A stretch of 64,000 bases of DNA from Actinoplanes lutulentus (GTDB lineage Bacteria > Actinomycetota > Actinomycetes > Mycobacteriales > Micromonosporaceae), in NCBI RefSeq assembly GCF_003259845.1, contig NZ_QLMJ01000001.1:124001-188000 (forward strand), written 5' to 3'. Position numbers and translations under genes: made by a program. Below, piece by piece: positions 1-64,000 of the stretch; position 1 is the first letter of the stretch, and the number at the start of each line of letters is the position of its first letter. The notes under the pieces were generated by a model. The model was not told the DNA's origin and made no database searches. It saw only the letters and a program-made list of their open reading frames with translations.

Positions 1-62
1 AGTTCAACCGTCGCGGAGTCGCCGGATCGCTGCCTCACCCACGGCGAATGATCGGGATGGCC

Positions 63-1748
63 TCAGTCGCGCGTCGCGAGCCATCGAGTGGCGGCGCGAT
101 AGGCCGCGAGGCTCGACTCGCCGACGACCTCGTCTGCTTCGTACACCCGCACGCCGGTAACCCGCTCGACCGTGCGGTTGCGCCGGATCTGTTCCACCAC
201 CGCGGGGTCGACACCACTGAGATACAACCGTCCGCCAGCCGCGTCCAGGCGCTCGGCGTAGTCGGCGAGGACCGCGAACGCGGTGGCGCCCAGCATGACC
301 CGCCCGCGAAGACGTAACACCACCACCGGGCTGCGCGCCTGCGCCGTCTCGGGCAGCCGGGCCTGAAGAGTGCGAGCCCCGGCGTAGAACAGGCTTCCGT
401 AGACGTCCAGCAGCACTACCTGCCGCGACTCGAGCCGGGCCCGTGCCGGCCGCTCGACGAAGCTGTCGTCGTCACGCGGGGTCAGCTCCACTACTCGCAG
501 ATCGAGCGCTTCCTGGTTCAGCTGCATCAGCAGGGACAGGACCAGACCGATGCCGACAGCCGCGGCCACCGGAAGGAACAGAGTCGCCACGAACGTCGCG
601 ATCACCGCGATCTGCGAGATGCGCCCGGTCCGCAGAATCGCCCGCACATCGCCGACCCGGAACGACCCGACCGCGGCGAAGATCAGCACAGCGGCCAGCG
701 TGGCCATCACGACGGTGCCGACCAGCCCGGAGAAGAGCAGAAGCAACAGTGCCATCCACAGGCCGGAGAAGATCGACGCCCATCGGCCGGCCGCGCCGGC
801 CGAAACGTTCAACGCCGTCTGCCCGACCGAGCCGCCAACCGGCTGTCCCCGGAACAAGCCGGCGAGCAGGTTCCCCACGCCCTGAGCCAGAAAATCCCGG
901 TTCGGGTCCGAGCGGGTCTTGTCCGGGTTCGGCGCCGCCTCGCTCACCCCGGCACCCTGAACCAGGACGAGAGCGGTGACTGCGAACGCGCCGGCGAGCA
1001 GACTGAGACTGAAATCCGCGAGGTGCGGCAGCGCCGGCATCGGCAGACCACTCGGAATCTCACCGGCATCGCTGACCCGGGGGATGTCCTCGGCCCCCAG
1101 GACGGCGGCCGCCACCGTGGGAACCAGCATCGCGATCAGCGTCGAGTACACGGCTAGCCTGGTCCGCCCCAGAACCACGAGCAGAACCAGAGCGGACATA
1201 CCGGCCAAGGCCGCACCGGGCTGGATCCGGCCGGGATGCAGGATCAAATCCCAGGCTTTGGCGAGGGCGAACGGGCCTTCGGCCTCAGCGCCCGTCAGAT
1301 CGGGAAGCTGGCCGAAGACGATGTTGGCGGCCACCCCGGACAGGAATCCGATCATCACGGAATGCGGCACGAACCTCGTGTATCGGCCCAGCTTCGCGAC
1401 GCCGGCGAGGACCATCAGCGCCCCCGCCATCATGGTCAGCAGGAACAGCGCGCGAGGCCGCTCGTCAGCCGGAACAGCAGCGACCGCGGACCCGGCGGCG
1501 AGGGCCGCCGCGCTCGTCGTCGTGATGACCATCAGGCGGGTGCTGGCGGTCAGGCCGCCACCGATCGGGCCGACGATGCTGGCGTACAGGCCGTGCACCG
1601 GATTCACCCCGGCAAGCACGCTCGCCGCCATGCCGTCGGGCACGCTGCTGATCGCCCCGGGCAGACCGGCGATGAGATCCTTGCGGAGGGTTTTACGGTC
1701 GGGCGCCAGCTGTCGCAGCCGTCGTCTCGTCTTACCAGCGATCACCAC
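63..1748 (-). CDS. SulP family anion (sulfate) permease with STAS domain
   Basis: Predicted inner-membrane anion transporter of the SulP/SLC26 family, 561 aa, full length for the family. The first 25 residues are basic. Residues about 25-400 form the multi-helix SulP core, opening with the conserved region around GLPGAISSVPDGMAASVLAG and NPVHGLYAS. Residues about 430-540 form a cytoplasmic STAS domain. The start is one of two adjacent GTG codons; which is used cannot be decided. Sulfate is the usual substrate, but SulP proteins also carry bicarbonate or other anions. An arylsulfatase encoded 1.2 kb upstream on the same strand makes sulfate the more attractive guess. No carbonic anhydrase domain is fused. 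Confidence 0.9.
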   Translation of the reverse strand: MVIAGKTRRRLRQLAPDRKTLRKDLIAGLPGAISSVPDGMAASVLAGVNPVHGLYASIVGPIGGGLTASTRLMVITTTSAAALAAGSAVAAVPADERPRALFLLTMMAGALMVLAGVAKLGRYTRFVPHSVMIGFLSGVAANIVFGQLPDLTGAEAEGPFALAKAWDLILHPGRIQPGAALAGMSALVLLVVLGRTRLAVYSTLIAMLVPTVAAAVLGAEDIPRVSDAGEIPSGLPMPALPHLADFSLSLLAGAFAVTALVLVQGAGVSEAAPNPDKTRSDPNRDFLAQGVGNLLAGLFRGQPVGGSVGQTALNVSAGAAGRWASIFSGLWMALLLLLFSGLVGTVVMATLAAVLIFAAVGSFRVGDVRAILRTGRISQIAVIATFVATLFLPVAAAVGIGLVLSLLMQLNQEALDLRVVELTPRDDDSFVERPARARLESRQVVLLDVYGSLFYAGARTLQARLPETAQARSPVVVLRLRGRVMLGATAFAVLADYAERLDAAGGRLYLSGVDPAVVEQIRRNRTVERVTGVRVYEADEVVGESSLAAYRAATRWLATRD

Positions 1749-1811
1749 CGGATCAGTCTCGGAACGACGATGCCAGACGGCATCACCCCCCGAAGATGAG
1801 CGCCGCGCCCG

Positions 1812-2875
1812 TCATGAGGCCGAGGTGCGCTCCTTAGCGCCGTGGCGTGTCAACAGCCGGGTGCTGTGCACCGCGATGGCCGTCACCGGGGCGGAGAGCA
1901 CCACACCGACGACGCCGGCCAGAGCTCCTCCTACCAGCGCGGCCAGCAGGAGCGCCAGAGGACTGACGCCGAGGGCCGCTCCGAACGCGAACGGGCTGAT
2001 CAGGTTCTGCAGCAGGCCGTTGGCGAGGAAGACGATGAGAAGCATCCACAACGCCGTGGCCGTCCCACCCGAGCCGAGTGCGATCAGCACCGCGAACGTG
2101 CCGGTGAACAGAGCGCCGAAGTACGGCACGTAGCTTCCCAGCAGCGTGATCACCGCGATAGTCGCGACCAGCGGAACGTCCAGGACGAGAGCACCGACGG
2201 GACCACGGCGGCGTTGAAGACGCCGAGCAACGTCAGGCCCAAGAAGTAGCGCCGGATCGTGCCGGCCGCCTGATCGAGCAGCGCACTGCCCTGTTCACCC
2301 GACACGGGCAGCCGGGCTCCTACCCGCGCGGCGATGGCCCGGCCGTCCTTGAGCAGAAAGAAGCAGGTGAGAAGTGCGACGAGAACCCCGATCGCAGTAT
2401 TCGCCACGGCACCGAACAGGCTGCCAAGCGCGGGAACCAGGCCGGCCAGCAGGGTGGGAATCGCGCCACCCACCGACTTCGCTGCGGTGTCGGCCGTGGT
2501 CGCGCCGAACCCGGCCGAGCTGAGCACGCTTTGCAGCCGCATGACGGCGTCGTCGACGTGCTGACTGATCTCCGGCTGCTGGCTGACCAATCCCCCGACG
2601 ACGAGAAGGACCGTTGCTGCGCCCAGCGCGACGACAATAAGTGTCGCCGCCACTGCACCTAGCGGACGGGGCAGGCCGCGGCGCGTCATCGCGTCGACCA
2701 GCGGGACGAACACGACAGCCAGGAAGAGGGCGATCACGAGTGCCAGCACGAGCGGGCGGAGCAGTGCCAACACAAGAGCCACCGCCAGGGCCAACAACGT
2801 GATCCCGACCAGCGACCAAGCGGCACTTCCCGCCGACCGGAGCCGGTCCGCGCTGGTCAGCTCCGGTGTTCTCAT
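1812..2875 (-). pseudogene. AI-2E family transporter, split by a frameshift
   Basis: Membrane protein of the AI-2E/PerM family. The first reading frame (2150-2875) gives about 225 normal residues with several helices, ending at RRYFLGLTLLGVFNAAVV, and then turns into non-homologous sequence. The family sequence resumes in another frame as GALVLDVPLVATIAVITLLG and runs to the stop at 1812. One missing base near 2195-2200 explains the break: adding one restores an uninterrupted protein of about 354 aa, normal for the family. This is either a real inactivating mutation or a sequencing error. Both halves are otherwise well preserved, which suggests a recent event or an error. The substrate of such transporters is usually unknown. 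Confidence 0.8.
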
Positions 2876-2907
2876 GTTGTCTCCGTCCGGCCCGGCCGCG
2901 GCTCTCG

Positions 2908-5229
2908 TCAGGACGTGTACTTCACGTGCACATGATCGATGGTGCCGACGAAGGGGAACGGTGCCCGGTCGTAGTAGTCCGCTGAAACGGGGCTGCCCAG
3001 ACAGGTGCCGATGTCGAGGCAGTCGTTGGCGCTGAAGAGCAAGGGCGCACTGACCGGAACGACGCCTTTGGCCGTGACCGCGCCGTTGACCTTCAGGGTG
3101 ATGGCGAGCGGGCCTGCCGGCTTCGCCTCGGCGTACGTCGTCTCGATCTGAATAGTCGTTCGGCCGCTCGGCAACCGGGTGTCGGAGCGGATCCTGGTGC
3201 GCTGGACGATGAACAGGTTGTACTCGTAACAGAGGAAGCCGTCATCGACGAAGCAGGTCAGGCCGCCGCCGGCACCGCCGAGCGCGTACAGCACACCGCT
3301 GGCGTTCTCCGGAACGTCGGCGTCGATCGTGACGACGTTGTTCCGGTTCCCCAGCGCGGGCGCATTGAACTCGGGCATCCGGACGATGTCGCCGGTGAAG
3401 TTCCACTCCGTGTACGGCGGCGTGATCCGCAGCTCCGGGTGCAGGTTGATGACCCACAGGCCGCCGCCGATCGGCAGCGCCTTGTTGCGGGCGGCCTCGA
3501 TGATGAAGATCTCCTTCATCTGGGCCACCTTCTCCGGCATCGCGGCAGCGAGGTCATTGGCCTGCGACCAGTCCTCGTCCAGGTGGTATAGCTCCCAGAC
3601 GTCGTCGTCCGGCGTCCAGTCCCGGATACGCGGATCGGGCGGAGCCCAGGGCAGGCGCGGGCCGATCGCGCAGGCGAGCCAGCCGTCGTGGTAGATCGAC
3701 CGGCTTCCCATGATCTCGAAGTACTGGGTGCGCAGGCGGCCCGCGGCTTCCCGGTCGTCGAAGCTGTAGGCGAAGCTGACCCCGTCGATCGGGTCCTGTG
3801 CGACGCCGTTGACCACACTGGGCGCGCTGATCCCGAGGATCTCGTAAAGGGTGGGTACCAGGTCGTTGCAGTGGTGGAACTGGCTGCGCGGAACCGGATC
3901 CGCAGCGATCTTCCCCGGCCAGCGCACGACCATCGGGTTACGGGTCCCGCCGAGATGCGACGCGAGCAGCTTCATACCTTTGTACGGTGTGCTGCCCGCC
4001 CATGCCCAGGCCGCGTGGTACTGGTTGTCAGTCCTGGGTGAGCCGAGCACGTCCAGGCCGCCGAGTTCCTCCAGCGCCTGCAGGTGCATCGGGATCGTGG
4101 ACGGAATTCCGTTCTGGGACAGCAGTTCGCTGATGGTGCCGTTCTGTCCCTCACCGGACGAACCGTTGTCACCCCAGATGTAGAAGATCAGCGTGTTGTC
4201 GCCGTAGCCGAGCCGCTCGATCTCGTCGACCAACCGGCCCGCCTGAACATCGGCGTGTTCCGCGAAACCGGCCGCCACCTCCATCAGCCGTCGCTGGAAC
4301 GGTTTCTGGTCGTCCGGAACGTCGTCCCACGCCGGTAGGGTCTCCGGGCGGGGGGTCAGCTGCGTCTCCGGCGGGATCCATCCCTGTTCCTTCGCCCGGT
4401 GGAACACCCGCTCGCGGTACGCGTCCCAGCCGTCGTCGAACTTTCCGGCGTACTTGTCCGCCCACTCCTTCATGATGTGGTGCGGGCCGTGCAGACAACC
4501 GGTCGCCCAGTACATGAAGAACGGCTTGTCCGGCTCGAATGCCTTGTGCCGGTGCAGCCAGCCGATCGCGTCGTCGGCCAGATCCTCACTCAGGTGATAA
4601 CCCTGCTCCGGCGTCTTCGGAGGCGCGACCACGGTCGTGTTACGCACCAGGTTCGGCTCGTACTGCGAAGCCTCGCCGGCCAGGAAGCCGTAGAAGTATT
4701 CGAATCCGACACCGGTCGGCCAGTTCTCGAACGGCCCGGCCGCCGTGGTCTCCTCGGCCGGGGTGTTGTGCCACTTACCGAATGCGGCGGTGCTGTACCC
4801 GTAGTCTTTGAGGACCTCGGCCCCGGTGGCACTGCTTTTCGGGATGTGCCCGGAGTAGCCGTCCCAGTCGTTGGCGAGCTCTGCGATCTGCCCGTTGCCG
4901 ACCCGGTGATGGTTCCGGCCGGTGAGCAGCGACGCCCGCGTCGGCGAACACATGGCCGTCGTGTGGAAGCGGTTGTAGGAGATTCCGTCCTGACGCAGCC
5001 GGCTCAGCGTGCCGGTCGTGACCTCCCCGCCGAAGGTGGTGGGCAGGCCCGGACCGGCATCGTCGATCAGGACCACGAGGATGTTCGGCACGTCCTCCGG
5101 AAGCCGGCGCTGGCGCGGCCGCGGGTCATAGACCGACTCCTGCATGGTTCGGCCGGCGACGCTGCCCGACGGTTCCGGCGGAAACGGCAGAACCGTCCCG
5201 GACCCGGTAGTGACTGGTTTCCCTGTCAT
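2908..5229 (-). CDS. Arylsulfatase (type I, formylglycine-dependent)
   Basis: Hydrolyses sulfate esters, releasing sulfate. The protein is 773 aa. The metal-binding start of the sulfatase fold is NILVVLIDDAG (Asp56-57). The signature CSPTRASLLTGR follows, and its Cys94 would be converted to the catalytic formylglycine. Further family motifs are GKWHN and WGDNGSSGEGQ. No signal peptide or lipobox is visible, so the enzyme is probably cytoplasmic, as in mycobacterial AtsA-type enzymes. The ATG chosen has AGGTGGGCG just upstream; a GTG 24 bases earlier is possible. The C-terminal 170 residues form the usual beta-rich extension. With the nearby SulP permease it could serve sulfate scavenging; the natural ester is unknown. 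Confidence 0.93.
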   Translation of the reverse strand: MTGKPVTTGSGTVLPFPPEPSGSVAGRTMQESVYDPRPRQRRLPEDVPNILVVLIDDAGPGLPTTFGGEVTTGTLSRLRQDGISYNRFHTTAMCSPTRASLLTGRNHHRVGNGQIAELANDWDGYSGHIPKSSATGAEVLKDYGYSTAAFGKWHNTPAEETTAAGPFENWPTGVGFEYFYGFLAGEASQYEPNLVRNTTVVAPPKTPEQGYHLSEDLADDAIGWLHRHKAFEPDKPFFMYWATGCLHGPHHIMKEWADKYAGKFDDGWDAYRERVFHRAKEQGWIPPETQLTPRPETLPAWDDVPDDQKPFQRRLMEVAAGFAEHADVQAGRLVDEIERLGYGDNTLIFYIWGDNGSSGEGQNGTISELLSQNGIPSTIPMHLQALEELGGLDVLGSPRTDNQYHAAWAWAGSTPYKGMKLLASHLGGTRNPMVVRWPGKIAADPVPRSQFHHCNDLVPTLYEILGISAPSVVNGVAQDPIDGVSFAYSFDDREAAGRLRTQYFEIMGSRSIYHDGWLACAIGPRLPWAPPDPRIRDWTPDDDVWELYHLDEDWSQANDLAAAMPEKVAQMKEIFIIEAARNKALPIGGGLWVINLHPELRITPPYTEWNFTGDIVRMPEFNAPALGNRNNVVTIDADVPENASGVLYALGGAGGGLTCFVDDGFLCYEYNLFIVQRTRIRSDTRLPSGRTTIQIETTYAEAKPAGPLAITLKVNGAVTAKGVVPVSAPLLFSANDCLDIGTCLGSPVSADYYDRAPFPFVGTIDHVHVKYTS

Positions 5230-5342
5230 CGCCCACCTGCACTCTCGTTCCACGGCCGCGTCCGCATGCCTTCACGCAGCATCGGCAGCGCGCCGGACGA
5301 CCACCTCATCCAGTGCGAATGAAGCCTCCAAGAACTCCGTGC

Positions 5343-5894
5343 TCAGTCGTCGTGCGTCATCTCGTCGATGGCTACCGCGACGGCGAGCAGCATCGCCGGG
5401 TTTTGATCCGGGGCCATCTCGATGCCGTAGGTGTCGCGCAGCCGGAACCACCGCTTGGAGACCTGCGCGACTTTGCGATCGTCGGCCTCGATCTCGTACT
5501 CGTGGTCCACGATGTTGCCCTGCGCCTCCAGGTCCGGGCCGCCCTCGACGTCGATCTTCCATCGCTCGCGCAGCGGCGAGATCAGTGCCTTGTGCACCAG
5601 CGCCATCCGGTCGCCGTCCGGGCCTTCGATCGCCATGGTGTCGCGGATGTGCATGATCCGCTTCTGGATGGTGCACAGGTGGCGGCCCTGCATGTCCTCC
5701 AGGTGGAACGTCTTACGCAGCCGCAGCGCTTTCCCGTCCACCCGGAAGACCCGCTCACCGCTCTCGTCCTCGATCCAGAAATCATCGCCGATCGAGATCA
5801 TCTTTTCCCGCAACTGGAAGCGGCGCGCGGTGCCGCCATGCCCGAACGTCTCGTGCTCCTCATGCCGCCTGGCCCGCCGGTCTCCGAATGCCAT
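5343..5894 (-). CDS. LURP-one-related (LOR) family protein
   Basis: A 183-aa protein of the LOR family (Tubby-like beta-barrel fold; formerly DUF567). Recognisable parts are FQLREKMISIGDDFWIEDE, the pattern VFRVDGKALRLRKTFHLED, then LCTIQKRIMHIRDTMAIE, and the C-terminal ISKRW-type segment RWFRLRDTYGIE. The open frame continues upstream, but the ATG chosen has GGAGAGGG at ideal spacing, and the upstream residues look non-coding. There is no signal peptide, so it is cytoplasmic. Bacterial members have no established biochemical function; membrane or phosphoinositide binding is only an analogy to Tubby proteins. It follows 113 bases beyond the arylsulfatase start on the same strand and may be its own unit. 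Confidence 0.85.
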   Translation of the reverse strand: MAFGDRRARRHEEHETFGHGGTARRFQLREKMISIGDDFWIEDESGERVFRVDGKALRLRKTFHLEDMQGRHLCTIQKRIMHIRDTMAIEGPDGDRMALVHKALISPLRERWKIDVEGGPDLEAQGNIVDHEYEIEADDRKVAQVSKRWFRLRDTYGIEMAPDQNPAMLLAVAVAIDEMTHDD

Positions 5895-6182
5895 GTCGCC
5901 CTCTCCGTTCGCGTCAGGTGAAGCGAGGTTCATTCGTACGAGAGCCGCTGGGCCACCCATGCTCGTCCTCGTGCCGCGACGCGAGACCACCCCTGACGGA
6001 TGAACGAACCAAACCTGGCCCCGCCTAGCTGAGCTGCTCGAACGCCGTCTCCAAGCGGTGGCCGCGGCGAGAAATCGCCGTCGCTGGCTGGCGATTCCAG
6101 ACCTGGCAGCCGACCACAACTGATGCTCGGCACCAGCATCGTGGACCTGTCACACGCGCCCGCTGAGGCCCGATGCGGCTGG
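5895..6182. other. Intergenic region, 288 bp
   Basis: Lies between the start of the LOR gene and the end of the decayed MFS gene. It should hold the LOR promoter. The ribosome-binding sequence GGAGAGGG lies 8 bases upstream of that start. I see no convincing gene, hairpin terminator or repeat in the rest. Confidence 0.4.
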
Positions 6183-6872
6183 TCAGCGCAGGTCATCGAA
6201 GGCTGTCTCGGGTGCGGTGAGTGCGGCGATCGTGCCCGCCACCGCCGCCGCGACGAGGTAGATCGGTACGGCATTGGCGGCTCCCGCGTTCGCCATGAGA
6301 ACGGCGATCAACGGCGCCATGCCACCGAAGACGGCCGTGGCGACGCCGTAGGTAACGGCGACTCCGGTGGCCCGAACCGCGGTGGGGAAGAGTTCGGCGA
6401 CGAACACGGTCACCACCAGCAGGCCAAGCACCCCACCGAAGACGACGTTGAACACCAGCAAGCCGCCGGGCGAGCTAGCGGCGAGTGTGAACCCAGGGAT
6501 GGCGAAGATGCCGACCGCCATCGTGCCGACGATCAGAAGACGGCGCCGTCCAGCGCGGTCGCTGAGCCGGCCCAGGAGAGGCGCGGTCACCGCGATGGTC
6601 AGGAGGCCGAGGACGGCCCCGCTCAGGGCACGGGCCAGTGGAATCGAGCCGGTCGTGGACAAGTGGCTGGGAAGATAGACGAAGCAGAGATTGAACGCGA
6701 TCGACAGAAGAGCCACCAGCGCGACACCCCGGGCACCAGCGCCCCGCGCCCGCGCAGAACGTCGCCGCGCAGGCGGGGGCGAACCGGCTCTTTCATCGCC
6801 TCGAATCGCTGGCTCTCCGCCAGCCGGCGCCGGATGTGCCGAGCGACCAGCCCCAGCGGCGCGGCACTGAGG
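6183..6872 (-). pseudogene. MFS (metabolite:proton symporter type) transporter remnant
   Basis: C-terminal half of a major facilitator of the MHS (ProP/KgtP-like) type. The clean part (6183-6716, 177 aa) holds about five helices and the loop GRLSDRAGRRR, then ELFPTAVRATG, typical of helix 10-11 in this family. Further 5', homology continues in another frame with the reading APLGLVARHIRRRLAES and FEAMKEPVR, which matches the segment after helix 6. There is therefore a frameshift near 6720-6740. All of helices 1-6 are missing beyond about 6870, where unrelated lower-GC sequence begins. The gene cannot make a working transporter. Its loss is best explained by the insertion or recombination that brought in the adjacent island. 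Confidence 0.75.
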
Positions 6873-6905
6873 GAGCGATGGCGCTACGCAGATCTGCTAG
6901 AAATG
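6865..6905. other. Recombination junction between two truncated genes
   Basis: On the left, reading leftward, is an MFS gene that lost its N-terminal half. On the right, reading rightward, is a STAND/TPR gene that lost its N-terminal half. Family homology on the right starts at the residues YADLLEMM, in the middle of a Walker-B-like segment. Base composition falls sharply within about 30 bases. No inverted repeat, target duplication or transposase is visible at the joint. Confidence 0.55.
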
Positions 6906-9032
6906 ATGGTTTCAATCCACTCGGAAATGCAGGGCAGGATCACCCGCGTCCTGATGCTAACCCGCTCAGAGATGCATTTTTGGGATCAATTGGAGGCCGA
7001 TCTAGACGGTTTGGGAATGGACTACATGTCGCCGATCTCGCTAACAGGCTTCTCGAATGAATCACGAGAAGCGTCCTTCATTGAGGCCGCCTCGGCCTTT
7101 TCGGTTGCGCTCGGGTTTCCTGCAGATGAGCGGCCTTTGCCAGCGAATATCGCGGACCAGATGTACTCGTCGCCGCTGACACTTCACATGGCTGCCCTTG
7201 CAGCAGTCTTATCATCCAGCGAGAACGCGGAGCAGCCGATCGATATTTCTCGTTACCTTTTACTTCATGAGCAGCGTCGCTGGAATAGTTTATCTGACGT
7301 CGGAACAGTCAGGACGCTCGTTATGTTGGCAACACTCTTTGGCCCCATGCATACCCGTGAAACTGCTCGCGAATTGATCCTTGCCGCCGGCATCGCCGAC
7401 GGAACGGCGGAAGCTGATCGGCTACTGCGAGATCATCATTATCTATATCCTAGCGAGCAGCACCTTTCACCGTTGCGTCCCGATCGGTTCGCTGAGGACT
7501 TCATCGGCTGGCATCTCAGTCGATCCCGCGTTGTGCTAGATGATCTGGCCAAGCTTTTGATTGCAGCGCCTCCTGCACCCAGCACGGACTCTTTGCGCCA
7601 GGCAATGATCGTTCTAGCAAACGCCGCCCGACACCCATCTGTACGCGATCTTTTGGAGAGAGTTGTCAGGGTCCGACCCGAACTAGCTGAGCAGTCTTCG
7701 GAGGTTCTTCTAGCCGTAACCAATCATTTGTCGTTTCCAACAGCGGCGATCATTGCCTTCCGGGGAAATATTTTAGTAGAGTCCACTCATGCTCGGCATC
7801 AGCTAATACAGCGCGTTGTTAGAGAATTTCCCAGCACTGCGGATGCATCGGTTAACCGCTCTAAGCTGCGACTACTCGGCGATAGCTTCACTGATTGCGG
7901 AGAGTATCACGAGGCGGCAGAAATTTATGGTGGACTAGTCCAACGACTGCGCGAGGACGCAGATGCGGGCAGCCTTGAGGAGCTAGTCGAACTCGCCGAC
8001 TTACTTAACCGCTATGCTCAAGCGGTCGCAGCCAGAGGATCCGAGGCGGATGCACTAGAAATCATGAATGAGGCTGTGGATTTGCTTCAAGTCCAGAGCG
8101 AATCCGATATGGGCGACTTGATTCTGGACTATAAAGAGATATTGGCGCGGAGTCTATCTAATCGTTGCAATGCGCTCGCCGGAGCCGGAAACCTTCATGC
8201 GGCACTCGCCGACGCCGAGGAAGCGGCTATCCTTTTTCAGGAGTTGGCGGATGATGATCCGGAAGTATTTGTAAATGTTCTGCTTCGTAGTCGGGCCCGT
8301 ATTGCTCAAACGCTGCATGAGTTGGGCCGTTTTGAGGAGGCCGACAAGATCGACCAAGGCGTAGTTGATGCGCTACGTCCACTTTATGTGGATGATCCTA
8401 AAAACCACCGCTCAGATTTAGCCTACATCCTCTACAACCACGGGGTCAGCGTGGCTCGACTGGGAGACAGCGAACGGGCGGTGGTCATCTTAGCGGAGTC
8501 AGCAGAGCTTTATCGGCATCTTGCCAAGCACATTCCTCTTCGATTCCTCGATGAACTAGGAAGGTGCCTATTCACTCTCTCCAACGCACTAGATGAAAGT
8601 AACCGTGCAAGAGATATGGTGAAAGTTCTGCGGGAGCAATTGACGGTGCAGAGAAAACTCAATCAACTGGCGGCACGTCCCGACAATAGGCTTCTCGCCA
8701 TCACCCTATCGGAACTCGGTCAGCAGCTGGCGATGCTGGGCGAGAATGAGCAGGCGCGACCGGCGCTCATCGAGGCGGCTACGGTTGCCAAGGAATTGAT
8801 TTCATCGAATGATAGTGCGGCCGCCCTGATAGCGTCTCAATCACTTATTTCACTTAGTATCGTCTTTCGCGATCTCGGGTGCGGGAATGAGGCAATTGGG
8901 GCCGCCAGGGAGGCTGTCGAAGTTTCTCGCGACTGCGGGGATGGCTCAGACTTCGATAGTGATCGACACGAATTTTGCCTGTCGCTCTTAGCGGAGATGT
9001 TGGAAATTTTTAAGCACGCTGCTCAGAGCTGA
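6903..9032 (+). CDS. 5'-truncated STAND NTPase/TPR protein (C-terminal portion only)
   Basis: 709 aa from the first plausible ATG. The N-terminal residues resemble the part of actinobacterial STAND-type proteins just after the Walker B strand (ITRVLMLTRSEMHFWDQLEA). A winged-helix-like region follows (LLLHEQRRWNSL), then about 450 residues of helical TPR-like repeats, for example YHEAAEIYGGLV, LHAALADAEEAAILF and RAVVILAESAELYRHL. No P-loop precedes this, because the sequence upstream is antisense to the MFS remnant, so the ATPase half and any effector domain are lost. GC is much lower than in the neighbours, and TTA codons are common (for example in RYLLLH). Intact relatives are signal-sensing or defence ATPases. 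The remnant may be untranslated; no good ribosome-binding site is seen. Confidence 0.6.
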   Translation: MMVSIHSEMQGRITRVLMLTRSEMHFWDQLEADLDGLGMDYMSPISLTGFSNESREASFIEAASAFSVALGFPADERPLPANIADQMYSSPLTLHMAALAAVLSSSENAEQPIDISRYLLLHEQRRWNSLSDVGTVRTLVMLATLFGPMHTRETARELILAAGIADGTAEADRLLRDHHYLYPSEQHLSPLRPDRFAEDFIGWHLSRSRVVLDDLAKLLIAAPPAPSTDSLRQAMIVLANAARHPSVRDLLERVVRVRPELAEQSSEVLLAVTNHLSFPTAAIIAFRGNILVESTHARHQLIQRVVREFPSTADASVNRSKLRLLGDSFTDCGEYHEAAEIYGGLVQRLREDADAGSLEELVELADLLNRYAQAVAARGSEADALEIMNEAVDLLQVQSESDMGDLILDYKEILARSLSNRCNALAGAGNLHAALADAEEAAILFQELADDDPEVFVNVLLRSRARIAQTLHELGRFEEADKIDQGVVDALRPLYVDDPKNHRSDLAYILYNHGVSVARLGDSERAVVILAESAELYRHLAKHIPLRFLDELGRCLFTLSNALDESNRARDMVKVLREQLTVQRKLNQLAARPDNRLLAITLSELGQQLAMLGENEQARPALIEAATVAKELISSNDSAAALIASQSLISLSIVFRDLGCGNEAIGAAREAVEVSRDCGDGSDFDSDRHEFCLSLLAEMLEIFKHAAQS

Positions 9033-9046
9033 GTCTTGATTGCAGT

Positions 9047-9580
9047 CTATGCACCCAGTGCGGAAATACGTTTTATCATCTCATCGAGATATCCGAGGGT
9101 ATCGTTGATGCCCGGCTCGTAGTCCGCAGGATGTGCGCACTCGTTGCGCTTAGCTAGGAGGCCATGTAAAGCCTTCATCGTAGCGTTCGTGATCAACCCT
9201 TGCCTTTTCAGTACCTCAAACAGTGTGTGGTCCTTTTGTTCACGTAGGTCTGCGGCTTGGTTCACGTTCCACGTCGGATAACTTTTCTGGATTAATCCAA
9301 GGCGGGTCGCATCGGTCACGATCCACTCGTGAATATAATCCATAAATGCGGCGAACGCCGTAACGTGCGCCGACCGGTAAAGTCCATGCTCCGCGCATTG
9401 TAGGGCTTCGCGAAGCAATTTATCTTGCTTAAGATTGAGCTGCGTCAGTTTCTTGTACGACTCCGTGACGGTCATGACCCGATGCGTCGACGTCTCGTGT
9501 CTTGCAAGAAGCTTACTCAGTTCGGCTTGCGTTTCAGCCGCCCAATCCGCGACTTCTCGCGGAGTCCTAGGAGCCGCCAT
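9047..9580 (-). CDS. HEPN-like protein, possible RNase toxin
   Basis: A 177-aa, mostly helical protein. Near its C-terminus is LAKRNECAHPADY, which fits the RNxxxH active-site motif of HEPN ribonucleases (Arg, Asn, then His three residues on). The preceding text (LLREALQCAEHGLYRSAHVTAFAAF) matches the usual first HEPN helices, with an EAxxxxxxGxxxxA-type pattern. The start overlaps the 3' end of the DUF5343 gene by 14 bases, so the two are surely cotranscribed and probably translationally coupled. Known HEPN proteins act as tRNA or mRNA cleaving toxins in toxin-antitoxin and phage-defence systems; catalysis here is inferred from the motif only. Its 3' end faces the truncated STAND gene, 14 bases away. 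Confidence 0.75.
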   Translation of the reverse strand: MAAPRTPREVADWAAETQAELSKLLARHETSTHRVMTVTESYKKLTQLNLKQDKLLREALQCAEHGLYRSAHVTAFAAFMDYIHEWIVTDATRLGLIQKSYPTWNVNQAADLREQKDHTLFEVLKRQGLITNATMKALHGLLAKRNECAHPADYEPGINDTLGYLDEMIKRISALGA

Positions 9581-10226
9581 TCATCAGGTCCTTAAGGTGC
9601 TTCGCCATTGCTGCAAAGAACGCGTCGTAGACTGCGGCGTCGCTTGTTGCATCTACGGAAAGAGCGATGTTTACGTTGATAACAACCGCCCCGCTGGAGT
9701 TACTATTTTCGGACTGGCGCCGCTGGTGTTTCTCTCCGCTGGCTGAGTCTTCCGGATCCCTGGAGCTACTTTCACTGTCATTGCTCACTGTAGGCTGGGC
9801 GCCGCTGAAGTCGCCGAATTTGCACAACGTTTTAAACGTTCGAACTACTAGTGCCGCCTTCTCTTCGTCCAGATCCGAATGACTCTTGACAAATGTCACT
9901 AAATCGGAGTCGGAGTGGCTGTTGGCGTCTGAGTAAGTGTCGAATATGGGCTTGTAGGACAGCATAAGCGCCTTGGCGACCAGTGCTCGGCCGGCAGGGC
10001 CAGCGCGAAGTCCCTTCTTATAGGCCTCGGTTGGTTGGCCGGATGAATCGAGCAGGCCCGCGTATTTCAGAACAGCAGGAAAGCTTCGCGCGTGTGACGA
10101 CCCGAAGCCGATCGACTTCGGGTAGCCGGTAGTGATCTTGTCGGGGGTTCCGACCGACTGGAGCTTTGTAATGAACTCCTCAAGTTTACCCGGCGAGTGG
10201 TTATAGATGAATCGAATCGAGGCCAT
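9567..10226 (-). CDS. DUF5343 domain protein, upstream partner of the HEPN gene
   Basis: A 219-aa protein. Residues about 10-150 resemble the DUF5343 family: IGFGSSHARSFPAVLKYAGLL, then PTEAYKKGLRAG, ALVAKALMLSYKPIF and VVRTFKTLCKFGDF. The middle (about 150-182) is a polar, Ser/Glu-rich linker. The tail INVNIALSVDATSDAAVYDAFFAAMAKHL, read in parts, matches the family's common C-terminal beta-strand-plus-helix module. No catalytic motif is known. The gene comes first in the operon with the HEPN gene, the usual place for an antitoxin or a sensor. An inverted repeat 40-60 bases upstream of the start may be an operator. Lower GC suggests horizontal transfer. Confidence 0.72.
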   Translation of the reverse strand: MASIRFIYNHSPGKLEEFITKLQSVGTPDKITTGYPKSIGFGSSHARSFPAVLKYAGLLDSSGQPTEAYKKGLRAGPAGRALVAKALMLSYKPIFDTYSDANSHSDSDLVTFVKSHSDLDEEKAALVVRTFKTLCKFGDFSGAQPTVSNDSESSSRDPEDSASGEKHQRRQSENSNSSGAVVINVNIALSVDATSDAAVYDAFFAAMAKHLKDLMNGGS

Positions 10227-10697
10227 GGGCGCATGGTACGCGCGAAAGCCAGAAATCTACAATGGACAACCGAATGGACACGGTTGTTCCATGTTTGACG
10301 CCTCTTGGGAATATTGGCCGTTCAGGGGTGACTTCGGAAGCGCGCCTTGGCCTGCTGCGGAACAAGCTCTCGGAACCCTGTCCGCTGGCGAAAACGATCA
10401 TCCTCAGGTCTGTGCTGTTTGCTCGGCGTTGACCAGAAGGTCGCTTTTGAGCGTTCGAATGGAACTGTGGCTAGGAGTTCCGTTGGCGTTTTCTCCAGGT
10501 GGAAGAACTGGGCGCTGGATTAGTTGGTTGCGATCAACTGCGTTACTCCAGCGTTTCGACGTACGCATCTTTGCCGAGGACAACCCTCGCCCGCGTGCCG
10601 CGGCCGGCCCGAAAAGTGCGATTACGGACATAGGGGTTTATTCGTGTGCCTAACTGCTGGATAGTGAAATCATTAGCCTGTTTGAGAACGGCTTCAC
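10227..10697. other. Intergenic region, about 470 bp
   Basis: Lies between two divergent genes. The left part should hold the promoter of the DUF5343-HEPN operon, including the inverted repeat described separately. A 148-codon open frame on the plus strand crosses it but has no family resemblance, no ribosome-binding site and no codon bias, so I do not call it. Nothing else is recognised. Confidence 0.4.
10266..10287. promoter_or_regulatory. Inverted repeat, possible operator of the DUF5343-HEPN operon
   Basis: ACAACCG and CGGTTGT form exact 7-bp arms separated by 8 bases, about 40-60 bases upstream of the DUF5343 start. On the minus strand a -10-like TAGATT lies just downstream of it, so a bound protein would overlap the core promoter. 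Autoregulation is inferred from position only. Confidence 0.35.
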
Positions 10698-10721
10698 GTG
10701 ATCGCCTACCGTGTTCTCCTG

Positions 10722-11594
10722 ATGAAACCGAAGTATCCCGTCCTCCTGATCATCGCCGTGATCGCTGGTGCTGCAGGCGTTATCCTGGGCATCATCGCCA
10801 TCTCCCTTGCGTACCAGCCCTCCGGGCCGGCCGAGTCGCCTAGCGTCACTGACTGGATGCAGGGGATCGGCAATATCGCTGGTGTCGTGGTCGGCATCGG
10901 TGCCGCCCTCGCCGCTGGCGCGGTGTACTGGCAAGGCCAGCAAGCACTCGCAGCCGCCGAAGAGCAACGGCTCGCCGACAATCACGCAGCTGCCGAGGCA
11001 GCACGTGTTGCAAAGGAGCGCTGGGAAGCCGACCGCGAGGCTGCCGAGAAGTCGTTCGCGGCGACCCAACGACACATGCAAGCGCAAATAGAGAACGCAC
11101 GGGATGCGGCAACCACCGCCGAGGCTCAGTTAAGCGAGGACCGGCGGCGCTGGCAGAGCGAGCAGCAGGAGACTCGTCTTGAGTACGCCCGATCGGTCAT
11201 CGTTACGAGGGTCGGTCCCGGGATGACGGGAAGGGGCCAGCTCGGGGAGATGCTCGTCGTTCTCCACAACTTCGGCGCTCAACCTATTCGGCGGGTCGTC
11301 GTCACCGTTGGCCTGCTACAGGAAAACGTACAGCTCGAACTGAAGGTTCCGGCCGTAGGACCTGGTCAGCAGTATGACTTCCGGGAGAACTATCGAGATT
11401 CCCCAATCTCGGTCAGCATGGGAGAACTCCCGGCGTGGGACGTAGACGTTGATTCTGACATCTACTCAGTCAGTGTCACTTTCATCGACGCGGCTGGTCG
11501 CAGATGGGAACGACAAAACAACGAGGAGCCTGAATGGCTCAATCGCCCGCATACTGGATCCAAGTACGCGAGACCGTGGTCCGGGCAGCGTTGA
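10722..11594 (+). CDS. Two-helix membrane protein with coiled coil, unknown function
   Basis: About 290 aa. There are two transmembrane helices near the N-terminus (VLLIIAVIAGAAGVILGIIA, and IAGVVVGIGAALAAGAVYW). A charged Ala/Glu/Arg coiled coil follows at about 75-150 (QQALAAAEEQRLADNHAAAE onwards). A C-terminal beta-rich domain ends in VTFIDAAGRRWERQ. The C-terminus is expected in the cytoplasm. A GTG 24 bases upstream is an alternative start with a GAGAACGG-like site; neither start has a strong ribosome-binding sequence. I recognise the general layout from uncharacterised actinobacterial proteins but no named family. GC is intermediate between the island and the core. Whether it belongs to the accessory island is open. 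Confidence 0.65.
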   Translation: MKPKYPVLLIIAVIAGAAGVILGIIAISLAYQPSGPAESPSVTDWMQGIGNIAGVVVGIGAALAAGAVYWQGQQALAAAEEQRLADNHAAAEAARVAKERWEADREAAEKSFAATQRHMQAQIENARDAATTAEAQLSEDRRRWQSEQQETRLEYARSVIVTRVGPGMTGRGQLGEMLVVLHNFGAQPIRRVVVTVGLLQENVQLELKVPAVGPGQQYDFRENYRDSPISVSMGELPAWDVDVDSDIYSVSVTFIDAAGRRWERQNNEEPEWLNRPHTGSKYARPWSGQR

Positions 11595-11925
11595 ATATTA
11601 TGAAGGCTTCTCCGTTAACTTTGGCTTAGGGAGGGTGCAGAATGAGCGGACGTAGACGACAGCCGGGAAGAGGGCTGCTGAGGCTGCGTTGCCCGAGCTT
11701 TGATCTAACGGGCCTGCGTCTCTGCCCAAGCTCATACGGACCTATAGAAGTGACAGCTCTTTAACGGCGATCGTCGTGTGCCTGTCCTGAGTGTTGACCC
11801 TCGGACACCAACAATATGACTACGAATCGCCGGGGCTGAGCCTCGGCGATCTCTGTATCCGGGCTCAGTCGCTCCGCCTTGCGTCGTTGTCGCTCGGGAC
11901 GCTCGGCAGCGGAGCGTGACCGCTG
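11595..11925. other. Intergenic region between convergent genes, 331 bp
   Basis: The first 230 bases show no gene or clear signal. The last 100 bases hold two hairpins: the strong one at 11826-11850 and a weaker one with arms GCTCCGC and GCGGAGC (11871-11877 and 11909-11915). Both could stop transcription from either side. Confidence 0.45.
11826..11850. terminator. Palindromic hairpin between convergent genes
   Basis: ATCGCCG pairs with CGGCGAT, and the inner GGCT pairs with AGCC, leaving one unpaired base in each arm and a one-base loop as written. It sits between the membrane coiled-coil gene and the response regulator, which end facing each other, so a two-way terminator is likely. There is no T-run. 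Confidence 0.5.
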
Positions 11926-12564
11926 TCAGAGCAGGCCCAGCTCGCGAGCGCGCAACGCCGCCTGGGTTCGGTCGCGGGCGCCGAGTTTGGACAGGGCGCT
12001 TGTCACGTGGTTCTTCACGGTCCCCTCGGCCAGGAACAGCGCTGCGGCGATCTCCCGGTTGCTGCGCCCACCTGCCAGCAACCGTACGACGTCGAGTTCG
12101 CGCCCGGAGAGCGGTGCGATGAGTGGGTCGGGGGCCGGTGTCGGCAGTTGCGCCACCCGGAGTACCAGTTTGGCGGCCACTCCCGGTTCGAGGACTGATT
12201 CGCCGCGGACGGCGGCGCGGACGGCTTCCATCAGGCGTTCCGAGGAGGCGTCCTTGAGCAGGTAGCCGATCGCTCCGGCCCGGATCGCGGAGAACACGTC
12301 GGCGTCGTCGTCGAACGTGGTCAGGGCGATCACCTGGACCCGCGGGTGGTTCGTGCGAATGTGCCGGGTCGCTGTCGGGCCGTCCATCACCGGCATCCGC
12401 AGGTCCATCAGCACCACGTCCGGTGATGCCCGTCCGGCCAACTCGACGGCCTGCGCGCCGTCGGCCGCCTCGCCGACCACCTGGATGTCGTCCTGGACCG
12501 ACAGCAGCATCGCGAGAGCCTCGCGGAACAGCCGCTGGTCGTCGGCGAGCAGCACCCGGATCAT
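11926..12564 (-). CDS. NarL/LuxR-type response regulator
   Basis: A 212-aa two-component response regulator. The receiver domain (about 1-120) shows MIRVLLADDQ with the acidic pair, DVVLMDLRMP with the phosphoacceptor Asp near residue 53, then Thr and Lys positions in ALTTF and LLKDAS. The C-terminal LuxR-type helix-turn-helix (about 145-210) reads LSGRELDVVRLLAGGRSNRE, then GTVKNHVTSALSKLGARDR. It binds DNA in the cytoplasm when phosphorylated. The start overlaps the stop of the histidine kinase gene by an ATGA junction, so the two are coupled. Targets are unknown; the divergent DJ-1 membrane gene beyond the kinase is a candidate. Confidence 0.93.
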   Translation of the reverse strand: MIRVLLADDQRLFREALAMLLSVQDDIQVVGEAADGAQAVELAGRASPDVVLMDLRMPVMDGPTATRHIRTNHPRVQVIALTTFDDDADVFSAIRAGAIGYLLKDASSERLMEAVRAAVRGESVLEPGVAAKLVLRVAQLPTPAPDPLIAPLSGRELDVVRLLAGGRSNREIAAALFLAEGTVKNHVTSALSKLGARDRTQAALRARELGLL

Positions 12565-13661
12565 GCGGGGGCCGTCACGGTGAGCGTTGAGCCCTTGCCG
12601 GGCACCGAGTCGAGCAGCACCGTGCCGCCCAGCCCTGCCACCCGTTCGTGCAGGCCGGTCAGCCCGAACCCGCCGGACGGACCGGGGGCGTCGCCGCATC
12701 CGTCGTCGCCGACGACGACCCGGACCTCGGCGGGGTCGTACTCCAGCAGCACATGTGCCTGCGAAGCGTGGGCGTGCCGACGGACGTTCGTCAGTCCCTC
12801 CTGCGCAGCCCGGTACAGGGTCTCCTCCACTTCTGGCGGCAGCGCCCGGGACGTGCCCCGCGCCTCGCTGGTGGTGGGTAAGCCGGACTGGGACGTCTCC
12901 CGGGCCAGGCGCTCCACCCGGTCCTGCAGCGGCAGCCGCGGCGCCCGCAACGCTGACACCGACCGCCGTACCTCCGACAGGGCTTCTTTCGCCTGGTCCT
13001 CCGCCTGAGCGAGGACCGCGTCGGCGCGTTGCGGGTCGCGGCCGAGCAGTGCCCGGCCGGCCCGGATCTGCATCTGTACGGTCGTCAGATAGTGCCCGAG
13101 TCCGTCGTGGATGTCGCGGGCCACACGGTTGCGTTCCTGGGTCGTGGCCAGCTGCGCCAGTTGTTCGTTCGCCAGGACCAGTGCGAGACGGGTCTGCCGT
13201 TCGCGGCGCAGGAGCCGGGTCACCACCAGCGCCATGAGCGCGGCCACCAGCATGCCGGCACCTTCGCGCAGGCCCTCGCCGAGGTCCATGCCGACGTGCC
13301 CGAACGGGACCACGAGCGTCACGACGACGGCGACGCGCAGCGGCAGGAGCTGCGCGGCCTGGACGACCAGCACGATGAGCAGCAGGGTGCCGCCCCACGC
13401 GGCGTGGGCTGCGCCGAACATGACGAGTCCGAGCCCGATCTGCACCAGCACGTACCCGGCCCACCAGCCCCATGCCCGCCCCGGCAGCAGCCACGACCCG
13501 GCGATGAGCAATGCGGTGAACGCGGCGCCGCTCGCGATCGCCGGCCACGGGTTCGCACCGGCGACGGCTTCCAGGACCAGCACGGCGTACGCGCCGACCG
13601 ACAGAATCCACAGGACGCGTTCCACGTCTGCAGCGTGCAGGTGCCCGTCCGCCGAAGTCAA
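12561..13661 (-). CDS. Sensor histidine kinase, NarX/DesK type (HisKA_3)
   Basis: A 366-aa membrane kinase. Residues about 15-150 contain five or six transmembrane helices with very short loops and no extracellular sensor domain. The dimerisation and phosphoacceptor segment is ERNRVARDIHDGLGHYLT, with the phosphorylated His in RDIHDG. The ATP-binding domain has NVRRHAHAS (N box), DDGCGD (G1) and GFGLTGLHERV (G2), ending near residue 365. It phosphorylates the coupled response regulator immediately downstream. Such loop-poor kinases often sense membrane state or antibiotics acting on the membrane. The gene is divergent from the DJ-1 membrane protein, with start codons about 70 bases apart. Confidence 0.93.
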   Translation of the reverse strand: MTSADGHLHAADVERVLWILSVGAYAVLVLEAVAGANPWPAIASGAAFTALLIAGSWLLPGRAWGWWAGYVLVQIGLGLVMFGAAHAAWGGTLLLIVLVVQAAQLLPLRVAVVVTLVVPFGHVGMDLGEGLREGAGMLVAALMALVVTRLLRRERQTRLALVLANEQLAQLATTQERNRVARDIHDGLGHYLTTVQMQIRAGRALLGRDPQRADAVLAQAEDQAKEALSEVRRSVSALRAPRLPLQDRVERLARETSQSGLPTTSEARGTSRALPPEVEETLYRAAQEGLTNVRRHAHASQAHVLLEYDPAEVRVVVGDDGCGDAPGPSGGFGLTGLHERVAGLGGTVLLDSVPGKGSTLTVTAPA

Positions 13662-13731
13662 TCAGGACATGACCTCGGCCGTGACGTTAGGCACGGGCGC
13701 CGTGACCCGGCAGGCGGACACCATCGGCGGC

Positions 13732-15324
13732 ATGCGCATCCGCCGTACTCTCGCTGTCCTGTTCGCCGGTCTGGCCACTGCCACCGCCGTGGGCGTGGTC
13801 CACGCGGCCGACGCGGTCGACGCCGTTTACCCGGCGCCTCACCCGTTTCCGCTGGCACCGCCGGGCGCCGCGGTCACCGATCCACGACCGACCGTCGCGG
13901 TGCTGCTCGGACCGGCCGGCGCCAACGCGGCCGACGTGCTCGCCCCGTTCGAGACCCTCGCGGTGTCCGGCCGCTACCGGGTCGTGACCGTCGCCGAGAG
14001 CCGTGACCCGGTCCCGTTGACCGGCGGCCTCGACCTGGTGCCCGACCATACGTTCGCCGATGTCGGCGACGTCGACTGGATCGTGGTGCCGGAGGTGCAG
14101 GAGGCCGGTTCCCCGCGGTTGCGGCCGGCAGTGGACTGGCTGCGGCAACGCCACGCCGGCGGCGCCCGGATCCTGGGTGTCTGCGCCGGCACCGCACTGC
14201 TGGCCCGTACCGGCCTGCTCGCCGACCGGCCCGCGACGAGCAGCTGGCTCGCCCTCTACGGTCTCGAACGGCAGTACCCGGACGTGCGGTGGACGCGCGG
14301 CGTCCGGTACGTGGACGACGGCCGCATCATCACGACCGCCGCCGTGCTGTCCGGAGTGGACGGTGCGCTGCGCATCATCGAGCGCGACCACGGCGTCGAC
14401 GCCGCCCGGCAGGCCGCGGCGGCGGTGCGGTGGCCCGGCTACCACCCGGGAGGCCCCACATCGATCGACGCCGCTCATCCCGTACCGGCAGACGCGATCG
14501 CGCTGCTCAATGTGGGTTTCCGTGACCCGGTGCGGGCCGGGGTGCTGCTGACGCCGGGCGTCGGCGAGATCGAGCTGGCGTCGGTCTTCCGCACCTACAC
14601 CCAGCTTTCGTACGTCGCACGCCTCACCTCCGTCACCGCCGACGGGCAGCCGATCCGGTCCCGGCACGGACTGACGTTCGTTCCGCGGACCGCGGTCACC
14701 GGTGGCTACGACCGGCTGCTGGTTCCCGGCCAGGACGCCGCGCGTACCCATGCGGTGGATGTGGCGTGGAAGCCGGTGTACGTCCACAGCCGCGCCGGGT
14801 TCCCGTTCGACGGCACGCTGCGCGATCTGGCCGCCACGACCGATGCGCCGACCGCCCGGTGGGTGGCCAAGACCCTCGAGTATCGGGCCGACGACGTGAC
14901 CGGTCCTGCGGTTCCGTGGTCTCCCCTCCTGCTGATGGTGCTGGCGATGGCAGCCGGCGGCATCCTGTACGCCATGGCCCGGGCCGCTCTGGCCCGGTTG
15001 CCCCGGCTGCGGAACTGGCTGCGGCACCTCGCCGAGATGCTCGTCGCCATGGTCGCCGGGATGACGCTGCTGGGCCTGTTCGTGCTGCTGTCGCCGTGGA
15101 TCGGCGGCGCTGCCCTGTCGGCGACCGGTCACGTGCTGATGCTGGTCGCGATGGTCGCGCTCATACTCGTGCGGTGGGAGCACTACGCGGCGGCGCCGGC
15201 CTGGGCCTTCCGGTCACGGCGTGGCGGCGCCGTGCCGCCGTCCGCGGAGCCGGACTTCGGTACGAACCGTTACGTCGAGGAGGTCTCCCGGCAGGGCACG
15301 TCGTCAGGAACCACACGCACGTGA
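13732..15324 (+). CDS. DJ-1/PfpI (GATase1-like) domain membrane protein
   Basis: About 530 aa. A signal or anchor helix (RRTLAVLFAGLATATAVGVV) leads to a DJ-1/PfpI domain at about 45-240. Its nucleophile elbow is ILGVCAGTALLA, with Cys as the likely active residue. A second all-beta region follows (about 265-390). Four transmembrane helices make up the C-terminal third (for example SPLLLMVLAMAAGGILYAM and MLVAMVAGMTLLGLFVLL). The catalytic domain should face outside. GTG codons 30 and 51 bases upstream are alternative starts. Relatives in actinobacteria are uncharacterised, some annotated as AraC-like because of the shared DJ-1 domain. The divergent two-component system may control it. The 3' end overlaps the opposing 2Fe-2S gene by 55 bases. 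Confidence 0.8.
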   Translation: MRIRRTLAVLFAGLATATAVGVVHAADAVDAVYPAPHPFPLAPPGAAVTDPRPTVAVLLGPAGANAADVLAPFETLAVSGRYRVVTVAESRDPVPLTGGLDLVPDHTFADVGDVDWIVVPEVQEAGSPRLRPAVDWLRQRHAGGARILGVCAGTALLARTGLLADRPATSSWLALYGLERQYPDVRWTRGVRYVDDGRIITTAAVLSGVDGALRIIERDHGVDAARQAAAAVRWPGYHPGGPTSIDAAHPVPADAIALLNVGFRDPVRAGVLLTPGVGEIELASVFRTYTQLSYVARLTSVTADGQPIRSRHGLTFVPRTAVTGGYDRLLVPGQDAARTHAVDVAWKPVYVHSRAGFPFDGTLRDLAATTDAPTARWVAKTLEYRADDVTGPAVPWSPLLLMVLAMAAGGILYAMARAALARLPRLRNWLRHLAEMLVAMVAGMTLLGLFVLLSPWIGGAALSATGHVLMLVAMVALILVRWEHYAAAPAWAFRSRRGGAVPPSAEPDFGTNRYVEEVSRQGTSSGTTRT

Positions 15325-15509
15325 GCACCGTGGCACTGCACGCCCAGGATCAGGCAGGAGCGGATCTCGTCGCCGTCGAGCAGCACCGTGCAGGCGCCGC
15401 AGGTTCCGTCCGGGCATGCGGCGCCGCCGCGTACCAGGTCGGCGAGGGTGAGCCGCGGATCGATGTCGAACTCCCGGTGGTCTCCGTCGATGGTCACTGT
15501 CACGCGCAC
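15270..15509 (-). CDS. 2Fe-2S subunit of a molybdenum hydroxylase, N-terminal domain only
   Basis: 79 aa. Matches the first (plant-ferredoxin-like) domain of the small subunit of the CO dehydrogenase/xanthine dehydrogenase family. The cluster cysteines are Cys32, Cys37, Cys40 and Cys52 (CPDGTCGAC, then SC), with the conserved context TLADLVRGG. Normal small subunits are about 150-170 aa and carry a second four-helix 2Fe-2S domain, which is missing here. The gene stops inside the opposing DJ-1 gene. It follows the FAD subunit gene by 4 bases. No molybdopterin-binding large subunit follows. It may be a decayed remnant, or a short ferredoxin working with the flavoprotein alone. Confidence 0.72.
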   Translation of the reverse strand: MRVTVTIDGDHREFDIDPRLTLADLVRGGAACPDGTCGACTVLLDGDEIRSCLILGVQCHGAHVRVVPDDVPCRETSST

Positions 15510-15513
15510 TCGG

Positions 15514-16356
15514 TCACATCCCCTCTCGGGCCTGGCTGAGTGCCCGGCGGGTCAGCACCCTGACGGCGCGCCTGTCCGCGGCGGCCGGCGTGCCGAAGTT
15601 GGCGTCGACGTCCGCGGCCGCCTCCGCCGCCGCGATGATCGCCGCGTCCGAGTACGGGCCGCCGAGCAGCGTGTTCTCCGCGGCCCTGGCCCGGACCGGG
15701 CAGGGGCCGGCGTTCACCAGGCCGATCGCCGCCGCACTGATCAGCCCGTCGGTCACGGTGATAGCTGCCATCGCGGCCGCCTGAGGATAGATGGTGGTGC
15801 GGCGGTCCTCGGCATATCCCGTACCCGTGCTGTCGGGAAGAAGCGGGAGGCGCACCTCGGTGAGCAATTCGTCGAGCTGGCGGACCGTGCTGTACGGCCC
15901 GGTGAAGAACTCCTGAGCCGGCACCGTCCGGCATCCGTGCGGCCCGGTCAGGATCATCCGCGCACCGAGGGTGACCGCCACGACCGGCCATTCCGCGGCC
16001 GGGTGTGCGTAGGCGAGGCTGCCCAGCATCGTTCCCCGGGCCCGGATGGGTGGGTGTCCGATGTGCCGCACGACGACCCGCAGCAGGCTGCCGAGCGCGC
16101 CGCCGACCGCCTCGGACTCGAACGTCCGATGCCGGACGAGCGGACCCACCCGCAGGTACCCGTCCTTCTCGATCAGGGTGTCGAGACCGGCGACCCGGTT
16201 GATGTCGACGACACGGCGCGGGCAGGCTGCCTTATTCCTCAGATCGAGGACCAGGCTCTGCCCGCCGGCGAGGACCGAGGCGTCCCCGTGAGTGAGGGCT
16301 TCCAGCACCTCGCCGACGTCCCGGGCGGCAAGATATTCGAAGGCCGCATGCTGCAT
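15514..16356 (-). CDS. FAD-binding (medium) subunit of a CoxM/xanthine dehydrogenase-like enzyme
   Basis: A 280-aa flavoprotein subunit that would carry electrons from 2Fe-2S clusters to FAD. The FAD-binding start FEYLAARDVGEVLEAL and the pyrophosphate loop VLAGGQSLVLDLRNK are typical, as is the second loop HIGHPPIRARGTMLGSLAYAHP (read in two parts). The C-terminal CO_deh_flav_C domain occupies about 170-270. The open frame runs far upstream, antisense to the phospholipase D gene. The ATG chosen gives the normal N-terminus of the family. It is cotranscribed with the short 2Fe-2S gene. The catalytic molybdenum subunit is not in the window, so the substrate cannot be named. Confidence 0.85.
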   Translation of the reverse strand: MQHAAFEYLAARDVGEVLEALTHGDASVLAGGQSLVLDLRNKAACPRRVVDINRVAGLDTLIEKDGYLRVGPLVRHRTFESEAVGGALGSLLRVVVRHIGHPPIRARGTMLGSLAYAHPAAEWPVVAVTLGARMILTGPHGCRTVPAQEFFTGPYSTVRQLDELLTEVRLPLLPDSTGTGYAEDRRTTIYPQAAAMAAITVTDGLISAAAIGLVNAGPCPVRARAAENTLLGGPYSDAAIIAAAEAAADVDANFGTPAAADRRAVRVLTRRALSQAREGM

Positions 16357-16494
16357 CAGAACTCCCCAGGTCTTAGGTCGGTGCGCCCGTCTACCCCGGC
16401 CCGGAACTTTCAACATGGATCCACCCGATCGGATTACTGTGCGGCTGTCGGCGATCGCTACCGGACGGCGGCGGAGTCGGGTGTAATCACGGGC

Positions 16495-18105
16495 ATGTCG
16501 CACGTGCCTTCGTTGACCGATCTGATCGCTCGTTATCTGCCGCCGGCCACTGAGGCGTGCCCGACGTTCGCCGAGAACTCGCGGTTCGAGCCGATCATCG
16601 ACGGGGTCACCTACTTCACCGAGCTCGCCGCGCACCTGGAGGCGCTCGGGCCCGGCGACGGCGTCTACATCGCCGGCTACCAGGTGGACCCGCACCTCGA
16701 TCTGACCGGTCGCGTCGCCGGTGAGGCCGGTTATCGGCCGTTCACCGACGTGCTCGCCGAGAAGGCCGCGGACGGCACCGACGTACGGATCGTGCTCAGC
16801 GCGGCCGAGTACCCCGGCGGCGGTCCGTGGCTGCCGATCGGGCCGTTCCTGGCCAACACCCTCGCCGCGCGGGTGATCCGGGCGTGGAAGCCGTCCACCC
16901 GCGAAACCGGTCCCACGCTGGAGAACCGGGTGCTGCTGGACTGGTCCGGCCCGGCGCTGGGATCCAACCATCAGAAGCTGGTGGTGTTCAGTCACGGTGG
17001 CGTGCTCACCGCGTACGTCGGCGGTCTTGATCTTTCGCCGTCGCGGTTCGACCATTCGCCGCATCGGCGCCTGCGGCTCGGCGAACACCGGTGGGGCTGG
17101 CACGACGCGGCCGCGCGCCTGCACGGACCGGCCGCGGTCCGGGTACGGGAGACCTTCCAGTTCCGCTGGCAGAACACCGCCGCCCTGCCGCCGCGGTTCA
17201 TCGCGAAGAACCTGCCGCCGGAGTACTTCCACCTGTCCTCCGGGGAGCGGACCGTGCTCAACCCGGAGGACACGGCGGGTGACCTGCCGCCAGTGCCCGC
17301 GCAGCCGGAGCACCCGGCGGAGGGGACCGCGGTGCAGGTGGTGCGCTCCTACCGGCCATGGAGTCTGTACCGGCACCGCGGCTGGCGGCGGATGCGCCGG
17401 GCGAACGTGGTCCGGGCCGGCATCCAGGAGATCTATCAGGCGATGTCCACCGCGATCGGCGCGGCCGAGCGGTACATCTACCTGGAGGATCAGTACTTTC
17501 ACGAGGCGCCCGGCGGCGATCCCCGCTTCCAGTTGTACGGCGCCCTGCGGTCCGCGGCCCGTCGCGGTGTCAAGGTCATTCTGATCGGTTCCGGCCGCAA
17601 GGACCCGGCCGACGGCGGTGACAGCACGGTACGCCCGGTGATCACGCACGACCTGCGCCGCCGGGTGCTGGACCGGCTGCCGGTCGCCGACCGCCGCAAC
17701 GTGGTGATGTACCGGATCGACAACCTGACCGTGCACACGAAGCTGATGCTGGTCGACGACGTGTTCGCCAGCATCGGATCGGCGAACTTCTTCAGCCGCT
17801 CGATGGTCGGCACCGACAGCGAGATCACGTCCACCCTGGTCACCACCGGCGACCTGGTCCGCGACCTGCGCGTCCGGCTGTGGGCCGAACACCTGCGCAC
17901 GCCGCTGGACTCCCAGCTCCTCCCGGCGCTGACCGACCTGGACACCGCCCTGGGCATCTGGCGACGCGAGTGGCTGCCGGCCGGTCATCCGCCGCAGACC
18001 TGGCGCCAGGCCGGGCTGCCGGCCGGTTTCGTCCCGGCCGAGTGGGCGCTGACCCCGGCCCGCTACTCCCCCGCCGTGCTGCGCCGGGAACGGTGGCGTC
18101 GCTGA
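16495..18105 (+). CDS. Phospholipase D family protein
   Basis: 536 aa with two PLD catalytic regions, probably cytoplasmic or membrane-associated as no signal peptide is visible. The first motif is SNHQKLVVFSHG followed by YVGGLDL; here the usual Asp of HxKxxxxD is replaced by Ser. The second motif is complete: VHTKLMLVDD followed by IGSANFFSRSM. A conserved YIYLEDQYF lies between them, as in eukaryote-like PLDs. It probably hydrolyses phosphodiester bonds of phospholipids or transfers phosphatidyl groups. The ATG chosen is the first in a coding-like stretch. It is divergent from the FAD-subunit gene, with 138 bases between the starts. Substrate preference cannot be read from the sequence. 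Confidence 0.87.
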   Translation: MSHVPSLTDLIARYLPPATEACPTFAENSRFEPIIDGVTYFTELAAHLEALGPGDGVYIAGYQVDPHLDLTGRVAGEAGYRPFTDVLAEKAADGTDVRIVLSAAEYPGGGPWLPIGPFLANTLAARVIRAWKPSTRETGPTLENRVLLDWSGPALGSNHQKLVVFSHGGVLTAYVGGLDLSPSRFDHSPHRRLRLGEHRWGWHDAAARLHGPAAVRVRETFQFRWQNTAALPPRFIAKNLPPEYFHLSSGERTVLNPEDTAGDLPPVPAQPEHPAEGTAVQVVRSYRPWSLYRHRGWRRMRRANVVRAGIQEIYQAMSTAIGAAERYIYLEDQYFHEAPGGDPRFQLYGALRSAARRGVKVILIGSGRKDPADGGDSTVRPVITHDLRRRVLDRLPVADRRNVVMYRIDNLTVHTKLMLVDDVFASIGSANFFSRSMVGTDSEITSTLVTTGDLVRDLRVRLWAEHLRTPLDSQLLPALTDLDTALGIWRREWLPAGHPPQTWRQAGLPAGFVPAEWALTPARYSPAVLRRERWRR

Positions 18106-18339
18106 GATCCGGTTGAGGGCGCCGGGGTACGACGATCACCGGATGGGCTTGTCGAAGCGGTACCCCTCGGCGCGATTGTGCCAACTGATCAGCCGCAGAG
18201 AGGCAGCGACGCCTCCGACGGCCTGAGGTTGCACCCCTACAAGCCCCGTAAGGGTGCGACCAGGGACGCCATCGATTGACCGCCTTCACTGGCCGTGGCA
18301 GCGTCGTCGAGGTAATTGTCGTTCGGGGGGAGACGCATC
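18106..18339. other. Intergenic region with duplicated gene start
   Basis: Holds a 38-bp copy of the start of the alpha/beta hydrolase gene (listed as a repeat). That copy opens a 26-codon frame beginning MGLSKRY that soon ends. Next is a hairpin with arms GCACCC and GGGTGC (18231-18236, 18252-18257), perhaps the terminator of the phospholipase D gene. The last bases give the ribosome-binding site GGGGGGAG of the next gene. Confidence 0.5.
18127..18164 (+). repeat. Copy 1 of a 38-bp direct repeat (hydrolase gene 5' end)
   Basis: 35 of 38 bases match positions 19630-19667, which span the upstream region and first codons of the alpha/beta hydrolase gene. The copy keeps an ATG (18143) and reads MGLSKRY, against MGFPKRY in the intact gene. 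It looks like a leftover of a duplication or deletion. Confidence 0.75.
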
Positions 18340-19539
18340 ATGCCTGACCGCAGAGCCGTACTTACCGGATCCGCCGCAGCCGTGTTCGCCGCGAGCGCCG
18401 GAATCACGTCACGGGCCGAAGCATCGGCAGGCGGCAAGGAGCCAGGCGGCCTGGACCGGGCCGCGTTGCAGGCCGCTCTGGATCAGATCGTGGGCACCGG
18501 GGCAACAGCGGCCCTGGCCCGCGTGGACAGCCCGTCCGGCAGCTGGCGTGGGGCCAGCGGGGTGGCACGGCTCGGACATCCGGCCCGGCCGGTGCCCGGC
18601 GGCAGGTTCCGCATCGGCAGCATCACCAAAACCTTCGTCGCCACCGTAATACTCCAGCTGGTGGGCGAGGACCGGCTGCGCCTCGACGACACTCTGGAAC
18701 GCTGGCTGCCGGGCGCGGTGCCGGGCGGTGCCCGGATCACCATCCGGCACCTGCTGCAGCACACCAGCGGGCTGTTCAACTACACCGAGGCGCTGTTCGG
18801 ATCCGTCGAGGACGTTCTGGACGCGCGGTATCGCACGTTCCGGCCGGAGGAGCTCGTCGCTCTTGCCGCCGAGCGGCCGCCGTTGTTCGAGCCGGGCACC
18901 TCCTGGTCGTACTCGAACACCAACTACATCCTGTTGGGCCTCATCGTGCGCAGGGTGACCGGTCGCCCGTACGCAAAAGAGGTGGAGCGGCGCATCCTGC
19001 GGCCGCTGCGGCTGACCGGCACCGAGGTGCCCGGCACCGATACCACGATCGACGGGCCGCACGCGCACGGGTACGAACCGATCGAGCAGAACGGCGAGAT
19101 CGTTCCGCTGGACTTCACCGACCTCAACCCGTCGATGGCGTACGCCGCCGGTGAGATCGTCTCGACCACGGCGGACCTCAACCGGTTCTTCCGATCGCTG
19201 CTGGGTGGACGGCTGTTGCGCCGGCCGCAGCTCGCCGAGATGCTGGCGAACCCGGTCGGCGAGATCGGTTACGGCCTCGGCATCTTCCAGCAGCCGCTGC
19301 CCGGCGGCCCGACGTTGTGGGGGCACGACGGCGGCATCTTCGGCTATCTGACCTACTCGTTCTCCACACCGGACGCCGCCACACAGCTCACCGTGTCGAT
19401 CAATCCGTGGCTCGGTGACTTCGGGGAGGCACTGCTCGACCTGGCGCTGACCGCGTTCGGGGTGACCGCTCCGGCGGCCAGAGCCACAGCGACGGCGGGG
19501 CTGTTCCCGGCGCTGGGAATACGTTTGCCGAAGGTCTGA
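18340..19539 (+). CDS. Exported serine hydrolase, class C beta-lactamase/DD-peptidase family
   Basis: 399 aa. The N-terminus PDRRAVLTGSAAAVFAASAG looks like a Tat or Sec signal, with a twin-Arg but weak Tat consensus. The catalytic SxxK tetrad is SITK (around residue 97). The Y-x-N motif is YSNTNY and the HxG box is GHDGGIFG. This is the family of DD-carboxypeptidases, esterases and class C beta-lactamases; the long loop pattern and length favour a D-aminopeptidase or carboxypeptidase-like exported enzyme over a true resistance enzyme. The ATG chosen has GGGGGGAG 6 bases upstream. It is followed 106 bases later by the alpha/beta hydrolase gene on the same strand. Confidence 0.9.
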   Translation: MPDRRAVLTGSAAAVFAASAGITSRAEASAGGKEPGGLDRAALQAALDQIVGTGATAALARVDSPSGSWRGASGVARLGHPARPVPGGRFRIGSITKTFVATVILQLVGEDRLRLDDTLERWLPGAVPGGARITIRHLLQHTSGLFNYTEALFGSVEDVLDARYRTFRPEELVALAAERPPLFEPGTSWSYSNTNYILLGLIVRRVTGRPYAKEVERRILRPLRLTGTEVPGTDTTIDGPHAHGYEPIEQNGEIVPLDFTDLNPSMAYAAGEIVSTTADLNRFFRSLLGGRLLRRPQLAEMLANPVGEIGYGLGIFQQPLPGGPTLWGHDGGIFGYLTYSFSTPDAATQLTVSINPWLGDFGEALLDLALTAFGVTAPAARATATAGLFPALGIRLPKV

Positions 19540-19629
19540 CACGAACGGATCGAGGTCACTCCGGACTCGCCGCTGCGGACCACCTCGGGGATCCGCGGCC
19601 AAGCCGCGCAGCGACATCGGCGCGTCGCG

Positions 19630-19667
19630 GTGCGACGATCACCGGATGGGCTTCCCGAAGCGGTACC
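19630..19667 (+). repeat. Copy 2 of a 38-bp direct repeat (start of the hydrolase gene)
   Basis: Covers 16 bases before and 22 bases within the alpha/beta hydrolase gene. It matches 18127-18164 with three mismatches. The intact beta-lactamase-like gene lies between the two copies. Confidence 0.75.
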
Positions 19668-20530
19668 ACGATGACATGGTCACGGCGTACCGTCGCCTGG
19701 CGAATCCGATCGTGCCGGTGGCCGACTTCCCGTCCTCCCAGGGGGCGGTCCGTTTCGCCAGGTTCGGTGCCGGTCGGCCTGTTCTGGTGCTGCACGGCAG
19801 CGGCGGCGGCTGGGATCAGGGCGTCGACTGGGCGCAGCGCCGCCTGGGACCGGACCACGATGTGATCAGTCCGTCCCGGTTCGGTTATCCCGGTTCCGGC
19901 CTTCCCGGCCAGGCATCGGTCGCGGGCCAGGCCGCCGTCCTGGTCGAACTGCTGGATCACCTCGGTGTCGAGCGAGCCGATGTGGTCGGCCTCTCCGCCG
20001 GCTCGGTACCGGCACTTCAGCTGGCCGCGGACCATCCCGGGCGTGTCCGGCGCCTGGTCGTCGAGTCGCCCCTGCTGCCGCTGACCGGACGGGCGCCGCT
20101 GCCTCCGATTCCGGCGGTCCGCGCCCTGAGCCGGGCACAGTTCCTGCTCTGGCTGACCACGAAGGTTCCCGCGGTGGTGAAGCTGGCCGCCGGAGCGCCG
20201 CCGGCGAAGCTTCCGAAGGAGCATCGCGACGAGCTCGACGCGATCAACGCGACGATGTTTCCGCTGGCTCCTCGCCGTGCGGGCACCGTCCACGACCGGG
20301 TCGTGGTCGCGCCGCACGCCCTCGCCGACCGCATCGATGTCGCGGGGATCGGCTGCCCGGTGCTGATCATCAACGCCGCGCATGCCCTGCTGGCACCCCA
20401 CGACGACCTCGTACGGTTCGCCGCCCGGCTGCGCGACGCCCGTACCCTCGAATTGGAGAGCGGTGGGCACGTGCTCATCGGCAATGTCGCGGCGCTGCGG
20501 CAGGCGATCGCCGGCTTCCTCGGCAGCTGA
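19646..20530 (+). CDS. Alpha/beta hydrolase
   Basis: A 294-aa alpha/beta-fold hydrolase without a signal peptide. The oxyanion-hole segment is VLVLHGSGGGWDQG. The nucleophile elbow is VGLSAGSVPA (Ser near residue 116). The distal catalytic His lies in ESGGHVLIGN. The acid is probably an Asp or Glu in the segment after CPVLIINAAHALL, but it is not certain, because the usual Asp position in this strand is occupied by Ala-His. The substrate is unknown; the family includes esterases, lipases and C-C hydrolases. Its 5' end is duplicated upstream of the preceding gene. A strong hairpin follows the stop. Confidence 0.85.
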   Translation: MGFPKRYHDDMVTAYRRLANPIVPVADFPSSQGAVRFARFGAGRPVLVLHGSGGGWDQGVDWAQRRLGPDHDVISPSRFGYPGSGLPGQASVAGQAAVLVELLDHLGVERADVVGLSAGSVPALQLAADHPGRVRRLVVESPLLPLTGRAPLPPIPAVRALSRAQFLLWLTTKVPAVVKLAAGAPPAKLPKEHRDELDAINATMFPLAPRRAGTVHDRVVVAPHALADRIDVAGIGCPVLIINAAHALLAPHDDLVRFAARLRDARTLELESGGHVLIGNVAALRQAIAGFLGS

Positions 20531-20541
20531 CCAGGCACAGC

Positions 20542-20572
20542 GTGGGCCCCGGGAAGAATTCCCGGGGCCCAC
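20542..20572. terminator. Two-way hairpin terminator
   Basis: A perfect 14-bp stem (GTGGGCCCCGGGAA with TTCCCGGGGCCCAC) and a 3-base loop between two convergent genes, 11 bases after the hydrolase stop and 5 bases before the end of the oxidase gene. There is no T-run, as is common in high-GC actinobacteria. Confidence 0.85.
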
Positions 20573-20577
20573 AACCA

Positions 20578-23500
20578 CTACCGCCGACCGGTGTAGAGCT
20601 GGTTCACCTGCTCAACGCTGAGCTCGGCGTTGAACAGGCGGAAGTCGTCGATCAGGCCGTCGAACCTGGCGTCGCCCCAGCTGGTGCCGCCGAGGAAGTT
20701 GGCCGTGGTGGCACCGCCCACGCCCACGTCGCCGATGTTGATCGGGAAGTCGGTGCGGATGGCCTGCTGGACGCCGTTGAAGTAGATCCTTCCGGTGGAG
20801 CCGTTCATCGTGAACACCACGTGCGTCCAATCATTGAGCGGCAGATCCCGGCCGGCGCCGAGCAGGAGCCGCTCCTGTGCGGCCACCCCCGGCGCCTTGA
20901 AGGTCGCCCCGAAGCCGGTGGTCCCGCCGTTCGTGGCCGACTGGAGCAGGAAGAACGTGTCCGTGCTGCTGCCGATCTGCAGCAGCGGCACCCAGCTCGG
21001 CAACGCGTCCGGACGTGCCCAGAAGGACACGGTGAACTGCTCGTCCAAGCCGGCGTCGACGTTGTCGGGCAGCCGGACCTGGTTGCCCGTGCTCGCGGCG
21101 CCGCCCGGCAGCGACGCCGCGCCGCCGATCCGGCCACCGGTGGCCCAGCCCGTCGTGCCCTGCAGGGTGGCCGCGCCGATCGACGTCTTCGTCCCGATGT
21201 TCGCGGCGGAGACGCCCTGGCCCTCGTCGAAGGTGTACCGGACTCCGGCGCCCTCGTTGTACATCGCGGCCACGGCGGCGGCGCTCAGTGCCGAGGTGGA
21301 GAGGCGTACGTCGTCGATCAGGCCGTCGAACGCCGGGTCGGGGTATCCGTTGCGGCCCAGCCAGTTGTTGGTGGTCGGGCCGATCGCGGTCATGCCGATG
21401 GTGAGGTCGCTGCGGCTCGCGATCGCCTCGCCGTTGAGGTAGAGCGTGCCGATCGAGCCCTGTCGGGTGAAGGCCACGTGGTTCCACTGGCCGGCGGTCA
21501 CGTCGCGGACCGGGCTGGCGTAGACCCGTTCCTCGGCGGCGCTGGTCTTCGCCTTGAAGGTGGCGGCGAGCCCGGTGCTGCCGCCCGCCTGGGTCTGCAT
21601 CTGGATCTGGAAGTAGCTCCCGGCGGAGCCCAGCCCGTCACCGATGTGGAACAGGCCGGTCCAGTTGTTCAACGCGTCCGGGCGTACCCAGAACCCGGTG
21701 GAGAAGTTCGTCGCGTTCTGCAGCAGGTTGTCCGGCAGGTCCACCGCGTTGGTGTTGCTGCCGCCCGGCAGGTTGACCGCCTTGCCGATGACACCGCTGG
21801 TGGACCAGCCGGTGGTTCCGGTCAGGACGGCCGGCCCGGGGCCGCCGGGTGCGCCGGTGTTCGGGGCCGTGGTGCCCTGGCCCTCCTCGAACTCGTATCG
21901 GACCGGGACACCGGCAACCGGCGGCGGCGGGTCGTCACCCACGATCACCAGGTCGTCGACCATCACGCCGACGCCGGTCCCCGTCAAGGTCAGGGTCTGC
22001 GTCGCCGTCGCGGCCGTGAAGGTGCCGACGTACGTACCAAAGGCTCCTGTGGAAGGCAGGCTGGTCGCGGCCGTGAGAGTGGCGCTGAGGTTGCCGATCG
22101 ACAGCGCAGCTGTCGCCGAGCCGGACCCGGCGGCCGACCGGCTGTCGCGTGCGTAACGCAGCGAGATCCGATAGGTGCCGCCTGGGGTGAGGTCGGTGAG
22201 GGTGCGTCTGATGCTGCCCGCGGCGCCCAGGCCGAGCTGGTAACCGGTGAGGCCGAGGCCGCCCTGACCGGTGGAGGCGCCGCGCACCAGCTGGACCTGG
22301 CTCTGGACCGTCCACGGTGACATCCGGTTGCCGGCTGCGGGGACGTCGACGGTCGCCGGCGGGTTCGCGGTACGCCACTCGGCGGGCACGATCGGGTATT
22401 CGAACTGGTCGACGACCCGCGGGTTCAGCTGGGTGAGCTTCACCGCCGGGTCGATCTGGACGATCTTCGCGACCGACGGGGTGCCGGCGGCGTTCCAGGC
22501 GAACAGCATGTACGACCCGGGCGGCGCGTAGGTGCCGTTGACCGGCGCGGTGATGTTCACCGTGCCACCGGACTGGGTGAACTGCAGGTCCTGGAAGTTC
22601 TGGTCGTTGTTGAAGCCGTGGGTGACCGACCCGTTGCGGACCAGCGTGACCCGGGAGACGGTGCCGGACGCGGTGATCGCGAAGTTGCCGTTGTAACCGA
22701 TCTTCTGGGGCGCGGTGCTGATCACCGGGCGGGTGGCGGGCTGGTCGCCGTCGAACAGGTATGACGGGGAGTAGTACTCAACGTCGGTGTAGTTGCGCGG
22801 GCCGGGAGCACCGCCACCGCCCATCATCACGCGGCCGTCGGGCAGCAGCAGGGCCGCCGAGTGGTAGAGCCGGGCGTGCTCGTACGGCACCGCGACCTCG
22901 GTCCAGTCACCGGAGTCCGGGTCCCAGATCTCGGCGTTGGTGACGTATCCGCCGGCGCCGTTGTTCTCCCGGCCGCCGCCGGTGACCAGCACGTCGCCGT
23001 CGGGCAGGACCGTCGAGGTGGCCCAGTGGCGCTGGTACTTCATCGGGTCGGTCGCCGCGATGACCGGGCTGGCCGTGCCACCGGTGATGTCGACGGTGAA
23101 GCCGGCGCGCGCGCCGTCCGGGCCGCCGCCGTTGCCCCACCAGCCGCCGCCGACCTGGAGGATCTTGCCGGGGCGGTACATGGTGGCGGTGGAGGTGGCG
23201 CCGACCGGGTTGCCGTTGGCGCCCTGGTTGGCGATACCGCTGGGCAGGGTGCCCCGCAGGGTGAGCTGTCCGGTGCCGTTGTTGCCGGCCGGGTTGAGCT
23301 CGAACATCTGGGTGCCGCTGATGTTGAACAGGTTCCCGCTGCCCGGTGCCACGAAGGCCCGGGGGTACCACCAGCGGTTCTCATCGGTGCTGCCGTCGCC
23401 GTAGGCCACCGCGCTGGTGGCGCCGTCGAGCGTCTTCCAGCCCGAGCCCTGGGTCGGTGCGTAGATCTCCGGCGTGAGCACGCCGGGCCCGCCCGGTCCG

Positions 23501-24831
23501 CCGCGGAGGCTGCCGCCCTGCACGACGATGTCACCGTTGGGCATCGTGGTGCCGGTCGGGTACCACCGCGGGTAATTCATCGGCGCTTCGTTCTGCAGCC
23601 CGTTGTTGGTGGTGTAACTGGTGACGCCGACGGCCGCGTCGTTGGGTGAGTTGCCGCCCAGGCCGTCGTCACCACCCACGGTCATCGTGGAGTGGTCGTG
23701 CGGGCTCTGCACCTGCATCGAGCAGAACAGGTCGGTGTAACTGACGTTCGGCAGGATCCCGGCGCGCAGGTTGGACAGGGTGCGTGCCTGGGCGGGGTCC
23801 CAGACGTCGACCTCCATCTGGCCGCCCTGGGTGATCGCGTCGTTGCCGGTCCAGTCGTACGGAGTGGTGTCGGTGGCCCACCCGCCGACGCTGCCGAACG
23901 ACTGCACCTTGCCGTCCGAGGTCAGCGCCATGTTGATCGGCATGAGCGGCCACGGTGTGACACCGCTCCAGGCGCCGGCACCGTCCTTCGCCGGCGGTGA
24001 GCAGTCGGCCGGCAGCAGCCCGGCGGCGTACGCGATGCCGTTCTTCAGCTGGGCCCGGATGAACGGCTCGGAGTACGCGGTGCCCTCGTGGCCCATGCCG
24101 GTGTACCAGGACCGGCCGGAGTCGATCTTCTGGCACCAGGTGATCGGATGCGAGGTGCCCTGACGTCCCCCGCCGTACGACGCCTCGTCGGCTTCGAGCA
24201 GGGTACGCACGCTGGGCGCCGGGTTGACGACCCAGTCGTACCATTCGTCGCTGCGGGTGATCTCGGCCTGCACACCCTGGGTGAGCGGGTGGCCGGTGGC
24301 CTTCACGACCACCCGGCCCGGCCGGACGCCGGGGTTCTCCGGGTGGCCCTCGGAGACCGCGCCGACCAGGCGGGCGTAGAACGGGTTGACGTCGTGCTCG
24401 CTCTCGCCGACCGACCATCCGGTGTAGTGCAGGCCGGTGAAACCGCCACCACCACGGATGTATCCCTCAAGGGCGGTGCGCTGCGCCGCGTTGAACAGCA
24501 CGCCACCGGTCTGCGCGAAGACCACGGTGTCCCGGACGGCGAGGCCCGCGGTGGTGAATACCGCGGGGTCGTCGGTCTCGGTCAGGTCCACCGGCTGGCC
24601 GTACTGCGTGCCGAGCTGGGTGACGAGTTCCCGGACGGCCTGGCGCGCCTGGACGTTCGAGGCGTGGAAGTTGGGCTTGTAGAACAGCAGGACGTTGAGC
24701 CGGCCGTCGTCGACGGCAGCGACCCGGGCGACGGCGCTGGCCGGGGCGGGGGACACCGATCCGGCGACCAGCGACAACGTGAGGAACGCCGCGCCGAGTC
24801 GGGCGAGCAAGGGGAAGCGGGGCACTTTCAT
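20578..24831 (-). CDS. Secreted ThuA / galactose-oxidase-like / double LamG protein
   Basis: A 1417-aa secreted multidomain protein. A signal peptide (FPLLARLGAAFLTLSLVAG, Ala-x-Ala before about residue 33) is followed by a ThuA-like domain (about 45-275). A copper-radical oxidase of the galactose/glyoxal oxidase type follows (about 285-795). Likely ligands are Cys370 (DLFCSMQ), Tyr424 (PRWYPTG), Tyr656-His657 (ARLYHSAALLLPDG) and His738 (SVTHGFNNDQ). The DUF1929-type C-terminal sandwich is present. A carbohydrate-binding-like sandwich (about 815-1000) and two LamG domains (about 1010-1215 and 1220-1415) complete it. The expected reaction oxidises an alcohol or aldehyde to produce H2O2 outside the cell. 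The ATG chosen has GGGAGC upstream. Two IclR-type sites lie before it, shared with the uronate operon. Confidence 0.88.
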   Translation of the reverse strand: MKVPRFPLLARLGAAFLTLSLVAGSVSPAPASAVARVAAVDDGRLNVLLFYKPNFHASNVQARQAVRELVTQLGTQYGQPVDLTETDDPAVFTTAGLAVRDTVVFAQTGGVLFNAAQRTALEGYIRGGGGFTGLHYTGWSVGESEHDVNPFYARLVGAVSEGHPENPGVRPGRVVVKATGHPLTQGVQAEITRSDEWYDWVVNPAPSVRTLLEADEASYGGGRQGTSHPITWCQKIDSGRSWYTGMGHEGTAYSEPFIRAQLKNGIAYAAGLLPADCSPPAKDGAGAWSGVTPWPLMPINMALTSDGKVQSFGSVGGWATDTTPYDWTGNDAITQGGQMEVDVWDPAQARTLSNLRAGILPNVSYTDLFCSMQVQSPHDHSTMTVGGDDGLGGNSPNDAAVGVTSYTTNNGLQNEAPMNYPRWYPTGTTMPNGDIVVQGGSLRGGPGGPGVLTPEIYAPTQGSGWKTLDGATSAVAYGDGSTDENRWWYPRAFVAPGSGNLFNISGTQMFELNPAGNNGTGQLTLRGTLPSGIANQGANGNPVGATSTATMYRPGKILQVGGGWWGNGGGPDGARAGFTVDITGGTASPVIAATDPMKYQRHWATSTVLPDGDVLVTGGGRENNGAGGYVTNAEIWDPDSGDWTEVAVPYEHARLYHSAALLLPDGRVMMGGGGAPGPRNYTDVEYYSPSYLFDGDQPATRPVISTAPQKIGYNGNFAITASGTVSRVTLVRNGSVTHGFNNDQNFQDLQFTQSGGTVNITAPVNGTYAPPGSYMLFAWNAAGTPSVAKIVQIDPAVKLTQLNPRVVDQFEYPIVPAEWRTANPPATVDVPAAGNRMSPWTVQSQVQLVRGASTGQGGLGLTGYQLGLGAAGSIRRTLTDLTPGGTYRISLRYARDSRSAAGSGSATAALSIGNLSATLTAATSLPSTGAFGTYVGTFTAATATQTLTLTGTGVGVMVDDLVIVGDDPPPPVAGVPVRYEFEEGQGTTAPNTGAPGGPGPAVLTGTTGWSTSGVIGKAVNLPGGSNTNAVDLPDNLLQNATNFSTGFWVRPDALNNWTGLFHIGDGLGSAGSYFQIQMQTQAGGSTGLAATFKAKTSAAEERVYASPVRDVTAGQWNHVAFTRQGSIGTLYLNGEAIASRSDLTIGMTAIGPTTNNWLGRNGYPDPAFDGLIDDVRLSTSALSAAAVAAMYNEGAGVRYTFDEGQGVSAANIGTKTSIGAATLQGTTGWATGGRIGGAASLPGGAASTGNQVRLPDNVDAGLDEQFTVSFWARPDALPSWVPLLQIGSSTDTFFLLQSATNGGTTGFGATFKAPGVAAQERLLLGAGRDLPLNDWTHVVFTMNGSTGRIYFNGVQQAIRTDFPINIGDVGVGGATTANFLGGTSWGDARFDGLIDDFRLFNAELSVEQVNQLYTGRR

Positions 24832-24926
24832 AAGAGCTCCCAGGAGTTCGGCTGACGTGGCGGCGAGGACGGTCGCCGCCACGAGCCTGAACGTATGACG
24901 CTCATGGATGCATAGTCAAGAACTGC

Positions 24927-24942
24927 ATCTTTATATATGAAC
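24927..24942. promoter_or_regulatory. IclR-type operator-like site 1 (oxidase promoter)
   Basis: ATCTT-TATATA-TGAAC, one of five 16-bp sites in this locus sharing the right arm TGAAC after a 6-bp spacer. It lies 96 bases upstream of the oxidase start, in an AT-rich stretch. The regulator is inferred to be the IclR protein encoded at 34465. Confidence 0.5.
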
Positions 24943-24955
24943 CAAAATAGAACAG

Positions 24956-24971
24956 GTCTTCATATGTGAAC
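24956..24971. promoter_or_regulatory. IclR-type operator-like site 2 (oxidase promoter)
   Basis: GTCTT-CATATG-TGAAC, nearly identical to the site at 34394 before the IclR gene (15 of 16 bases). It lies 29 bases from site 1, close to the end of the KDG kinase gene. Confidence 0.55.
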
Positions 24972-24978
24972 TGAAAAC

Positions 24979-26076
24979 CTATCTACGCACCCTAGCGCTG
25001 CCTCCACCGGCGAGCGCCAGGACTTCCTCACGGGTCGCCATCGAGGTGTCCCCCGGCGTCGTCATCGCGAGCGCGCCGTGCGCGGCACCCAGCTCCAGAC
25101 ACGATTGGAGCTCCTCCCCCTGGAGCAGGCCGTAGATCAGCCCGGAGGCGAACCCGTCGCCACCACCGACCCGGTCGAAGATGCCGAGGTGGTCACGCGC
25201 GGCCGAGGACAGCACACCCGTCCCCGGTGACCAGGCGATCGCCTGCCAGTCGTTGGCACTGGCGTTGTGGACAGTCCGCAGAGTGGTCGCCACGACCGAG
25301 AGCCAGGGCATCTTGCCCGCCACCGTGCCGACCATCTCGGTGAAGCTGTCCATCGGCAGCGCCGACAGCAGCTCGTCGACGTGCGCGACGTCGAACCCGA
25401 GTGCGGCGGTGAAGTCCTCCTCGTTGCCGATCATCACGTCGACGTGCCGGGCCAGCCTGGTGTTGACCTCCCGCGCCACCTCGGTGCCGCCGATGCCGGC
25501 CCACAGGCTGGGCCGGTAGTTGAGGTCGAACGAGACGACAGTGCCGTGGCGCTGCGCGGCGGCCATCGCCTCCTCGGCCACGGCTGCCGCGTTCTCCGAC
25601 AGGGCCGCGAAGATCCCGCCGGTGTGCAGCCAGCGGACCCCGCGCCGGCCGAACAGGTCGTCCCAGTCGATCGTGCCCGGTCGCACATTGGCGATCGCGG
25701 TGTGGGCGCGGTCAGACACCCCGACGGCTCCGCGTACGCCGAAACCGCGCTCGGTGAAGTTGAGCCCGTTGCGCACCGTGCGGCCGATGCCGTCGTACTT
25801 CTCCCAGCGGATCAGTGACGTGTCGACGCCGCCCTGCATGATCAGGTTCTCGACCAGGCGGCCGATCTCGTTGTCCGCGAACGCGGTCACCACCGCGGCC
25901 CGGAGCCCGAACACCTTGCGCATCCCGCGGGCGACGTTGTACTCCCCGCCGCCCTCCCACACGTCGAAGGTGCGGGCCGTGCGTACCCGGCCGGCGCCGG
26001 GATCGAGCCGCAGCATCACCTCGCCGAGCGCCACGATGTCGAACTCGCAGTCCTCGGCAGGCCTGATGGTGATCAT
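24979..26076 (-). CDS. kdgK: 2-keto-3-deoxygluconate kinase (PfkB family)
   Basis: A 365-aa PfkB-type sugar kinase that should convert 2-keto-3-deoxygluconate (KDG) to the 6-phosphate using ATP. The N-terminal sugar-binding pattern GEGGEYNVA-like WEGGGEYNVARGMRK is present. The C-terminal PfkB signature is DRVGGGDGFASGLIYG, with Asp in GGGDGFA as the catalytic base. SFDLNYRPSLW is typical of KDG kinases. The ATG overlaps the aldolase stop (ATGA), so it is the last gene of the nine-gene uronate operon. Substrate assignment rests on the operon context and these motifs; a related ketodeoxy-sugar kinase is possible. Confidence 0.9.
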   Translation of the reverse strand: MITIRPAEDCEFDIVALGEVMLRLDPGAGRVRTARTFDVWEGGGEYNVARGMRKVFGLRAAVVTAFADNEIGRLVENLIMQGGVDTSLIRWEKYDGIGRTVRNGLNFTERGFGVRGAVGVSDRAHTAIANVRPGTIDWDDLFGRRGVRWLHTGGIFAALSENAAAVAEEAMAAAQRHGTVVSFDLNYRPSLWAGIGGTEVAREVNTRLARHVDVMIGNEEDFTAALGFDVAHVDELLSALPMDSFTEMVGTVAGKMPWLSVVATTLRTVHNASANDWQAIAWSPGTGVLSSAARDHLGIFDRVGGGDGFASGLIYGLLQGEELQSCLELGAAHGALAMTTPGDTSMATREEVLALAGGGSARVRR

Positions 26077-26663
26077 AAAATCGCACACCTCTCCGCGACC
26101 TCGTCCCATTTCTTGCCGGCCAGCAGATCCGGCGCCACCATCCAGCTCCCACCGACGGCCGCGACGGCCGGATGGTCGAGATAGGAACGCGCGCTCTGCG
26201 CGGTTATCCCCCCGGTCGGGACGAACCTGACCTGGGGGAAGGCCGCGGCCAGGGCCTTGACCGTCGGCAGACCGCCACTGGCCTCGGCCGGGAAGAACTT
26301 GACGGTGTCCAGGCCGAGGTCCAGCGCCGCGATGATCTCGGTGGCGGTGCTGACCCCGGGGATCACCGGCAGGTGGAGAGCCTGGCACCGGCGCACCACC
26401 TCGGCACTCAGACCGGGCGACACGACGAACCTGGCGCCCGCCTCGTAGGCCTGGTCGACCTGCGCGGCCTTGATGACCGTGCCGGCACCGACCGTCAGGT
26501 CGCCGCGCTGGGCGAGACGACGCAGGACGGTCGCCGCCCCCTCGGTGCGGAAGGTGACCTCGGCGATCGGCAGCCCACCGGCGACCAGCGCTGCCCCGAG
26601 ATCGTCAGCGGAGGCCGGATCGTGCAGAACAACGACCGGAATGACGCGAAAATCCCCGATCAT
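26073..26663 (-). CDS. eda: 2-keto-3-deoxy-6-phosphogluconate (KDPG) aldolase
   Basis: A 196-aa class I aldolase, (beta/alpha)8 barrel, cleaving KDPG to pyruvate and glyceraldehyde 3-phosphate. The catalytic Glu is in IAEVTFRT. The Schiff-base Lys is in LDTVKFFPAEASGG. VGAGTVIKAAQV and VPTGGI are the usual phosphate-binding segments. It overlaps both its neighbours by four bases (the dehydrogenase upstream and the kinase downstream), showing tight translational coupling. It performs the last step of the KDG branch encoded by this operon. Confidence 0.93.
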   Translation of the reverse strand: MIGDFRVIPVVVLHDPASADDLGAALVAGGLPIAEVTFRTEGAATVLRRLAQRGDLTVGAGTVIKAAQVDQAYEAGARFVVSPGLSAEVVRRCQALHLPVIPGVSTATEIIAALDLGLDTVKFFPAEASGGLPTVKALAAAFPQVRFVPTGGITAQSARSYLDHPAVAAVGGSWMVAPDLLAGKKWDEVAERCAIL

Positions 26664-28141
26664 CGCAGCTCGGCGATCACGGTCTTGAGTTCGGTGTAGT
26701 CGTCCAGGCCGAACGACCCCAGCTCACGGCCCCAGCCGGACTGCTTGAAGCCACCGCGCGGCAGGGTGACGTCGTCGGCGTGCCAGGTGTTGAGCCACAC
26801 CGTGCCGGCCCGCAGACGGGCGCCGACGCGGTGCGCCGTGCCGATGTTGTTCGACCAGACGCCGGCGGCGAGCCCGTACACCGTGTTGTTCGCGGCCGCG
26901 ACGACCTCGTCCTCGGTGTCGAACGGGATCGCGGTCACGACCGGACCGAAGATCTCGTCGGTCTGCACCGCCATCTGCTCGGTGACACCGGTGATCAGCG
27001 TCGGCGCCACGAAGAAGCCACGGTCACCGATCGCGTCGGCGCTGCCCGCGTTCAGTACGGCGCCGTCGCGGACCGCGCCACGGATGTAGCCCAGTACCTT
27101 CTCGTGCTGCTCCTGCGAGACGAGCGGGCCCATCTGCGAGTTCGCGTCGAAGCCGTCGCCCACCGTGATCGCGCGGGCCGCGGCGGCCACGCCCTCCACG
27201 ACCCGGTCGAAGACACCGCGCTGGACGTAGAGGCGCGAGCCGTTGACGCAGCACTGCCCCTCGTTGAAGTAGCCGCCCAGCACCGCGCCGGCGATGGCGG
27301 CGTCGATGTCCGCGTCGTTGAAGATGATGTTGGGGGCCTTGCCGCCGAGCTCCAGGGAGACCTTCTTGAGGTTGACCGAGGCCGCGGCGGCGATCTTCTT
27401 GCCGACCTCGGTGCTGCCGGTGAAGGCGACCTTGTCGACGCCGTGGTGGTCGACCAGTGCGGCCCCGGTGTCGCCGAATCCGGGCAGGATGTTCACCACA
27501 CCGGCCGGCACGCCGGCCTCCAGCAGCAGCTCACCGAGGCGCAGGGCGGTCAGCGGGGTCTGCTCGGCCGGCTTGAGGATGACGGTGTTGCCCGCGGTGA
27601 TCGCCGGGACGATCTTGAAGCAGGCCATCAGCAGCGGGAAGTTCCACGGCACGATGCCCGCGACGACGCCGACCGCCTCGCGGCGGGTGTAGGCGTGGAA
27701 CTCGCGACCCGGCACCGACATCGGGATGGTCGTGCCCTCCATCTTGGTCGCCCAGCCCGCGAAGTACCGGAAGAGCTCGGCCGAGACCGCGACGTCACCG
27801 TCCCGGGCCGCCTCGACGCGCTTGCCGTTGTCGAGGGCCTCCAGCTGGGCGAACTCGTCGGCGTGCGCCTCGATCAGGTCGCCGATGCGCCAGAGCAGGT
27901 GCGAGCGGTCTCGTGGGGTCATCCGCGACCACGGGCCGGACTCGAACGCCGACCGGGCCGCCACGACCGCGCGGTCGACGTCGACCGCCGACGCCTGCGC
28001 GACCTGGACCAGCGTCTCCTCGGTCGACGGGTTGACGGTGGCGAAGGTCCGGCCGTCCTTGGCGTCGACCCAGTCACCGTCGATGAGCAGCTGCTTGGGA
28101 GAAGACAGGAACGAGCGGACGGCGGGGAGAAGATCCGACAT
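26660..28141 (-). CDS. NAD(P)-dependent aldehyde dehydrogenase
   Basis: A 493-aa aldehyde dehydrogenase. The cofactor site reads [13 protein letters not shown]. The catalytic Glu is in [10 protein letters not shown] and the catalytic Cys in [14 protein letters not shown]. The C-terminus [13 protein letters not shown] is of the betaine/phenylacetaldehyde-dehydrogenase type. The open frame runs upstream through the permease gene, but the ATG chosen has AAAGG at good spacing. It sits between the transporter and the KDPG aldolase, linked to the latter by an ATGA overlap. A substrate in this pathway is not obvious: it could oxidise an aldehyde sugar, such as one made by the extracellular oxidase, or glycolaldehyde-type side products. 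This role is inference. Confidence 0.9.
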
Positions 28142-28152
28142 GACGACCTTTC

Positions 28153-29112
28153 TTATTTGATGATCGAGACTTTGGAACCGTCGAGAGTCAGCGCCACCGC
28201 GACGACGATGATCACGCCGTACAGGATCTGCTCGTACGCGGACGGCACACCGACGATCGGCAGGCCGACCCGCAGCAGTGTCACGACGAGCGCGCCGGCG
28301 AGGCTTCGCCACACGCTGCCGTGCCCACCGGTGATCGCGGTGCCGCCGACGACGATCGCGGCGACCGCCGGCAGCAGCAGGTTGTCGGCCATCGTGGGCC
28401 CGCCGCTGAACTGGCGGGACACGAGCATGACCGCGGCGAATCCGGCACAGGCGCCGGAGACGCAGAACGCACCGACCTTGACCAGGTCGACGGGGGTACC
28501 GGCGAGGCGCGCCGCCGACTCGGAGTAACCGGTGGCCGAGATCCAGCTCTTCAGCGGGGTCACCGTGAGAACCACGGCGATCACGGCGACCACGACGAAC
28601 GCCATCACCGCCGACATCGGCAGGTATCCGCCGAGGTAGAGGTCGAGCCATTTGACCGTCGAGTCGTCGACGACGCGTACGGTGCCGGCGCCGGAGACGA
28701 CCAGGGCGACCGCGGAGAGGATGCTCAGCCCGCCGAGGGTGACGATGAACGACGGGATCCGCAGCAGCACGTGGGCCAGGCCCTGCACCGCGCCGATCGT
28801 CGCGGCGACCGCGATGACCGCCGGTGTGGCCAGCGCGCCGAGGTCCGGCAGCCACAGGGCCAGCAGGACGGTCGACAGCGAGGCCAGCGCCGCGATGGAC
28901 AGGTCGATGCCGCCACAGAGGACGACGAGCGTCGCCCCCGCGGCGAGCACGATGAGCGGCGCGGCGGTCCGCAGCGCCGCGGTCAGGCTGCGCTGGGTCA
29001 GGAAATCCGCGTCGGCGACAGTGAGTGCGGCCACCAGCGTGACCAGGGCGATGAGCGGCATGAACCCGGTGATACGCACCGGCAGTCTGAAGGCAGCGAC
29101 GTGAGTGGTCAT
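28153..29112 (-). CDS. ABC sugar transporter permease (RbsC-like), second copy
   Basis: A 319-aa inner-membrane permease of the ribose/xylose/autoinducer-2 type. About eight to ten helices are visible. The family loop is CGGIDLSIAALASL, and the later segment is TAITGGHGSVWRSLAGALVV. It pairs with the other permease of the operon (31624), presumably as a heterodimer with the double-ATPase protein. It overlaps the ATPase gene's end by four bases. The predicted substrate is an unsaturated or keto-deoxy uronate, from the catabolic genes around it. Confidence 0.9.
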   Translation of the reverse strand: MTTHVAAFRLPVRITGFMPLIALVTLVAALTVADADFLTQRSLTAALRTAAPLIVLAAGATLVVLCGGIDLSIAALASLSTVLLALWLPDLGALATPAVIAVAATIGAVQGLAHVLLRIPSFIVTLGGLSILSAVALVVSGAGTVRVVDDSTVKWLDLYLGGYLPMSAVMAFVVVAVIAVVLTVTPLKSWISATGYSESAARLAGTPVDLVKVGAFCVSGACAGFAAVMLVSRQFSGGPTMADNLLLPAVAAIVVGGTAITGGHGSVWRSLAGALVVTLLRVGLPIVGVPSAYEQILYGVIIVVAVALTLDGSKVSIIK

Positions 29113-30626
29113 ACCATCTCTTTCACGAGATCCAGCGGGCTCGGCTTGCCGCCGTTCGGGCAGGCGACCTCGGCCACGACCCGTCCGTCGCTCATCACCA
29201 GGATGCGATCGGCCATGCCGATGGCCTCCTCGAGGCTGTCGGCCAGCAGCACGGTGGCGACGCCGCTGCCGGCGAGTTCACGCATCAGGCGGTACACCTC
29301 CGAGCGGGCACCGATGTCCAGGCCACGCGTCGGGTGGTCGAGCAGCAGCAGCTTGATGTCACCGCCGACGAGCCAGCGCGCGAGGACCACCTTCTGCTGA
29401 TTGCCACCGGACAGCCGGCCGATCGCGGTGTCGCGTCCGGGCGTACGGATGGAAAGCCTTTCGATCCATCGATCCACCAGCGTGGCCTGCTTCTTCGGCG
29501 CCACGAACGGTCCCGTGCAGCGGGCCTTCTGCTTGGTCAGGGTCATGTTGTCGGCCACCGACATCGCGCCGACCATGCCCTCGATCTTGCGTTCGGCCGG
29601 CACATATCCGATGCCGGCTGCGCAGGCGGCCCGGGTGTGCGGGAGGTCGATCTTCTTGCCGTCCATCCGGATCTCCCCGGCCGTCGTCGGCTCGGCACCG
29701 AACAGCGCCCGGCAGACGTCCTCACGACCGGATCCGTGCACACCGACGATCCCCACGATCTCGCCCGCCGCGACATCAAGGTCAACTTCTTGAAAAGACC
29801 TTCCAGACAGCTTTCGTACGCTCAACCGAGGCTGTTCCGCGGCCACCAGCGATGCCGCGCCGGAGTGATAGTGGTCGTCGGACCCGGTCGATCCGATCAT
29901 CAACTTGTGCAGCTCCCCCGGCACCGCGCCGGCCGTGGCGACCTCGCCGACCGACTGCCCGCCGCGCAGCACCGTCACCCGGTCGCACACGTCGAGCACC
30001 TCGTCGAGCCGGTGCGAGACGAAGACGACCGAGGCGAACTCGCGCAGCCGGCGGATCTGGGCGAAGAGGGTCTCGATCTCCTTCGACTCCAGCACCGAGG
30101 TCGGCTCGTCCAGGATGATCACCGGCGGGTGCTGGCTGCGCTCCTCGATGCGCAGCACCTTCGCGATCTCGACCATCTGCCGTTCGGCGAAGGAGAGCGA
30201 GTCGGTACGCGCCAGCGGGTCGATGTCCGAGCCGATCTTGTCGAGCTGCTCCTGTGCCAGCCGGCGCATCGTGTCCCAGCGGTAGACGCCCCGGCGGACC
30301 GCGGACCCTTCGCTGCCGAGGACGATGTTCTCCGCGGCGGTCAGGTTGGGCACCAGCGACTGCTCCTGGAAGACCATCCCGATGCCGTGGTTCGCCGCCT
30401 CGACGACGCTGCGCAGTCTGACCGGCTCGCCGCGTACGAAAATCTCGCCGGCATCCGGGGCGACCAGGCCGACCAACGCTTTGAGCAGCGTGGACTTACC
30501 GGCGCCGTTCTCGCCCGCCAGGCCGAGAACCTCGTTGGGCCGGACCACCAGGTCGACGCCGTCGAGCGCCTTCACCCCCGGGTAGTGCTTGACGAGGCCA
30601 CGGACCTCCAATGCCGGCACGCTCAC
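29109..30626 (-). CDS. ABC sugar transporter ATPase, two fused nucleotide-binding domains (RbsA-like)
   Basis: 505 aa. Domain 1 (about 5-235) has a good Walker A (GENGAGKST), the signature region LSFAERQMVEIAK and Walker B (VIILDEPTSVL). Domain 2 (about 255-500) has a degenerate Walker A (GVHGSGREDV), as usual for the family, an intact signature (LSGGNQQKVVLARWL), and an unusual Walker B, LLLLDHPTRGLD, where the catalytic Glu is replaced by His. ATP hydrolysis is therefore probably carried out by domain 1. The GTG start overlaps the upstream permease stop (GTGA). It energises sugar import through the two permeases of the operon. Confidence 0.92.
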   Translation of the reverse strand: MSVPALEVRGLVKHYPGVKALDGVDLVVRPNEVLGLAGENGAGKSTLLKALVGLVAPDAGEIFVRGEPVRLRSVVEAANHGIGMVFQEQSLVPNLTAAENIVLGSEGSAVRRGVYRWDTMRRLAQEQLDKIGSDIDPLARTDSLSFAERQMVEIAKVLRIEERSQHPPVIILDEPTSVLESKEIETLFAQIRRLREFASVVFVSHRLDEVLDVCDRVTVLRGGQSVGEVATAGAVPGELHKLMIGSTGSDDHYHSGAASLVAAEQPRLSVRKLSGRSFQEVDLDVAAGEIVGIVGVHGSGREDVCRALFGAEPTTAGEIRMDGKKIDLPHTRAACAAGIGYVPAERKIEGMVGAMSVADNMTLTKQKARCTGPFVAPKKQATLVDRWIERLSIRTPGRDTAIGRLSGGNQQKVVLARWLVGGDIKLLLLDHPTRGLDIGARSEVYRLMRELAGSGVATVLLADSLEEAIGMADRILVMSDGRVVAEVACPNGGKPSPLDLVKEMV

Positions 30627-31624
30627 TTGACCACCTGGTTTCTCCGACGCTGCGGGATGACGGCGGCGGCGACCGCGGCCACGACGATCAGGCCCTCGAC
30701 ACCGCCCTGCCAGTAGGGACTGACTCCGACCTGCACGAGACCGTTCGTGAGCACCATGACGAGCAGGACTCCGACGGCGGAGTGCAGGATTCCGCCGCGG
30801 CCGCCGGTGAGCAGGGTGCCGCCGACCACGGCGGCGGTGATGGCCGAGAAGTCGTATCCGTCGCCGGCCTGGACCAGGCCGGCGCCGAGCTGGCTGGTCA
30901 CCATGACCCCACCCAACCCGTAGAAGGCGCCGGCCAGGGTGAAGACCGCGACCTTGTACGGCTTCACCCGCACCCCGGAGAGCGTGAGCACCTCCTCGGC
31001 GCCGCCGATCGCGAAGGCGTACCGGCCGAGCCGGGTGTACCGCTGGATCAGCCAGCCCACCAGGATGCACGCGGCGGCGATCCAGGCCAGGTAGGAGAAG
31101 CCGAGGAAGCGCTCGATCGCCCAGCTCTCCAGCATGGTGTCGGTGATGTTGGGCTGGACGCCGGCGAACATCAGCGTCGCGACGCCGAGCCCGATGGCCG
31201 ACACCCCCAGCGTGGCCATGAACGACGGCACCTTCAGCAGCACCAGGGCCAGCCCGCTCAGGCAGCCGAACGCGCAGCCCAGCAGCACGGCGGCGCCGAT
31301 GCCGAGCAGCCCGTAATCGTTGTCGTTACGGTTGTTGGCCACCAGCAGCGACACGGTCAGGGCGGAGGCGCCCATCACGCCGGCCGCGGAGAGGTCGATC
31401 GACCCCATCATCAGCACGAACGTGATGCCGGAGGTGACGACGGCGAGCACCGCGGCCGCGTCCACGATGTTCTGGACGTTGTCCACGCTGCGGAACTGCG
31501 GGCTCAGGGCCGCGAAGATTCCGAAGATGACGACCAGCGCGACCGGTGGGCCGGCGTCTCGGAACGACGCGCCTCGCCGGGACTGGCGGCGAGGCGCGGT
31601 GGCGACCGCGGAAGTCAGCGTCAC
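30623..31624 (-). CDS. ABC sugar transporter permease (RbsC-like), first copy
   Basis: A 333-aa membrane permease with about nine helices. The conserved loop is MMGSIDLSAAGVMGASAL and the later segment is GGTLLTGGRGGILHSAVG. The GTG chosen overlaps the stop of the binding-protein gene (GTGA), matching the pattern of the rest of the operon; a longer frame exists upstream but lies inside the binding-protein gene. It forms the channel together with the second permease gene of the same operon. The substrate is inferred from context. Confidence 0.9.
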   Translation of the reverse strand: MTLTSAVATAPRRQSRRGASFRDAGPPVALVVIFGIFAALSPQFRSVDNVQNIVDAAAVLAVVTSGITFVLMMGSIDLSAAGVMGASALTVSLLVANNRNDNDYGLLGIGAAVLLGCAFGCLSGLALVLLKVPSFMATLGVSAIGLGVATLMFAGVQPNITDTMLESWAIERFLGFSYLAWIAAACILVGWLIQRYTRLGRYAFAIGGAEEVLTLSGVRVKPYKVAVFTLAGAFYGLGGVMVTSQLGAGLVQAGDGYDFSAITAAVVGGTLLTGGRGGILHSAVGVLLVMVLTNGLVQVGVSPYWQGGVEGLIVVAAVAAAVIPQRRRNQVVK

Positions 31625-32694
31625 GTCAGTGGCCCGGCCACACGGTTGAAGACGTTGGCGCACTCGAAGTCCGCGGGGTTCGTCTTCGGCGTCGCGAAGC
31701 CGGCGGCGTTGTCCTTCGTGACGAGGAACTGCTTGGCGAAGAACGCCCGGTTGTCGGCGGCGATGTCGGCGGCCTTCAACTTGCCGGTGGCGACGCAGTA
31801 CCCGATCGCCAGGCCGATGCCGCCCTGCCAGGTGCCGTCGCTGGAGACGGTGGCGGTCATGTCGCCCTTCTGCACGGCACCGACCGCGTCCGGGACGGCG
31901 TCGATACCGACGACAGCGACCTTGCCGGCCTTGCCTGCCTGCTGGAGCGCTTCCAGGGCGCCGAGCGCCATGTCGTCGTTGGCGGCCCAGATGCCCTTGA
32001 CGTTGTCACCGTGCTTGGTGAGCAGCGTCTTGGTGACGGTGAGTGCCTCGGCGCGGGAGAAGTTGGCGGCCTGCTGGTCGAGCAGCTTGACGCCGGTGTT
32101 CTTGGCGAGCGACGCCTCGAGGCCGGCGAACCGGTCCTTGGCGGCAGCGGTGTCGAGCACACCCTGCAGCGCGATGATGCCGCCGGAGCCGCCGATCGCG
32201 GTGGCGAGCGCGTCACCGATCTGCTGACCCGACTCGACGCCGTTGTAGGTGATGTGGCTGAGCCAGGTCTTGTGGTCGGCCGGTTTCAGGTCGGCCGGCT
32301 TGTTCCACTGGGTGACGAGGTACGCGCCGGCGCTGTCGGCGCCCTTGACGATCGGCGCGGTGTCCGAGTCGCCGTTCGGCAGCACGTTCATGACCAGGCA
32401 CTTGGTGTCGCCGGCGAGGATCTGGCTGATCTGTTCCTGCTGCTTGGTGGAGTCACCGTCGTAGGTGAGGCGCTCCTGCTTGAGACCGACCGACTGGGCG
32501 AAGGCGTCACCGCCGGCCAGCCAGGAGGCTTCGTACGGGTTGGACTCGTTACGAACCTGGCCCACCAGCCGGACGTCGGCTGACTCGCAGCTGCCCGACT
32601 CGGCAGCGGCGTTGTCGCCACCGGCCTCCTCGGTGCAGCCGGCCAGGACGGCGGCCATCAGGGACAGGCTGATTATCGTCGCGGAACTCTTCAT
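31621..32694 (-). CDS. Sugar ABC transporter substrate-binding lipoprotein (RbsB-like)
   Basis: A 357-aa type I periplasmic-binding protein anchored as a lipoprotein. The signal peptide ends in the lipobox VLAGC (Cys20). The mature part has the two-lobe fold typical of ribose-type binding proteins, with AANDDMALGALEAL and VAVVGIDAVPDAV as recognisable family segments. It captures the sugar outside the membrane and delivers it to the permease pair. It follows kduD in the operon and overlaps the first permease start. The ligand, presumably a pectin-derived keto-deoxy uronate or a short oligouronide, is inferred from the catabolic neighbours. Confidence 0.9.
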   Translation of the reverse strand: MKSSATIISLSLMAAVLAGCTEEAGGDNAAAESGSCESADVRLVGQVRNESNPYEASWLAGGDAFAQSVGLKQERLTYDGDSTKQQEQISQILAGDTKCLVMNVLPNGDSDTAPIVKGADSAGAYLVTQWNKPADLKPADHKTWLSHITYNGVESGQQIGDALATAIGGSGGIIALQGVLDTAAAKDRFAGLEASLAKNTGVKLLDQQAANFSRAEALTVTKTLLTKHGDNVKGIWAANDDMALGALEALQQAGKAGKVAVVGIDAVPDAVGAVQKGDMTATVSSDGTWQGGIGLAIGYCVATGKLKAADIAADNRAFFAKQFLVTKDNAAGFATPKTNPADFECANVFNRVAGPLT

Positions 32695-32730
32695 GTCGAT
32701 CCTCGATCTCTTATGGGAACGGAAGGACTT

Positions 32731-33489
32731 TCAGCGGGCCATCCAGCCGCCGTCGACGACCAGGACGTGGCCGTTGACGTAATCGGCGGCGGCGGAGCTC
32801 AGGAAGACGGCTGCTCCGGCGATGTCGGCGGCGTTGCCCCAGCGACCGGCCGGGATGCGTTCGAGGATGGAACGCGACCGGTCGGGGTCCTGGCGCAGCG
32901 CGGTGGTGTTGTCGGTGGCGATGTAACCGGGTGCGATGGCGTTGACCTGGACACCGAGCGGGCCCCACTCGTTGGCCAGGGCCTTGGTGACACCGGCGAC
33001 GCCGTGCTTGCTGGCGGCGTACGCCGCGACGCGCAGGCCGCCCTGGAAGGAGAGCAGGCTGGCGACGTTGATGATCTTGCCGGAGCCACGCTCGGTCATC
33101 GCGCGCCCGAACTGCTGGCTCAGGAAGAACAGGCCGTTCAGGTTGATGTCGACCACGCGGTTCCAGGACTGCCGGCTCACGTCCACCGAGTCCTCGCGCT
33201 CGATCACGCCGGCGTTGTTGACCAGGATGTCCACCGGGCGGTCGCTGCTCACCTCGGCGGCGATCCGCTCGACCGCGTCGGGATCGCTGACGTCGAGGTC
33301 GACGACCTCCACCTTCCGGCCGAGGCCGGCAACCAGGTCCCGGGTGGCGGACTGGTTTCCCGGCCGGCCCAGCAGGACCAGGTCGGCTCCGGCCCGGGCG
33401 AGCCCGGCAGCGATGGCCTGTCCCAGCCCGCGACCGGCGCCGGTCACCACCGCGCGGCGACCGTGCAGGTCGAACGGCGAGAGGGTCAC
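32731..33489 (-). CDS. kduD: 2-deoxy-D-gluconate 3-dehydrogenase / DKII reductase (SDR)
   Basis: A 252-aa short-chain dehydrogenase. The cofactor loop is VVTGAGRGLGQAI, the structural motif VNNAGVIERED, and the catalytic residues are Ser in NVASLLSFQGG and the pair YAASK. In pectin degradation KduD reduces 2,5-diketo-3-deoxygluconate to KDG. The GTG start overlaps the kduI stop (GTGA), the classic kduI-kduD pairing. The segment IEREDSVDVS supports KduD rather than a generic SDR. Confidence 0.92.
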   Translation of the reverse strand: MTLSPFDLHGRRAVVTGAGRGLGQAIAAGLARAGADLVLLGRPGNQSATRDLVAGLGRKVEVVDLDVSDPDAVERIAAEVSSDRPVDILVNNAGVIEREDSVDVSRQSWNRVVDINLNGLFFLSQQFGRAMTERGSGKIINVASLLSFQGGLRVAAYAASKHGVAGVTKALANEWGPLGVQVNAIAPGYIATDNTTALRQDPDRSRSILERIPAGRWGNAADIAGAAVFLSSAAADYVNGHVLVVDGGWMAR

Positions 33490-34301
33490 AGGTCCTCCAG
33501 CGCGACCGGGGTCAGGTCGGTGTAGTCGTTGTTCTCGCCGCCCATCGCCCAGATGAAGGCGTACGAGCCGGTGCCGACGCCGGAGTGGATCGACCACGGC
33601 GGCGAGATGACGGCCTCGCGGTTGCGCAGCACCAGGTGCCGGGCGGCGCCGGGACGGCCCATGAAGTGGAAGAGCCGGTCCTTCTCGTCGAGGTCGACGT
33701 ACATGTAGACCTCGGTGCGGCGGTCGTGCAGGTGCGGCGGGCAGGTGTTCCACACCGAGCCGTCGGCGATCACGGTCACCCCGAACTGGAGAACCGCCGT
33801 CTGCAGTTCCTGGCCCCAGGCGTACCGATAGAGGTGGCGCTCGTTGGCGCCCGCAGGCGAACCGAGCTTGACCGGCTCGATCGCCGTGTGGCTCAGCAGC
33901 GTGGTCGGGTACGCCGCGTGCGCCGGAGCGGAGACGAAGTAGAACGCGGCGTCCGGACCCTCGAAGACGACCTCGCTCCCCCGGCCGACGAACAGGCCGT
34001 CGAGGTGGCGCAGCTCGAACTTCTCGTTGTTCACGAGCACGTGGCCGGACTGGCCGATGTTGACGATGCCCAGCTCACGGCGGGCCAGGTGGGTCGCCGC
34101 GCCGAGCACGTCCCAGGCCGGCAGCTCGAGCCGGCCGTCACCGGGAACAGCTCCGCCGACGACGAGCCGGTCGTCGTGGGTGTAGACCCCGTTCACCTCG
34201 CCGGCGCGGAACAGGTCCTCCACGAGGAAGTTCTTTCGCAGGTCCGCATTGGTCGCCGTCTCAACGTCGGAGGGCGATGCGGAGTACCTAACCTCAATCA
34301 A
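33486..34301 (-). CDS. kduI: 5-keto-4-deoxyuronate isomerase
   Basis: A 271-aa cupin-type isomerase, close to the usual 278 aa. It converts 5-keto-4-deoxyuronate (from unsaturated galacturonate or glucuronate) to 2,5-diketo-3-deoxygluconate. The zinc ligands are visible in CPPHLHDRRTEVYMY (two His and one Glu), with a further His in PPWSIHSGVGTGSY. It is the first gene of the nine-gene minus-strand operon. The 163 bases between its start and the divergent IclR gene hold at least two operator-like palindromes. Confidence 0.95.
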   Translation of the reverse strand: MIEVRYSASPSDVETATNADLRKNFLVEDLFRAGEVNGVYTHDDRLVVGGAVPGDGRLELPAWDVLGAATHLARRELGIVNIGQSGHVLVNNEKFELRHLDGLFVGRGSEVVFEGPDAAFYFVSAPAHAAYPTTLLSHTAIEPVKLGSPAGANERHLYRYAWGQELQTAVLQFGVTVIADGSVWNTCPPHLHDRRTEVYMYVDLDEKDRLFHFMGRPGAARHLVLRNREAVISPPWSIHSGVGTGSYAFIWAMGGENNDYTDLTPVALEDL

Positions 34302-34326
34302 CGATCTCTCCTCGTTTGTGAACCGC

Positions 34327-34342
34327 GTTCAGCTACGTGAAC
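34327..34342. promoter_or_regulatory. IclR-type operator-like site 3 (kduI promoter)
   Basis: GTTCA-GCTACG-TGAAC, a perfect 5-bp palindrome with a 6-bp spacer, 26 bases upstream of kduI. An extra TGAAC half site lies just beside it (34319-34323). The position suits repression of the kdu operon by the divergent IclR protein. Confidence 0.6.
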
Positions 34343-34393
34343 TGGTGGCGACGATACCTATGGCCCCGATCACAGGTCAAGGGGCAGAACCCT

Positions 34394-34409
34394 GTCTTTA
34401 TATGTGAAC
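34394..34409. promoter_or_regulatory. IclR-type operator-like site 4 (iclR promoter)
   Basis: GTCTT-TATATG-TGAAC, 56 bases upstream of the IclR gene start. It differs in only one base from site 2, before the oxidase gene, 9.4 kb away. Autoregulation is likely. Confidence 0.6.
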
Positions 34410-34464
34410 TGGTGTAGGGTGATGCCACCGTGAAGGAAAGCGCTTCGACAGCTCAGGAGGTCCG

Positions 34465-35256
34465 GTGGACACGGAGAAGACGGCCGGCGGCAGCTCGGCC
34501 ACCTCGCAGGTCAAATCTGCGGCACGTGTCCTCGACGTCCTGGACGACATCGCGGCGAACGGTCCCGGCACCCAGCTTCAGCTGGCCACCCGCCTCGGCA
34601 TCCCGAAAAGCAGCCTGCACGCGCTGCTGCGCACGATGTGCGCCCGCGGGTGGCTGGACACCGACCAGACCGGCAGCGTCTACCGGCTCGGCGTGCACAC
34701 CCTGACGGTCAGTTCCGCCTATCTCGACGGCGACCCGGTGCTGTCCCGCGCCGGCGCGGTGATGGACGAGATCGCGGCGGCCACCGAGGAGACGGTGCAC
34801 CTGGGCCGGCTGGAGGGTGCGGAGATCATCTACACCGCGAAGCGCGAGTCCAAGCACCCGTTGCGGATGTATTCAGCTGTCGGCCGGCGCCTTCCGGCGT
34901 ACTCCACGGCGCTCGGCCGGGCGATGCTCGCCGAACTGCCCGAGGAGGCCCGCGGCGCGCTCGTCCCGCACCACATCAACGCCGTCACCCCCCAGACGAC
35001 CACCGACCGGGACGCCGTACTGGCGATCATCGAGAAGGCCGTCCAGGTCGGGTACGCGGAGGAGAGCGAAGAGTCCTGCCTGGGCGTTCGCTGCTTCGGC
35101 GTCGCACTGCCGTTCTCCCGCCGATCGGTGGACGCGATCAGCGTCGCGGTCCCGATCAGCCGGCTCAGCCAGGGCCGGGAGGACATCATCATCGAGACCC
35201 TGCTGAGCGTGAAAGCCCGCCTGTCGGCGATGAGCGACAACCGGCTGCTGCGCTGA
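34465..35256 (+). CDS. IclR family transcriptional regulator (KdgR-like)
   Basis: A 263-aa regulator. The N-terminal winged helix-turn-helix (about 15-80) reads AARVLDVLDDIAANGPGTQL, then LGIPKSSLHALLRTM. The C-terminal effector-binding IclR domain (about 90-255) includes TAKRESKHPLRMYSAVGRRL and ESCLGVRCFGVALPF. The GTG start is supported by AGGAGG five bases upstream. It is divergent from kduI, and 16-bp palindromic sites lie between them. It probably represses the kdu operon, itself, the oxidase gene and perhaps the tautomerase until a KDG-type intermediate binds. This role is by analogy with KdgR; the DNA motif differs from the enterobacterial KdgR box. Confidence 0.9.
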   Translation: MDTEKTAGGSSATSQVKSAARVLDVLDDIAANGPGTQLQLATRLGIPKSSLHALLRTMCARGWLDTDQTGSVYRLGVHTLTVSSAYLDGDPVLSRAGAVMDEIAAATEETVHLGRLEGAEIIYTAKRESKHPLRMYSAVGRRLPAYSTALGRAMLAELPEEARGALVPHHINAVTPQTTTDRDAVLAIIEKAVQVGYAEESEESCLGVRCFGVALPFSRRSVDAISVAVPISRLSQGREDIIIETLLSVKARLSAMSDNRLLR

Positions 35257-35279
35257 CCCACCGCTGTCGAGCCGGTGGG
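35257..35279. terminator. Hairpin terminator between convergent genes
   Basis: CCCACCG pairs with CGGTGGG around a 9-base loop, immediately after the IclR stop and 13 bases before the tautomerase stop. It is short and without a T-run, but well placed for two-way termination. Confidence 0.5.
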
Positions 35280-35291
35280 CCGGCAGCCGCC

Positions 35292-35516
35292 TCAGTTCTG
35301 GTCGAGCGCCGCGAGCACGCCGGCACGTGAAGCGTCCTCGCTGGCCAGCACACCACCGTTGGCCACGTCGTCCCCGGTGATCTCGGTGAACACCATGCGG
35401 ACGTCCTGCCGGCGCGCGCCGAGGATCTCGACGGCGTGGTCGGCCACGGCCCGGGCGAACGCCTTGCGCTGCTCCAGGGACCGGCCCGCGAGCAACTCGA
35501 CGGTGATGTTGGGCAT
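35292..35516 (-). CDS. 4-oxalocrotonate tautomerase-like enzyme
   Basis: A 74-aa protein of the tautomerase superfamily. After removal of Met, the catalytic Pro1 begins MPNITVELLAGRS. Conserved features are the helix EQRKAFARAVADHAVEIL and the strand VRMVFTEI. Members interconvert keto and enol forms of 2-oxo acids. Given its place beside keto-deoxy sugar genes and the operator-like palindrome before it, it may act on an unstable keto acid of that pathway, but substrate and role are inferred. The start is the ATG preceded by a GGGAGGG-like site. Confidence 0.88.
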   Translation of the reverse strand: MPNITVELLAGRSLEQRKAFARAVADHAVEILGARRQDVRMVFTEITGDDVANGGVLASEDASRAGVLAALDQN

Positions 35517-35558
35517 GGCGCCCTCCCCCTCTATCAGTCGTCCATGATGCGGACTTCA

Positions 35559-35574
35559 GTTCACTAACGTGAAC
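35559..35574. promoter_or_regulatory. IclR-type operator-like site 5 (tautomerase promoter)
   Basis: GTTCA-CTAACG-TGAAC, the same perfect palindrome type as site 3, 43 bases upstream of the tautomerase gene. A degenerate relative, GTTCA-CATACT-TGATG, follows at 35622-35637. Confidence 0.6.
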
Positions 35575-35656
35575 CCAACCTACCGACCTCTCTACGACAC
35601 CGCAATGCATGACTGAATTGAGTTCACATACTTGATGTGAGTTCCGCTTGTTGGCG

Positions 35657-36742
35657 CTAGGTCGGGATCAGCCCCGCGCCGATCTCGGGTGGCGTGTCCT
35701 GCCCCGGGCGGACGATCTCGGCCCGCACCTCGTGCATCCGCAGCGACCCGTCGAGGATCTCCTCGGCGAAGTGGCAGGCCACCCGCTGCCCGGAATCATC
35801 GAAAACCCGCAGCTCCGGGCGCTCCTCGACACACCGGCTCTGCGACCACGGGCACCGCGTGCGGAACCGGCATCCGCTCGGCGGAGCCGCCGGCGACGGC
35901 AGGTCACCGACCAGCAGAATGCGCTCACGCCGGTCTTCCACCTGCGGGTCCGGGATGGGCACGGCCGAGAGCAAGGCCCTTGTGTACGGGTGAAGCGGAC
36001 GTTCGTACAACTGATCGCCGTCCGCCTCCTCGACCAGTGAACCCAGGTACATCACGCCGATCGTGTCCGAGATGTGCCGGACGACGGCGAGGTCGTGGGC
36101 GATCACCAGGTAGGTCAGCCCGAGTGAGTCCTGCAGGTCGCCGAGCAGGTTGACCACCTGGGCCTGGATCGACACGTCCAGCGCGGACACCGGCTCGTCG
36201 GCCACGATCAGCTCGGGTCCGAGCACCAGGGCCCGGGCGATGCCGATGCGCTGCCGCTGCCCGCCGGAGAACTCGTGCGGGTACCTGTTCAGCGCCGACG
36301 CCGGCAGGCCGACCGAATCCAGGGTGGACCGCAGACGCGTACGCATCGCGGCCTTGTCCTTGTGCAGGCCGTGCGCCTTGAGGCCCTCGACCAGCAACGA
36401 CTCCACCGACTGCCGGGGATCCAGGCTGGCGAGAGGATCCTGGAAGACCATCTGGATGCGCCGGCGGAACAGCCGCATCTCCTCACCCTTGAGCGAGCGC
36501 ACGTCGGTGCCGTCGAAGGTGATGGTTCCGCTGGTGGGCTCGACCAGTCGCAGCAGGCCGCGGCCCAGCGTCGACTTGCCGCAGCCGGACTCGCCGACCA
36601 GGCCGTACGTCTCGCCGCGCCGGACCTTCAGCGAGACGCCGTCGACGGCGTAGACATGACCGACCGTACGGTCGAAGAGCAGTCCGCTCTTGATCGGGAA
36701 GTGGACTTTGAGGTCGTCGATCTCGACAAGGGCGTCGCTCAT
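35657..36742 (-). CDS. Oligopeptide/dipeptide ABC transporter ATPase (OppF/DppF-like)
   Basis: A 361-aa ATPase. Walker A is GESGCGKST, the signature [15 protein letters not shown], and Walker [13 protein letters not shown]. The C-terminal oligopeptide-transporter extension has cysteines in [15 protein letters not shown], as in proteins that carry an Fe-S or zinc-binding tail. The ATG overlaps the stop of the second ATPase gene (ATGA). It is the last gene of the five-gene transporter operon and works as a heterodimer with the OppD-like subunit. Confidence 0.93.
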
Positions 36743-37722
36743 GCCGGGACCTCCTGCGGTACGGGATTGGTGCACCGCAGCGCTCCGCCACGGGCAGCGG
36801 GTTCCAGCGGCACCGTCTCGCCGATGCAGTCGTCGACCACCCGGTCGCAGCGCGGCGCGAAGGCGCAGCCCTCCGACCAGGGGATGTTGTCGCTGACCGA
36901 GCCGCGGATCTGGTGCAGCCGCCCGCCGCGGTCGGCGTCCAGCCGGGGCACCGACTGCAGCAGCCCATGGGTGTACGGATGCCGCGGGTCCGCGAACAGG
37001 TCATGCCGCCCGGCCCGCTCGACCACCTTCCCGGCGTAGAGCACGTTGACCGTGTCGCAGAGCCCGGCCACCACCCCGAGGTCGTGGGTGATCATCACGA
37101 GGGCGGTGCCGGACTGGTCGACCAGGTCCTTGAGCAGCGTCAGGATCTGCGCCTGGATGGTCACGTCCAGGGCCGTCGTCGGTTCGTCGGCGATCAGCAG
37201 ACGCGGCTTGCAGGCCAGCGCGATCGCGATCAGCGCCCGCTGCCGCATGCCGCCGGAGAGCTGATGCGGGAACTCCTTGAGCCGCCGCGCCGGGTCCGGG
37301 ATGCCGACCGCGTCGAGCAGCACCCCGGCTTCCCGCAGTGCTGTCTGCCGGGACCTGCCCTGGTGGCGTTCCAGCACCTCGGCGACCTGCAGGCCGAGCG
37401 GGATCACCGGGTTCAGCGACGACAGCGGATCCTGAAAGATCATGCCGATGTCCTGGCCGCGCCGGTCCCGCAGCTCCTGCGGGCGCAGCGTGAGCAGGTC
37501 GGTGTCGTCGAACCGGACCTCGCCGGTGACCGTGTTGCCCCGCCGCGGCAGCAGCCCCATGATCGCCAGGCTGGTCACCGACTTGCCGCAGCCGGACTCG
37601 CCGACCAGCCCGACCGTCTGGCCGGGTTCCACGGTGAAGCTGACGCCGTCGACAGCGGTGAAGGGCGTGGCGCCCTTGCGCTGGAAGACGACCGACAGAT
37701 CACGAACGTCGAGAAGAGCCAT
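36739..37722 (-). CDS. Oligopeptide/dipeptide ABC transporter ATPase (OppD/DppD-like)
   Basis: A 327-aa ATPase. Walker A is GESGCGKSV, the signature [15 protein letters not shown], and Walker [13 protein letters not shown]. The C-terminal peptide-transporter tail has the motif [15 protein letters not shown]. It lies six bases after the permease stop and overlaps the OppF-like gene. It energises uptake through the two permeases encoded upstream. Confidence 0.93.
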
Positions 37723-37728
37723 GCCAGA

Positions 37729-38688
37729 TCACCGCCGGTTCTTCGGGTCGAGCGCCTCGCGCATGCTCTCGCCGAGCAGCGTGAAGCCGAGGGCCACCAG
37801 AATGATCGCGAGGGCCGGGAAGTACGCCAGCTCCGGCCGGACCTCGAAATATCGAACACCGTCCACGCCGAGCATCAGGCCCCACTCGGCCCGGTTGATG
37901 TCCGGGTCACCGAGGCCGAGGAACGACAGCGCGGCCGCGTCCAGGATCGCCACCGCGAAGGTCAGGGTGGCCTGCACGATGACCGCGGTGAGCGAGTTCG
38001 GCAGCATGTGCCGGGTCACGATGTGCCGCCGCCTCACACCCAGCGCCCGGGCGGCGAGCACGTGATCACTCTCCCGTTGCGCCAGCATCGATCCGCGCAG
38101 CAGCCGGGCGAAGATGGGCACGTTCACCACCGCGACCGCGATGATCACCGTCCACTGGGTGGATTCGCTGGCCAGGGCGACCAGCGTGATCGCGAGCAGC
38201 AGGCTGGGCAGGGCCAGCATCACGTCGGTGATCCGCATGATCAGCACGTCCACCCAGCCGCCGACAGCACCGGCGATCGCGCCGAGCAGCACCCCGAACA
38301 GCAGGCCGATGAGCGTGGCCAGGACGCCGACGAACAGCGTCTGCCGGGCGCCGTAGATCATCCGGGAGGCGAAGTCACGGCCCAGCGGGTCGCTGCCGAG
38401 CGGGTGCCCGGCACTGGCGCCCGGTACCGAGTCGACGGTCAGATCCTTGGTCAGCTCCGGGAACCGCTGCACCGGGTCGTGCGGTGCCACCAGCGGCGCG
38501 AAGATCGCGATGATCAGGAAGAGCAGGATGATCACCGCGCCGACGATCGCGGCGGGGTCGCGCAGCAGCCGGCGGCCGGCGTCGCGGATCAGGCTGACCC
38601 CGCCGCCCTCGGACGTCCGCGCGGTCAGCTCGTCGATCCGGCGGCGCTTGTGGTCGGCGAGCGTGGTGATGCCACCGGGCCGGGTCAC
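37729..38688 (-). CDS. Oligopeptide ABC transporter permease (OppC/DppC-like)
   Basis: A 319-aa permease with a long cytoplasmic N-terminus and about six helices. The family's EAA-like loop is HVLAARALGVRRRHIVTRHM, followed by PNSLTAVIVQ. The segment GSDPLGRDFASRMIYGARQT is the conserved extracytoplasmic part of DppC proteins. The start overlaps the OppB-like gene's stop by four bases. Confidence 0.92.
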   Translation of the reverse strand: MTRPGGITTLADHKRRRIDELTARTSEGGGVSLIRDAGRRLLRDPAAIVGAVIILLFLIIAIFAPLVAPHDPVQRFPELTKDLTVDSVPGASAGHPLGSDPLGRDFASRMIYGARQTLFVGVLATLIGLLFGVLLGAIAGAVGGWVDVLIMRITDVMLALPSLLLAITLVALASESTQWTVIIAVAVVNVPIFARLLRGSMLAQRESDHVLAARALGVRRRHIVTRHMLPNSLTAVIVQATLTFAVAILDAAALSFLGLGDPDINRAEWGLMLGVDGVRYFEVRPELAYFPALAIILVALGFTLLGESMREALDPKNRR

Positions 38689-39692
38689 TGGACACGCACC
38701 CTGGGGTCGATGAACGCGTACGAAAGGTCGACCAGCAGGTTGACCACGATGAAGACAGCGGCGGCGAGCAGGATCAGCGCCTGCAGCACCGGGTAATCAC
38801 GGCCACCGCTGATCGAGTCGGTGATCAGCGTGCCGAGACCACCCCAGTTGTAGACCTTCTCGGTCAGCACCGCCCCGGCCAGCAGCGCACCGGTCTGCAA
38901 GCCGACAGTGGTGACCACCGGCAGCAGCGCGTTGCGCAGCACATGCCGCTTGCGGATGGTGGTGTTGCGCAGGCCTTTGGCGTCCGCCGTACGGATGTAG
39001 TCCTCGTCGAGAACGTCCAGCACGCTGGCCCGGGTGATCCGGACGATGATCGCCAACGGGATGGTGGCGAGCGTGATCGCCGGCAGAACCAGATGCCAGA
39101 GCGCGTCGGCGGAGGCGTCCAGCTCCCGGGTCAGAAGCCCATCGAGTACGAAGAACCCGGTCACGTCGGTGTTGTCCGTGCCCGTACTGATCCGCCCCGA
39201 CGGCGGGAAGAAGTGGATGTCCTGGGTCAGCCAGTCCTTGAGCAGGTAACCCAGGAAGAAGATGGGGATCGAGATCCCGATCAGGGTGACGATGATGGTC
39301 ACGTTGTCGAGCAGCCGGCCGCGATGCCGGGCCGCGAGGTATCCGAGCGGGATTCCCAGCCCGACCGCGATGATCATCGCGGCGACGGCCAGCTCGATGG
39401 TCGCCGGGAACGATCGGCTGATCACGTCCGCGACCGGCTCGCCGGTACGGATCGAGTTGCCGAAGTTCCCGGTCACCACGTTCTTGAGGAAGCGGCTGTA
39501 CTGCACCCAGATCGGCTGGTCGTATCCGAGGGCCCGGGTCAGCGTCTCCCGGGTCTGCGGGGTCGCGCGCTCGCCGAGGAGAGCGTCGACCGGCCCACCG
39601 GGCAGACTCCGAAGCCAGAAGAAGACCAGGGTCATCAAGGCGATCAGAGTGATTACCAGTTGGACCAGCCGACGCGAGACGACTCTCAGCAC
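38685..39692 (-). CDS. Oligopeptide ABC transporter permease (OppB/DppB-like)
   Basis: A 335-aa permease with six helices. The N-terminal helix ITLIALMTLVFFWLRSLPGG is followed by the large loop with GYDQPIWVQYSRFLKNV. The cytoplasmic EAA-type loop is DYIRTADAKGLRNTTIRKRH. It forms the pore with the OppC-like subunit and is encoded six bases after the binding-protein gene. Confidence 0.92.
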   Translation of the reverse strand: MLRVVSRRLVQLVITLIALMTLVFFWLRSLPGGPVDALLGERATPQTRETLTRALGYDQPIWVQYSRFLKNVVTGNFGNSIRTGEPVADVISRSFPATIELAVAAMIIAVGLGIPLGYLAARHRGRLLDNVTIIVTLIGISIPIFFLGYLLKDWLTQDIHFFPPSGRISTGTDNTDVTGFFVLDGLLTRELDASADALWHLVLPAITLATIPLAIIVRITRASVLDVLDEDYIRTADAKGLRNTTIRKRHVLRNALLPVVTTVGLQTGALLAGAVLTEKVYNWGGLGTLITDSISGGRDYPVLQALILLAAAVFIVVNLLVDLSYAFIDPRVRVQ

Positions 39693-39698
39693 GTACGC

Positions 39699-41348
39699 CT
39701 ACTTGGTGATCGAGACGGTGTTGAACTCCTCGGCGGTGAGCGGACTCGGCACCAGGCCCTCGACGTTCTTCGTGGTGACGATGGCCGGCGGGGCGTGCCA
39801 GATCGGCACGGCCGGCAGCCACTTGGCCGCGAGGTCACGGTTGACCTGCTCGAACGCGGTTTTCTTTGCCGCCTGGTCGACGGTCGCGTCGGCCTTGGTG
39901 ATGGCGGTGAACATCTCGGTCAGCGCGTCGTCGCCGAACTCGACCTTGGGCCGGCCGAAGAACGTGCCGACGAAGTTACCCGGGTCGTTGTAGTCGCCGG
40001 TCCAGCCGAGAATGTGCAGGTCCTGCTTGCCGAACTGCTGCACGTCGTCCTTGAAACCGCCGTTCCACGGCCGCGGGACACCGTTGACCTTGATGCCGGC
40101 GGCCTGCAGGTCGTTCGCCAGCACGGTGAAGATCTCCTGCGGGTTCGGCATGTACGGCCGGGACACCTCGGTCGGGTAGTAGAAGTTGAGCGTCAGCCCG
40201 GTCGCGCCGGCCTCGGACAGCAACTGCTTGGCCTTGTCCACGCTGTACTCGTACTTCTGCACGTCCGGCGCGTAACCCAGCACCGAGCTCGGCAGGAACT
40301 GGTCGGCCACCACCGAGCCGCCCGGGCCCTTGGTCTGCACCAGCTGCTCACGGTTGAGCGCGTACGCGATCGCCTGGCGTACCCGGAGGTCTTTGAGTTT
40401 GGGGTTGTTCTTCTGGTTGATGCCCAGGTACAGGATGTTGAAGGCGGGGCGTTCGAGGACCTCGTAACCCTCGTCGGCCAGGGCCTTGCGGTCGGCCGGG
40501 GCCGGGAAGTCGATGGCCTGGACCGTGCCGGCGCGCAACTCCTGTTTCCGGGTGTTCTCATCCTTGATGATCTTGATGATCATCTTGTCGACCTTGGCCT
40601 TGTCGCCCCAGTAATCGGGGTTCTTGTTCAGCGTGATCTCGCCGGTCGCCTTGTCCCAGCCACCATAGGTGAATGCGCCGGTGCCGGTCGGATGCTCGTT
40701 CGCGAACGTGCTGTACGAGAACGAGTCGCCGTTCTGCGTCACGGTGTCGGCGTCGTATTGCTTCATCGCGGCCGGGCTCGCGATCGAGAAAGCGGTGAGC
40801 GCGAAAGCACCAGGGAAAGCGCCCTTGTACTTCTTCAGCGTCAGCACCGCGGTGGAGGCGTCCTGCGCTTTGCAGTTGTCGTAAAGAGCGTCCGGACTGC
40901 CGGCGAACCCACCGAAGATGTCGGTGTAATAGATCATCTGGGACTGGGCGGCCTCGCCCTTCATGTTGTACCAGCGATCGAAGTTCGCGCAGACCGCCGC
41001 GGCGTCCAGCGCGGTGCCGTCGTGGAACTTCACACCCTGACGCAGGGTGAACGTCCAGATCTTGCCGGTCGGGTCGTTGGTCCAGCTCTCGGCCAGGCCA
41101 CCCTCAAGGTCGGCGGTGCCGGGCTTGTGGGTGACGAGGGTGTCGTAGATCTGCCGGATCGGCCGGAATGACTCCCCGTCATCGTTGAAGATCGGGTCGA
41201 AGTTCTTCGGGTCGCCGGCGCCCGCGAAGATGAAGGTGCCGCTTGTGGCGGCCTCGTCGTCCTCGCCGCGGTCGCTCTCCGCACAGCCGGCCGCGCCGAT
41301 CGCCAATGCCGCAATGATTCCGGCGGCGATGATCCCTGGTGCACGCAT
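39699..41348 (-). CDS. Peptide-type ABC transporter substrate-binding lipoprotein (family 5)
   Basis: About 549 aa. The signal peptide ends in a lipobox-like IGAAGC, so it is a lipoprotein. The mature protein is a family 5 solute-binding protein: NFDPIFNDDGESFRPIRQIY, ESWTNDPTGKIWTFTLRQGV and VRQAIAYALNREQLV (read in parts) are typical. It binds the solute outside the membrane and delivers it to the Opp/Dpp-like permeases. Family members transport peptides, but also nickel, opines or plant glycosides, and the ligand cannot be fixed here. The ATG chosen has GGACGGGG upstream; a GTG nine bases earlier is possible. It opens the five-gene operon. Confidence 0.9.
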   Translation of the reverse strand: MRAPGIIAAGIIAALAIGAAGCAESDRGEDDEAATSGTFIFAGAGDPKNFDPIFNDDGESFRPIRQIYDTLVTHKPGTADLEGGLAESWTNDPTGKIWTFTLRQGVKFHDGTALDAAAVCANFDRWYNMKGEAAQSQMIYYTDIFGGFAGSPDALYDNCKAQDASTAVLTLKKYKGAFPGAFALTAFSIASPAAMKQYDADTVTQNGDSFSYSTFANEHPTGTGAFTYGGWDKATGEITLNKNPDYWGDKAKVDKMIIKIIKDENTRKQELRAGTVQAIDFPAPADRKALADEGYEVLERPAFNILYLGINQKNNPKLKDLRVRQAIAYALNREQLVQTKGPGGSVVADQFLPSSVLGYAPDVQKYEYSVDKAKQLLSEAGATGLTLNFYYPTEVSRPYMPNPQEIFTVLANDLQAAGIKVNGVPRPWNGGFKDDVQQFGKQDLHILGWTGDYNDPGNFVGTFFGRPKVEFGDDALTEMFTAITKADATVDQAAKKTAFEQVNRDLAAKWLPAVPIWHAPPAIVTTKNVEGLVPSPLTAEEFNTVSITK

Positions 41349-41527
41349 GGTGTTCACCCCGTCCTATGGGTACGGACACGCGCGATGACCGCTGGTCACC
41401 ACTGACGTGACAATATCCATTCACGGAGATCACTTTGTAGGTTTGGTACCGGATCGTGTCCTACGGATGATCACCCTCATAGCGCCCTGTCCATCTGCCC
41501 TGCGATATGACGGTGGGGTGGAAACGC

Positions 41528-41568
41528 CGAACGGCGGCCCTGCTGGAAACCAGCAGAACCGCCGTTCG
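41528..41568. terminator. Nested hairpin terminator of the cold-shock gene
   Basis: The outer arms CGAACGGCGG and CCGCCGTTCG (10 bp) enclose an inner hairpin CTGCTGG-AAA-CCAGCAG. It lies 14 bases after the end of the cold-shock gene and may also end transcription from the right-hand side of the peptide-transporter promoter region. Confidence 0.8.
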
Positions 41569-41581
41569 AAAGTTCAGAAAA

Positions 41582-41785
41582 TCAGAGCGGGCGAATGTTC
41601 TCCGCCTGCGGGCCCTTCTGGCCCTGGGTGATCTCGAACTCCACCTTCTGGTTCTCGTCGAGGCTGCGGTAGCCGCTCGACGCGATCGCGGAGAAGTGGG
41701 CGAAGACGTCAGCGCCGCCGCCGTCCGGGGTGATGAAGCCGAAACCCTTGTCAGCGTTGAACCACTTCACGATTCCAGTAGCCAT
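41582..41785 (-). CDS. Cold-shock domain protein (CspA family)
   Basis: A 67-aa single cold-shock domain that binds single-stranded RNA and DNA and melts RNA secondary structure. RNP1 is KGFGFITP and RNP2 is DVFAHFSAI. The N-terminus [16 protein letters not shown] is characteristic of actinobacterial CspA proteins. GAAGGAG precedes the ATG. Its upstream region holds the terminators of the PrsW operon, so it has its own promoter in the roughly 75-90 bases between. A nested hairpin follows the stop. Confidence 0.95.
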
Positions 41786-41861
41786 TGTCTGCTCCTTCGC
41801 AGGCTGTTCGAGTCCGCACTGTGCGGACCCGCACGCCGCCGCGTTGATCACCCGCGTCGAA

Positions 41862-41917
41862 CCGACACGAAAAAACGAAAAGCGCCTGGACAGGTTTCAG
41901 ATAACCCGATCAGGCGC
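41862..41917 (-). terminator. Hairpin with T-rich tail, PrsW operon terminator
   Basis: On the minus strand, GCGCCTG (41911-41917) pairs with CAGGCGC (41882-41888) around a 22-base loop. It is followed by TTTTCGTTTTTTCG, an unusually T-rich run for this genome. It lies about 110 bases beyond the PrsW stop, between that operon and the cold-shock gene. It could also be part of the cold-shock leader. Confidence 0.6.
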
Positions 41918-41969
41918 CAAAAACGTCTACGGAAATCAAAACTGCAACGGGGAAAACATAGCACAGGAC

Positions 41970-42000
41970 CGGCCGCCTCCCGGGTAGGGGAGGCGACCGG
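41970..42000. terminator. Strong hairpin after the PrsW operon
   Basis: On the minus strand, CCGGTCGCCTCCC pairs with GGGAGGCGGCCGG (13 bp, one wobble pair) around a short loop, 28 bases after the PrsW stop. It is probably the main terminator of the operon. Confidence 0.65.
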
Positions 42001-42027
42001 ATCGCTCGATGGGATTACTCGAGCGCC

Positions 42028-43200
42028 CTACCCGTTGCGCAGGCGTTCGATCTCGGCGCGGGCGTGCTCGACGGCTTCGGTGTCGCGGCCGACGGAGCGG
42101 GCGAGTTCCTGGGCCAGATCGTTGGCGGCTTCCAGGACATGTTTCGCGGTCTTACGTTCGCGGTGCCCGTGGATCGCCTTGCGGTACGCGCGGCGCTTGC
42201 GGTATCCGGCGGCTGCGGCGTCGACCTCGGCCTCGGTGAGCAGGCCGCGTTCGGCCTCGGGGGCGAGGATGGCGCGAAGCCACGCCTGCTCCTGGGGTGC
42301 GGCCAGCCGGAATGTGATGGTCAGCAGGACCAGCCCGGCGACGAACAGGATGACCATCACAAGGAAGAATCCGGCGGTGCCGGCCAGACGTTCCCCATAG
42401 GCGGCGGTGTTGTCCCAGCCGTTGTGCAGGGCCATCGCGCCGAGGATCAGCAGCAGTCCGCGCACCCGATGCTTGCCCTCGCCGCGGCCGATCAGCCACA
42501 TCAGGCCCGCGCAGAAGATCGCACTGAACAGCACGTGCTGGACCAGCCCGGCCCCGGCCCGGCTGGCGACGATCTGCAGGGCCGCGCCGACCTGGCCGGC
42601 GCCGAAGCCGTTGCTCGCGGCGTTGAACACGTACAGCAGGTCTTCGGAGACCTGCAGGCCGAGGCCGGCGAACGCGCCGATCATCAAGCCGTCGTACGGG
42701 CTGCGGACCAGCTTCGGGGCCAGGCCGATCAGCAGAATCAGCGCGGTGGCCTTGGCGAGTTCTTCGGTGATCGGTGCGGTGAAGCCGGGCGCCCAGTCCC
42801 GGGTCCAGGCGTGGCCGAACAGTTTGCCGTAGATCGACAGCACCGCGGTGTTGACCTGCAGGGCGATCCAGTAGGTCGCCGGGATCGCACCCCAGAGGAA
42901 CGCGACGAGCAGCAGCTTGGGCGGCAGCGACGTGTACCGGTTGTGGTAGCTGAGCAGCAACAGCCACGCGATCGTGTACGGCAGGAACGCGAGGGCGCCG
43001 ACGCCGAGCCCGACGGCGTACGAGCTCAGGCCCGGCTCGTAGAAGGCGAGCAGGTGCACGACACCGAGGAGCATGCCGACGACGAACACCCAGAAACCGG
43101 CGTTGCGCAGCTGGATCAGCCGGAACGGCTGCCCCCAGCCGGATGCTTCGATGGCCGCCGACCGGGCCTGTTCGGCGCCGGTGCGTTCGATGGTGGTCAC
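42028..43200 (-). CDS. PrsW family intramembrane metalloprotease, copy 1
   Basis: A 390-aa polytopic membrane protein with about eight helices. PrsW-type active-site motifs are visible: ITEELAKATAL (EExxK-type), GLGLQVSEDLLY (second Glu), LVQHVLFSAIF (His) and ALHNGWDN (His-Asn). The C-terminal 100 residues are charged and helical (about 300-390), probably cytoplasmic. In Bacillus, PrsW cleaves an anti-sigma factor. The GTG start overlaps the stop of a one-pass membrane protein gene, which may encode its substrate or partner. A paralogue lies 2.5 kb upstream in the same chain. Confidence 0.87.
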   Translation of the reverse strand: MTTIERTGAEQARSAAIEASGWGQPFRLIQLRNAGFWVFVVGMLLGVVHLLAFYEPGLSSYAVGLGVGALAFLPYTIAWLLLLSYHNRYTSLPPKLLLVAFLWGAIPATYWIALQVNTAVLSIYGKLFGHAWTRDWAPGFTAPITEELAKATALILLIGLAPKLVRSPYDGLMIGAFAGLGLQVSEDLLYVFNAASNGFGAGQVGAALQIVASRAGAGLVQHVLFSAIFCAGLMWLIGRGEGKHRVRGLLLILGAMALHNGWDNTAAYGERLAGTAGFFLVMVILFVAGLVLLTITFRLAAPQEQAWLRAILAPEAERGLLTEAEVDAAAAGYRKRRAYRKAIHGHRERKTAKHVLEAANDLAQELARSVGRDTEAVEHARAEIERLRNG

Positions 43201-43820
43201 GGCTGCTCCTGTCGGCTGACGCTGTGCAGTACCGCGTCGATCTGCTTCTGGTGGGCGGCGAGCTGCCCGGCGGGTGCCGTGACGGTGATCGTCATGCCCG
43301 TGCCGGTCTGCGGGAACGTGTAGGCGGCCACGAGACCCGCGGTCCCGACGCCCGTGTAGTTCTCGGCGAGCCCGGCGATGCCGCCCTGGGCCGCAACCGT
43401 GGCGCGCCGGCCGCTGACCGTGTTGTCGACCGTCTCGACCTGGTCGAGCAGAGCCGTGGTGTCACCGGTGAACGAGGCCACGTGGATGCTGATCGACACA
43501 CCGTCACCGGAGAATGACGCGTCGGCCGTACCCGGCGTGACCGGCACCGTCGTCGTCTCGCCGACCCGGATGCCGCTCTCCAGCTCCCAGCCGGTCGGCG
43601 GCGTGACCGCGATCCCGCCACCCAGATCGAGGCGCTGCCCGGCCTGGATCGCGTCGTCCTGCGGCAGCGCGTCGTCGATCAGCGGCACCACGAATGTCAG
43701 CAGGATCGCGATTACCGCCACCACGATGGCCGGTGTCAGGGTGCGTTTGTCCAGCCCCAGCCATCGTTGTTCGACAGGCACCCAGCCTTCGGCGTGCCGT
43801 CCGCCATATGTATGGACCAT
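43197..43820 (-). CDS. One-pass membrane protein, putative PrsW partner, copy 1
   Basis: 207 aa. A short cytoplasmic N-terminus (about 25 residues), one transmembrane helix (LTPAIVVAVIAILLTFVVPLI) and an extracytoplasmic beta-rich domain of about 150 residues (GGGIAVTPPTGWELESG through to the C-terminus). It ends in a GTGA overlap with the PrsW gene. It resembles the protein encoded at 45726 in layout, in length and in the phrase pattern after the helix (LDLGGGIAVTPPTGW against LAVGAVLTVVPEDGY). A substrate or regulator of the protease is my inference from coupling and topology. Confidence 0.75.
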   Translation of the reverse strand: MVHTYGGRHAEGWVPVEQRWLGLDKRTLTPAIVVAVIAILLTFVVPLIDDALPQDDAIQAGQRLDLGGGIAVTPPTGWELESGIRVGETTTVPVTPGTADASFSGDGVSISIHVASFTGDTTALLDQVETVDNTVSGRRATVAAQGGIAGLAENYTGVGTAGLVAAYTFPQTGTGMTITVTAPAGQLAAHQKQIDAVLHSVSRQEQP

Positions 43821-43840
43821 GAGTAGAACCCTTTCAGCTC

Positions 43841-44563
43841 TCAGGCGAGGACGAAGGTGTAGCCGGCGGCTTTGAGCTTCCGGATGGTGTTCTCCAGGGA
43901 GGCGACGGTCTGGCGCCGGTCGCCACCGCCGTCGTGCATGAGCACGACGCCGCCAGGCCGGGCGCCGCGGACCGCGCGGCGGGTGATGACGGCGGCGCCG
44001 GGGCGCTGCCAGTCCCGGGTGTCGACGGTCCAGCCGAGGATCCGCAGCCCTTCGTCACGGACCACCGCGCGGGTGGTCCGGTTGCTGGCGCCGTACGGGA
44101 AACGGAACGTGCGCGGGGCGCGGCCGGTCACCTCGCGAATCTTGCGCTGGGTGAACCGGACCTGCGACCGCGCCTGTGACCTGGTGAGCGTGGTGAAGTC
44201 GGGGTGGTTGCGGCTGTGGTTGCAGAGCCGGTGGCCTTCGCGGACGACCCGTTTGGCGGTCTTGCGGTACTGGCCGACGTTGTTGCCGAGCATGCAGAAG
44301 GTCGCCTTGACCTTCTGCCGCTTCAGGATGTCGAGAATCTGCGGCGTGTACTTCGACGGCCCGTCGTCGAAGGTGAGCGCGATCGTGCGCTTCTTCGCCG
44401 ATGCCACGGTTTCGTAACCGGCGACCGCCGGCTGGAAGGAGACGGCTGCGGCCACCGGCACCGGGGGAACCGGGACCTCGTCGTTGTTGCGGGCCGCGAC
44501 CACGATCACCGTGCCGAGGACCAGGACTGCGGCAAATGTCGCGCGGTTGCGCATGTGGTTCAC
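43841..44563 (-). CDS. Polysaccharide deacetylase (NodB domain), membrane-anchored or secreted
   Basis: A 240-aa NodB-type deacetylase. The N-terminal helix (TFAAVLVLGTVIVVAA) is a signal or anchor. Motif 1 is TFDDGPS (catalytic base Asp and metal Asp), motif 2 HSRNHP (metal His pair), motif 3 RFPYGASN, motif 4 DTRDW and motif 5 LMHDGGG. It removes acetyl groups from N-acetylated wall sugars such as peptidoglycan or chitin-like chains. The GTG start overlaps the stop of the upstream PrsW gene. An internal ATG nine bases on is an alternative. Confidence 0.92.
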   Translation of the reverse strand: MNHMRNRATFAAVLVLGTVIVVAARNNDEVPVPPVPVAAAVSFQPAVAGYETVASAKKRTIALTFDDGPSKYTPQILDILKRQKVKATFCMLGNNVGQYRKTAKRVVREGHRLCNHSRNHPDFTTLTRSQARSQVRFTQRKIREVTGRAPRTFRFPYGASNRTTRAVVRDEGLRILGWTVDTRDWQRPGAAVITRRAVRGARPGGVVLMHDGGGDRRQTVASLENTIRKLKAAGYTFVLA

Positions 44564-45729
44564 CTGTCTACGATTTCCGAGACGCCGGACTGGGCCGCGA
44601 AGTCGGCGCGGGCGAGCTGGACCTCGACGGCGGCCTGGCCGGCGCGTCCACCGGCGCCGTGCTCGCCGTACTGCAGCACCAGGTGCAACTGCCGGCGCTG
44701 CAGCGTCCGGTACAGGCGGGCGGCCTTTTTCCCGTACCCCTGCTTGGCTTCCTTGTGCAGATGCCGGCGGTAGCGCAGCGACCGCAACGCCCGTCGCTCG
44801 TCGACGGTGATCAGTTCCTCGTTGACGTAGGTGTCGGCGAGGCCGGTGAGGTAGTCGGCCTCCTCACGGCCGGCCAGCCGCCAGATCAGGAACCCGGCCA
44901 GCAGGATCGGGACGCCGTGGGTGAGCGCGTCGATGAAGATGTTGCCGGTGCGCAGCAGCGGGCTGTTCCAGAAGAAGTGGCCGAGCCAGGCCAGTGCGTA
45001 GGCGCCGGCGGCGACCAGCAGGCGCTGGGCGAGCGGCTTGTGTTTGCGAGTGAGGAACCAGCCGAGGCCGAACGCCGAGATCGACGTGAACAGGGCGTGG
45101 CTCCACAGCCCGGAGACGATGCCGCGGAACAGCAGCATCAGGCCGACCGGCAGGACCTCGTTGGGGCTGCCCATGCTGATCGCGGTGTTGACCGTGTAGT
45201 CGAGATCCTCGACCACCTGGAAACCGAGCCCGACCACGGCCCCGATCGCGACCACCGACAGGATGGTGCGGAACTGGGTGCGGGCGATCAGAACGAGCAG
45301 GATCACGCCGAGGTATTTGAGCAGTTCCTCGGTGGTCGGACCGGCGATCGCGGCGGTCCACTCGTTGTCCGGTCCGGAGGTCTTGCTGATGATCGACATG
45401 ATCGCGGTGTTGGCCGGGATCGCCAGGTAGACGGCGCCGAGGCCGCCCCAGGCGAAGGCCAGCACGAACCCGAGCGGCGGATGCTGCTGGAACAGGTCCA
45501 GCCAGTGGAAGAACAGCAACGGTACGGCCGTATAGGCGGCCCACACGATCACGCCGAGGAACGTGGCGATCGGGACGACCTGAGCACCCTGGTAGAACAG
45601 CGAGATCACGGAGAACGCGCCGTTCGCGAGCAGGAAGATCAGCATCCAGAACGCGAACCGGCGCGGCTGCCAGAAGCCGTCGACACCGATCGGGCCCCGG
45701 ATGACCGGGGCGACTCCAACAGCGGTCAT
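44560..45729 (-). CDS. PrsW family intramembrane metalloprotease, copy 2
   Basis: A 389-aa membrane protein with about eight helices. The active-site motifs are GPTTEELLKYLGV, GLGFQVVEDLDYT, LWSHALFTSI and AWLGHFFWNS. A charged helical C-terminus follows (about 300-389, RRALRSLRYRRHLHKEA). The layout matches the other PrsW copy of the chain. It overlaps both neighbours by four bases: the one-pass membrane protein upstream and the deacetylase downstream. It presumably cleaves a membrane protein within the bilayer; the target is unknown. Confidence 0.87.
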   Translation of the reverse strand: MTAVGVAPVIRGPIGVDGFWQPRRFAFWMLIFLLANGAFSVISLFYQGAQVVPIATFLGVIVWAAYTAVPLLFFHWLDLFQQHPPLGFVLAFAWGGLGAVYLAIPANTAIMSIISKTSGPDNEWTAAIAGPTTEELLKYLGVILLVLIARTQFRTILSVVAIGAVVGLGFQVVEDLDYTVNTAISMGSPNEVLPVGLMLLFRGIVSGLWSHALFTSISAFGLGWFLTRKHKPLAQRLLVAAGAYALAWLGHFFWNSPLLRTGNIFIDALTHGVPILLAGFLIWRLAGREEADYLTGLADTYVNEELITVDERRALRSLRYRRHLHKEAKQGYGKKAARLYRTLQRRQLHLVLQYGEHGAGGRAGQAAVEVQLARADFAAQSGVSEIVDR

Positions 45730-46334
45730 CGCTGGGCCTCCACTCGTACGCTGTCGACCATGGCCTGCGCGTGCGGCAGCGCCTGGCGGAAGACCTCGCT
45801 GGGCGAGGCCGCGCTGATCACGATGGATCGCTTGGCGGTCTCGTCCACCGAGATCCACGCCCGGGCCTGTTTGCCGTTGTCGAGCAGCAGCGAGAAGCTG
45901 GTCCCGCTGAGTCCCGGTGCGGTGAAGGTGGCGTCGTCGCCGAGCGGCCGGGCGTCGGCGTAAGCGGTGAACTCGTCCTTTTCCCGCTCGACGAGCTGGG
46001 CGAGGGTGCCGTTCCAGCTGTTCACCGAGATGAGGAAGTTACCGGTGGGCCCGACCAGCTGGGTGCTGGGCTTGTCCGGGTCGGGGCTGGAGTCGCTGAC
46101 GTCCAGGGCGTACCCGTCCTCCGGGACGACGGTCAGCACGGCTCCGACCGCGAGCGGTTTGCCCGCCGCGACGGGTTCGAGATCGGTCGGCGTGTGGTCG
46201 TCGATGACGATCACGATGCCGAGATAGACCAGGATCACCGCCAGAACGGCGAGCGCGCCGGGCCAGGTGCGGTACGGCTCACGGCGTGGAAGTTCGGGTG
46301 GTGCGATGGCATGTTCATGACGTCCGGAAGACAC
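45726..46334 (-). CDS. One-pass membrane protein, putative PrsW partner, copy 2
   Basis: 202 aa. A Pro/Arg-rich cytoplasmic start of about 25 residues, one helix (ALAVLAVILVYLGIVIVI) and an extracytoplasmic domain of about 155 residues with alternating strands. It is the first gene of the five-gene chain and overlaps the PrsW start by ATGA. The same topology as the copy at 43197 suggests ancient duplication of a partner/PrsW pair. No named family is recognised. Confidence 0.75.
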   Translation of the reverse strand: MSSGRHEHAIAPPELPRREPYRTWPGALAVLAVILVYLGIVIVIDDHTPTDLEPVAAGKPLAVGAVLTVVPEDGYALDVSDSSPDPDKPSTQLVGPTGNFLISVNSWNGTLAQLVEREKDEFTAYADARPLGDDATFTAPGLSGTSFSLLLDNGKQARAWISVDETAKRSIVISAASPSEVFRQALPHAQAMVDSVRVEAQR

Positions 46335-46453
46335 CCGCTGATCCCCCTAAATCTCGCGGAGTGAGTATCTTCATGACCGAACGTTTCAAGCGTCAATACT
46401 TCAGGTGACTTCGTGATCACCCACACGCAACCAACCGGGCCGAGCGATTGTTC

Positions 46454-46459
46454 TACGAT
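46454..46459 (+). promoter_or_regulatory. -10-like box, probable leaderless start of the GntR gene
   Basis: TACGAT lies 7 bases before the GTG of the GntR gene, with no ribosome-binding sequence between. In actinobacteria this spacing is typical of leaderless mRNAs that begin at the start codon. No clear -35 box is seen. Confidence 0.45.
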
Positions 46460-46465
46460 TTACCG

Positions 46466-47155
46466 GTGACCGACGAGTGGGGTACGCGACTGGCAGGTGA
46501 TCGGGCACTGCTCGATCGGGGCAGCACCGCGGAACGGGTGGCGGACGTGCTCCGGCAGCGGATCACCGAGGGCGTCTTCCTGCCCGGCACCCGCCTGAGC
46601 GAGGAAAACCTCCGCGAAGCGCTGGGCATCTCCCGCAACACGCTGCGCGAGGCGTTCCGGCTGCTCTCCCACGAGGGCCTGCTGGAGCACCAGCTCAACC
46701 GTGGTGTCTTCGTGCGCCTGCTGACCAGCGAGGACATCCGGGATCTGTACGCGATCCGGCGCATCCTGGAGTGTGGCGCGCTGCGCAACCTGCCCGCCGT
46801 CTCGGTGGAAACGATCAAAACGGCGATCGAGGCGGCCGACGAGGCGGCGGTGCGCGGCGACTGGAGTGCGGTCGGCACCGCGAACATGCGGTTCCACCAG
46901 GCGATCGCCGACCTGGCCGGCAGCCGCCGGGTGAGCGAGGCGGTCCGGGCGCTGCTGGCCGAGCTGCGGCTGGTGTTCCTGGTCCTGGCTGATCCGCGGT
47001 TGCTGCACGAGCCGTACGTCGCGGTGAACCGCAAGCTGTACGAACTCCTCGCCGCCGGCGACGCGGCCGCCGCCGAGGAGGCGCTGCAACGCTACTTCGA
47101 CGACGCGGAGGCGCAGTTGCTGAGCGCCTACGCCACCGTCAACGGCGCGCATTGA
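46466..47155 (+). CDS. GntR family regulator (FadR/FCD type)
   Basis: 229 aa. The N-terminal winged helix (about 18-80) reads RVADVLRQRITEGVFLPGTR, then EALGISRNTLREAFRLLSHE. The C-terminal FCD ligand-binding domain (about 90-220) has the usual metal-binding His pattern in NMRFHQAIADLAGS. The GTG chosen lacks a ribosome-binding site and is probably leaderless. Its 3' end overlaps the end of the opposing pxpC gene by 17 bases. It probably regulates the pxpBC genes or the MHS transporter nearby, but no operator was found. Confidence 0.88.
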   Translation: MTDEWGTRLAGDRALLDRGSTAERVADVLRQRITEGVFLPGTRLSEENLREALGISRNTLREAFRLLSHEGLLEHQLNRGVFVRLLTSEDIRDLYAIRRILECGALRNLPAVSVETIKTAIEAADEAAVRGDWSAVGTANMRFHQAIADLAGSRRVSEAVRALLAELRLVFLVLADPRLLHEPYVAVNRKLYELLAAGDAAAAEEALQRYFDDAEAQLLSAYATVNGAH

Positions 47156-48002
47156 TGAAGGAAACCGGCGTCCCCGGCCGCGCCTGACCGAGCAGATCCA
47201 CATCCCCCGGATCCACCACACCGACCACCGGGTACCCACCGGTCGTCGGATGATCGGCCAGGAAGATCAGCGGCTGACCATCAGCGGGCACCTGGATCGC
47301 GCCGAGCACCAGCCCCTCACTGGGCAGCTCACCCTCGACCGCGCGGGTCAGCGCCGGCCCGGTCAGCCGCGCACCGACCCGATCCGTCTCCGCCGACACC
47401 CGGTACTCCGCCGCGAACAGCGTCGCCAGCGCTGACGACGTGAACCAGTCATCCCGCGGGCCGAGCCACACCCGCAACCGCAACGATCCGGCAGGCGGCG
47501 GATAGGGCGCGATGTCCACCCCCGGCGGCAATGCGGTCACCGGCCCGATCGGAAGAACGTCGCCGTCCCGCACCGGATCGGGCCCGAGTCCGGAAAGCGT
47601 GTCCGTCGACCGGCTGCCCAGCACCTGCGGCACGGTGATCCCGCCACCCACGGCCAGATAAACGCGCAGCCCCGCGACCGCCGGCCCGATGGTCACGAGC
47701 GCACCGGCCGGCACGGCAAGCGGAAGACCGGGGTCGCAAAATCGGTCACCGACCATGATCTGGCACGGCGCGCCGGTCACCGCGAGCGTGACCGCGCGGG
47801 TGGCCCGCAGCCGCACACCGCCGAGCAGAATCTCCAGACCGGCGGCATCGATCGAGTTCCCGGCCAGCCGATTCGCCAGCCGCAGCGCACCCGCGTCAGC
47901 CGCTCCGGAGCGCGGCACGCCGAGATGCGCGAACCCCGGCCGCCCCAGATCCTGCACCGTCGTGCGCACTCCCGCGCGCACCACTTCGAGCGCCACGCTC
48001 AC
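47139..48002 (-). CDS. pxpC: 5-oxoprolinase subunit C / biotin-dependent carboxyltransferase family protein
   Basis: A 287-aa PxpC (KipA/AHS2) family protein. Typical segments are VVRAGVRTTVQDLGRPGFAH, GVPRSGAADAGALRLANRL (read in parts), LAVGGGI and the C-terminal ADHPTTGGYPVVGVV. With PxpA and PxpB it forms the ATP-dependent 5-oxoprolinase that opens pyroglutamate to glutamate. It overlaps the pxpB stop by GTGA. No pxpA (LamB/YcsF) gene is present in the window. Confidence 0.92.
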   Translation of the reverse strand: MSVALEVVRAGVRTTVQDLGRPGFAHLGVPRSGAADAGALRLANRLAGNSIDAAGLEILLGGVRLRATRAVTLAVTGAPCQIMVGDRFCDPGLPLAVPAGALVTIGPAVAGLRVYLAVGGGITVPQVLGSRSTDTLSGLGPDPVRDGDVLPIGPVTALPPGVDIAPYPPPAGSLRLRVWLGPRDDWFTSSALATLFAAEYRVSAETDRVGARLTGPALTRAVEGELPSEGLVLGAIQVPADGQPLIFLADHPTTGGYPVVGVVDPGDVDLLGQARPGTPVSFINARR

Positions 48003-48616
48003 CCCACCTCGACGAATCGGACGCTCGCGCCAGGCGCGAGCAGTGCGGGAGGATCAACTTCAAGATCAAAGAGCACTGCTTGGGTACGCCCAATGCACTG
48101 CCAGCCGCCCGGCGAAGCAGTCGGGTAGACCCCGCTGTACAGGCCGGCCAGCGCAACAGTGCCGACCGGCACCCGGGTCCGCGGCGACGGCCGGCGCGGC
48201 ACGTGAAACCGCTGATCCAAACCGGTCAGGTACGCGAACCCGGGCGCGAAACCGCAGAACGCCACCCGGAACTCGGTGCCGGTGTGCACAGCGATCACGC
48301 CGGCCCGATCGGTGTTCCACAGTGCTGCCACGTCGTCGAGGTCTTCTCCGTCGTACCAGGTCGGGATCTTGATTGTCGGCGATGAGCCGGCGGCGGGCGA
48401 CGGTGTGGAAGGACCGCGGGTTTTCAGCAGTGTGGTGATCCGATCCGGCGAGGTGACGCCGTCGATCAGCACGGTGCGTGCCGCCGGGACGATCTCCGAC
48501 GCGGTCAGCGTGCCGTCCGCCCGCGCCGCGCTGAGCAGGTCATAAGCGGCGAAGACGGCATCGTCGTCGTCCAGTTCGAGGAGGACGGCCGACGGCCCGG
48601 CCCGGCGAACACGCAT
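47999..48616 (-). CDS. pxpB: 5-oxoprolinase subunit B (KipI/AHS1 family)
   Basis: A 205-aa protein. The family core is VAFCGFAPGFAYLTGLD and PRRPSPRTRVPVGTVALAG, with YPTASPGGWQCIGRT near the end. The ATG chosen begins MRVRRAGPSAVLLEL, the normal start of the family; the frame extends 20 codons upstream without support. It partners PxpC. In Bacillus the homologue KipI inhibits a sporulation kinase, but the gene pairing here points to 5-oxoproline use. Confidence 0.92.
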   Translation of the reverse strand: MRVRRAGPSAVLLELDDDDAVFAAYDLLSAARADGTLTASEIVPAARTVLIDGVTSPDRITTLLKTRGPSTPSPAAGSSPTIKIPTWYDGEDLDDVAALWNTDRAGVIAVHTGTEFRVAFCGFAPGFAYLTGLDQRFHVPRRPSPRTRVPVGTVALAGLYSGVYPTASPGGWQCIGRTQAVLFDLEVDPPALLAPGASVRFVEVG

Positions 48617-48739
48617 GACACTCCGCTCCAACGTGGTTACACAGTCTTCATATTGAGGTATTGCCGGATTGTTCAACGATTTCTAGAGTGTGGCATACGG
48701 CACCACGCAGCCCACCAGCACCCCGTAGGAGCCAGGCCC

Positions 48740-50062
48740 ATGCCATCTCTCACCGCCAGCCGCCGCGTCATCGTCGCGAGCCTCGTCGGCACATCCCTCG
48801 AGTGGTACGACTTCTTCCTCTACGCCTCCGCTGCCGCGCTCGTGTTCGGCAAGCTCTTCTTTCCCAGCTTCGACCCGCTGACCGGCACCCTGCTGGCCTT
48901 CACCACCTACGCTGTCGGTTTCGTCGCACGGCCGCTCGGCGGCATCGTCTTCGGTCACTTCGGCGACCGGGTCGGGCGCAAGGGCGTCCTCGTCGTCACG
49001 CTGCTGCTGATGGGCGGCGCCACGTTCCTCATCGGTGTGCTGCCGACCCACGCCACCATCGGCGCCGCCGCACCCGTCCTGCTGGTCACCCTGCGGTTCC
49101 TCCAAGGTCTCGGCCTCGGCGGCGAGTGGGGCGGCGCGGTGGTGATGTCGCTCGAACACGGCAACCCGGAGCGGCGTGGCCTGTCCGCCTCCTGGCCGCA
49201 GGTCGGCGTCCCGGCCGGAAACCTTCTCGCCTCCGGCGTGCTCTGGGTGCTGTCCGCGACCCTGTCGGAGAGCTCCTTTCTCGCCTGGGGATGGCGCATC
49301 CCGTTCCTTCTGTCTGGCCTGCTTGTGGTGGTGGGCCTCTGGATCCGCGTCGCGGTCACGGAGTCGCCGGCGTTTGCACAGGTCGCTGCGAAAGGCGGCA
49401 AGGCCAAGCTCCCGCTGATCGAGGTGCTGCGGCTCCACCCGCGCGGGCTGCTGATCGCGATGGCCGCCCGGATCGGCACCGACGTCGCTTTCTACACCTT
49501 CTCTCTGTACGTCCTGACGTATGTGACCGGGACCGTCGGACTGCCACGGACCGTGGCGCTGACCGGCGTGCTGGTCGCCTCCGGGTTGCAACTGGCGCTG
49601 ATCCCGTTCTTCGGCGGACTCTCCGACCGGGTCGGCCGGCGGCCGGTCTACGCGGCCGGGGCGATAGCGGCCGGGATCTGGGCGTTCGCCTTCTTCCCGC
49701 TGCTGGACACCGGCAACACGCTGGTCATCGTGCTCACCGTGGTGGTCGCACTGGCCACCCACGCCGCCATGTACGGCCCGCAGGCCGCCTTCGTCGCGGA
49801 GCTGTTCTCCACCCGGCTGCGCTACTCGGGCGCCTCGATGGGTTATCAGATCGCCGGCATCTTCGGCGGGGCTCTCGCCCCGATCATCGCGATCAAGCTG
49901 GTGGCCGCCACCGGTGGCACGCTCGCCGTGTCCATCTACGTGGCGGCGGCGCTGCTGCTCACGCTGGTGGCGCTCGCCTTCGCCCCGGAGACCTCCCGAT
50001 TCCCCGCGGTCGACACCGACACCGAACCGGCTCCGGCTGCCAAGGCGCCACTCGCGGCGTGA
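48740..50062 (+). CDS. MFS transporter, metabolite:proton symporter (MHS) type
   Basis: 440 aa with twelve predicted helices. MHS hallmarks are GTSLEWYDFFLYASAAAL in helix 1, FGHFGDRVGRKGVLV in the first cytoplasmic loop, LQGLGLGGEWGGAVV in helix 4 and GGLSDRVGRRPVYAAG in the central loop. The ATG has AGGAG ten bases upstream. It is divergent from pxpB, so it may import 5-oxoproline or a related organic acid; the family includes transporters of shikimate, ketoglutarate and proline betaine. The decayed MFS gene at 6183 belongs to the same family. A strong hairpin follows the stop. Confidence 0.92.
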   Translation: MPSLTASRRVIVASLVGTSLEWYDFFLYASAAALVFGKLFFPSFDPLTGTLLAFTTYAVGFVARPLGGIVFGHFGDRVGRKGVLVVTLLLMGGATFLIGVLPTHATIGAAAPVLLVTLRFLQGLGLGGEWGGAVVMSLEHGNPERRGLSASWPQVGVPAGNLLASGVLWVLSATLSESSFLAWGWRIPFLLSGLLVVVGLWIRVAVTESPAFAQVAAKGGKAKLPLIEVLRLHPRGLLIAMAARIGTDVAFYTFSLYVLTYVTGTVGLPRTVALTGVLVASGLQLALIPFFGGLSDRVGRRPVYAAGAIAAGIWAFAFFPLLDTGNTLVIVLTVVVALATHAAMYGPQAAFVAELFSTRLRYSGASMGYQIAGIFGGALAPIIAIKLVAATGGTLAVSIYVAAALLLTLVALAFAPETSRFPAVDTDTEPAPAAKAPLAA

Positions 50063-50083
50063 GCCGAACGTCCCGTATCGCCG

Positions 50084-50116
50084 AGCAGACCGGGAGAATC
50101 ACTCTCCCGGTCTGCT
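50084..50116. terminator. Perfect 14-bp hairpin terminator
   Basis: AGCAGACCGGGAGA pairs exactly with TCTCCCGGTCTGCT around a 5-base loop, 22 bases after the MHS transporter stop. It is followed by GATTAATG rather than a T-run. It separates the transporter from the sigma-factor gene. Confidence 0.88.
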
Positions 50117-50144
50117 GATTAATGCCTGAACGGTGATCCGGGAC

Positions 50145-50246
50145 GGAGCCGGAACCCTGCGGAGGGCCTAGAATCAACGGCACGGCTCCGGTGGTGAGCC
50201 CCTGCCCCGGACCCCGGCAACCAGCTAGCTGAATGCCGGGAAAATC
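50145..50246 (+). promoter_or_regulatory. Structured leader of the sigma-factor gene
   Basis: Two stems are visible: GGAGCCG (50145-50151) with CGGCTCC (50183-50189), and CCCGGCA (50213-50219) with TGCCGGG (50234-50240). The second ends six bases before the ATG and would mask the only ribosome-binding-like bases (GGGAAAA). The sequence between includes GTGAGC and CCCCGGCAACC, which recall SAM-I/IV riboswitch cores, but the fold is not complete enough for me to call that class. Confidence 0.35.
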
Positions 50247-51017
50247 ATGCTTGCGCACAGGGACCGCACTCGCGACGAACCGAGTGCATTGCTGGCGGCG
50301 CTGGTCGCCATGCCGGCCGGGGATCCGTCACGCCGGCTGCTGCGGGACAGGACGATCGAGGCATGGCTGCCCATGGCCCGGCGGCTCGCCTCCCGGTACT
50401 CCGGCCGCGGAGTGCCTGTCGAAGACCTCATCCAGACCGCGACGATCGGCCTCATCAAGGCCGTCGACAGGTTCGATCCCACGTACGGATCGAGCTTTGT
50501 CGGCTATGCCGTACCGACCGTCCTCGGTGAGCTGAAACGGTACTTCCGCGACCGCGCGTGGATGGTCCGGGTGCCGCGCAAGCTGCAGGAGTTGCGGCTC
50601 GCCATCGCCGCGGCGAACGCCGACCTGACCTTTCTGCTGCAACGTTCGCCGACCGTGGCCGACATCGCCGGTTACCTGGACATCACCGACGAGTCCGTCC
50701 TCGAAGGGCTTGAGGGCACCCGCGCGTACACCGCGGTGTCGATGTCGACACCGCTGCACCACGACGGCAGCGGTGAACTGGCCGACATCCTGGGCGACGA
50801 CGATCACGCGTACGCGGCCGCGGAGGACCGGATCGCTCTGGCGCCGGCGCTTGCCGTTCTGGACGATCGGGAACGCAAGATCCTGATCTTGCGGTTTTAC
50901 GGCAACCTCACCCAGGCCGACATCGCCGAGCGCGTCGGCATCTCCCAGATGCACGTCTCCCGGCTGATCTCGCGGGCTCTGCTCAAACTCCGCCACCGCC
51001 TCCAAGACAACGCGTGA
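50247..51017 (+). CDS. RNA polymerase sigma factor, SigB/SigF/SigG type
   Basis: A 256-aa sigma-70 group 3 factor. Region 2 is ARRLASRYSGRGVPVEDLIQ, then GLIKAVDRFDPTYGSSF and KRYFRDRAWMVRVPRKLQEL. Region 3 includes RSPTVADIAGYLDI. Region 4 reads LDDRERKILILRFYGNLTQA, then GISQMHVSRLISRALLKLR. Such factors usually control stress responses or development and are held by RsbW-like anti-sigma factors; no such gene is adjacent, so this one is an orphan here. A structured leader precedes it. Confidence 0.93.
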   Translation: MLAHRDRTRDEPSALLAALVAMPAGDPSRRLLRDRTIEAWLPMARRLASRYSGRGVPVEDLIQTATIGLIKAVDRFDPTYGSSFVGYAVPTVLGELKRYFRDRAWMVRVPRKLQELRLAIAAANADLTFLLQRSPTVADIAGYLDITDESVLEGLEGTRAYTAVSMSTPLHHDGSGELADILGDDDHAYAAAEDRIALAPALAVLDDRERKILILRFYGNLTQADIAERVGISQMHVSRLISRALLKLRHRLQDNA

Positions 51018-51020
51018 TGG

Positions 51021-51164
51021 TCAGCGCGTCGCGCGGCGCGCCTCCAGCAGATCAGGCAGGTTTTCGGCACACCACTCGTGCGCGGCGGCGACGAGCAGCT
51101 CGGCCTGTCGTACGCGGACCTGGCGGTCGCCGTGGTCGACGAGATCGAAGATCCGCGCCACCAT
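51021..51164 (-). CDS. Small hypothetical protein
   Basis: A 47-aa frame starting MVARIFDLVDHGDRQVRVRQ and ending LLEARRATR. It shows strong GC at third positions and a regular amphipathic helix pattern, with His-Glu-Trp-Cys in the middle. No ribosome-binding site is obvious. It lies between the sigma factor and the secreted-protein gene, beginning after the stop of the latter on the same strand. No family is recognised; it may be the tail of a lost gene. Confidence 0.4.
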   Translation of the reverse strand: MVARIFDLVDHGDRQVRVRQAELLVAAAHEWCAENLPDLLEARRATR

Positions 51165-51208
51165 CGGACGCGGATCTCCGTCTTCGATTGAAAAGCCGCC
51201 GGATCCGA

Positions 51209-52246
51209 TTACCTGACCCGGATCCGGACCGAGTCCAGGGCCGGGGTCTGGTTGGCGCGTTCCATCATCGGGATGCGGTGCGAGCCGTCACCGGCCCAGG
51301 ACGAGCACTGCGCGGTGCCGGCGTCCGGCAGTCCGGGCACCTGGATGGTGATCGTGTCAGGGGTGCTGCCACCCTGGCCGTCCTCGGTCGCGACGAAGAA
51401 CGCCGGAGCCGGAGCCGGGTCGGGCGCCGACCGCGTGCTGCCGAGCATCCGGCAGGCGGTGTGGAAGTGACCGCGGACCAGGCCGTTCGCCAGGACGCTG
51501 GACTCCACGTAGTAACCGCCCTGTCCGGCCGCGAGGAACCGGTCCCGGATCAGGTTGCGGGTGCTGACCTTCAGCGTGAAGGCCTGGTTGCGCCGCACCT
51601 GGTTCGGCGCCGAGGTGATCAGCAGCGTCGGGTTGTTGGCGGCCGCGCCGACCTCACCGAACTCGGTGGAGACGCAGCGGTTGCCCTTCTGGAAACCGTC
51701 GTGCGCCTCCAGGTTGGAGGTGTCGCAGCTGTTGGTCAGAATCCCGAGGTTCGCGCCGGGAACAGCAGGAGCGGCAGTGGCACCGCCGCCGTTGTTGTTG
51801 CCGCCGCCGGCGTTGGTGTCCTCTCCCCCGCCTTCATTGAGGGAGCAGGGCGACAAGCCCTCGGCGTTCAGGTTCGGCTTGTCCGCGTTCCGGCCGATCG
51901 CGGTCTCGATCCTGTTGATCGTCGCGAACCGCTTGTCCTTCAGCGGACCGAGAATCGCGTTCTGGATGAAGTTGTCGCCGCCCTGGCCGACGGTCGAGGC
52001 GATCCGCTTGTTCGCCTCGTCGATCTGCGTCGCCAGCAGGGCGAGGTTGCGGTCGACCTCGGCCTTCGCCTGGGCCGGGACGGCCACGCCGACAACGACC
52101 TGCGGGCAGTTGACGGTGGGCACGGCTTCCGCGGCTGACGCCACACCCAGCCCCACACCGGTGATGGTGACCGCGACCCCCACGACCGCGACGACCTGCC
52201 AGCGACGCGTGTTACCGCGCGACTTCTTGAATCGGGACCTATCCAT
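51209..52246 (-). CDS. Secreted protein of unknown function
   Basis: 345 aa. The signal peptide has a basic start (DRSRFKKSRGNTRRW), a hydrophobic core (VVAVVGVAVTITGVGLGVA) and a likely cleavage after SAAEA. The mature part has a helical region (about 45-125), a Gly/Asn-rich low-complexity linker (GGGEDTNAGGGNNNGGGA, about 138-155) and a beta-rich C-terminal domain with paired Cys residues (for example SCDTS, RCVST, ACRML, QCSSW). Layout resembles uncharacterised extracellular proteins of actinobacteria. The ATG chosen puts the signal at the very start; a longer frame exists upstream. Confidence 0.75.
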   Translation of the reverse strand: MDRSRFKKSRGNTRRWQVVAVVGVAVTITGVGLGVASAAEAVPTVNCPQVVVGVAVPAQAKAEVDRNLALLATQIDEANKRIASTVGQGGDNFIQNAILGPLKDKRFATINRIETAIGRNADKPNLNAEGLSPCSLNEGGGEDTNAGGGNNNGGGATAAPAVPGANLGILTNSCDTSNLEAHDGFQKGNRCVSTEFGEVGAAANNPTLLITSAPNQVRRNQAFTLKVSTRNLIRDRFLAAGQGGYYVESSVLANGLVRGHFHTACRMLGSTRSAPDPAPAPAFFVATEDGQGGSTPDTITIQVPGLPDAGTAQCSSWAGDGSHRIPMMERANQTPALDSVRIRVR

Positions 52247-52334
52247 TGGCTCTGCGCCTTCCCCATGGCCAAGACATGTTGCTTCAGCCATCGGTACGGG
52301 AACGCTCCCACAATGGATCAACGATCGCCGAACA

Positions 52335-52838
52335 TCATTGAGCGCGGCGCGGCAGCTTCCAGTCCGGACGCGGGAAGTGGCAGGTGTAACCGTTCGGGAT
52401 GCGCTCCAGATAATCCTGGTGCTCCGGCTCGGCCTCCCAGAAGTCGCCGGCCGCGGTCACCTCGGTGACCACCTTGCCCGGCCACAGCCCGGACGCGTCG
52501 ACGTCGGCGATCGTGTCCTCGGCGACCCGCTTCTGCTCGTCGCTCTCGAAGAAGATCGCCGACCGGTAACTGGTGCCGAGGTCGTTGCCCTGCCGGTTCA
52601 CCGTCGACGGGTCGTGGATCTGGAAGAAGAACTCCAGCAGGTCCCGATATGACGTGGCAGCCGGGTCGTACGTGATCTCGATGGCCTCGGCGTGGCCCTC
52701 GTGATTGCGGTAGGTCGCGTTCGCCACCTGGCCGCCGGTGTAACCCACCCGCGTCGTGACCACACCGGGCCGCCGGCGGATCAGGTCCTGCATCCCCCAG
52801 AAGCATCCACCCGCGAGAATCGCCTTCTCCGTGGTCAT
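52335..52838 (-). CDS. msrA: Peptide-methionine (S)-S-oxide reductase
   Basis: A 167-aa MsrA that repairs methionine S-sulfoxide in proteins. The catalytic motif is GGCFWG (Cys13 in [12 protein letters not shown]). [20 protein letters not shown] is typical, as is [16 protein letters not shown]. The C-terminal [10 protein letters not shown] region lacks the usual extra resolving Cys pair except for one Cys. The ATG has GGTGGGGG just upstream; an ATG nine bases earlier is possible. It is monocistronic, after the secreted protein gene on the same strand. Confidence 0.95.
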
Positions 52839-52928
52839 GTCCCCCACCTATCTTTCGTCAGTCCCGGCGTCCAGCATTACCCGCGAGTCGCGACCCGGCC
52901 ACTGTCACGCCGGCAAGTGTCACGTCGG

Positions 52929-55610
52929 TCACGGGAGGTCGGTGATCGCGTCACGCAGGGTGCCCCGGCCGCTGATGCCGAGCTTGGCATAGATGCGATA
53001 CAGATGAGTGCCAACCGTGCGGTGCGACAGGAACAGCTGATCGGCGATCTCCTTGTTCGACATCCCGGTCGCCGCGAGCCGCGCGATCTGCAGTTCCTGG
53101 GTCGTCAGCACCTTGCGGGTGTCCCCGGCGGAGGAAACCGACGCGACAGCGACGCCGGAGGCGCCCAATTCCGCCGACGCCCGCTCGGCCCACGGCTGTG
53201 CCCCGGCCTCCTGGAACGCGGCGGCCGCCGCCGTCAGCTGGGTGCGGGCCTCGCCGATCCGGCGCTGCCGGCGCAGCCACTCGCCGTACGCCAGCCGGGT
53301 CCGAGCCGTCTGCAGCGGATAACCCTCGAACGCCAGCGCCGCGGTGAACAACGGCTCGCTGTCCTCGGCCGTCAGGGCTTGGGCGCGCAGCAGCAGCATC
53401 CGGATCAGCGGGCTCTCCCACGAGCGGGCGTACTCCTGGGCCTCGGCGAGCCGCTCGCCGAACTGCTCCGCGTTCCCGCCCCGCGAGGCCGCCTCGGCGA
53501 GATCAGCGATCGCGAACAGGCCCAGCCCTTCGACGTCGCAAACACCGACCAGCTGCACGTACGCGTTCCAGTGGCGCCCGGCCGCGAGGTCCGCCAGCCC
53601 CGCGTTCCAGCGCTGCCACACCACGATGTCCATCCGGCCGGAAAGGCCGGAGAGGCCTGCCGGAGACGCCGGCGACGAGGAGCCGCGCCAGGCGTGCACC
53701 TGCCCGATCACGACGTCGGCCAGCGCCACGAGCAGCGGCTCGTCGAGGTCCTCGGCCAGCCGCCGGCCCTCCTCGGCCGCCGTCAGCGCCTCGCCGAGCC
53801 GGCCCTGAATCGCCAGGGCCCGGCCGAGGGTGACCGCGGCCGTGGCGAGATCACCCACCGAGCCCTCCTCGCGGGCTCTCGCCGTGGCCGAGCGGTGAAA
53901 GCCGGCCGCCAGGATCCACTCGTGTGCCGGCTCGGCGCCGAGCCCCAGGCTCAGCGCGTCGAGCGGGCTCGCCGGCGCCGGCGCGGTACGCAGAGCCTCC
54001 ACCGCCGCCTGCCCGTGCCGAGCCGGATCCAGCAGTGCTCGCACCACTGCCGCGTGCACGGTGCCGGCCGCCGCCGGAACCGATCGCAGATCCTCTTCGA
54101 GACGACTGCGGACATCCGGGCCGGCCGCGTGCGCGGCGCAGAGAATCGCGGTGTTCATCAGCAGGCCGAGCGACGCGGCGACATTCTCCGGTGTCCGGCC
54201 GGCCCGCCGGGCGATCGACCCGAGTTCCAGCGGATCGCGGGTGATGACACCGGTGGTGAGCGCGAGGACGTTCTCGGTGAGTCCGGCCCGAGCGGCGATC
54301 AGTGGATCGGTGGATGCTCTAGTCGCCGCGGCGGCCAGCCGCAGCGCGGCGGTGTTGAGCCCGGCCCGGCGGGCCGCTTCGGCGGCGAGGGCCAGCCGCA
54401 GCGCACGACGGTCGGCGGCCGGCGACAGGTCGGCGGCCCGTTCCCAGGAGCGCATCGCGGAGGCCGTGCTGCCACGTGCCATCAGGGTCACCGCGGCCTG
54501 GTCCAGGTCGGCGGCGACCCGCTCGTCGGTTCCGGTGACGGCGGCCGCCCGCTGCGCCGCGGCCCGGGGCTGGTCGGCCTCGTCGGTGAGGATGGCGGCC
54601 AGGGCCTCGTGCGCGCTGACCCGCTGCGGCGGGGTGGCCGTCGCGTACACCGCCGATCGGATCAGCGGGTGCCGGAACCGCAGCTCGTCGCCGACCGCCT
54701 GGACCAGGCCGGCCTGTTCGGCGGCGGCCAGCGCGTCGAGGCTCGAACCCCGCTCACCGGCCGCCGCGGCGAGCTCGTGCAGCCACGGTTCGCTGTTCGC
54801 CGCGGCGATCAGCAACAGGTCCTGGGTGGGCTGCGGAAGCCGGGTGACCCGGGCGGCGAAGGCCCGCTCGATCCGCTCACCCAGGGGCAGCCGGGACGGG
54901 AGGGCCGCCGATCCGGTCAGGCCCCGATCGGCGAGGCCACGGGCGAGTTCGACGAGCGCGAGCGGGTTTCCCTCGGCCTCGTCGAGGACGCGCAGGCGGG
55001 CTTCCGGGCCGAGCGCGGGGTTGATCTCGGTCAGCAGCAGCGTCGCTTCGGCCTCGGACATCCTGCCGAGCGTCACCTCGGGCAGCCGGAGCGCGTCGAG
55101 AGGGTTGGGCTCGTCGCTGCGGCAGCTCGCCACCATCAGGATCGGGGTGTCGCCGAGCCGGCGGGCGACGAAACTCATCATCCCCACAGTGAGATCGTCC
55201 ATCCAGTGGACGTCCTCCAGGACCAGCAGCAGCGGCCGATCGGTCGCGATGTCCTCCAGCAGGCTCAGCACCGCCACCGAGAGCAGCAACCGGTCCGGCG
55301 CGACATCCGGTCCGATCCCGAACGCGCTGCGCAGCGCGTCACGCTGCTGCGGTGGCAGCCCGTCGACCCGGCTGATCGCGGCGTGCAGCAGCTGGTGCAG
55401 GCCGGCCATCCCGATCGACGCCTCGCTCTGCACCCCGACGCAGACCAGCGTCTGGAAGCCGATCCGCTCGGCCTCCCGCTCCAGCGCTTCGATCAGCGTC
55501 GACTTGCCCGCGCCGGCGCCACCGCGCAGCACGACGGCGGACGCGGTGCCGCCGCGCACGCCGGCCAGCATCCCGGCGAGCCGCGCGAGTTCTCTTTCCC
55601 GACCGATCAC
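52929..55610 (-). CDS. LAL-type LuxR regulator 1 (AAA ATPase + TPR-like + HTH)
   Basis: An 893-aa large ATP-binding LuxR regulator. The P-loop is RGGAGAGKSTL (about residues 30-40) and Walker B LLLVLEDVHWMDD. The middle 500 residues are Ala-rich helical repeats. The C-terminal LuxR helix-turn-helix is LTTQELQIARLAATGMSNKE, then LFLSHRTVGTHLYRIYAKLG. The GTG chosen (VIGRERELARL) is 14 bases after the stop of the paralogous gene upstream; the frame extends further but antisense-like. The two genes are probably cotranscribed. Ligand and target genes are unknown. Confidence 0.9.
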   Translation of the reverse strand: MIGRERELARLAGMLAGVRGGTASAVVLRGGAGAGKSTLIEALEREAERIGFQTLVCVGVQSEASIGMAGLHQLLHAAISRVDGLPPQQRDALRSAFGIGPDVAPDRLLLSVAVLSLLEDIATDRPLLLVLEDVHWMDDLTVGMMSFVARRLGDTPILMVASCRSDEPNPLDALRLPEVTLGRMSEAEATLLLTEINPALGPEARLRVLDEAEGNPLALVELARGLADRGLTGSAALPSRLPLGERIERAFAARVTRLPQPTQDLLLIAAANSEPWLHELAAAAGERGSSLDALAAAEQAGLVQAVGDELRFRHPLIRSAVYATATPPQRVSAHEALAAILTDEADQPRAAAQRAAAVTGTDERVAADLDQAAVTLMARGSTASAMRSWERAADLSPAADRRALRLALAAEAARRAGLNTAALRLAAAATRASTDPLIAARAGLTENVLALTTGVITRDPLELGSIARRAGRTPENVAASLGLLMNTAILCAAHAAGPDVRSRLEEDLRSVPAAAGTVHAAVVRALLDPARHGQAAVEALRTAPAPASPLDALSLGLGAEPAHEWILAAGFHRSATARAREEGSVGDLATAAVTLGRALAIQGRLGEALTAAEEGRRLAEDLDEPLLVALADVVIGQVHAWRGSSSPASPAGLSGLSGRMDIVVWQRWNAGLADLAAGRHWNAYVQLVGVCDVEGLGLFAIADLAEAASRGGNAEQFGERLAEAQEYARSWESPLIRMLLLRAQALTAEDSEPLFTAALAFEGYPLQTARTRLAYGEWLRRQRRIGEARTQLTAAAAAFQEAGAQPWAERASAELGASGVAVASVSSAGDTRKVLTTQELQIARLAATGMSNKEIADQLFLSHRTVGTHLYRIYAKLGISGRGTLRDAITDLP

Positions 55611-55623
55611 GCTGTGGACCGTA

Positions 55624-58338
55624 CTAAATGATCTTGAATTTGAGGGCGTCGCGCAGCGCGGCCCGGGTGGTGATCCCGAGTTTCGGGAAGATTCGGTAGA
55701 GATGGGCGCCGACCGTGCGGTGGGAGAGGAAGAGCTGGTCGGCGATCTCCTTGTTGGACTTGCCGTCGGCCGCGAGCGTCGCGATCTGCATCTCCTGCGC
55801 GGTGAGCAGGGCGTCGCGCTGCCTCGCCGGCCCGGAGACGGCGACACCCGCGGCGCGCAACTCCTCCCTCGCCAGCGCCGCCCAGCCGGCGGCGCCGGCT
55901 TGGTCGAACGCGGTGGCCGAGGCCGCGAGTTCCTCACGAGCAGCTTGGGTACGCCTTCGAGCGCGCAACCATTCACCGAAGAGAAGCCGGGTCCGCGCGA
56001 TCTGAAGCGGATAGCCGGTGACCGCGTGCGGCGCGTCGAGGGCGGCCCGGAAATGCCGCTCGGCCTCGTCGTCATCGGTGGCGAGCAGGCCGAGGCTGCG
56101 CTGAATCAGGATCGTGACCAGCACCGATGCGAACGGGCGGGTCCGTTCCTCGACCTCGGCCACCATCGGCGCGGCCAGTTCGACGTTGCCGAGGCGATAG
56201 GCGGCCTCGGTCAGATCCGCGACCACCAGCGGGCAGAGGTCGGGGTGCTCGGTCACCGTCGACAGAACGTCGAAGGCGTCGGCGTAACGACCCGCGGAGA
56301 GCGCCTGCACGCCACGGGTCCAGCCTTTCATCGTCCGCAGTTCGGCGCTCGGTGAGGCGGCCACCAGATCGTCGGCGTCCGCCAGCGCCGCCGAGGCCGC
56401 GTCGTCGTCACCGCGCAGCGCCGCCACGTGTGCCGTGAGCGTCGCGCCGTAGGACGCGAGCATCGGCAGACCCAGGTCGAGACCGTGCCGCAGGACCTCG
56501 TCGGCGGCGAGCGCGGCGCCGGAGAGATTCCCGCGTACCAGCAGGTTGCGTGCCAGCCGGACCTGGGAACTGACCAGATCACCGATGGCGCCGGCCCGGC
56601 GGTACCCCTCGGTCGAGACGGCCCAGCCGTGCCCGGCGAGAACCCAGTCGTGCAGCGACTCGGAGACCGCCGCCAGCAGGTTGCCGAACTGCGGCGGCAG
56701 CGCGACCAGGTCCCGCGTCCAGGCCCGCACGGCCGGCGCCAGCTCCTCGACGTGCCGCGCGGGTTCCAGACAGGCTTTGACCAGCAAGGTCCTCGGGTCC
56801 TCGTCGGGCAGCGGCAGGTCACGCACCGCCTCCAGGACCCGGTGGCCGACCTCCGCCGCCGCCGCTTCCACCTGGCAGCGGACCGCCGCGAGAACCAGCA
56901 GGTCGGTGGCGACCTCCCGGTTCGCCGGCGCGACGCGGCGGGCGGTGCCGATCAGATGGTCGATGTCCGGCCCCACCGTGTTCGCGTGCATCGACAGGGT
57001 CGACTCGGTGAACGCGAGACCAGCCAGCACGATGGGGTCGTCAGCCACTTTCCGGGCCGCCTCGGCGAGCCGTGCGGTGGCCGCGGCGAGCCCGCCCTGA
57101 CGAGCCGTCCCGGCCGCCCGGACAAGACGGCGCGCCATCTCCTGCGGATCGGGTGACAGCTCGGCGGCGCGTTCCAGATAGCGCATGGCGCCGCCGAGGG
57201 CACCCCGGGTGTGTGCGTCGTCGGCGGCCGTTTCCAGGTCGCGGGCGACGAACTCGTCGCGGCCGACAGTGCCGGCCGACCGGTGCCAGGCCGCGCGTTC
57301 CGGTTCGCCGGCGAACACCTCGGCCAGCGCCCGGTGCACGGCGATCCGGCGGGGGAACGACGCCGCGCCGTAGACGGCGGACTGGATGAGCGGGTGCCGG
57401 AACGTCAGCTCACCGCCGGCCAGGTGCAGCAGCTCGGCGTCCTCGGCCTGGCGGATGCGTTGCTCAGGCGCGTCGACGCCGAGCAGCCGGGCCGCCTTGT
57501 CGAGTTCGGACAGGCTGGCGTCGTTGCTGCTCGCGGCGAGCAGCAGCATGTCCTGCACCGGCTGCGGCAGCAACGCCACCTGGCCGGCGAAGACGTTCTC
57601 CAGCCGGGCGCTCAGCGGCAACCGGGCGGGCAGGCTCGACACGTCCTGCAGTCCGCGGTCGAGCAGCCCCCGGGAGAGCTCGACGAGGGCGAGCGGGTTT
57701 CCCTCGGCCTCCTCCAGGATCCGGTCCCGGGTCTCGCGCCGGATCGCGGGGTTGAGCTCGGCGAGCAGGTCGGCGGCCTCGGTGTCCGGCAGGCGCCCGA
57801 GCGACAACTCGGGCAGAGCCAGTTCGGTACGCGTCTCCGACCCCTCGGACCGGCAGGTCACCAGCATCACGATCGCCGTGTCCCGCAGCCGCCGGCCGAC
57901 GAAACCGATCAGGTTGAGCGTCGGCTCGTCCATCCACTGGACGTCCTCGACGATCAGCACCAGCGGCTGCTCCTGCGCGAGATCCTCCAGCAGGCCGAGG
58001 ACCGCCACGGCGAGCACCAGCGGATCGGGTGACGTGCTCGGACCCAGCCCGAAGACGCTGCGCAGGGCGGCACGCTGCCGTTCCGGCAGACCCTCGGCCC
58101 GGTCCACCACCACGTGCAGCAGCTGTTGCAGGCCGGCCATCCCGGAACTGGTCTGACGCTGGACACCGGCGCAGGTCAGCACCCGGAATCCGCGTCCCAG
58201 CGCGGTGGAACGGGCGTCGTCGACGAGCGTCGACTTCCCGATGCCGGCCGGCCCGCGGATGAGCAGAGCGCCGCCGCGCGACCCGGCATCCGCGAGCAAC
58301 GCCTGCACCGCCGCCCGCTCACGTGCCCGCCCATGCAT
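55624..58338 (-). CDS. LAL-type LuxR regulator 2
   Basis: A 904-aa paralogue of the gene downstream. The P-loop is RGPAGIGKSTL and Walker B LVLIVEDVQWMDE. A helical middle follows, and then a C-terminal helix-turn-helix: LTAQEMQIATLAADGKSNKE, LFLSHRTVGAHLYRIFPKLG. The ATG begins MHGRARERAAVQALLADAGS, normal for the family. Similarity to its neighbour along the whole length indicates tandem duplication. In known LAL regulators (MalT, pathway-specific activators) ATP and an inducer control binding; none is identified here. It is divergent from the SARP-like gene. Confidence 0.92.
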   Translation of the reverse strand: MHGRARERAAVQALLADAGSRGGALLIRGPAGIGKSTLVDDARSTALGRGFRVLTCAGVQRQTSSGMAGLQQLLHVVVDRAEGLPERQRAALRSVFGLGPSTSPDPLVLAVAVLGLLEDLAQEQPLVLIVEDVQWMDEPTLNLIGFVGRRLRDTAIVMLVTCRSEGSETRTELALPELSLGRLPDTEAADLLAELNPAIRRETRDRILEEAEGNPLALVELSRGLLDRGLQDVSSLPARLPLSARLENVFAGQVALLPQPVQDMLLLAASSNDASLSELDKAARLLGVDAPEQRIRQAEDAELLHLAGGELTFRHPLIQSAVYGAASFPRRIAVHRALAEVFAGEPERAAWHRSAGTVGRDEFVARDLETAADDAHTRGALGGAMRYLERAAELSPDPQEMARRLVRAAGTARQGGLAAATARLAEAARKVADDPIVLAGLAFTESTLSMHANTVGPDIDHLIGTARRVAPANREVATDLLVLAAVRCQVEAAAAEVGHRVLEAVRDLPLPDEDPRTLLVKACLEPARHVEELAPAVRAWTRDLVALPPQFGNLLAAVSESLHDWVLAGHGWAVSTEGYRRAGAIGDLVSSQVRLARNLLVRGNLSGAALAADEVLRHGLDLGLPMLASYGATLTAHVAALRGDDDAASAALADADDLVAASPSAELRTMKGWTRGVQALSAGRYADAFDVLSTVTEHPDLCPLVVADLTEAAYRLGNVELAAPMVAEVEERTRPFASVLVTILIQRSLGLLATDDDEAERHFRAALDAPHAVTGYPLQIARTRLLFGEWLRARRRTQAAREELAASATAFDQAGAAGWAALAREELRAAGVAVSGPARQRDALLTAQEMQIATLAADGKSNKEIADQLFLSHRTVGAHLYRIFPKLGITTRAALRDALKFKII

Positions 58339-58461
58339 GCCGTGACCCTACGCCTTACGTCACGCCGGATCGGTTACGGCAACGGCGTAGTCGCATGACG
58401 GATGACCCTCCGCCGCCAGCGCCGAATACTTCTGTCGGAGGGTTCGGCATAGGGGGAACAC

Positions 58462-59487
58462 ATGCTTCGGCACAACGTCCGGTTCACCGTTCTCGGGCCG
58501 GTGCGCGCCTGGCGCGACGACCGGGAGATCGACCTGGGTACGCCACAGTCAAGAACGCTGCTCGCACTGCTGCTGGCACACGGCGGCCAGGTGGTGAGCC
58601 TGGCCCGGATCGTGGACGCGTTGTGGGGCGCCGAACCGCCCCGGACGGCGATCAACGCGATCCACCGCAACGTCGGCCTGCTCCGGCGCCAGATCGAGCC
58701 CGGCCTGGCCCTGCGGGAGACCGGCAGCTGGCTGATCCGCTCGGCCGGCGGGTACCGGATCGACGCCGGCCCGGACAGCCTGGATCTCCTGGAGTTCCGC
58801 CACCTCGTCCAGCAGGCCCGGGACGCCGCGTACGGAAGCGCCGAACTGTTCCGCGAGGCGCTGCGGCTCTGGGAGGGCGCCTGTGCCGAGGGCATCGACC
58901 CGCAGGCGCGCGGCGACGCCGTCTTCACCCGGCTGGACCAGGAGCTGTTCGCCGTGACGAGGGAGGCCGCCGACGTCGCGCTCGCCCACGGTGACGCCGG
59001 GATCCTGGTCAGCGCGGTCGAGCGGGCCACCGAACGCGCGCCGTTCGACGAACCGCTGCACGCGCGGCTCATCCGGCTGCTCACCGCCACCGGGCAGACC
59101 GCACAGGCGCTGGCGGTTCACCAGCGACTGCGGACCCGGCTCGCCGACGACCTCGGCCTGTCACCGGGCCGGGAGGTGGCCGCCGCCCACAACGCGGTGT
59201 TCCACCCTGCCACGTCCGCGCGGGCCACCGGGCTGTTCACTGATCTGCCGCTGTTCGCCGCCCGCTCGCACCACGTCCGGCCCCGGGTCGACGGGCTGCT
59301 CGATCTGATTCGGGATGCGGTGACCACCCGGGTGCTCGCGGGCACACCGGCCGGTTCCGCCGAGGAGAACACGACGCTGAGGGCGGCGATGCAGGACGTC
59401 CTCGATGTGCTCGCCGAGGCGGTGGTGGCCCCTTATCCGCATCCCGCGGACTCACCCCGCAGGATCCGGAAGCCGATCTCCCGCTGA
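58462..59487 (+). CDS. SARP/AfsR-type regulator (winged helix + BTAD)
   Basis: A 341-aa protein. An OmpR-type winged helix (about 8-100) reads FTVLGPVRAWRDDREIDLGT, LLALLLAHGGQVVSLARIVD and INAIHRNVGLLRRQIEPG. The bacterial transcriptional activation domain (about 105-250) is helical, ending DLGLSPGREVAAAHNAV. The last 90 residues are poorly conserved. No NB-ARC ATPase is fused. The ATG has GGGGGAA upstream. Such proteins often activate specialised-metabolite clusters; no such cluster is visible here, although LAL genes lie on both sides. Confidence 0.9.
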   Translation: MLRHNVRFTVLGPVRAWRDDREIDLGTPQSRTLLALLLAHGGQVVSLARIVDALWGAEPPRTAINAIHRNVGLLRRQIEPGLALRETGSWLIRSAGGYRIDAGPDSLDLLEFRHLVQQARDAAYGSAELFREALRLWEGACAEGIDPQARGDAVFTRLDQELFAVTREAADVALAHGDAGILVSAVERATERAPFDEPLHARLIRLLTATGQTAQALAVHQRLRTRLADDLGLSPGREVAAAHNAVFHPATSARATGLFTDLPLFAARSHHVRPRVDGLLDLIRDAVTTRVLAGTPAGSAEENTTLRAAMQDVLDVLAEAVVAPYPHPADSPRRIRKPISR

Positions 59488-59575
59488 CAGCCCACAGGCC
59501 GGCCTCGGAATCCTGACGGACCGATGCCCCTAGAATCCTCGGATAACTGTCCAGTGACCCGAGGTGAGCAGCCCG

Positions 59576-62305
59576 ATGACGCAGGCGGCTCGGCTGTTCG
59601 GGCGCGCGGAGGAGATCCGCCGCGTCGGCGTGCTCATCGCGGATCTTCCCGAGCAGGGCGCCGCGCTGATCCTGCGCGGCGACGCCGGCATCGGGAAATC
59701 GGCCATCCTTGCGCAGGCCGTCGCCGACGCCCGGCAGGCCGGTGTACGCGTACTGAGCACCACCGGCGTCGAGGCCGAGAGCCACCTGAACTTCGCGGGC
59801 CTGCACCAGTTGCTCGCACCGGTCCTCCGGCACGCCGGTGAGCTGCCCGACCCGCAGCGCACCGCGATCCTGACCGCTTTCGGCCTGGCCGACGCTCCCC
59901 CACCGGATCTCTTCCTGATCGCCCTGGCCTCGCTCAACCTGCTGGCCGACAGCGGGCCCTTACTGGTGGCGGTCGACGACGCCCACTGGCTGGACCCGGC
60001 GAGCGCCGCGGTGCTCACCTTCATCGCCCGCCGGATCGCCGCCGAACCGATCGCGCTGATCCTGTCGGCACGCGACGGCTTCGGTACGTCCTTCGACGAC
60101 CAGGGCATTCCCAGCCTGTGCCTGGAGGCCCTGGACCCGGGCGCCGCCGAGACGATGCTCGACGCCCGGGCGCCGGACCTGTCGCCGGCGGCCCGCGCCA
60201 CGATCCTGGCGGCCGCGCAGGGCAACCCGCTCGCCCTGACCGAGCTGCCGAGCGTCGCCGATCGGCTCGACCCGGCCCGCTCGTGGCTACCACTGACAAC
60301 CCGGCTGGAACGGGCTTTCGCCGGCCGGCTCGACGATCTCCCGCAGGCGACCGTGACCGTTCTCGGCGTCGCCGCCCTCAACGACGGTGACGCGCTGGCC
60401 GAGGCACTCGCCGCGGCGAGCCTGGTCGAGCACCGGCCGGTCACCGCCGGTGAGCTGCAACCCGCGGTCCTGGCCGGGCTGGTGTCGGTGGACGAGGGCC
60501 GGGTCCGGTTCCGGCATCCGCTGGTCCGGTCCGCGATCCATCTCCGGATCAGCGGCCTCGACCGCCTGGCCGTGCACGGCGCGCTGGCCGAGGTTCTCGA
60601 CGGCCGGGCGGAACGCCGGCTCTGGCACCGGGCCGCCGCCAGCCACGGCCCGGACGAGGCGATCGCCCGGGACCTCGACGCGGCCGCGCAGCGTGCCCGC
60701 GGCCGCGGTGCCGTCGCCGGCGCCGTGCGCACTCTTGAACTGGCCGCCCGCCTCAGCACCGACCAGGTCCACCGCGTGGAACGGCTCCTGCAGGCGGCGA
60801 GTCTGTCCACCGAGATCGGCCGGCGCGAGGAGGTGGATCGCCTGCTCGACCTGATCGGTCCCGCTGAGATGAATCCCGCCCAACGAGCCAAAACCGCTTG
60901 GGTACGAGGCCGCTTCGACCATCACCTCGCCGACAGCACGACAGGTGTCCGTGCCCTCATCGCGTACGCGCGGGACGCCATCACCCGAGGCGAGACCGAC
61001 CTGGCCCTGGACCTGCTCTACGCCGTCGGCCTGGCCTGCGCGTTCTCCGAGCCCGGCGCCGAGCTGCGCGGATCCGCCGTGTCCACGGCACGCCAGGTCG
61101 CCGTCGAGGACGACGATCCCCGGCTGCTGCTGGTGCTCGCGTTCGCCGACCCGGTGGAGTGCGGCGCCGAGGTGTCCGCGCGGCTGCACACCTGGACGGA
61201 CACGGCGGCCGACGACGGTTCGCTGTACCGGGTTCTCGCCACCGCGGCGAACGCGATCGGCGAATACCAGCTGTGCCTGGCCTTCGTCGCGCCCGCCCTG
61301 GTCCGGCTGCGGGCACAGGGCCGGCTGGGATTGCTGACCCGGGCCCTCGCCGTGCAGGTCCGGGCCGCCGCGAACATGGCGAACCTGGGCATCGCCGTTC
61401 CGGCCGTCGAGGAGATGATCCGCCTCGCCTGCGAGACGTCGGTGCCCCCGGTCGAAGCCCTCGGCTGGGCACAGAACGCGCACATCGCCGCCCTGCGCGG
61501 CCGGTACGACGAGTTCGAGGAGAACGCCGCCCAGGCCGAGCGACTGGGCGCACCGGTACGCGCGTCCGCCGCCCTGGCGACCGCTCAGCACGCCCGGGGC
61601 CTCGCCGGACTGGCCACCGGCCGATACCGCGAGGCCACCGACCACCTGCTGCGCATCTTCGCGCCGCAGGACCCGGCGTACCACCTGCTGAGCTGCTGGG
61701 ACGCGATCGGCGATCTCGCCGAGGCCGGTCACCGCGGCGACGACCAGGACCGGGTACGCGACGTCGTGGCCGGCATGGAACGCATCGCCGAACGGATGCC
61801 GACCACGGCCCTGCGGGTCAACCTCGGGTACGCCCGCGCGATGCTGTCCCCCGGTCAGCACCTCGTGCCGTTCCTCGCCACCGACCTGACCGCCTGGCCA
61901 TTCCTGCGGGCCAGAGCACAGCTGGTGTACGGCGAACGGCTGCGCCGGCATCGCCGCCGCGCCGAGTCCCGCACGGCGCTGCGGGCCGCCCGCGACACGT
62001 TCGACGCCATCGGCACGATCCCCTGGGGCGACCGGGCCAGGCAGGAGCTGCGTGCCGCAGGCGAGACCAGTGGTCACCGCGCCCCGGACGCGATGGACCG
62101 GCTCACGCCGCAGGAACTCCAGATCGCCCACCTGGCCGCGGAAGGGCTGACCAATCGTGAGATCGGCCAGCGCCTCTACGTTTCGCACCGCACCGTGAGC
62201 ACCCACCTGCACCGGATCTTCCCGAAGCTCGGCGTCACGTCCCGGGCCGCCGTGAAGGACGCCATGGGCCGCTTCGACGCGCCGGACCGTTTCACAGAGT
62301 CGTGA
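59576..62305 (+). CDS. LAL-type LuxR regulator 3
   Basis: About 909 aa. The P-loop is RGDAGIGKSAI and Walker B LLVAVDDAHWLDP. A helical middle (about 250-820) precedes the LuxR helix-turn-helix: LTPQELQIAHLAAEGLTNRE, YVSHRTVSTHLHRIFPKLG. The ATG chosen has GAGGTGAGC ten bases upstream; a GTG 12 bases earlier lies inside that site. The protein is more distant from the other two LALs than they are from each other. It starts 88 bases after the SARP-like gene and may be cotranscribed with it. Its end overlaps the opposing SDR gene by 14 bases. Confidence 0.92.
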   Translation: MTQAARLFGRAEEIRRVGVLIADLPEQGAALILRGDAGIGKSAILAQAVADARQAGVRVLSTTGVEAESHLNFAGLHQLLAPVLRHAGELPDPQRTAILTAFGLADAPPPDLFLIALASLNLLADSGPLLVAVDDAHWLDPASAAVLTFIARRIAAEPIALILSARDGFGTSFDDQGIPSLCLEALDPGAAETMLDARAPDLSPAARATILAAAQGNPLALTELPSVADRLDPARSWLPLTTRLERAFAGRLDDLPQATVTVLGVAALNDGDALAEALAAASLVEHRPVTAGELQPAVLAGLVSVDEGRVRFRHPLVRSAIHLRISGLDRLAVHGALAEVLDGRAERRLWHRAAASHGPDEAIARDLDAAAQRARGRGAVAGAVRTLELAARLSTDQVHRVERLLQAASLSTEIGRREEVDRLLDLIGPAEMNPAQRAKTAWVRGRFDHHLADSTTGVRALIAYARDAITRGETDLALDLLYAVGLACAFSEPGAELRGSAVSTARQVAVEDDDPRLLLVLAFADPVECGAEVSARLHTWTDTAADDGSLYRVLATAANAIGEYQLCLAFVAPALVRLRAQGRLGLLTRALAVQVRAAANMANLGIAVPAVEEMIRLACETSVPPVEALGWAQNAHIAALRGRYDEFEENAAQAERLGAPVRASAALATAQHARGLAGLATGRYREATDHLLRIFAPQDPAYHLLSCWDAIGDLAEAGHRGDDQDRVRDVVAGMERIAERMPTTALRVNLGYARAMLSPGQHLVPFLATDLTAWPFLRARAQLVYGERLRRHRRRAESRTALRAARDTFDAIGTIPWGDRARQELRAAGETSGHRAPDAMDRLTPQELQIAHLAAEGLTNREIGQRLYVSHRTVSTHLHRIFPKLGVTSRAAVKDAMGRFDAPDRFTES

Positions 62306-63077
62306 TCAGCCCACCGTCGATGACGATGTCCGAGCCGGTGATGTTCGCGGCCCGGCCACCGGCCAGCAGCAGCACCAGGTCGGCGACCTCGTCCGGCCGG
62401 GTGAACCGGCCGGTCGCGGTACCGCTGACCGCGCCCTTGGCGACCTCTTCCGGCGCCAGGTTCTTCGATCCGCCGACGGTTTCGGCCACCCCGCCGGAAC
62501 CGAGCCACAGGTCGGTCTCCACCGGCCCCGGGCTGATCGTGTTGACGCGTACGCCCCGGGGGCCGAACTCCTTCGACAACGACTTGGAGAAGTTGACGAG
62601 GGCCGCCTTGCTGGCGCTGTAGTCGATCACCAGCGGGTCCGGCAGCCACGAGTTCACCGAGTTGATCGTGACGATGTTGCCGCCGTGCTCCAGCAGGTGG
62701 GGCAGGGCGGCGCGGGTGACCCGGACCGCGGACAGGAAGTTGATGTCGAGGGCCTGCTGCCAGTCCTCCTCGGTCACCGACAGGAACCCGCCGACCCGCG
62801 GACGGACCCCACCCACGTTGTTGACCAGCACGTCCAGGCCGCCGAGGACGGCGATGCCCTGCTCGACGAACTCCGCCGCGCCCTCAGCCGTGCTGAGGTC
62901 CGCGTTCACCGGATGGACGTTCCCGGTCTCGGCCAGTGCGGCGAGCTCCGGTGTCGTGCTCCGCGACCCGGCCACCACGGTGGCGCCCTCACCGACCAGA
63001 GCCCGTACGATCGCCAGCCCGATCCCCCGGCTCGCGCCGGTGACCAGCGCTTTCTTACCTGCCAGTTCGAGATTCAT
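62292..63077 (-). CDS. Short-chain dehydrogenase/reductase
   Basis: A 261-aa SDR. The cofactor loop is LVTGASRGIGLAI, with VAGSRST as the likely NADP-preferring segment (Arg after Ser). The structural motif is VLVNNVGG, and the catalytic residues are Ser in NSVNSW and the pair YSASK. The C-terminus ends ITGSDIVIDGGLIT. The ATG has AAGGGA upstream. It lies 23 bases after the alpha/beta hydrolase stop, so the two form an operon. The substrate is unknown. Confidence 0.92.
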   Translation of the reverse strand: MNLELAGKKALVTGASRGIGLAIVRALVGEGATVVAGSRSTTPELAALAETGNVHPVNADLSTAEGAAEFVEQGIAVLGGLDVLVNNVGGVRPRVGGFLSVTEEDWQQALDINFLSAVRVTRAALPHLLEHGGNIVTINSVNSWLPDPLVIDYSASKAALVNFSKSLSKEFGPRGVRVNTISPGPVETDLWLGSGGVAETVGGSKNLAPEEVAKGAVSGTATGRFTRPDEVADLVLLLAGGRAANITGSDIVIDGGLITTL

Positions 63078-63100
63078 GTCGTGATCCCTTCGAGCGTTCG

Positions 63101-64000
63101 CTACTGCTTGTCCTGGGCGAGGAAGGACAGGAGACGCTCGGTCATCTCTTCCGGGTGCTCCTCGTAGATCCAGTGGCCGGAGTTCGCGATCACCGCACCG
63201 GTGACGTTCGTGGCGTACTCCTTGGCCTGGGTTTCGATGAAGGACTTGAGGCTGTGGTCGGCACCGATCGCGAGGACCGGCATCGGCAGCTTGGTCTCCT
63301 TGTTTACCGCGTTGTCCTTGATGTCGGCCGGGAACGCGCGGAACCACTCGAAGCTGGCGCGCAGGTGGGCGTCGTCCTTGAGGTACTTGGCGAAGACCTT
63401 CACGTCCTCGGGGCCGACACCGTCCTTGACCACCTCGAGGTGATCGGTGAAGCCCTGCACCCACTGCTCCTCACGGCCGTCCACCGACTGCTCGGGCAGA
63501 CCGTTGGTGAGCAGGAAGAACCCGAACTGCCACGGGCCGGGACCGTCGGCCGACAACGCCGGGAACGAGTACAGGTTCTCGTCCGGGATCGGCGCCTCAC
63601 TGAGCACGAGCTTCTTGACCTCGGCCGGGTGCGCGGCGGCGTACGCGTACGCCACCATCGTGCCGATGTCGTGCCCGACCAGCCGGATGTCGCGGTTCAG
63701 GCCGAGCTTCGTGAGCAGGCCGTGCACGTCGGCGGCCATCGTCTTCTTGTCGTACCCACCGGCCGGGGCGTCGCTCTTGCCGGCGCCGCGCAGGTCGGGT
63801 GCGATGACCGTGTACTTCGCGGCGAGCGCCGGCATGATCTCGTGCCACTCGAACCAGGTCTCCGGGTACCCGTGCAGGAGAACCAGCACCGGGCCGCGGC
63901 CGCCGCGCACATAGTTGATGCCGACGTCACCGACCCGGACCTTCTGCTCGGTGAAGCCCTTCGGCAACCGGCTGTCGGCGGTGTCCCGGCCGTGTGCGCC
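63101..64000 (-). CDS. Alpha/beta hydrolase (epoxide hydrolase-like), 5' end beyond window
   Basis: At least 300 residues are encoded; the frame is open to the window edge. The oxyanion segment is LLHGYPETWFEWH, the nucleophile elbow VGHDIGTMVAY (Asp as nucleophile) and the distal His in NSGHWIYEEHP. An Asp nucleophile, in place of Ser, is typical of epoxide hydrolases and haloalkane dehalogenases. Residues before LPKGF (GAHGRDTADSR) suggest a longer protein, probably with a signal peptide beyond the edge; a TTG at 63967 is a formal alternative start. It is upstream of, and cotranscribed with, the SDR gene. Confidence 0.85.
   Translation of the reverse strand, partial: GAHGRDTADSRLPKGFTEQKVRVGDVGINYVRGGRGPVLVLLHGYPETWFEWHEIMPALAAKYTVIAPDLRGAGKSDAPAGGYDKKTMAADVHGLLTKLGLNRDIRLVGHDIGTMVAYAYAAAHPAEVKKLVLSEAPIPDENLYSFPALSADGPGPWQFGFFLLTNGLPEQSVDGREEQWVQGFTDHLEVVKDGVGPEDVKVFAKYLKDDAHLRASFEWFRAFPADIKDNAVNKETKLPMPVLAIGADHSLKSFIETQAKEYATNVTGAVIANSGHWIYEEHPEEMTERLLSFLAQDKQ

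Follow-up and report, generated by a model that had tools for sequence, protein, structure and literature searches.

What does a one-pass membrane protein do beside an intramembrane protease of the PrsW family, and does a deacetylase gene lying between two such pairs belong to the same system? Both questions are raised by a locus in the window, a 64-kb stretch of Actinoplanes lutulentus DNA, in which five genes follow one another on the minus strand in the order one-pass 1, PrsW1, NodB, one-pass 2, PrsW2 (Table 1). The sequence-only reading had described a five-gene chain with three 4-base overlaps, and all of these were found, at 45726-45729 (one-pass 1/PrsW1), 44560-44563 (PrsW1/NodB) and 43197-43200 (one-pass 2/PrsW2); NodB and one-pass 2 are separated by 20 bp. 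The alternative start of PrsW1 at 45858 belongs to a mechanical open reading frame only.

Table 1. The five genes of the chain, in order of transcription
Feature	Position in window	Strand	Remarks
One-pass partner 1	45726..46334	-	202 aa, GTG start; short N-terminal tail, one helix, outer domain; clade C
PrsW1 intramembrane protease (predicted)	44560..45729	-	ATG at 45729; PF13367 111.5 bits
NodB-type polysaccharide deacetylase	43841..44563	-	240 aa; PF01522 139.9 bits
One-pass partner 2	43197..43820	-	207 aa, ATG start; tail ~25 aa, helix 25-51, outer domain ~60-205
PrsW2 intramembrane protease (predicted)	42028..43200	-	PF13367 104.9 bits; helical C-terminal domain

Both PrsW proteins score far above the Pfam gathering cut-off for PF13367 (23.5 bits). 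PrsW1 carries all four family motifs (EExxK, FxxxE, H and HxxxN); in PrsW2 the fourth motif reads HxxxD and FxxxE deviates, with Leu replacing Phe. All of 81 PrsW sequences share the same residue at each of the five catalytic Glu/His positions. By score and by the four motifs the two proteins are members of the PrsW family, with intramembrane proteolysis as their predicted activity. The equivalog for the B. subtilis type (NCBIfam NF033739) was not reached: PrsW1 obtained 24.1 bits against a cut-off of 225, and PrsW2 was not among the matches listed.

The two one-pass proteins proved homologous. A leave-out profile of 52 of the 58 family rows, made without partners 1 and 2 and their nearest relatives, retrieved exactly these two among the 558 frames of the window (E 5e-29 and 9e-24). 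The basic unit of the locus is a two-gene cassette, a one-pass gene followed by a PrsW gene, which occurs here twice with the deacetylase gene in between. That the pair is present in two copies, as first proposed, stands as a statement of homology and fails as one of recent copying: the two PrsW proteins are 26% identical, the two partners 20%, and the cassettes fall in separate deep clades, each with its nearest relatives elsewhere. Since clade positions and low identities both speak against it, recent tandem duplication was ruled out, and the two cassettes are old, divergent paralogues.

In the 15 genomes of the same genus, one-pass matches directly preceded a PrsW gene in 21/21 cases, and one genome (G005) has neither the partner nor the paired type of PrsW. 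When 80 loci were drawn by PrsW similarity alone, with five paired PrsW as seed, a homologous one-pass gene lay directly upstream in 79; counting the 4-base start wherever one exists, the two genes overlap by 4 bases in 75 of these 79 partner-bearing loci and in 30 of 33 same-search loci. Paired loci reach Glycomyces, Demequina, Actinomadura and Chloroflexota. A broader look at PrsW in 24 relatives gave 39 of 60 matches without a partner, so pairing is a trait of a single PrsW subfamily. Conservation elsewhere, the point on which the sequence-only reading had staked its proposal, is thus borne out: the pairing is real and far wider than one stretch could reveal.

Searches starting from the partner covered the class and the phylum. 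As at most eight candidates were scored per genome, the tallies are lower bounds: at least 25 of 394 genomes matched in the class search, own genome included, and at least 26 of 396 in the phylum search. PrsW stood beside the partner in 25 of the 28 non-own loci of the class search (L076 and L098 being one region); the exceptions were one locus at a contig end (L084) and two loci lacking PrsW, matched at E values of 3e-4 (L094) and 4e-4 (L095). For non-own phylum-search matches below 1e-12 the count was 6/7, the stretch of the seventh (L196) ending soon after the match. At L200 our own scan yielded PrsW and not the partner frame. A fused partner-PrsW protein at L082 was ruled out, the PrsW signal changing frame. 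The 20 weaker phylum-search loci (E 3.5e-7 to 9e-4) showed no PrsW within the stretch read. Many of them match the helix of the partner only; in L201, L202, L204, L205, L206 and L212 the match spans much of the domain, and these may be distant unpaired relatives.

Trees of the two proteins agreed. Each of eleven clades defined on the PrsW tree is also monophyletic among the partners. Partner and PrsW distances correlate at 0.79 over 94 pairs, whereas 1000 permutations never exceeded 0.09; among the 94 are at least two sets of near-identical loci (L038/L131 and L080/L173), which raise the nearest-neighbour count. The trees cover the 79 refined loci plus extras and omit L116 and L167, while L139 has no scoring partner. 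For inter-protein coupling between partner and PrsW, the effective number of sequences is about 41. Gene linkage is strict, the two genes are co-inherited and the protease motifs are intact. Such repeated adjacency in soil bacteria suggests that the two proteins form one machine.

Does the deacetylase belong to it? The single overlapping chain and a NodB score far over the PF01522 cut-off of 23.1 bits would fit a five-gene wall-modifying or wall-sensing system centred on this enzyme; the sequence-only reading had raised an envelope-sensing or wall-modifying system. But L136, the one further double cassette found, has no NodB, and among 90 long-flank loci scanned none carried NodB inside or beside the cassette; NodB-like genes occurred in six of the 90, always kilobases away. 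The own genome contains 10 family matches to NodB, and in 23 relatives no listed match exceeded 46% identity. On these counts it was ruled out as a member of a conserved unit; a wall system built around it is very improbable, and it is probably a local insertion between the cassettes. By NCBIfam, NodB lies below every equivalog cut-off listed.

Other neighbours offered no third component. The direct neighbours of the window's cassettes are, by Pfam, a cold-shock protein and a GntR/FCD regulator, which for these two genes is in keeping with the earlier remark that no sigma or anti-sigma gene is present. No sigma factor was found among 30 neighbour proteins of 15 other loci, and no conserved third gene either (Pfam, on a partial choice of loci). 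Neighbours included a Glu/Leu/Phe/Val dehydrogenase and a methyltransferase in Actinoplanes, serA-, leuB- and aminotransferase-type genes in Glycomyces, a Cys/Met PLP enzyme in Demequina and, at single loci, a thioesterase, Tpt1, a hydrolase and an amidohydrolase; 8/30 had no Pfam family. A LuxR-type response regulator at L155 passed Sigma70_ECF through its HTH (23.4 bits, cut-off 21.1). In this single case a histidine-kinase-like gene lies beside the regulator.

We then considered what the partner itself is. None of the 58 one-pass proteins aligned (alignment A4; A5 has 45 rows, and each holds part of the sequences available) has a convincing Pfam match, PsbP and LpqN included at E up to 1, and no PDB sequence matched the partner below E 0.5. 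The family is without a Pfam entry, and its members are probably annotated as hypothetical proteins. The layout is N-inside, with a conserved RxxG beside the helix on the cytosolic side; the tails, delimited by a rule permitting 8-45 residues, hold no recognised cytosolic domain (Pfam, 58 members). A model of partner 2 (pLDDT 84.6) matched CyanoP (E 5e-6), Apa (Z 13.1), PsbP (~11-12) and LpqN (11.6), as well as the Eag chaperones SciW and EagT6. The outer domain is thus predicted to have the Mog1/PsbP/LpqN fold, directly from the model for partner 2 and by homology for partner 1. Because Eag chaperones bind transmembrane segments of effectors, the partner could be a chaperone-like adaptor whose outer domain hands hydrophobic segments of misinserted proteins to PrsW as a quality-control protease. 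This is unlikely: a common fold proves no function, and PsbP, Apa, LpqN and Mog1 score equally well or better.

A stronger candidate makes the one-pass protein a dedicated substrate of PrsW, with the cut close to the outer surface of the membrane and possibly within the linker that follows the helix. Cleavage would shed the Mog1/PsbP-type domain or start regulated degradation, as for RsiW but without an anti-sigma domain. The N-inside one-pass layout is that of RsiW, the lower model confidence of residues 51-60 (mean 65) suggests a flexible linker, and strict pairing equally fits an enzyme with its sole substrate. Against this, the tail has no recognised domain able to signal, the conserved RxxG sits on the cytosolic side and the scanned neighbours include no further conserved signalling gene. 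We regard it as a possible, if doubtful, explanation and a close rival of the one that we favour.

We favour, with a probability of roughly 0.45, the partner as a dedicated, stoichiometric subunit of PrsW, a nicastrin-like sensor or gatekeeper. The helix of the partner would pack on the PrsW bundle, in the manner of nicastrin on APH-1 or nicalin on TMEM147, and its outer domain would either sense an envelope signal or act as a gate controlling how membrane-protein substrates reach the active site inside the membrane. Both proteins would be made in equal amounts by translational coupling at the overlap, and the true substrate would be encoded elsewhere. Pointing to a subunit are the constant pairing within the genus and among PrsW-drawn loci, the joint absence in G005, the overlaps, the shared clades and correlated distances, the invariant catalytic residues, the lack of a cytosolic effector domain and the RxxG beside the helix. 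A further argument comes from the PrsW2 model (pLDDT 91.4, pTM 0.89), which matched gamma-secretase APH-1 with Z scores of 13.7 and 13.5, the next unrelated row being at 7.2, and by which PrsW is a multipass subunit with a predicted APH-1 fold; elsewhere, APH-1-fold proteins carry one-pass ectodomain partners (APH-1/nicastrin and TMEM147/nicalin; PMC7505659). Several points weigh against a subunit. Helical bundles commonly reach Z values up to about 13, a level that the APH-1 match barely clears; Foldseek alone gave no significant match for the PrsW2 model; and the 20 weak loci are without PrsW in the stretch read. Nicastrin, moreover, has the opposite membrane orientation. Finally, RsiW, the known PrsW substrate, is itself a one-pass protein, so a substrate explains much of the same data.

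How does the cassette compare with known systems? B. subtilis PrsW shares the family motifs (PMC12943098), and RsiW likewise crosses the membrane once and has an outer part (PMC5358783). RsiW differs in that it has a zinc anti-sigma domain in the cytosol and comes with a sigma factor, whereas the Actinoplanes partner has a short tail, no adjacent sigma gene, a gene that overlaps that of the protease, and a PrsW below the NF033739 cut-off; the zinc domain was absent from all 58 members (Pfam), and no sigma gene stood alongside in the neighbours tested. Polymorphic toxins and PilZ/FHA domains fused to PrsW also tie it to a second function (PMC3482391), but those are fused toxin or cytosolic signalling domains and here the partner is a separate one-pass protein. 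Toxin release by PrsW, raised in the same paper, was set aside, since by Pfam neither PrsW1 nor PrsW2 carries a fused toxin domain. Mog1/PsbP-fold proteins (PsbP/CyanoP, LpqN, Apa and the Eag chaperones) share the predicted fold of the outer domain; the partner differs from them in lacking a sequence match, in its membrane anchor and in its tie to PrsW.

The open-access literature searched, which mostly leaves subscription papers outside, contained no description of the one-pass/PrsW pair in the parts available, and a 2026 paper still has the B. subtilis protein as the sole functionally characterised PrsW domain (PMC12943098). An inseparable partner is a direct handle on the control of PrsW or on its targets. 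Close parallels are also APH-1/nicastrin and TMEM147/nicalin, in which an APH-1-fold multipass protein joins a one-pass partner with a large outer domain, as the hypothetical complex would here. Unlike APH-1 with nicastrin, PrsW retains its catalytic residues and its partner is N-inside with a Mog1/PsbP-type domain. Should the partner prove to be a subunit, the cassette would offer a bacterial, catalytically active model for one-pass ectodomain proteins riding on APH-1-fold proteins. We tentatively suggest, as a proposition somewhat short of even odds, that it is a two-subunit intramembrane protease, an active bacterial counterpart of the APH-1/nicastrin half of gamma-secretase, PrsW with an obligate Mog1/PsbP-type gatekeeper, across Actinomycetota and Chloroflexota.

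The sequence-only reading had described a chain in which two cassettes, each a single-helix membrane protein (the partner) followed by a PrsW, surround a NodB-type deacetylase. Re-annotation bore out this five-gene order and its three 4-base overlaps (see table). Both PrsW proteins were assigned to PrsW-protease in Pfam and the deacetylase to Polysacc_deac_1; we take the latter, by eye, to bear the usual NodB motifs. Pfam gave no acceptable family for either partner. The genome carries six PrsW genes, four of which, including PrsW1 and PrsW2, have a one-pass homologue directly upstream; none was found within 18 kb of the remaining two. Elsewhere in the window, G+C falls to 0.53-0.61 at 6001-12000, vs about 0.70 around it. 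Three frames, one of them 969 aa long, lie in this possible foreign island.

Layout of the doubled partner-PrsW cassette (window positions)
Feature	Position	Strand
Five-gene chain: one-pass protein 1, PrsW1, NodB-type deacetylase, one-pass protein 2, PrsW2	46334 down to 42028	minus
4-base overlap, one-pass protein 1/PrsW1	45726-45729	minus
4-base overlap, PrsW1/NodB	44560-44563	minus
20-bp gap, between NodB and one-pass protein 2		minus
4-base overlap, one-pass protein 2/PrsW2	43197-43200	minus

Partner and PrsW form a unit, and the pairing is kept in other genomes. All 21 partner matches in 15 same-genus genomes were followed by a PrsW match on the same strand; in one genome, G005, neither the partner nor a PrsW of the paired type was present. 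PrsW lay downstream of the partner in 33/33 loci read from the matches of these searches, with an exact 4-base overlap in 30. The exceptions were a 1-base overlap (locus L059), a 3-base gap (L019) and a partner frame interrupted by TGA (L014). In a second set of loci, chosen in named genomes by PrsW similarity alone (the best 80 of 172 confirmed), an iterated profile identified a homologous partner directly upstream in 79, and a start giving the 4-base overlap was present in 75 of these. At the 80th locus, L139, the frame upstream is also one-pass and similar in layout, but gives no profile score. This set spans Actinoplanes and related genera, Glycomyces, Demequina, Actinomadura, Embleya and three Chloroflexi MAGs.

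Counting the genome itself and weak matches, the partner was detected in at least 25 of 394 genomes of a class sample and at least 26 of 396 of a phylum sample. Strong matches were either paired with PrsW or at a contig end, and weak ones were mostly unpaired. Six weak partner-like proteins (L201, L202, L204, L205, L206, L212) cover much of the domain, with no PrsW within the stretch read. The 24 genomes searched yielded 60 PrsW matches, 39 of them lacking the partner. Each of the 15 same-genus genomes carries a single copy of another PrsW type (G000:C6:128726-129334 and its matches in the other 14), which scores best against Pfam and has no one-pass partner. In genome G371, two cassettes lie back to back on opposite strands (L076/L098, a single region). 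The PrsW signal is divided between two frames at L072 and L082/L195; these broken frames, like that of L014, reflect either decay or sequencing error.

Tree distances of partner and PrsW correlated at 0.79 (94 pairs; best of 1000 permutations 0.09), the nearest neighbour was identical in both trees for 62 pairs, and 11 sets taken from the PrsW tree, some nested, were all monophyletic in the partner tree too. The permutation test takes no account of shared species history. The clade test, which covers paralogues of single genomes, is the better sign that partners are not exchanged. Each of the two window cassettes belongs to a different deep clade. Actinoplanes sp. M2I2 (L136) carries a cassette of clade C, that of partner 1, then one of the wider B clade; NodB is absent from this double cassette. 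For the deacetylase, the window genome gave 10 family matches; among the matches listed for 23 relatives, none exceeded 46% identity. NodB-like genes occur at 6 of 90 long-flank loci, each kilobases away from the cassette. We treat the window deacetylase as a local passenger.

Across 79 partners, with start codons assigned by rule, the N-terminal tail ahead of the helix has a median length of 19 residues (range 9-45), and 146-169 residues follow the helix. The tail side carries more positive charge in 66 of them, so an N-inside orientation is likely. On its tail side, the helix is adjoined by an RxxG motif, often followed by L-D/E (in partner 2, encoded at window 43197-43820, residues 19-24); this motif ranks among the most conserved positions of the family outside the outer domain. 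The partner 2 model (mean pLDDT 84.6; alignment of 58 rows) predicts a single long helix, followed by a stretch of lower confidence and then an alpha/beta domain of Mog1/PsbP type. Foldseek placed CyanoP first (E 5e-6), with PsbP, Mog1, Apa, SciW and EagT6 below 1e-3 and LpqN at 2e-3; a second aligner gave Apa Z 13.1, PsbP up to 12.3 and LpqN 11.6. None of 58 members had a convincing Pfam match (best E 0.005). A profile from which both window partners had been left out matched, of 558 window frames, exactly these two.

All 81 PrsW proteins compared (PrsW1, PrsW2 and 79 further sequences) share five invariant catalytic Glu/His positions, which coincide with motifs given for Bacillus subtilis PrsW in PMC12943098. 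In the FxxxE motif of PrsW2, Leu replaces Phe. Its model (pLDDT 91.4, pTM 0.89) predicts a helical bundle, then a confident helical C-terminal domain (window 42028-42280); an Arg at the start of this domain is kept in 79/81 relatives. Foldseek returned no significant match. The second aligner gave Z 14.9 to 7tm3 chain 6, which belongs to the multipass translocon and which we presume, from its length of 224 residues, to be TMEM147. APH-1 followed at 13.7 and 13.5, close to the values at which the tool warns about helical bundles, then the next row at 7.2 and Rce1 at 5.0. The match to APH-1 is nevertheless credible, since PrsW, CAAX proteases and APH-1 are already known to be related (PMC6588880, PMC4602095).

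PrsW itself is a known family; no description of the obligate partner and its fold was found in the open-access literature searched. Fixed gene order, overlap coupling, matching trees, no cytosolic effector domain and no strong orphan partner, contig ends excepted, together somewhat favour a stoichiometric subunit over a signalling substrate like RsiW, the known substrate of B. subtilis PrsW. That the partner is instead a dedicated substrate of its PrsW is a close rival. As a subunit, the partner may ride on PrsW as a sensor or gatekeeper, a proposal suggested by this fit and by the one-pass ectodomain partners of other APH-1-fold proteins, described in PMC7505659. There, the nicalin helix packs on TM1 of TMEM147; PrsW with its partner would resemble this pair, an APH-1-fold protein plus a one-pass ectodomain partner.
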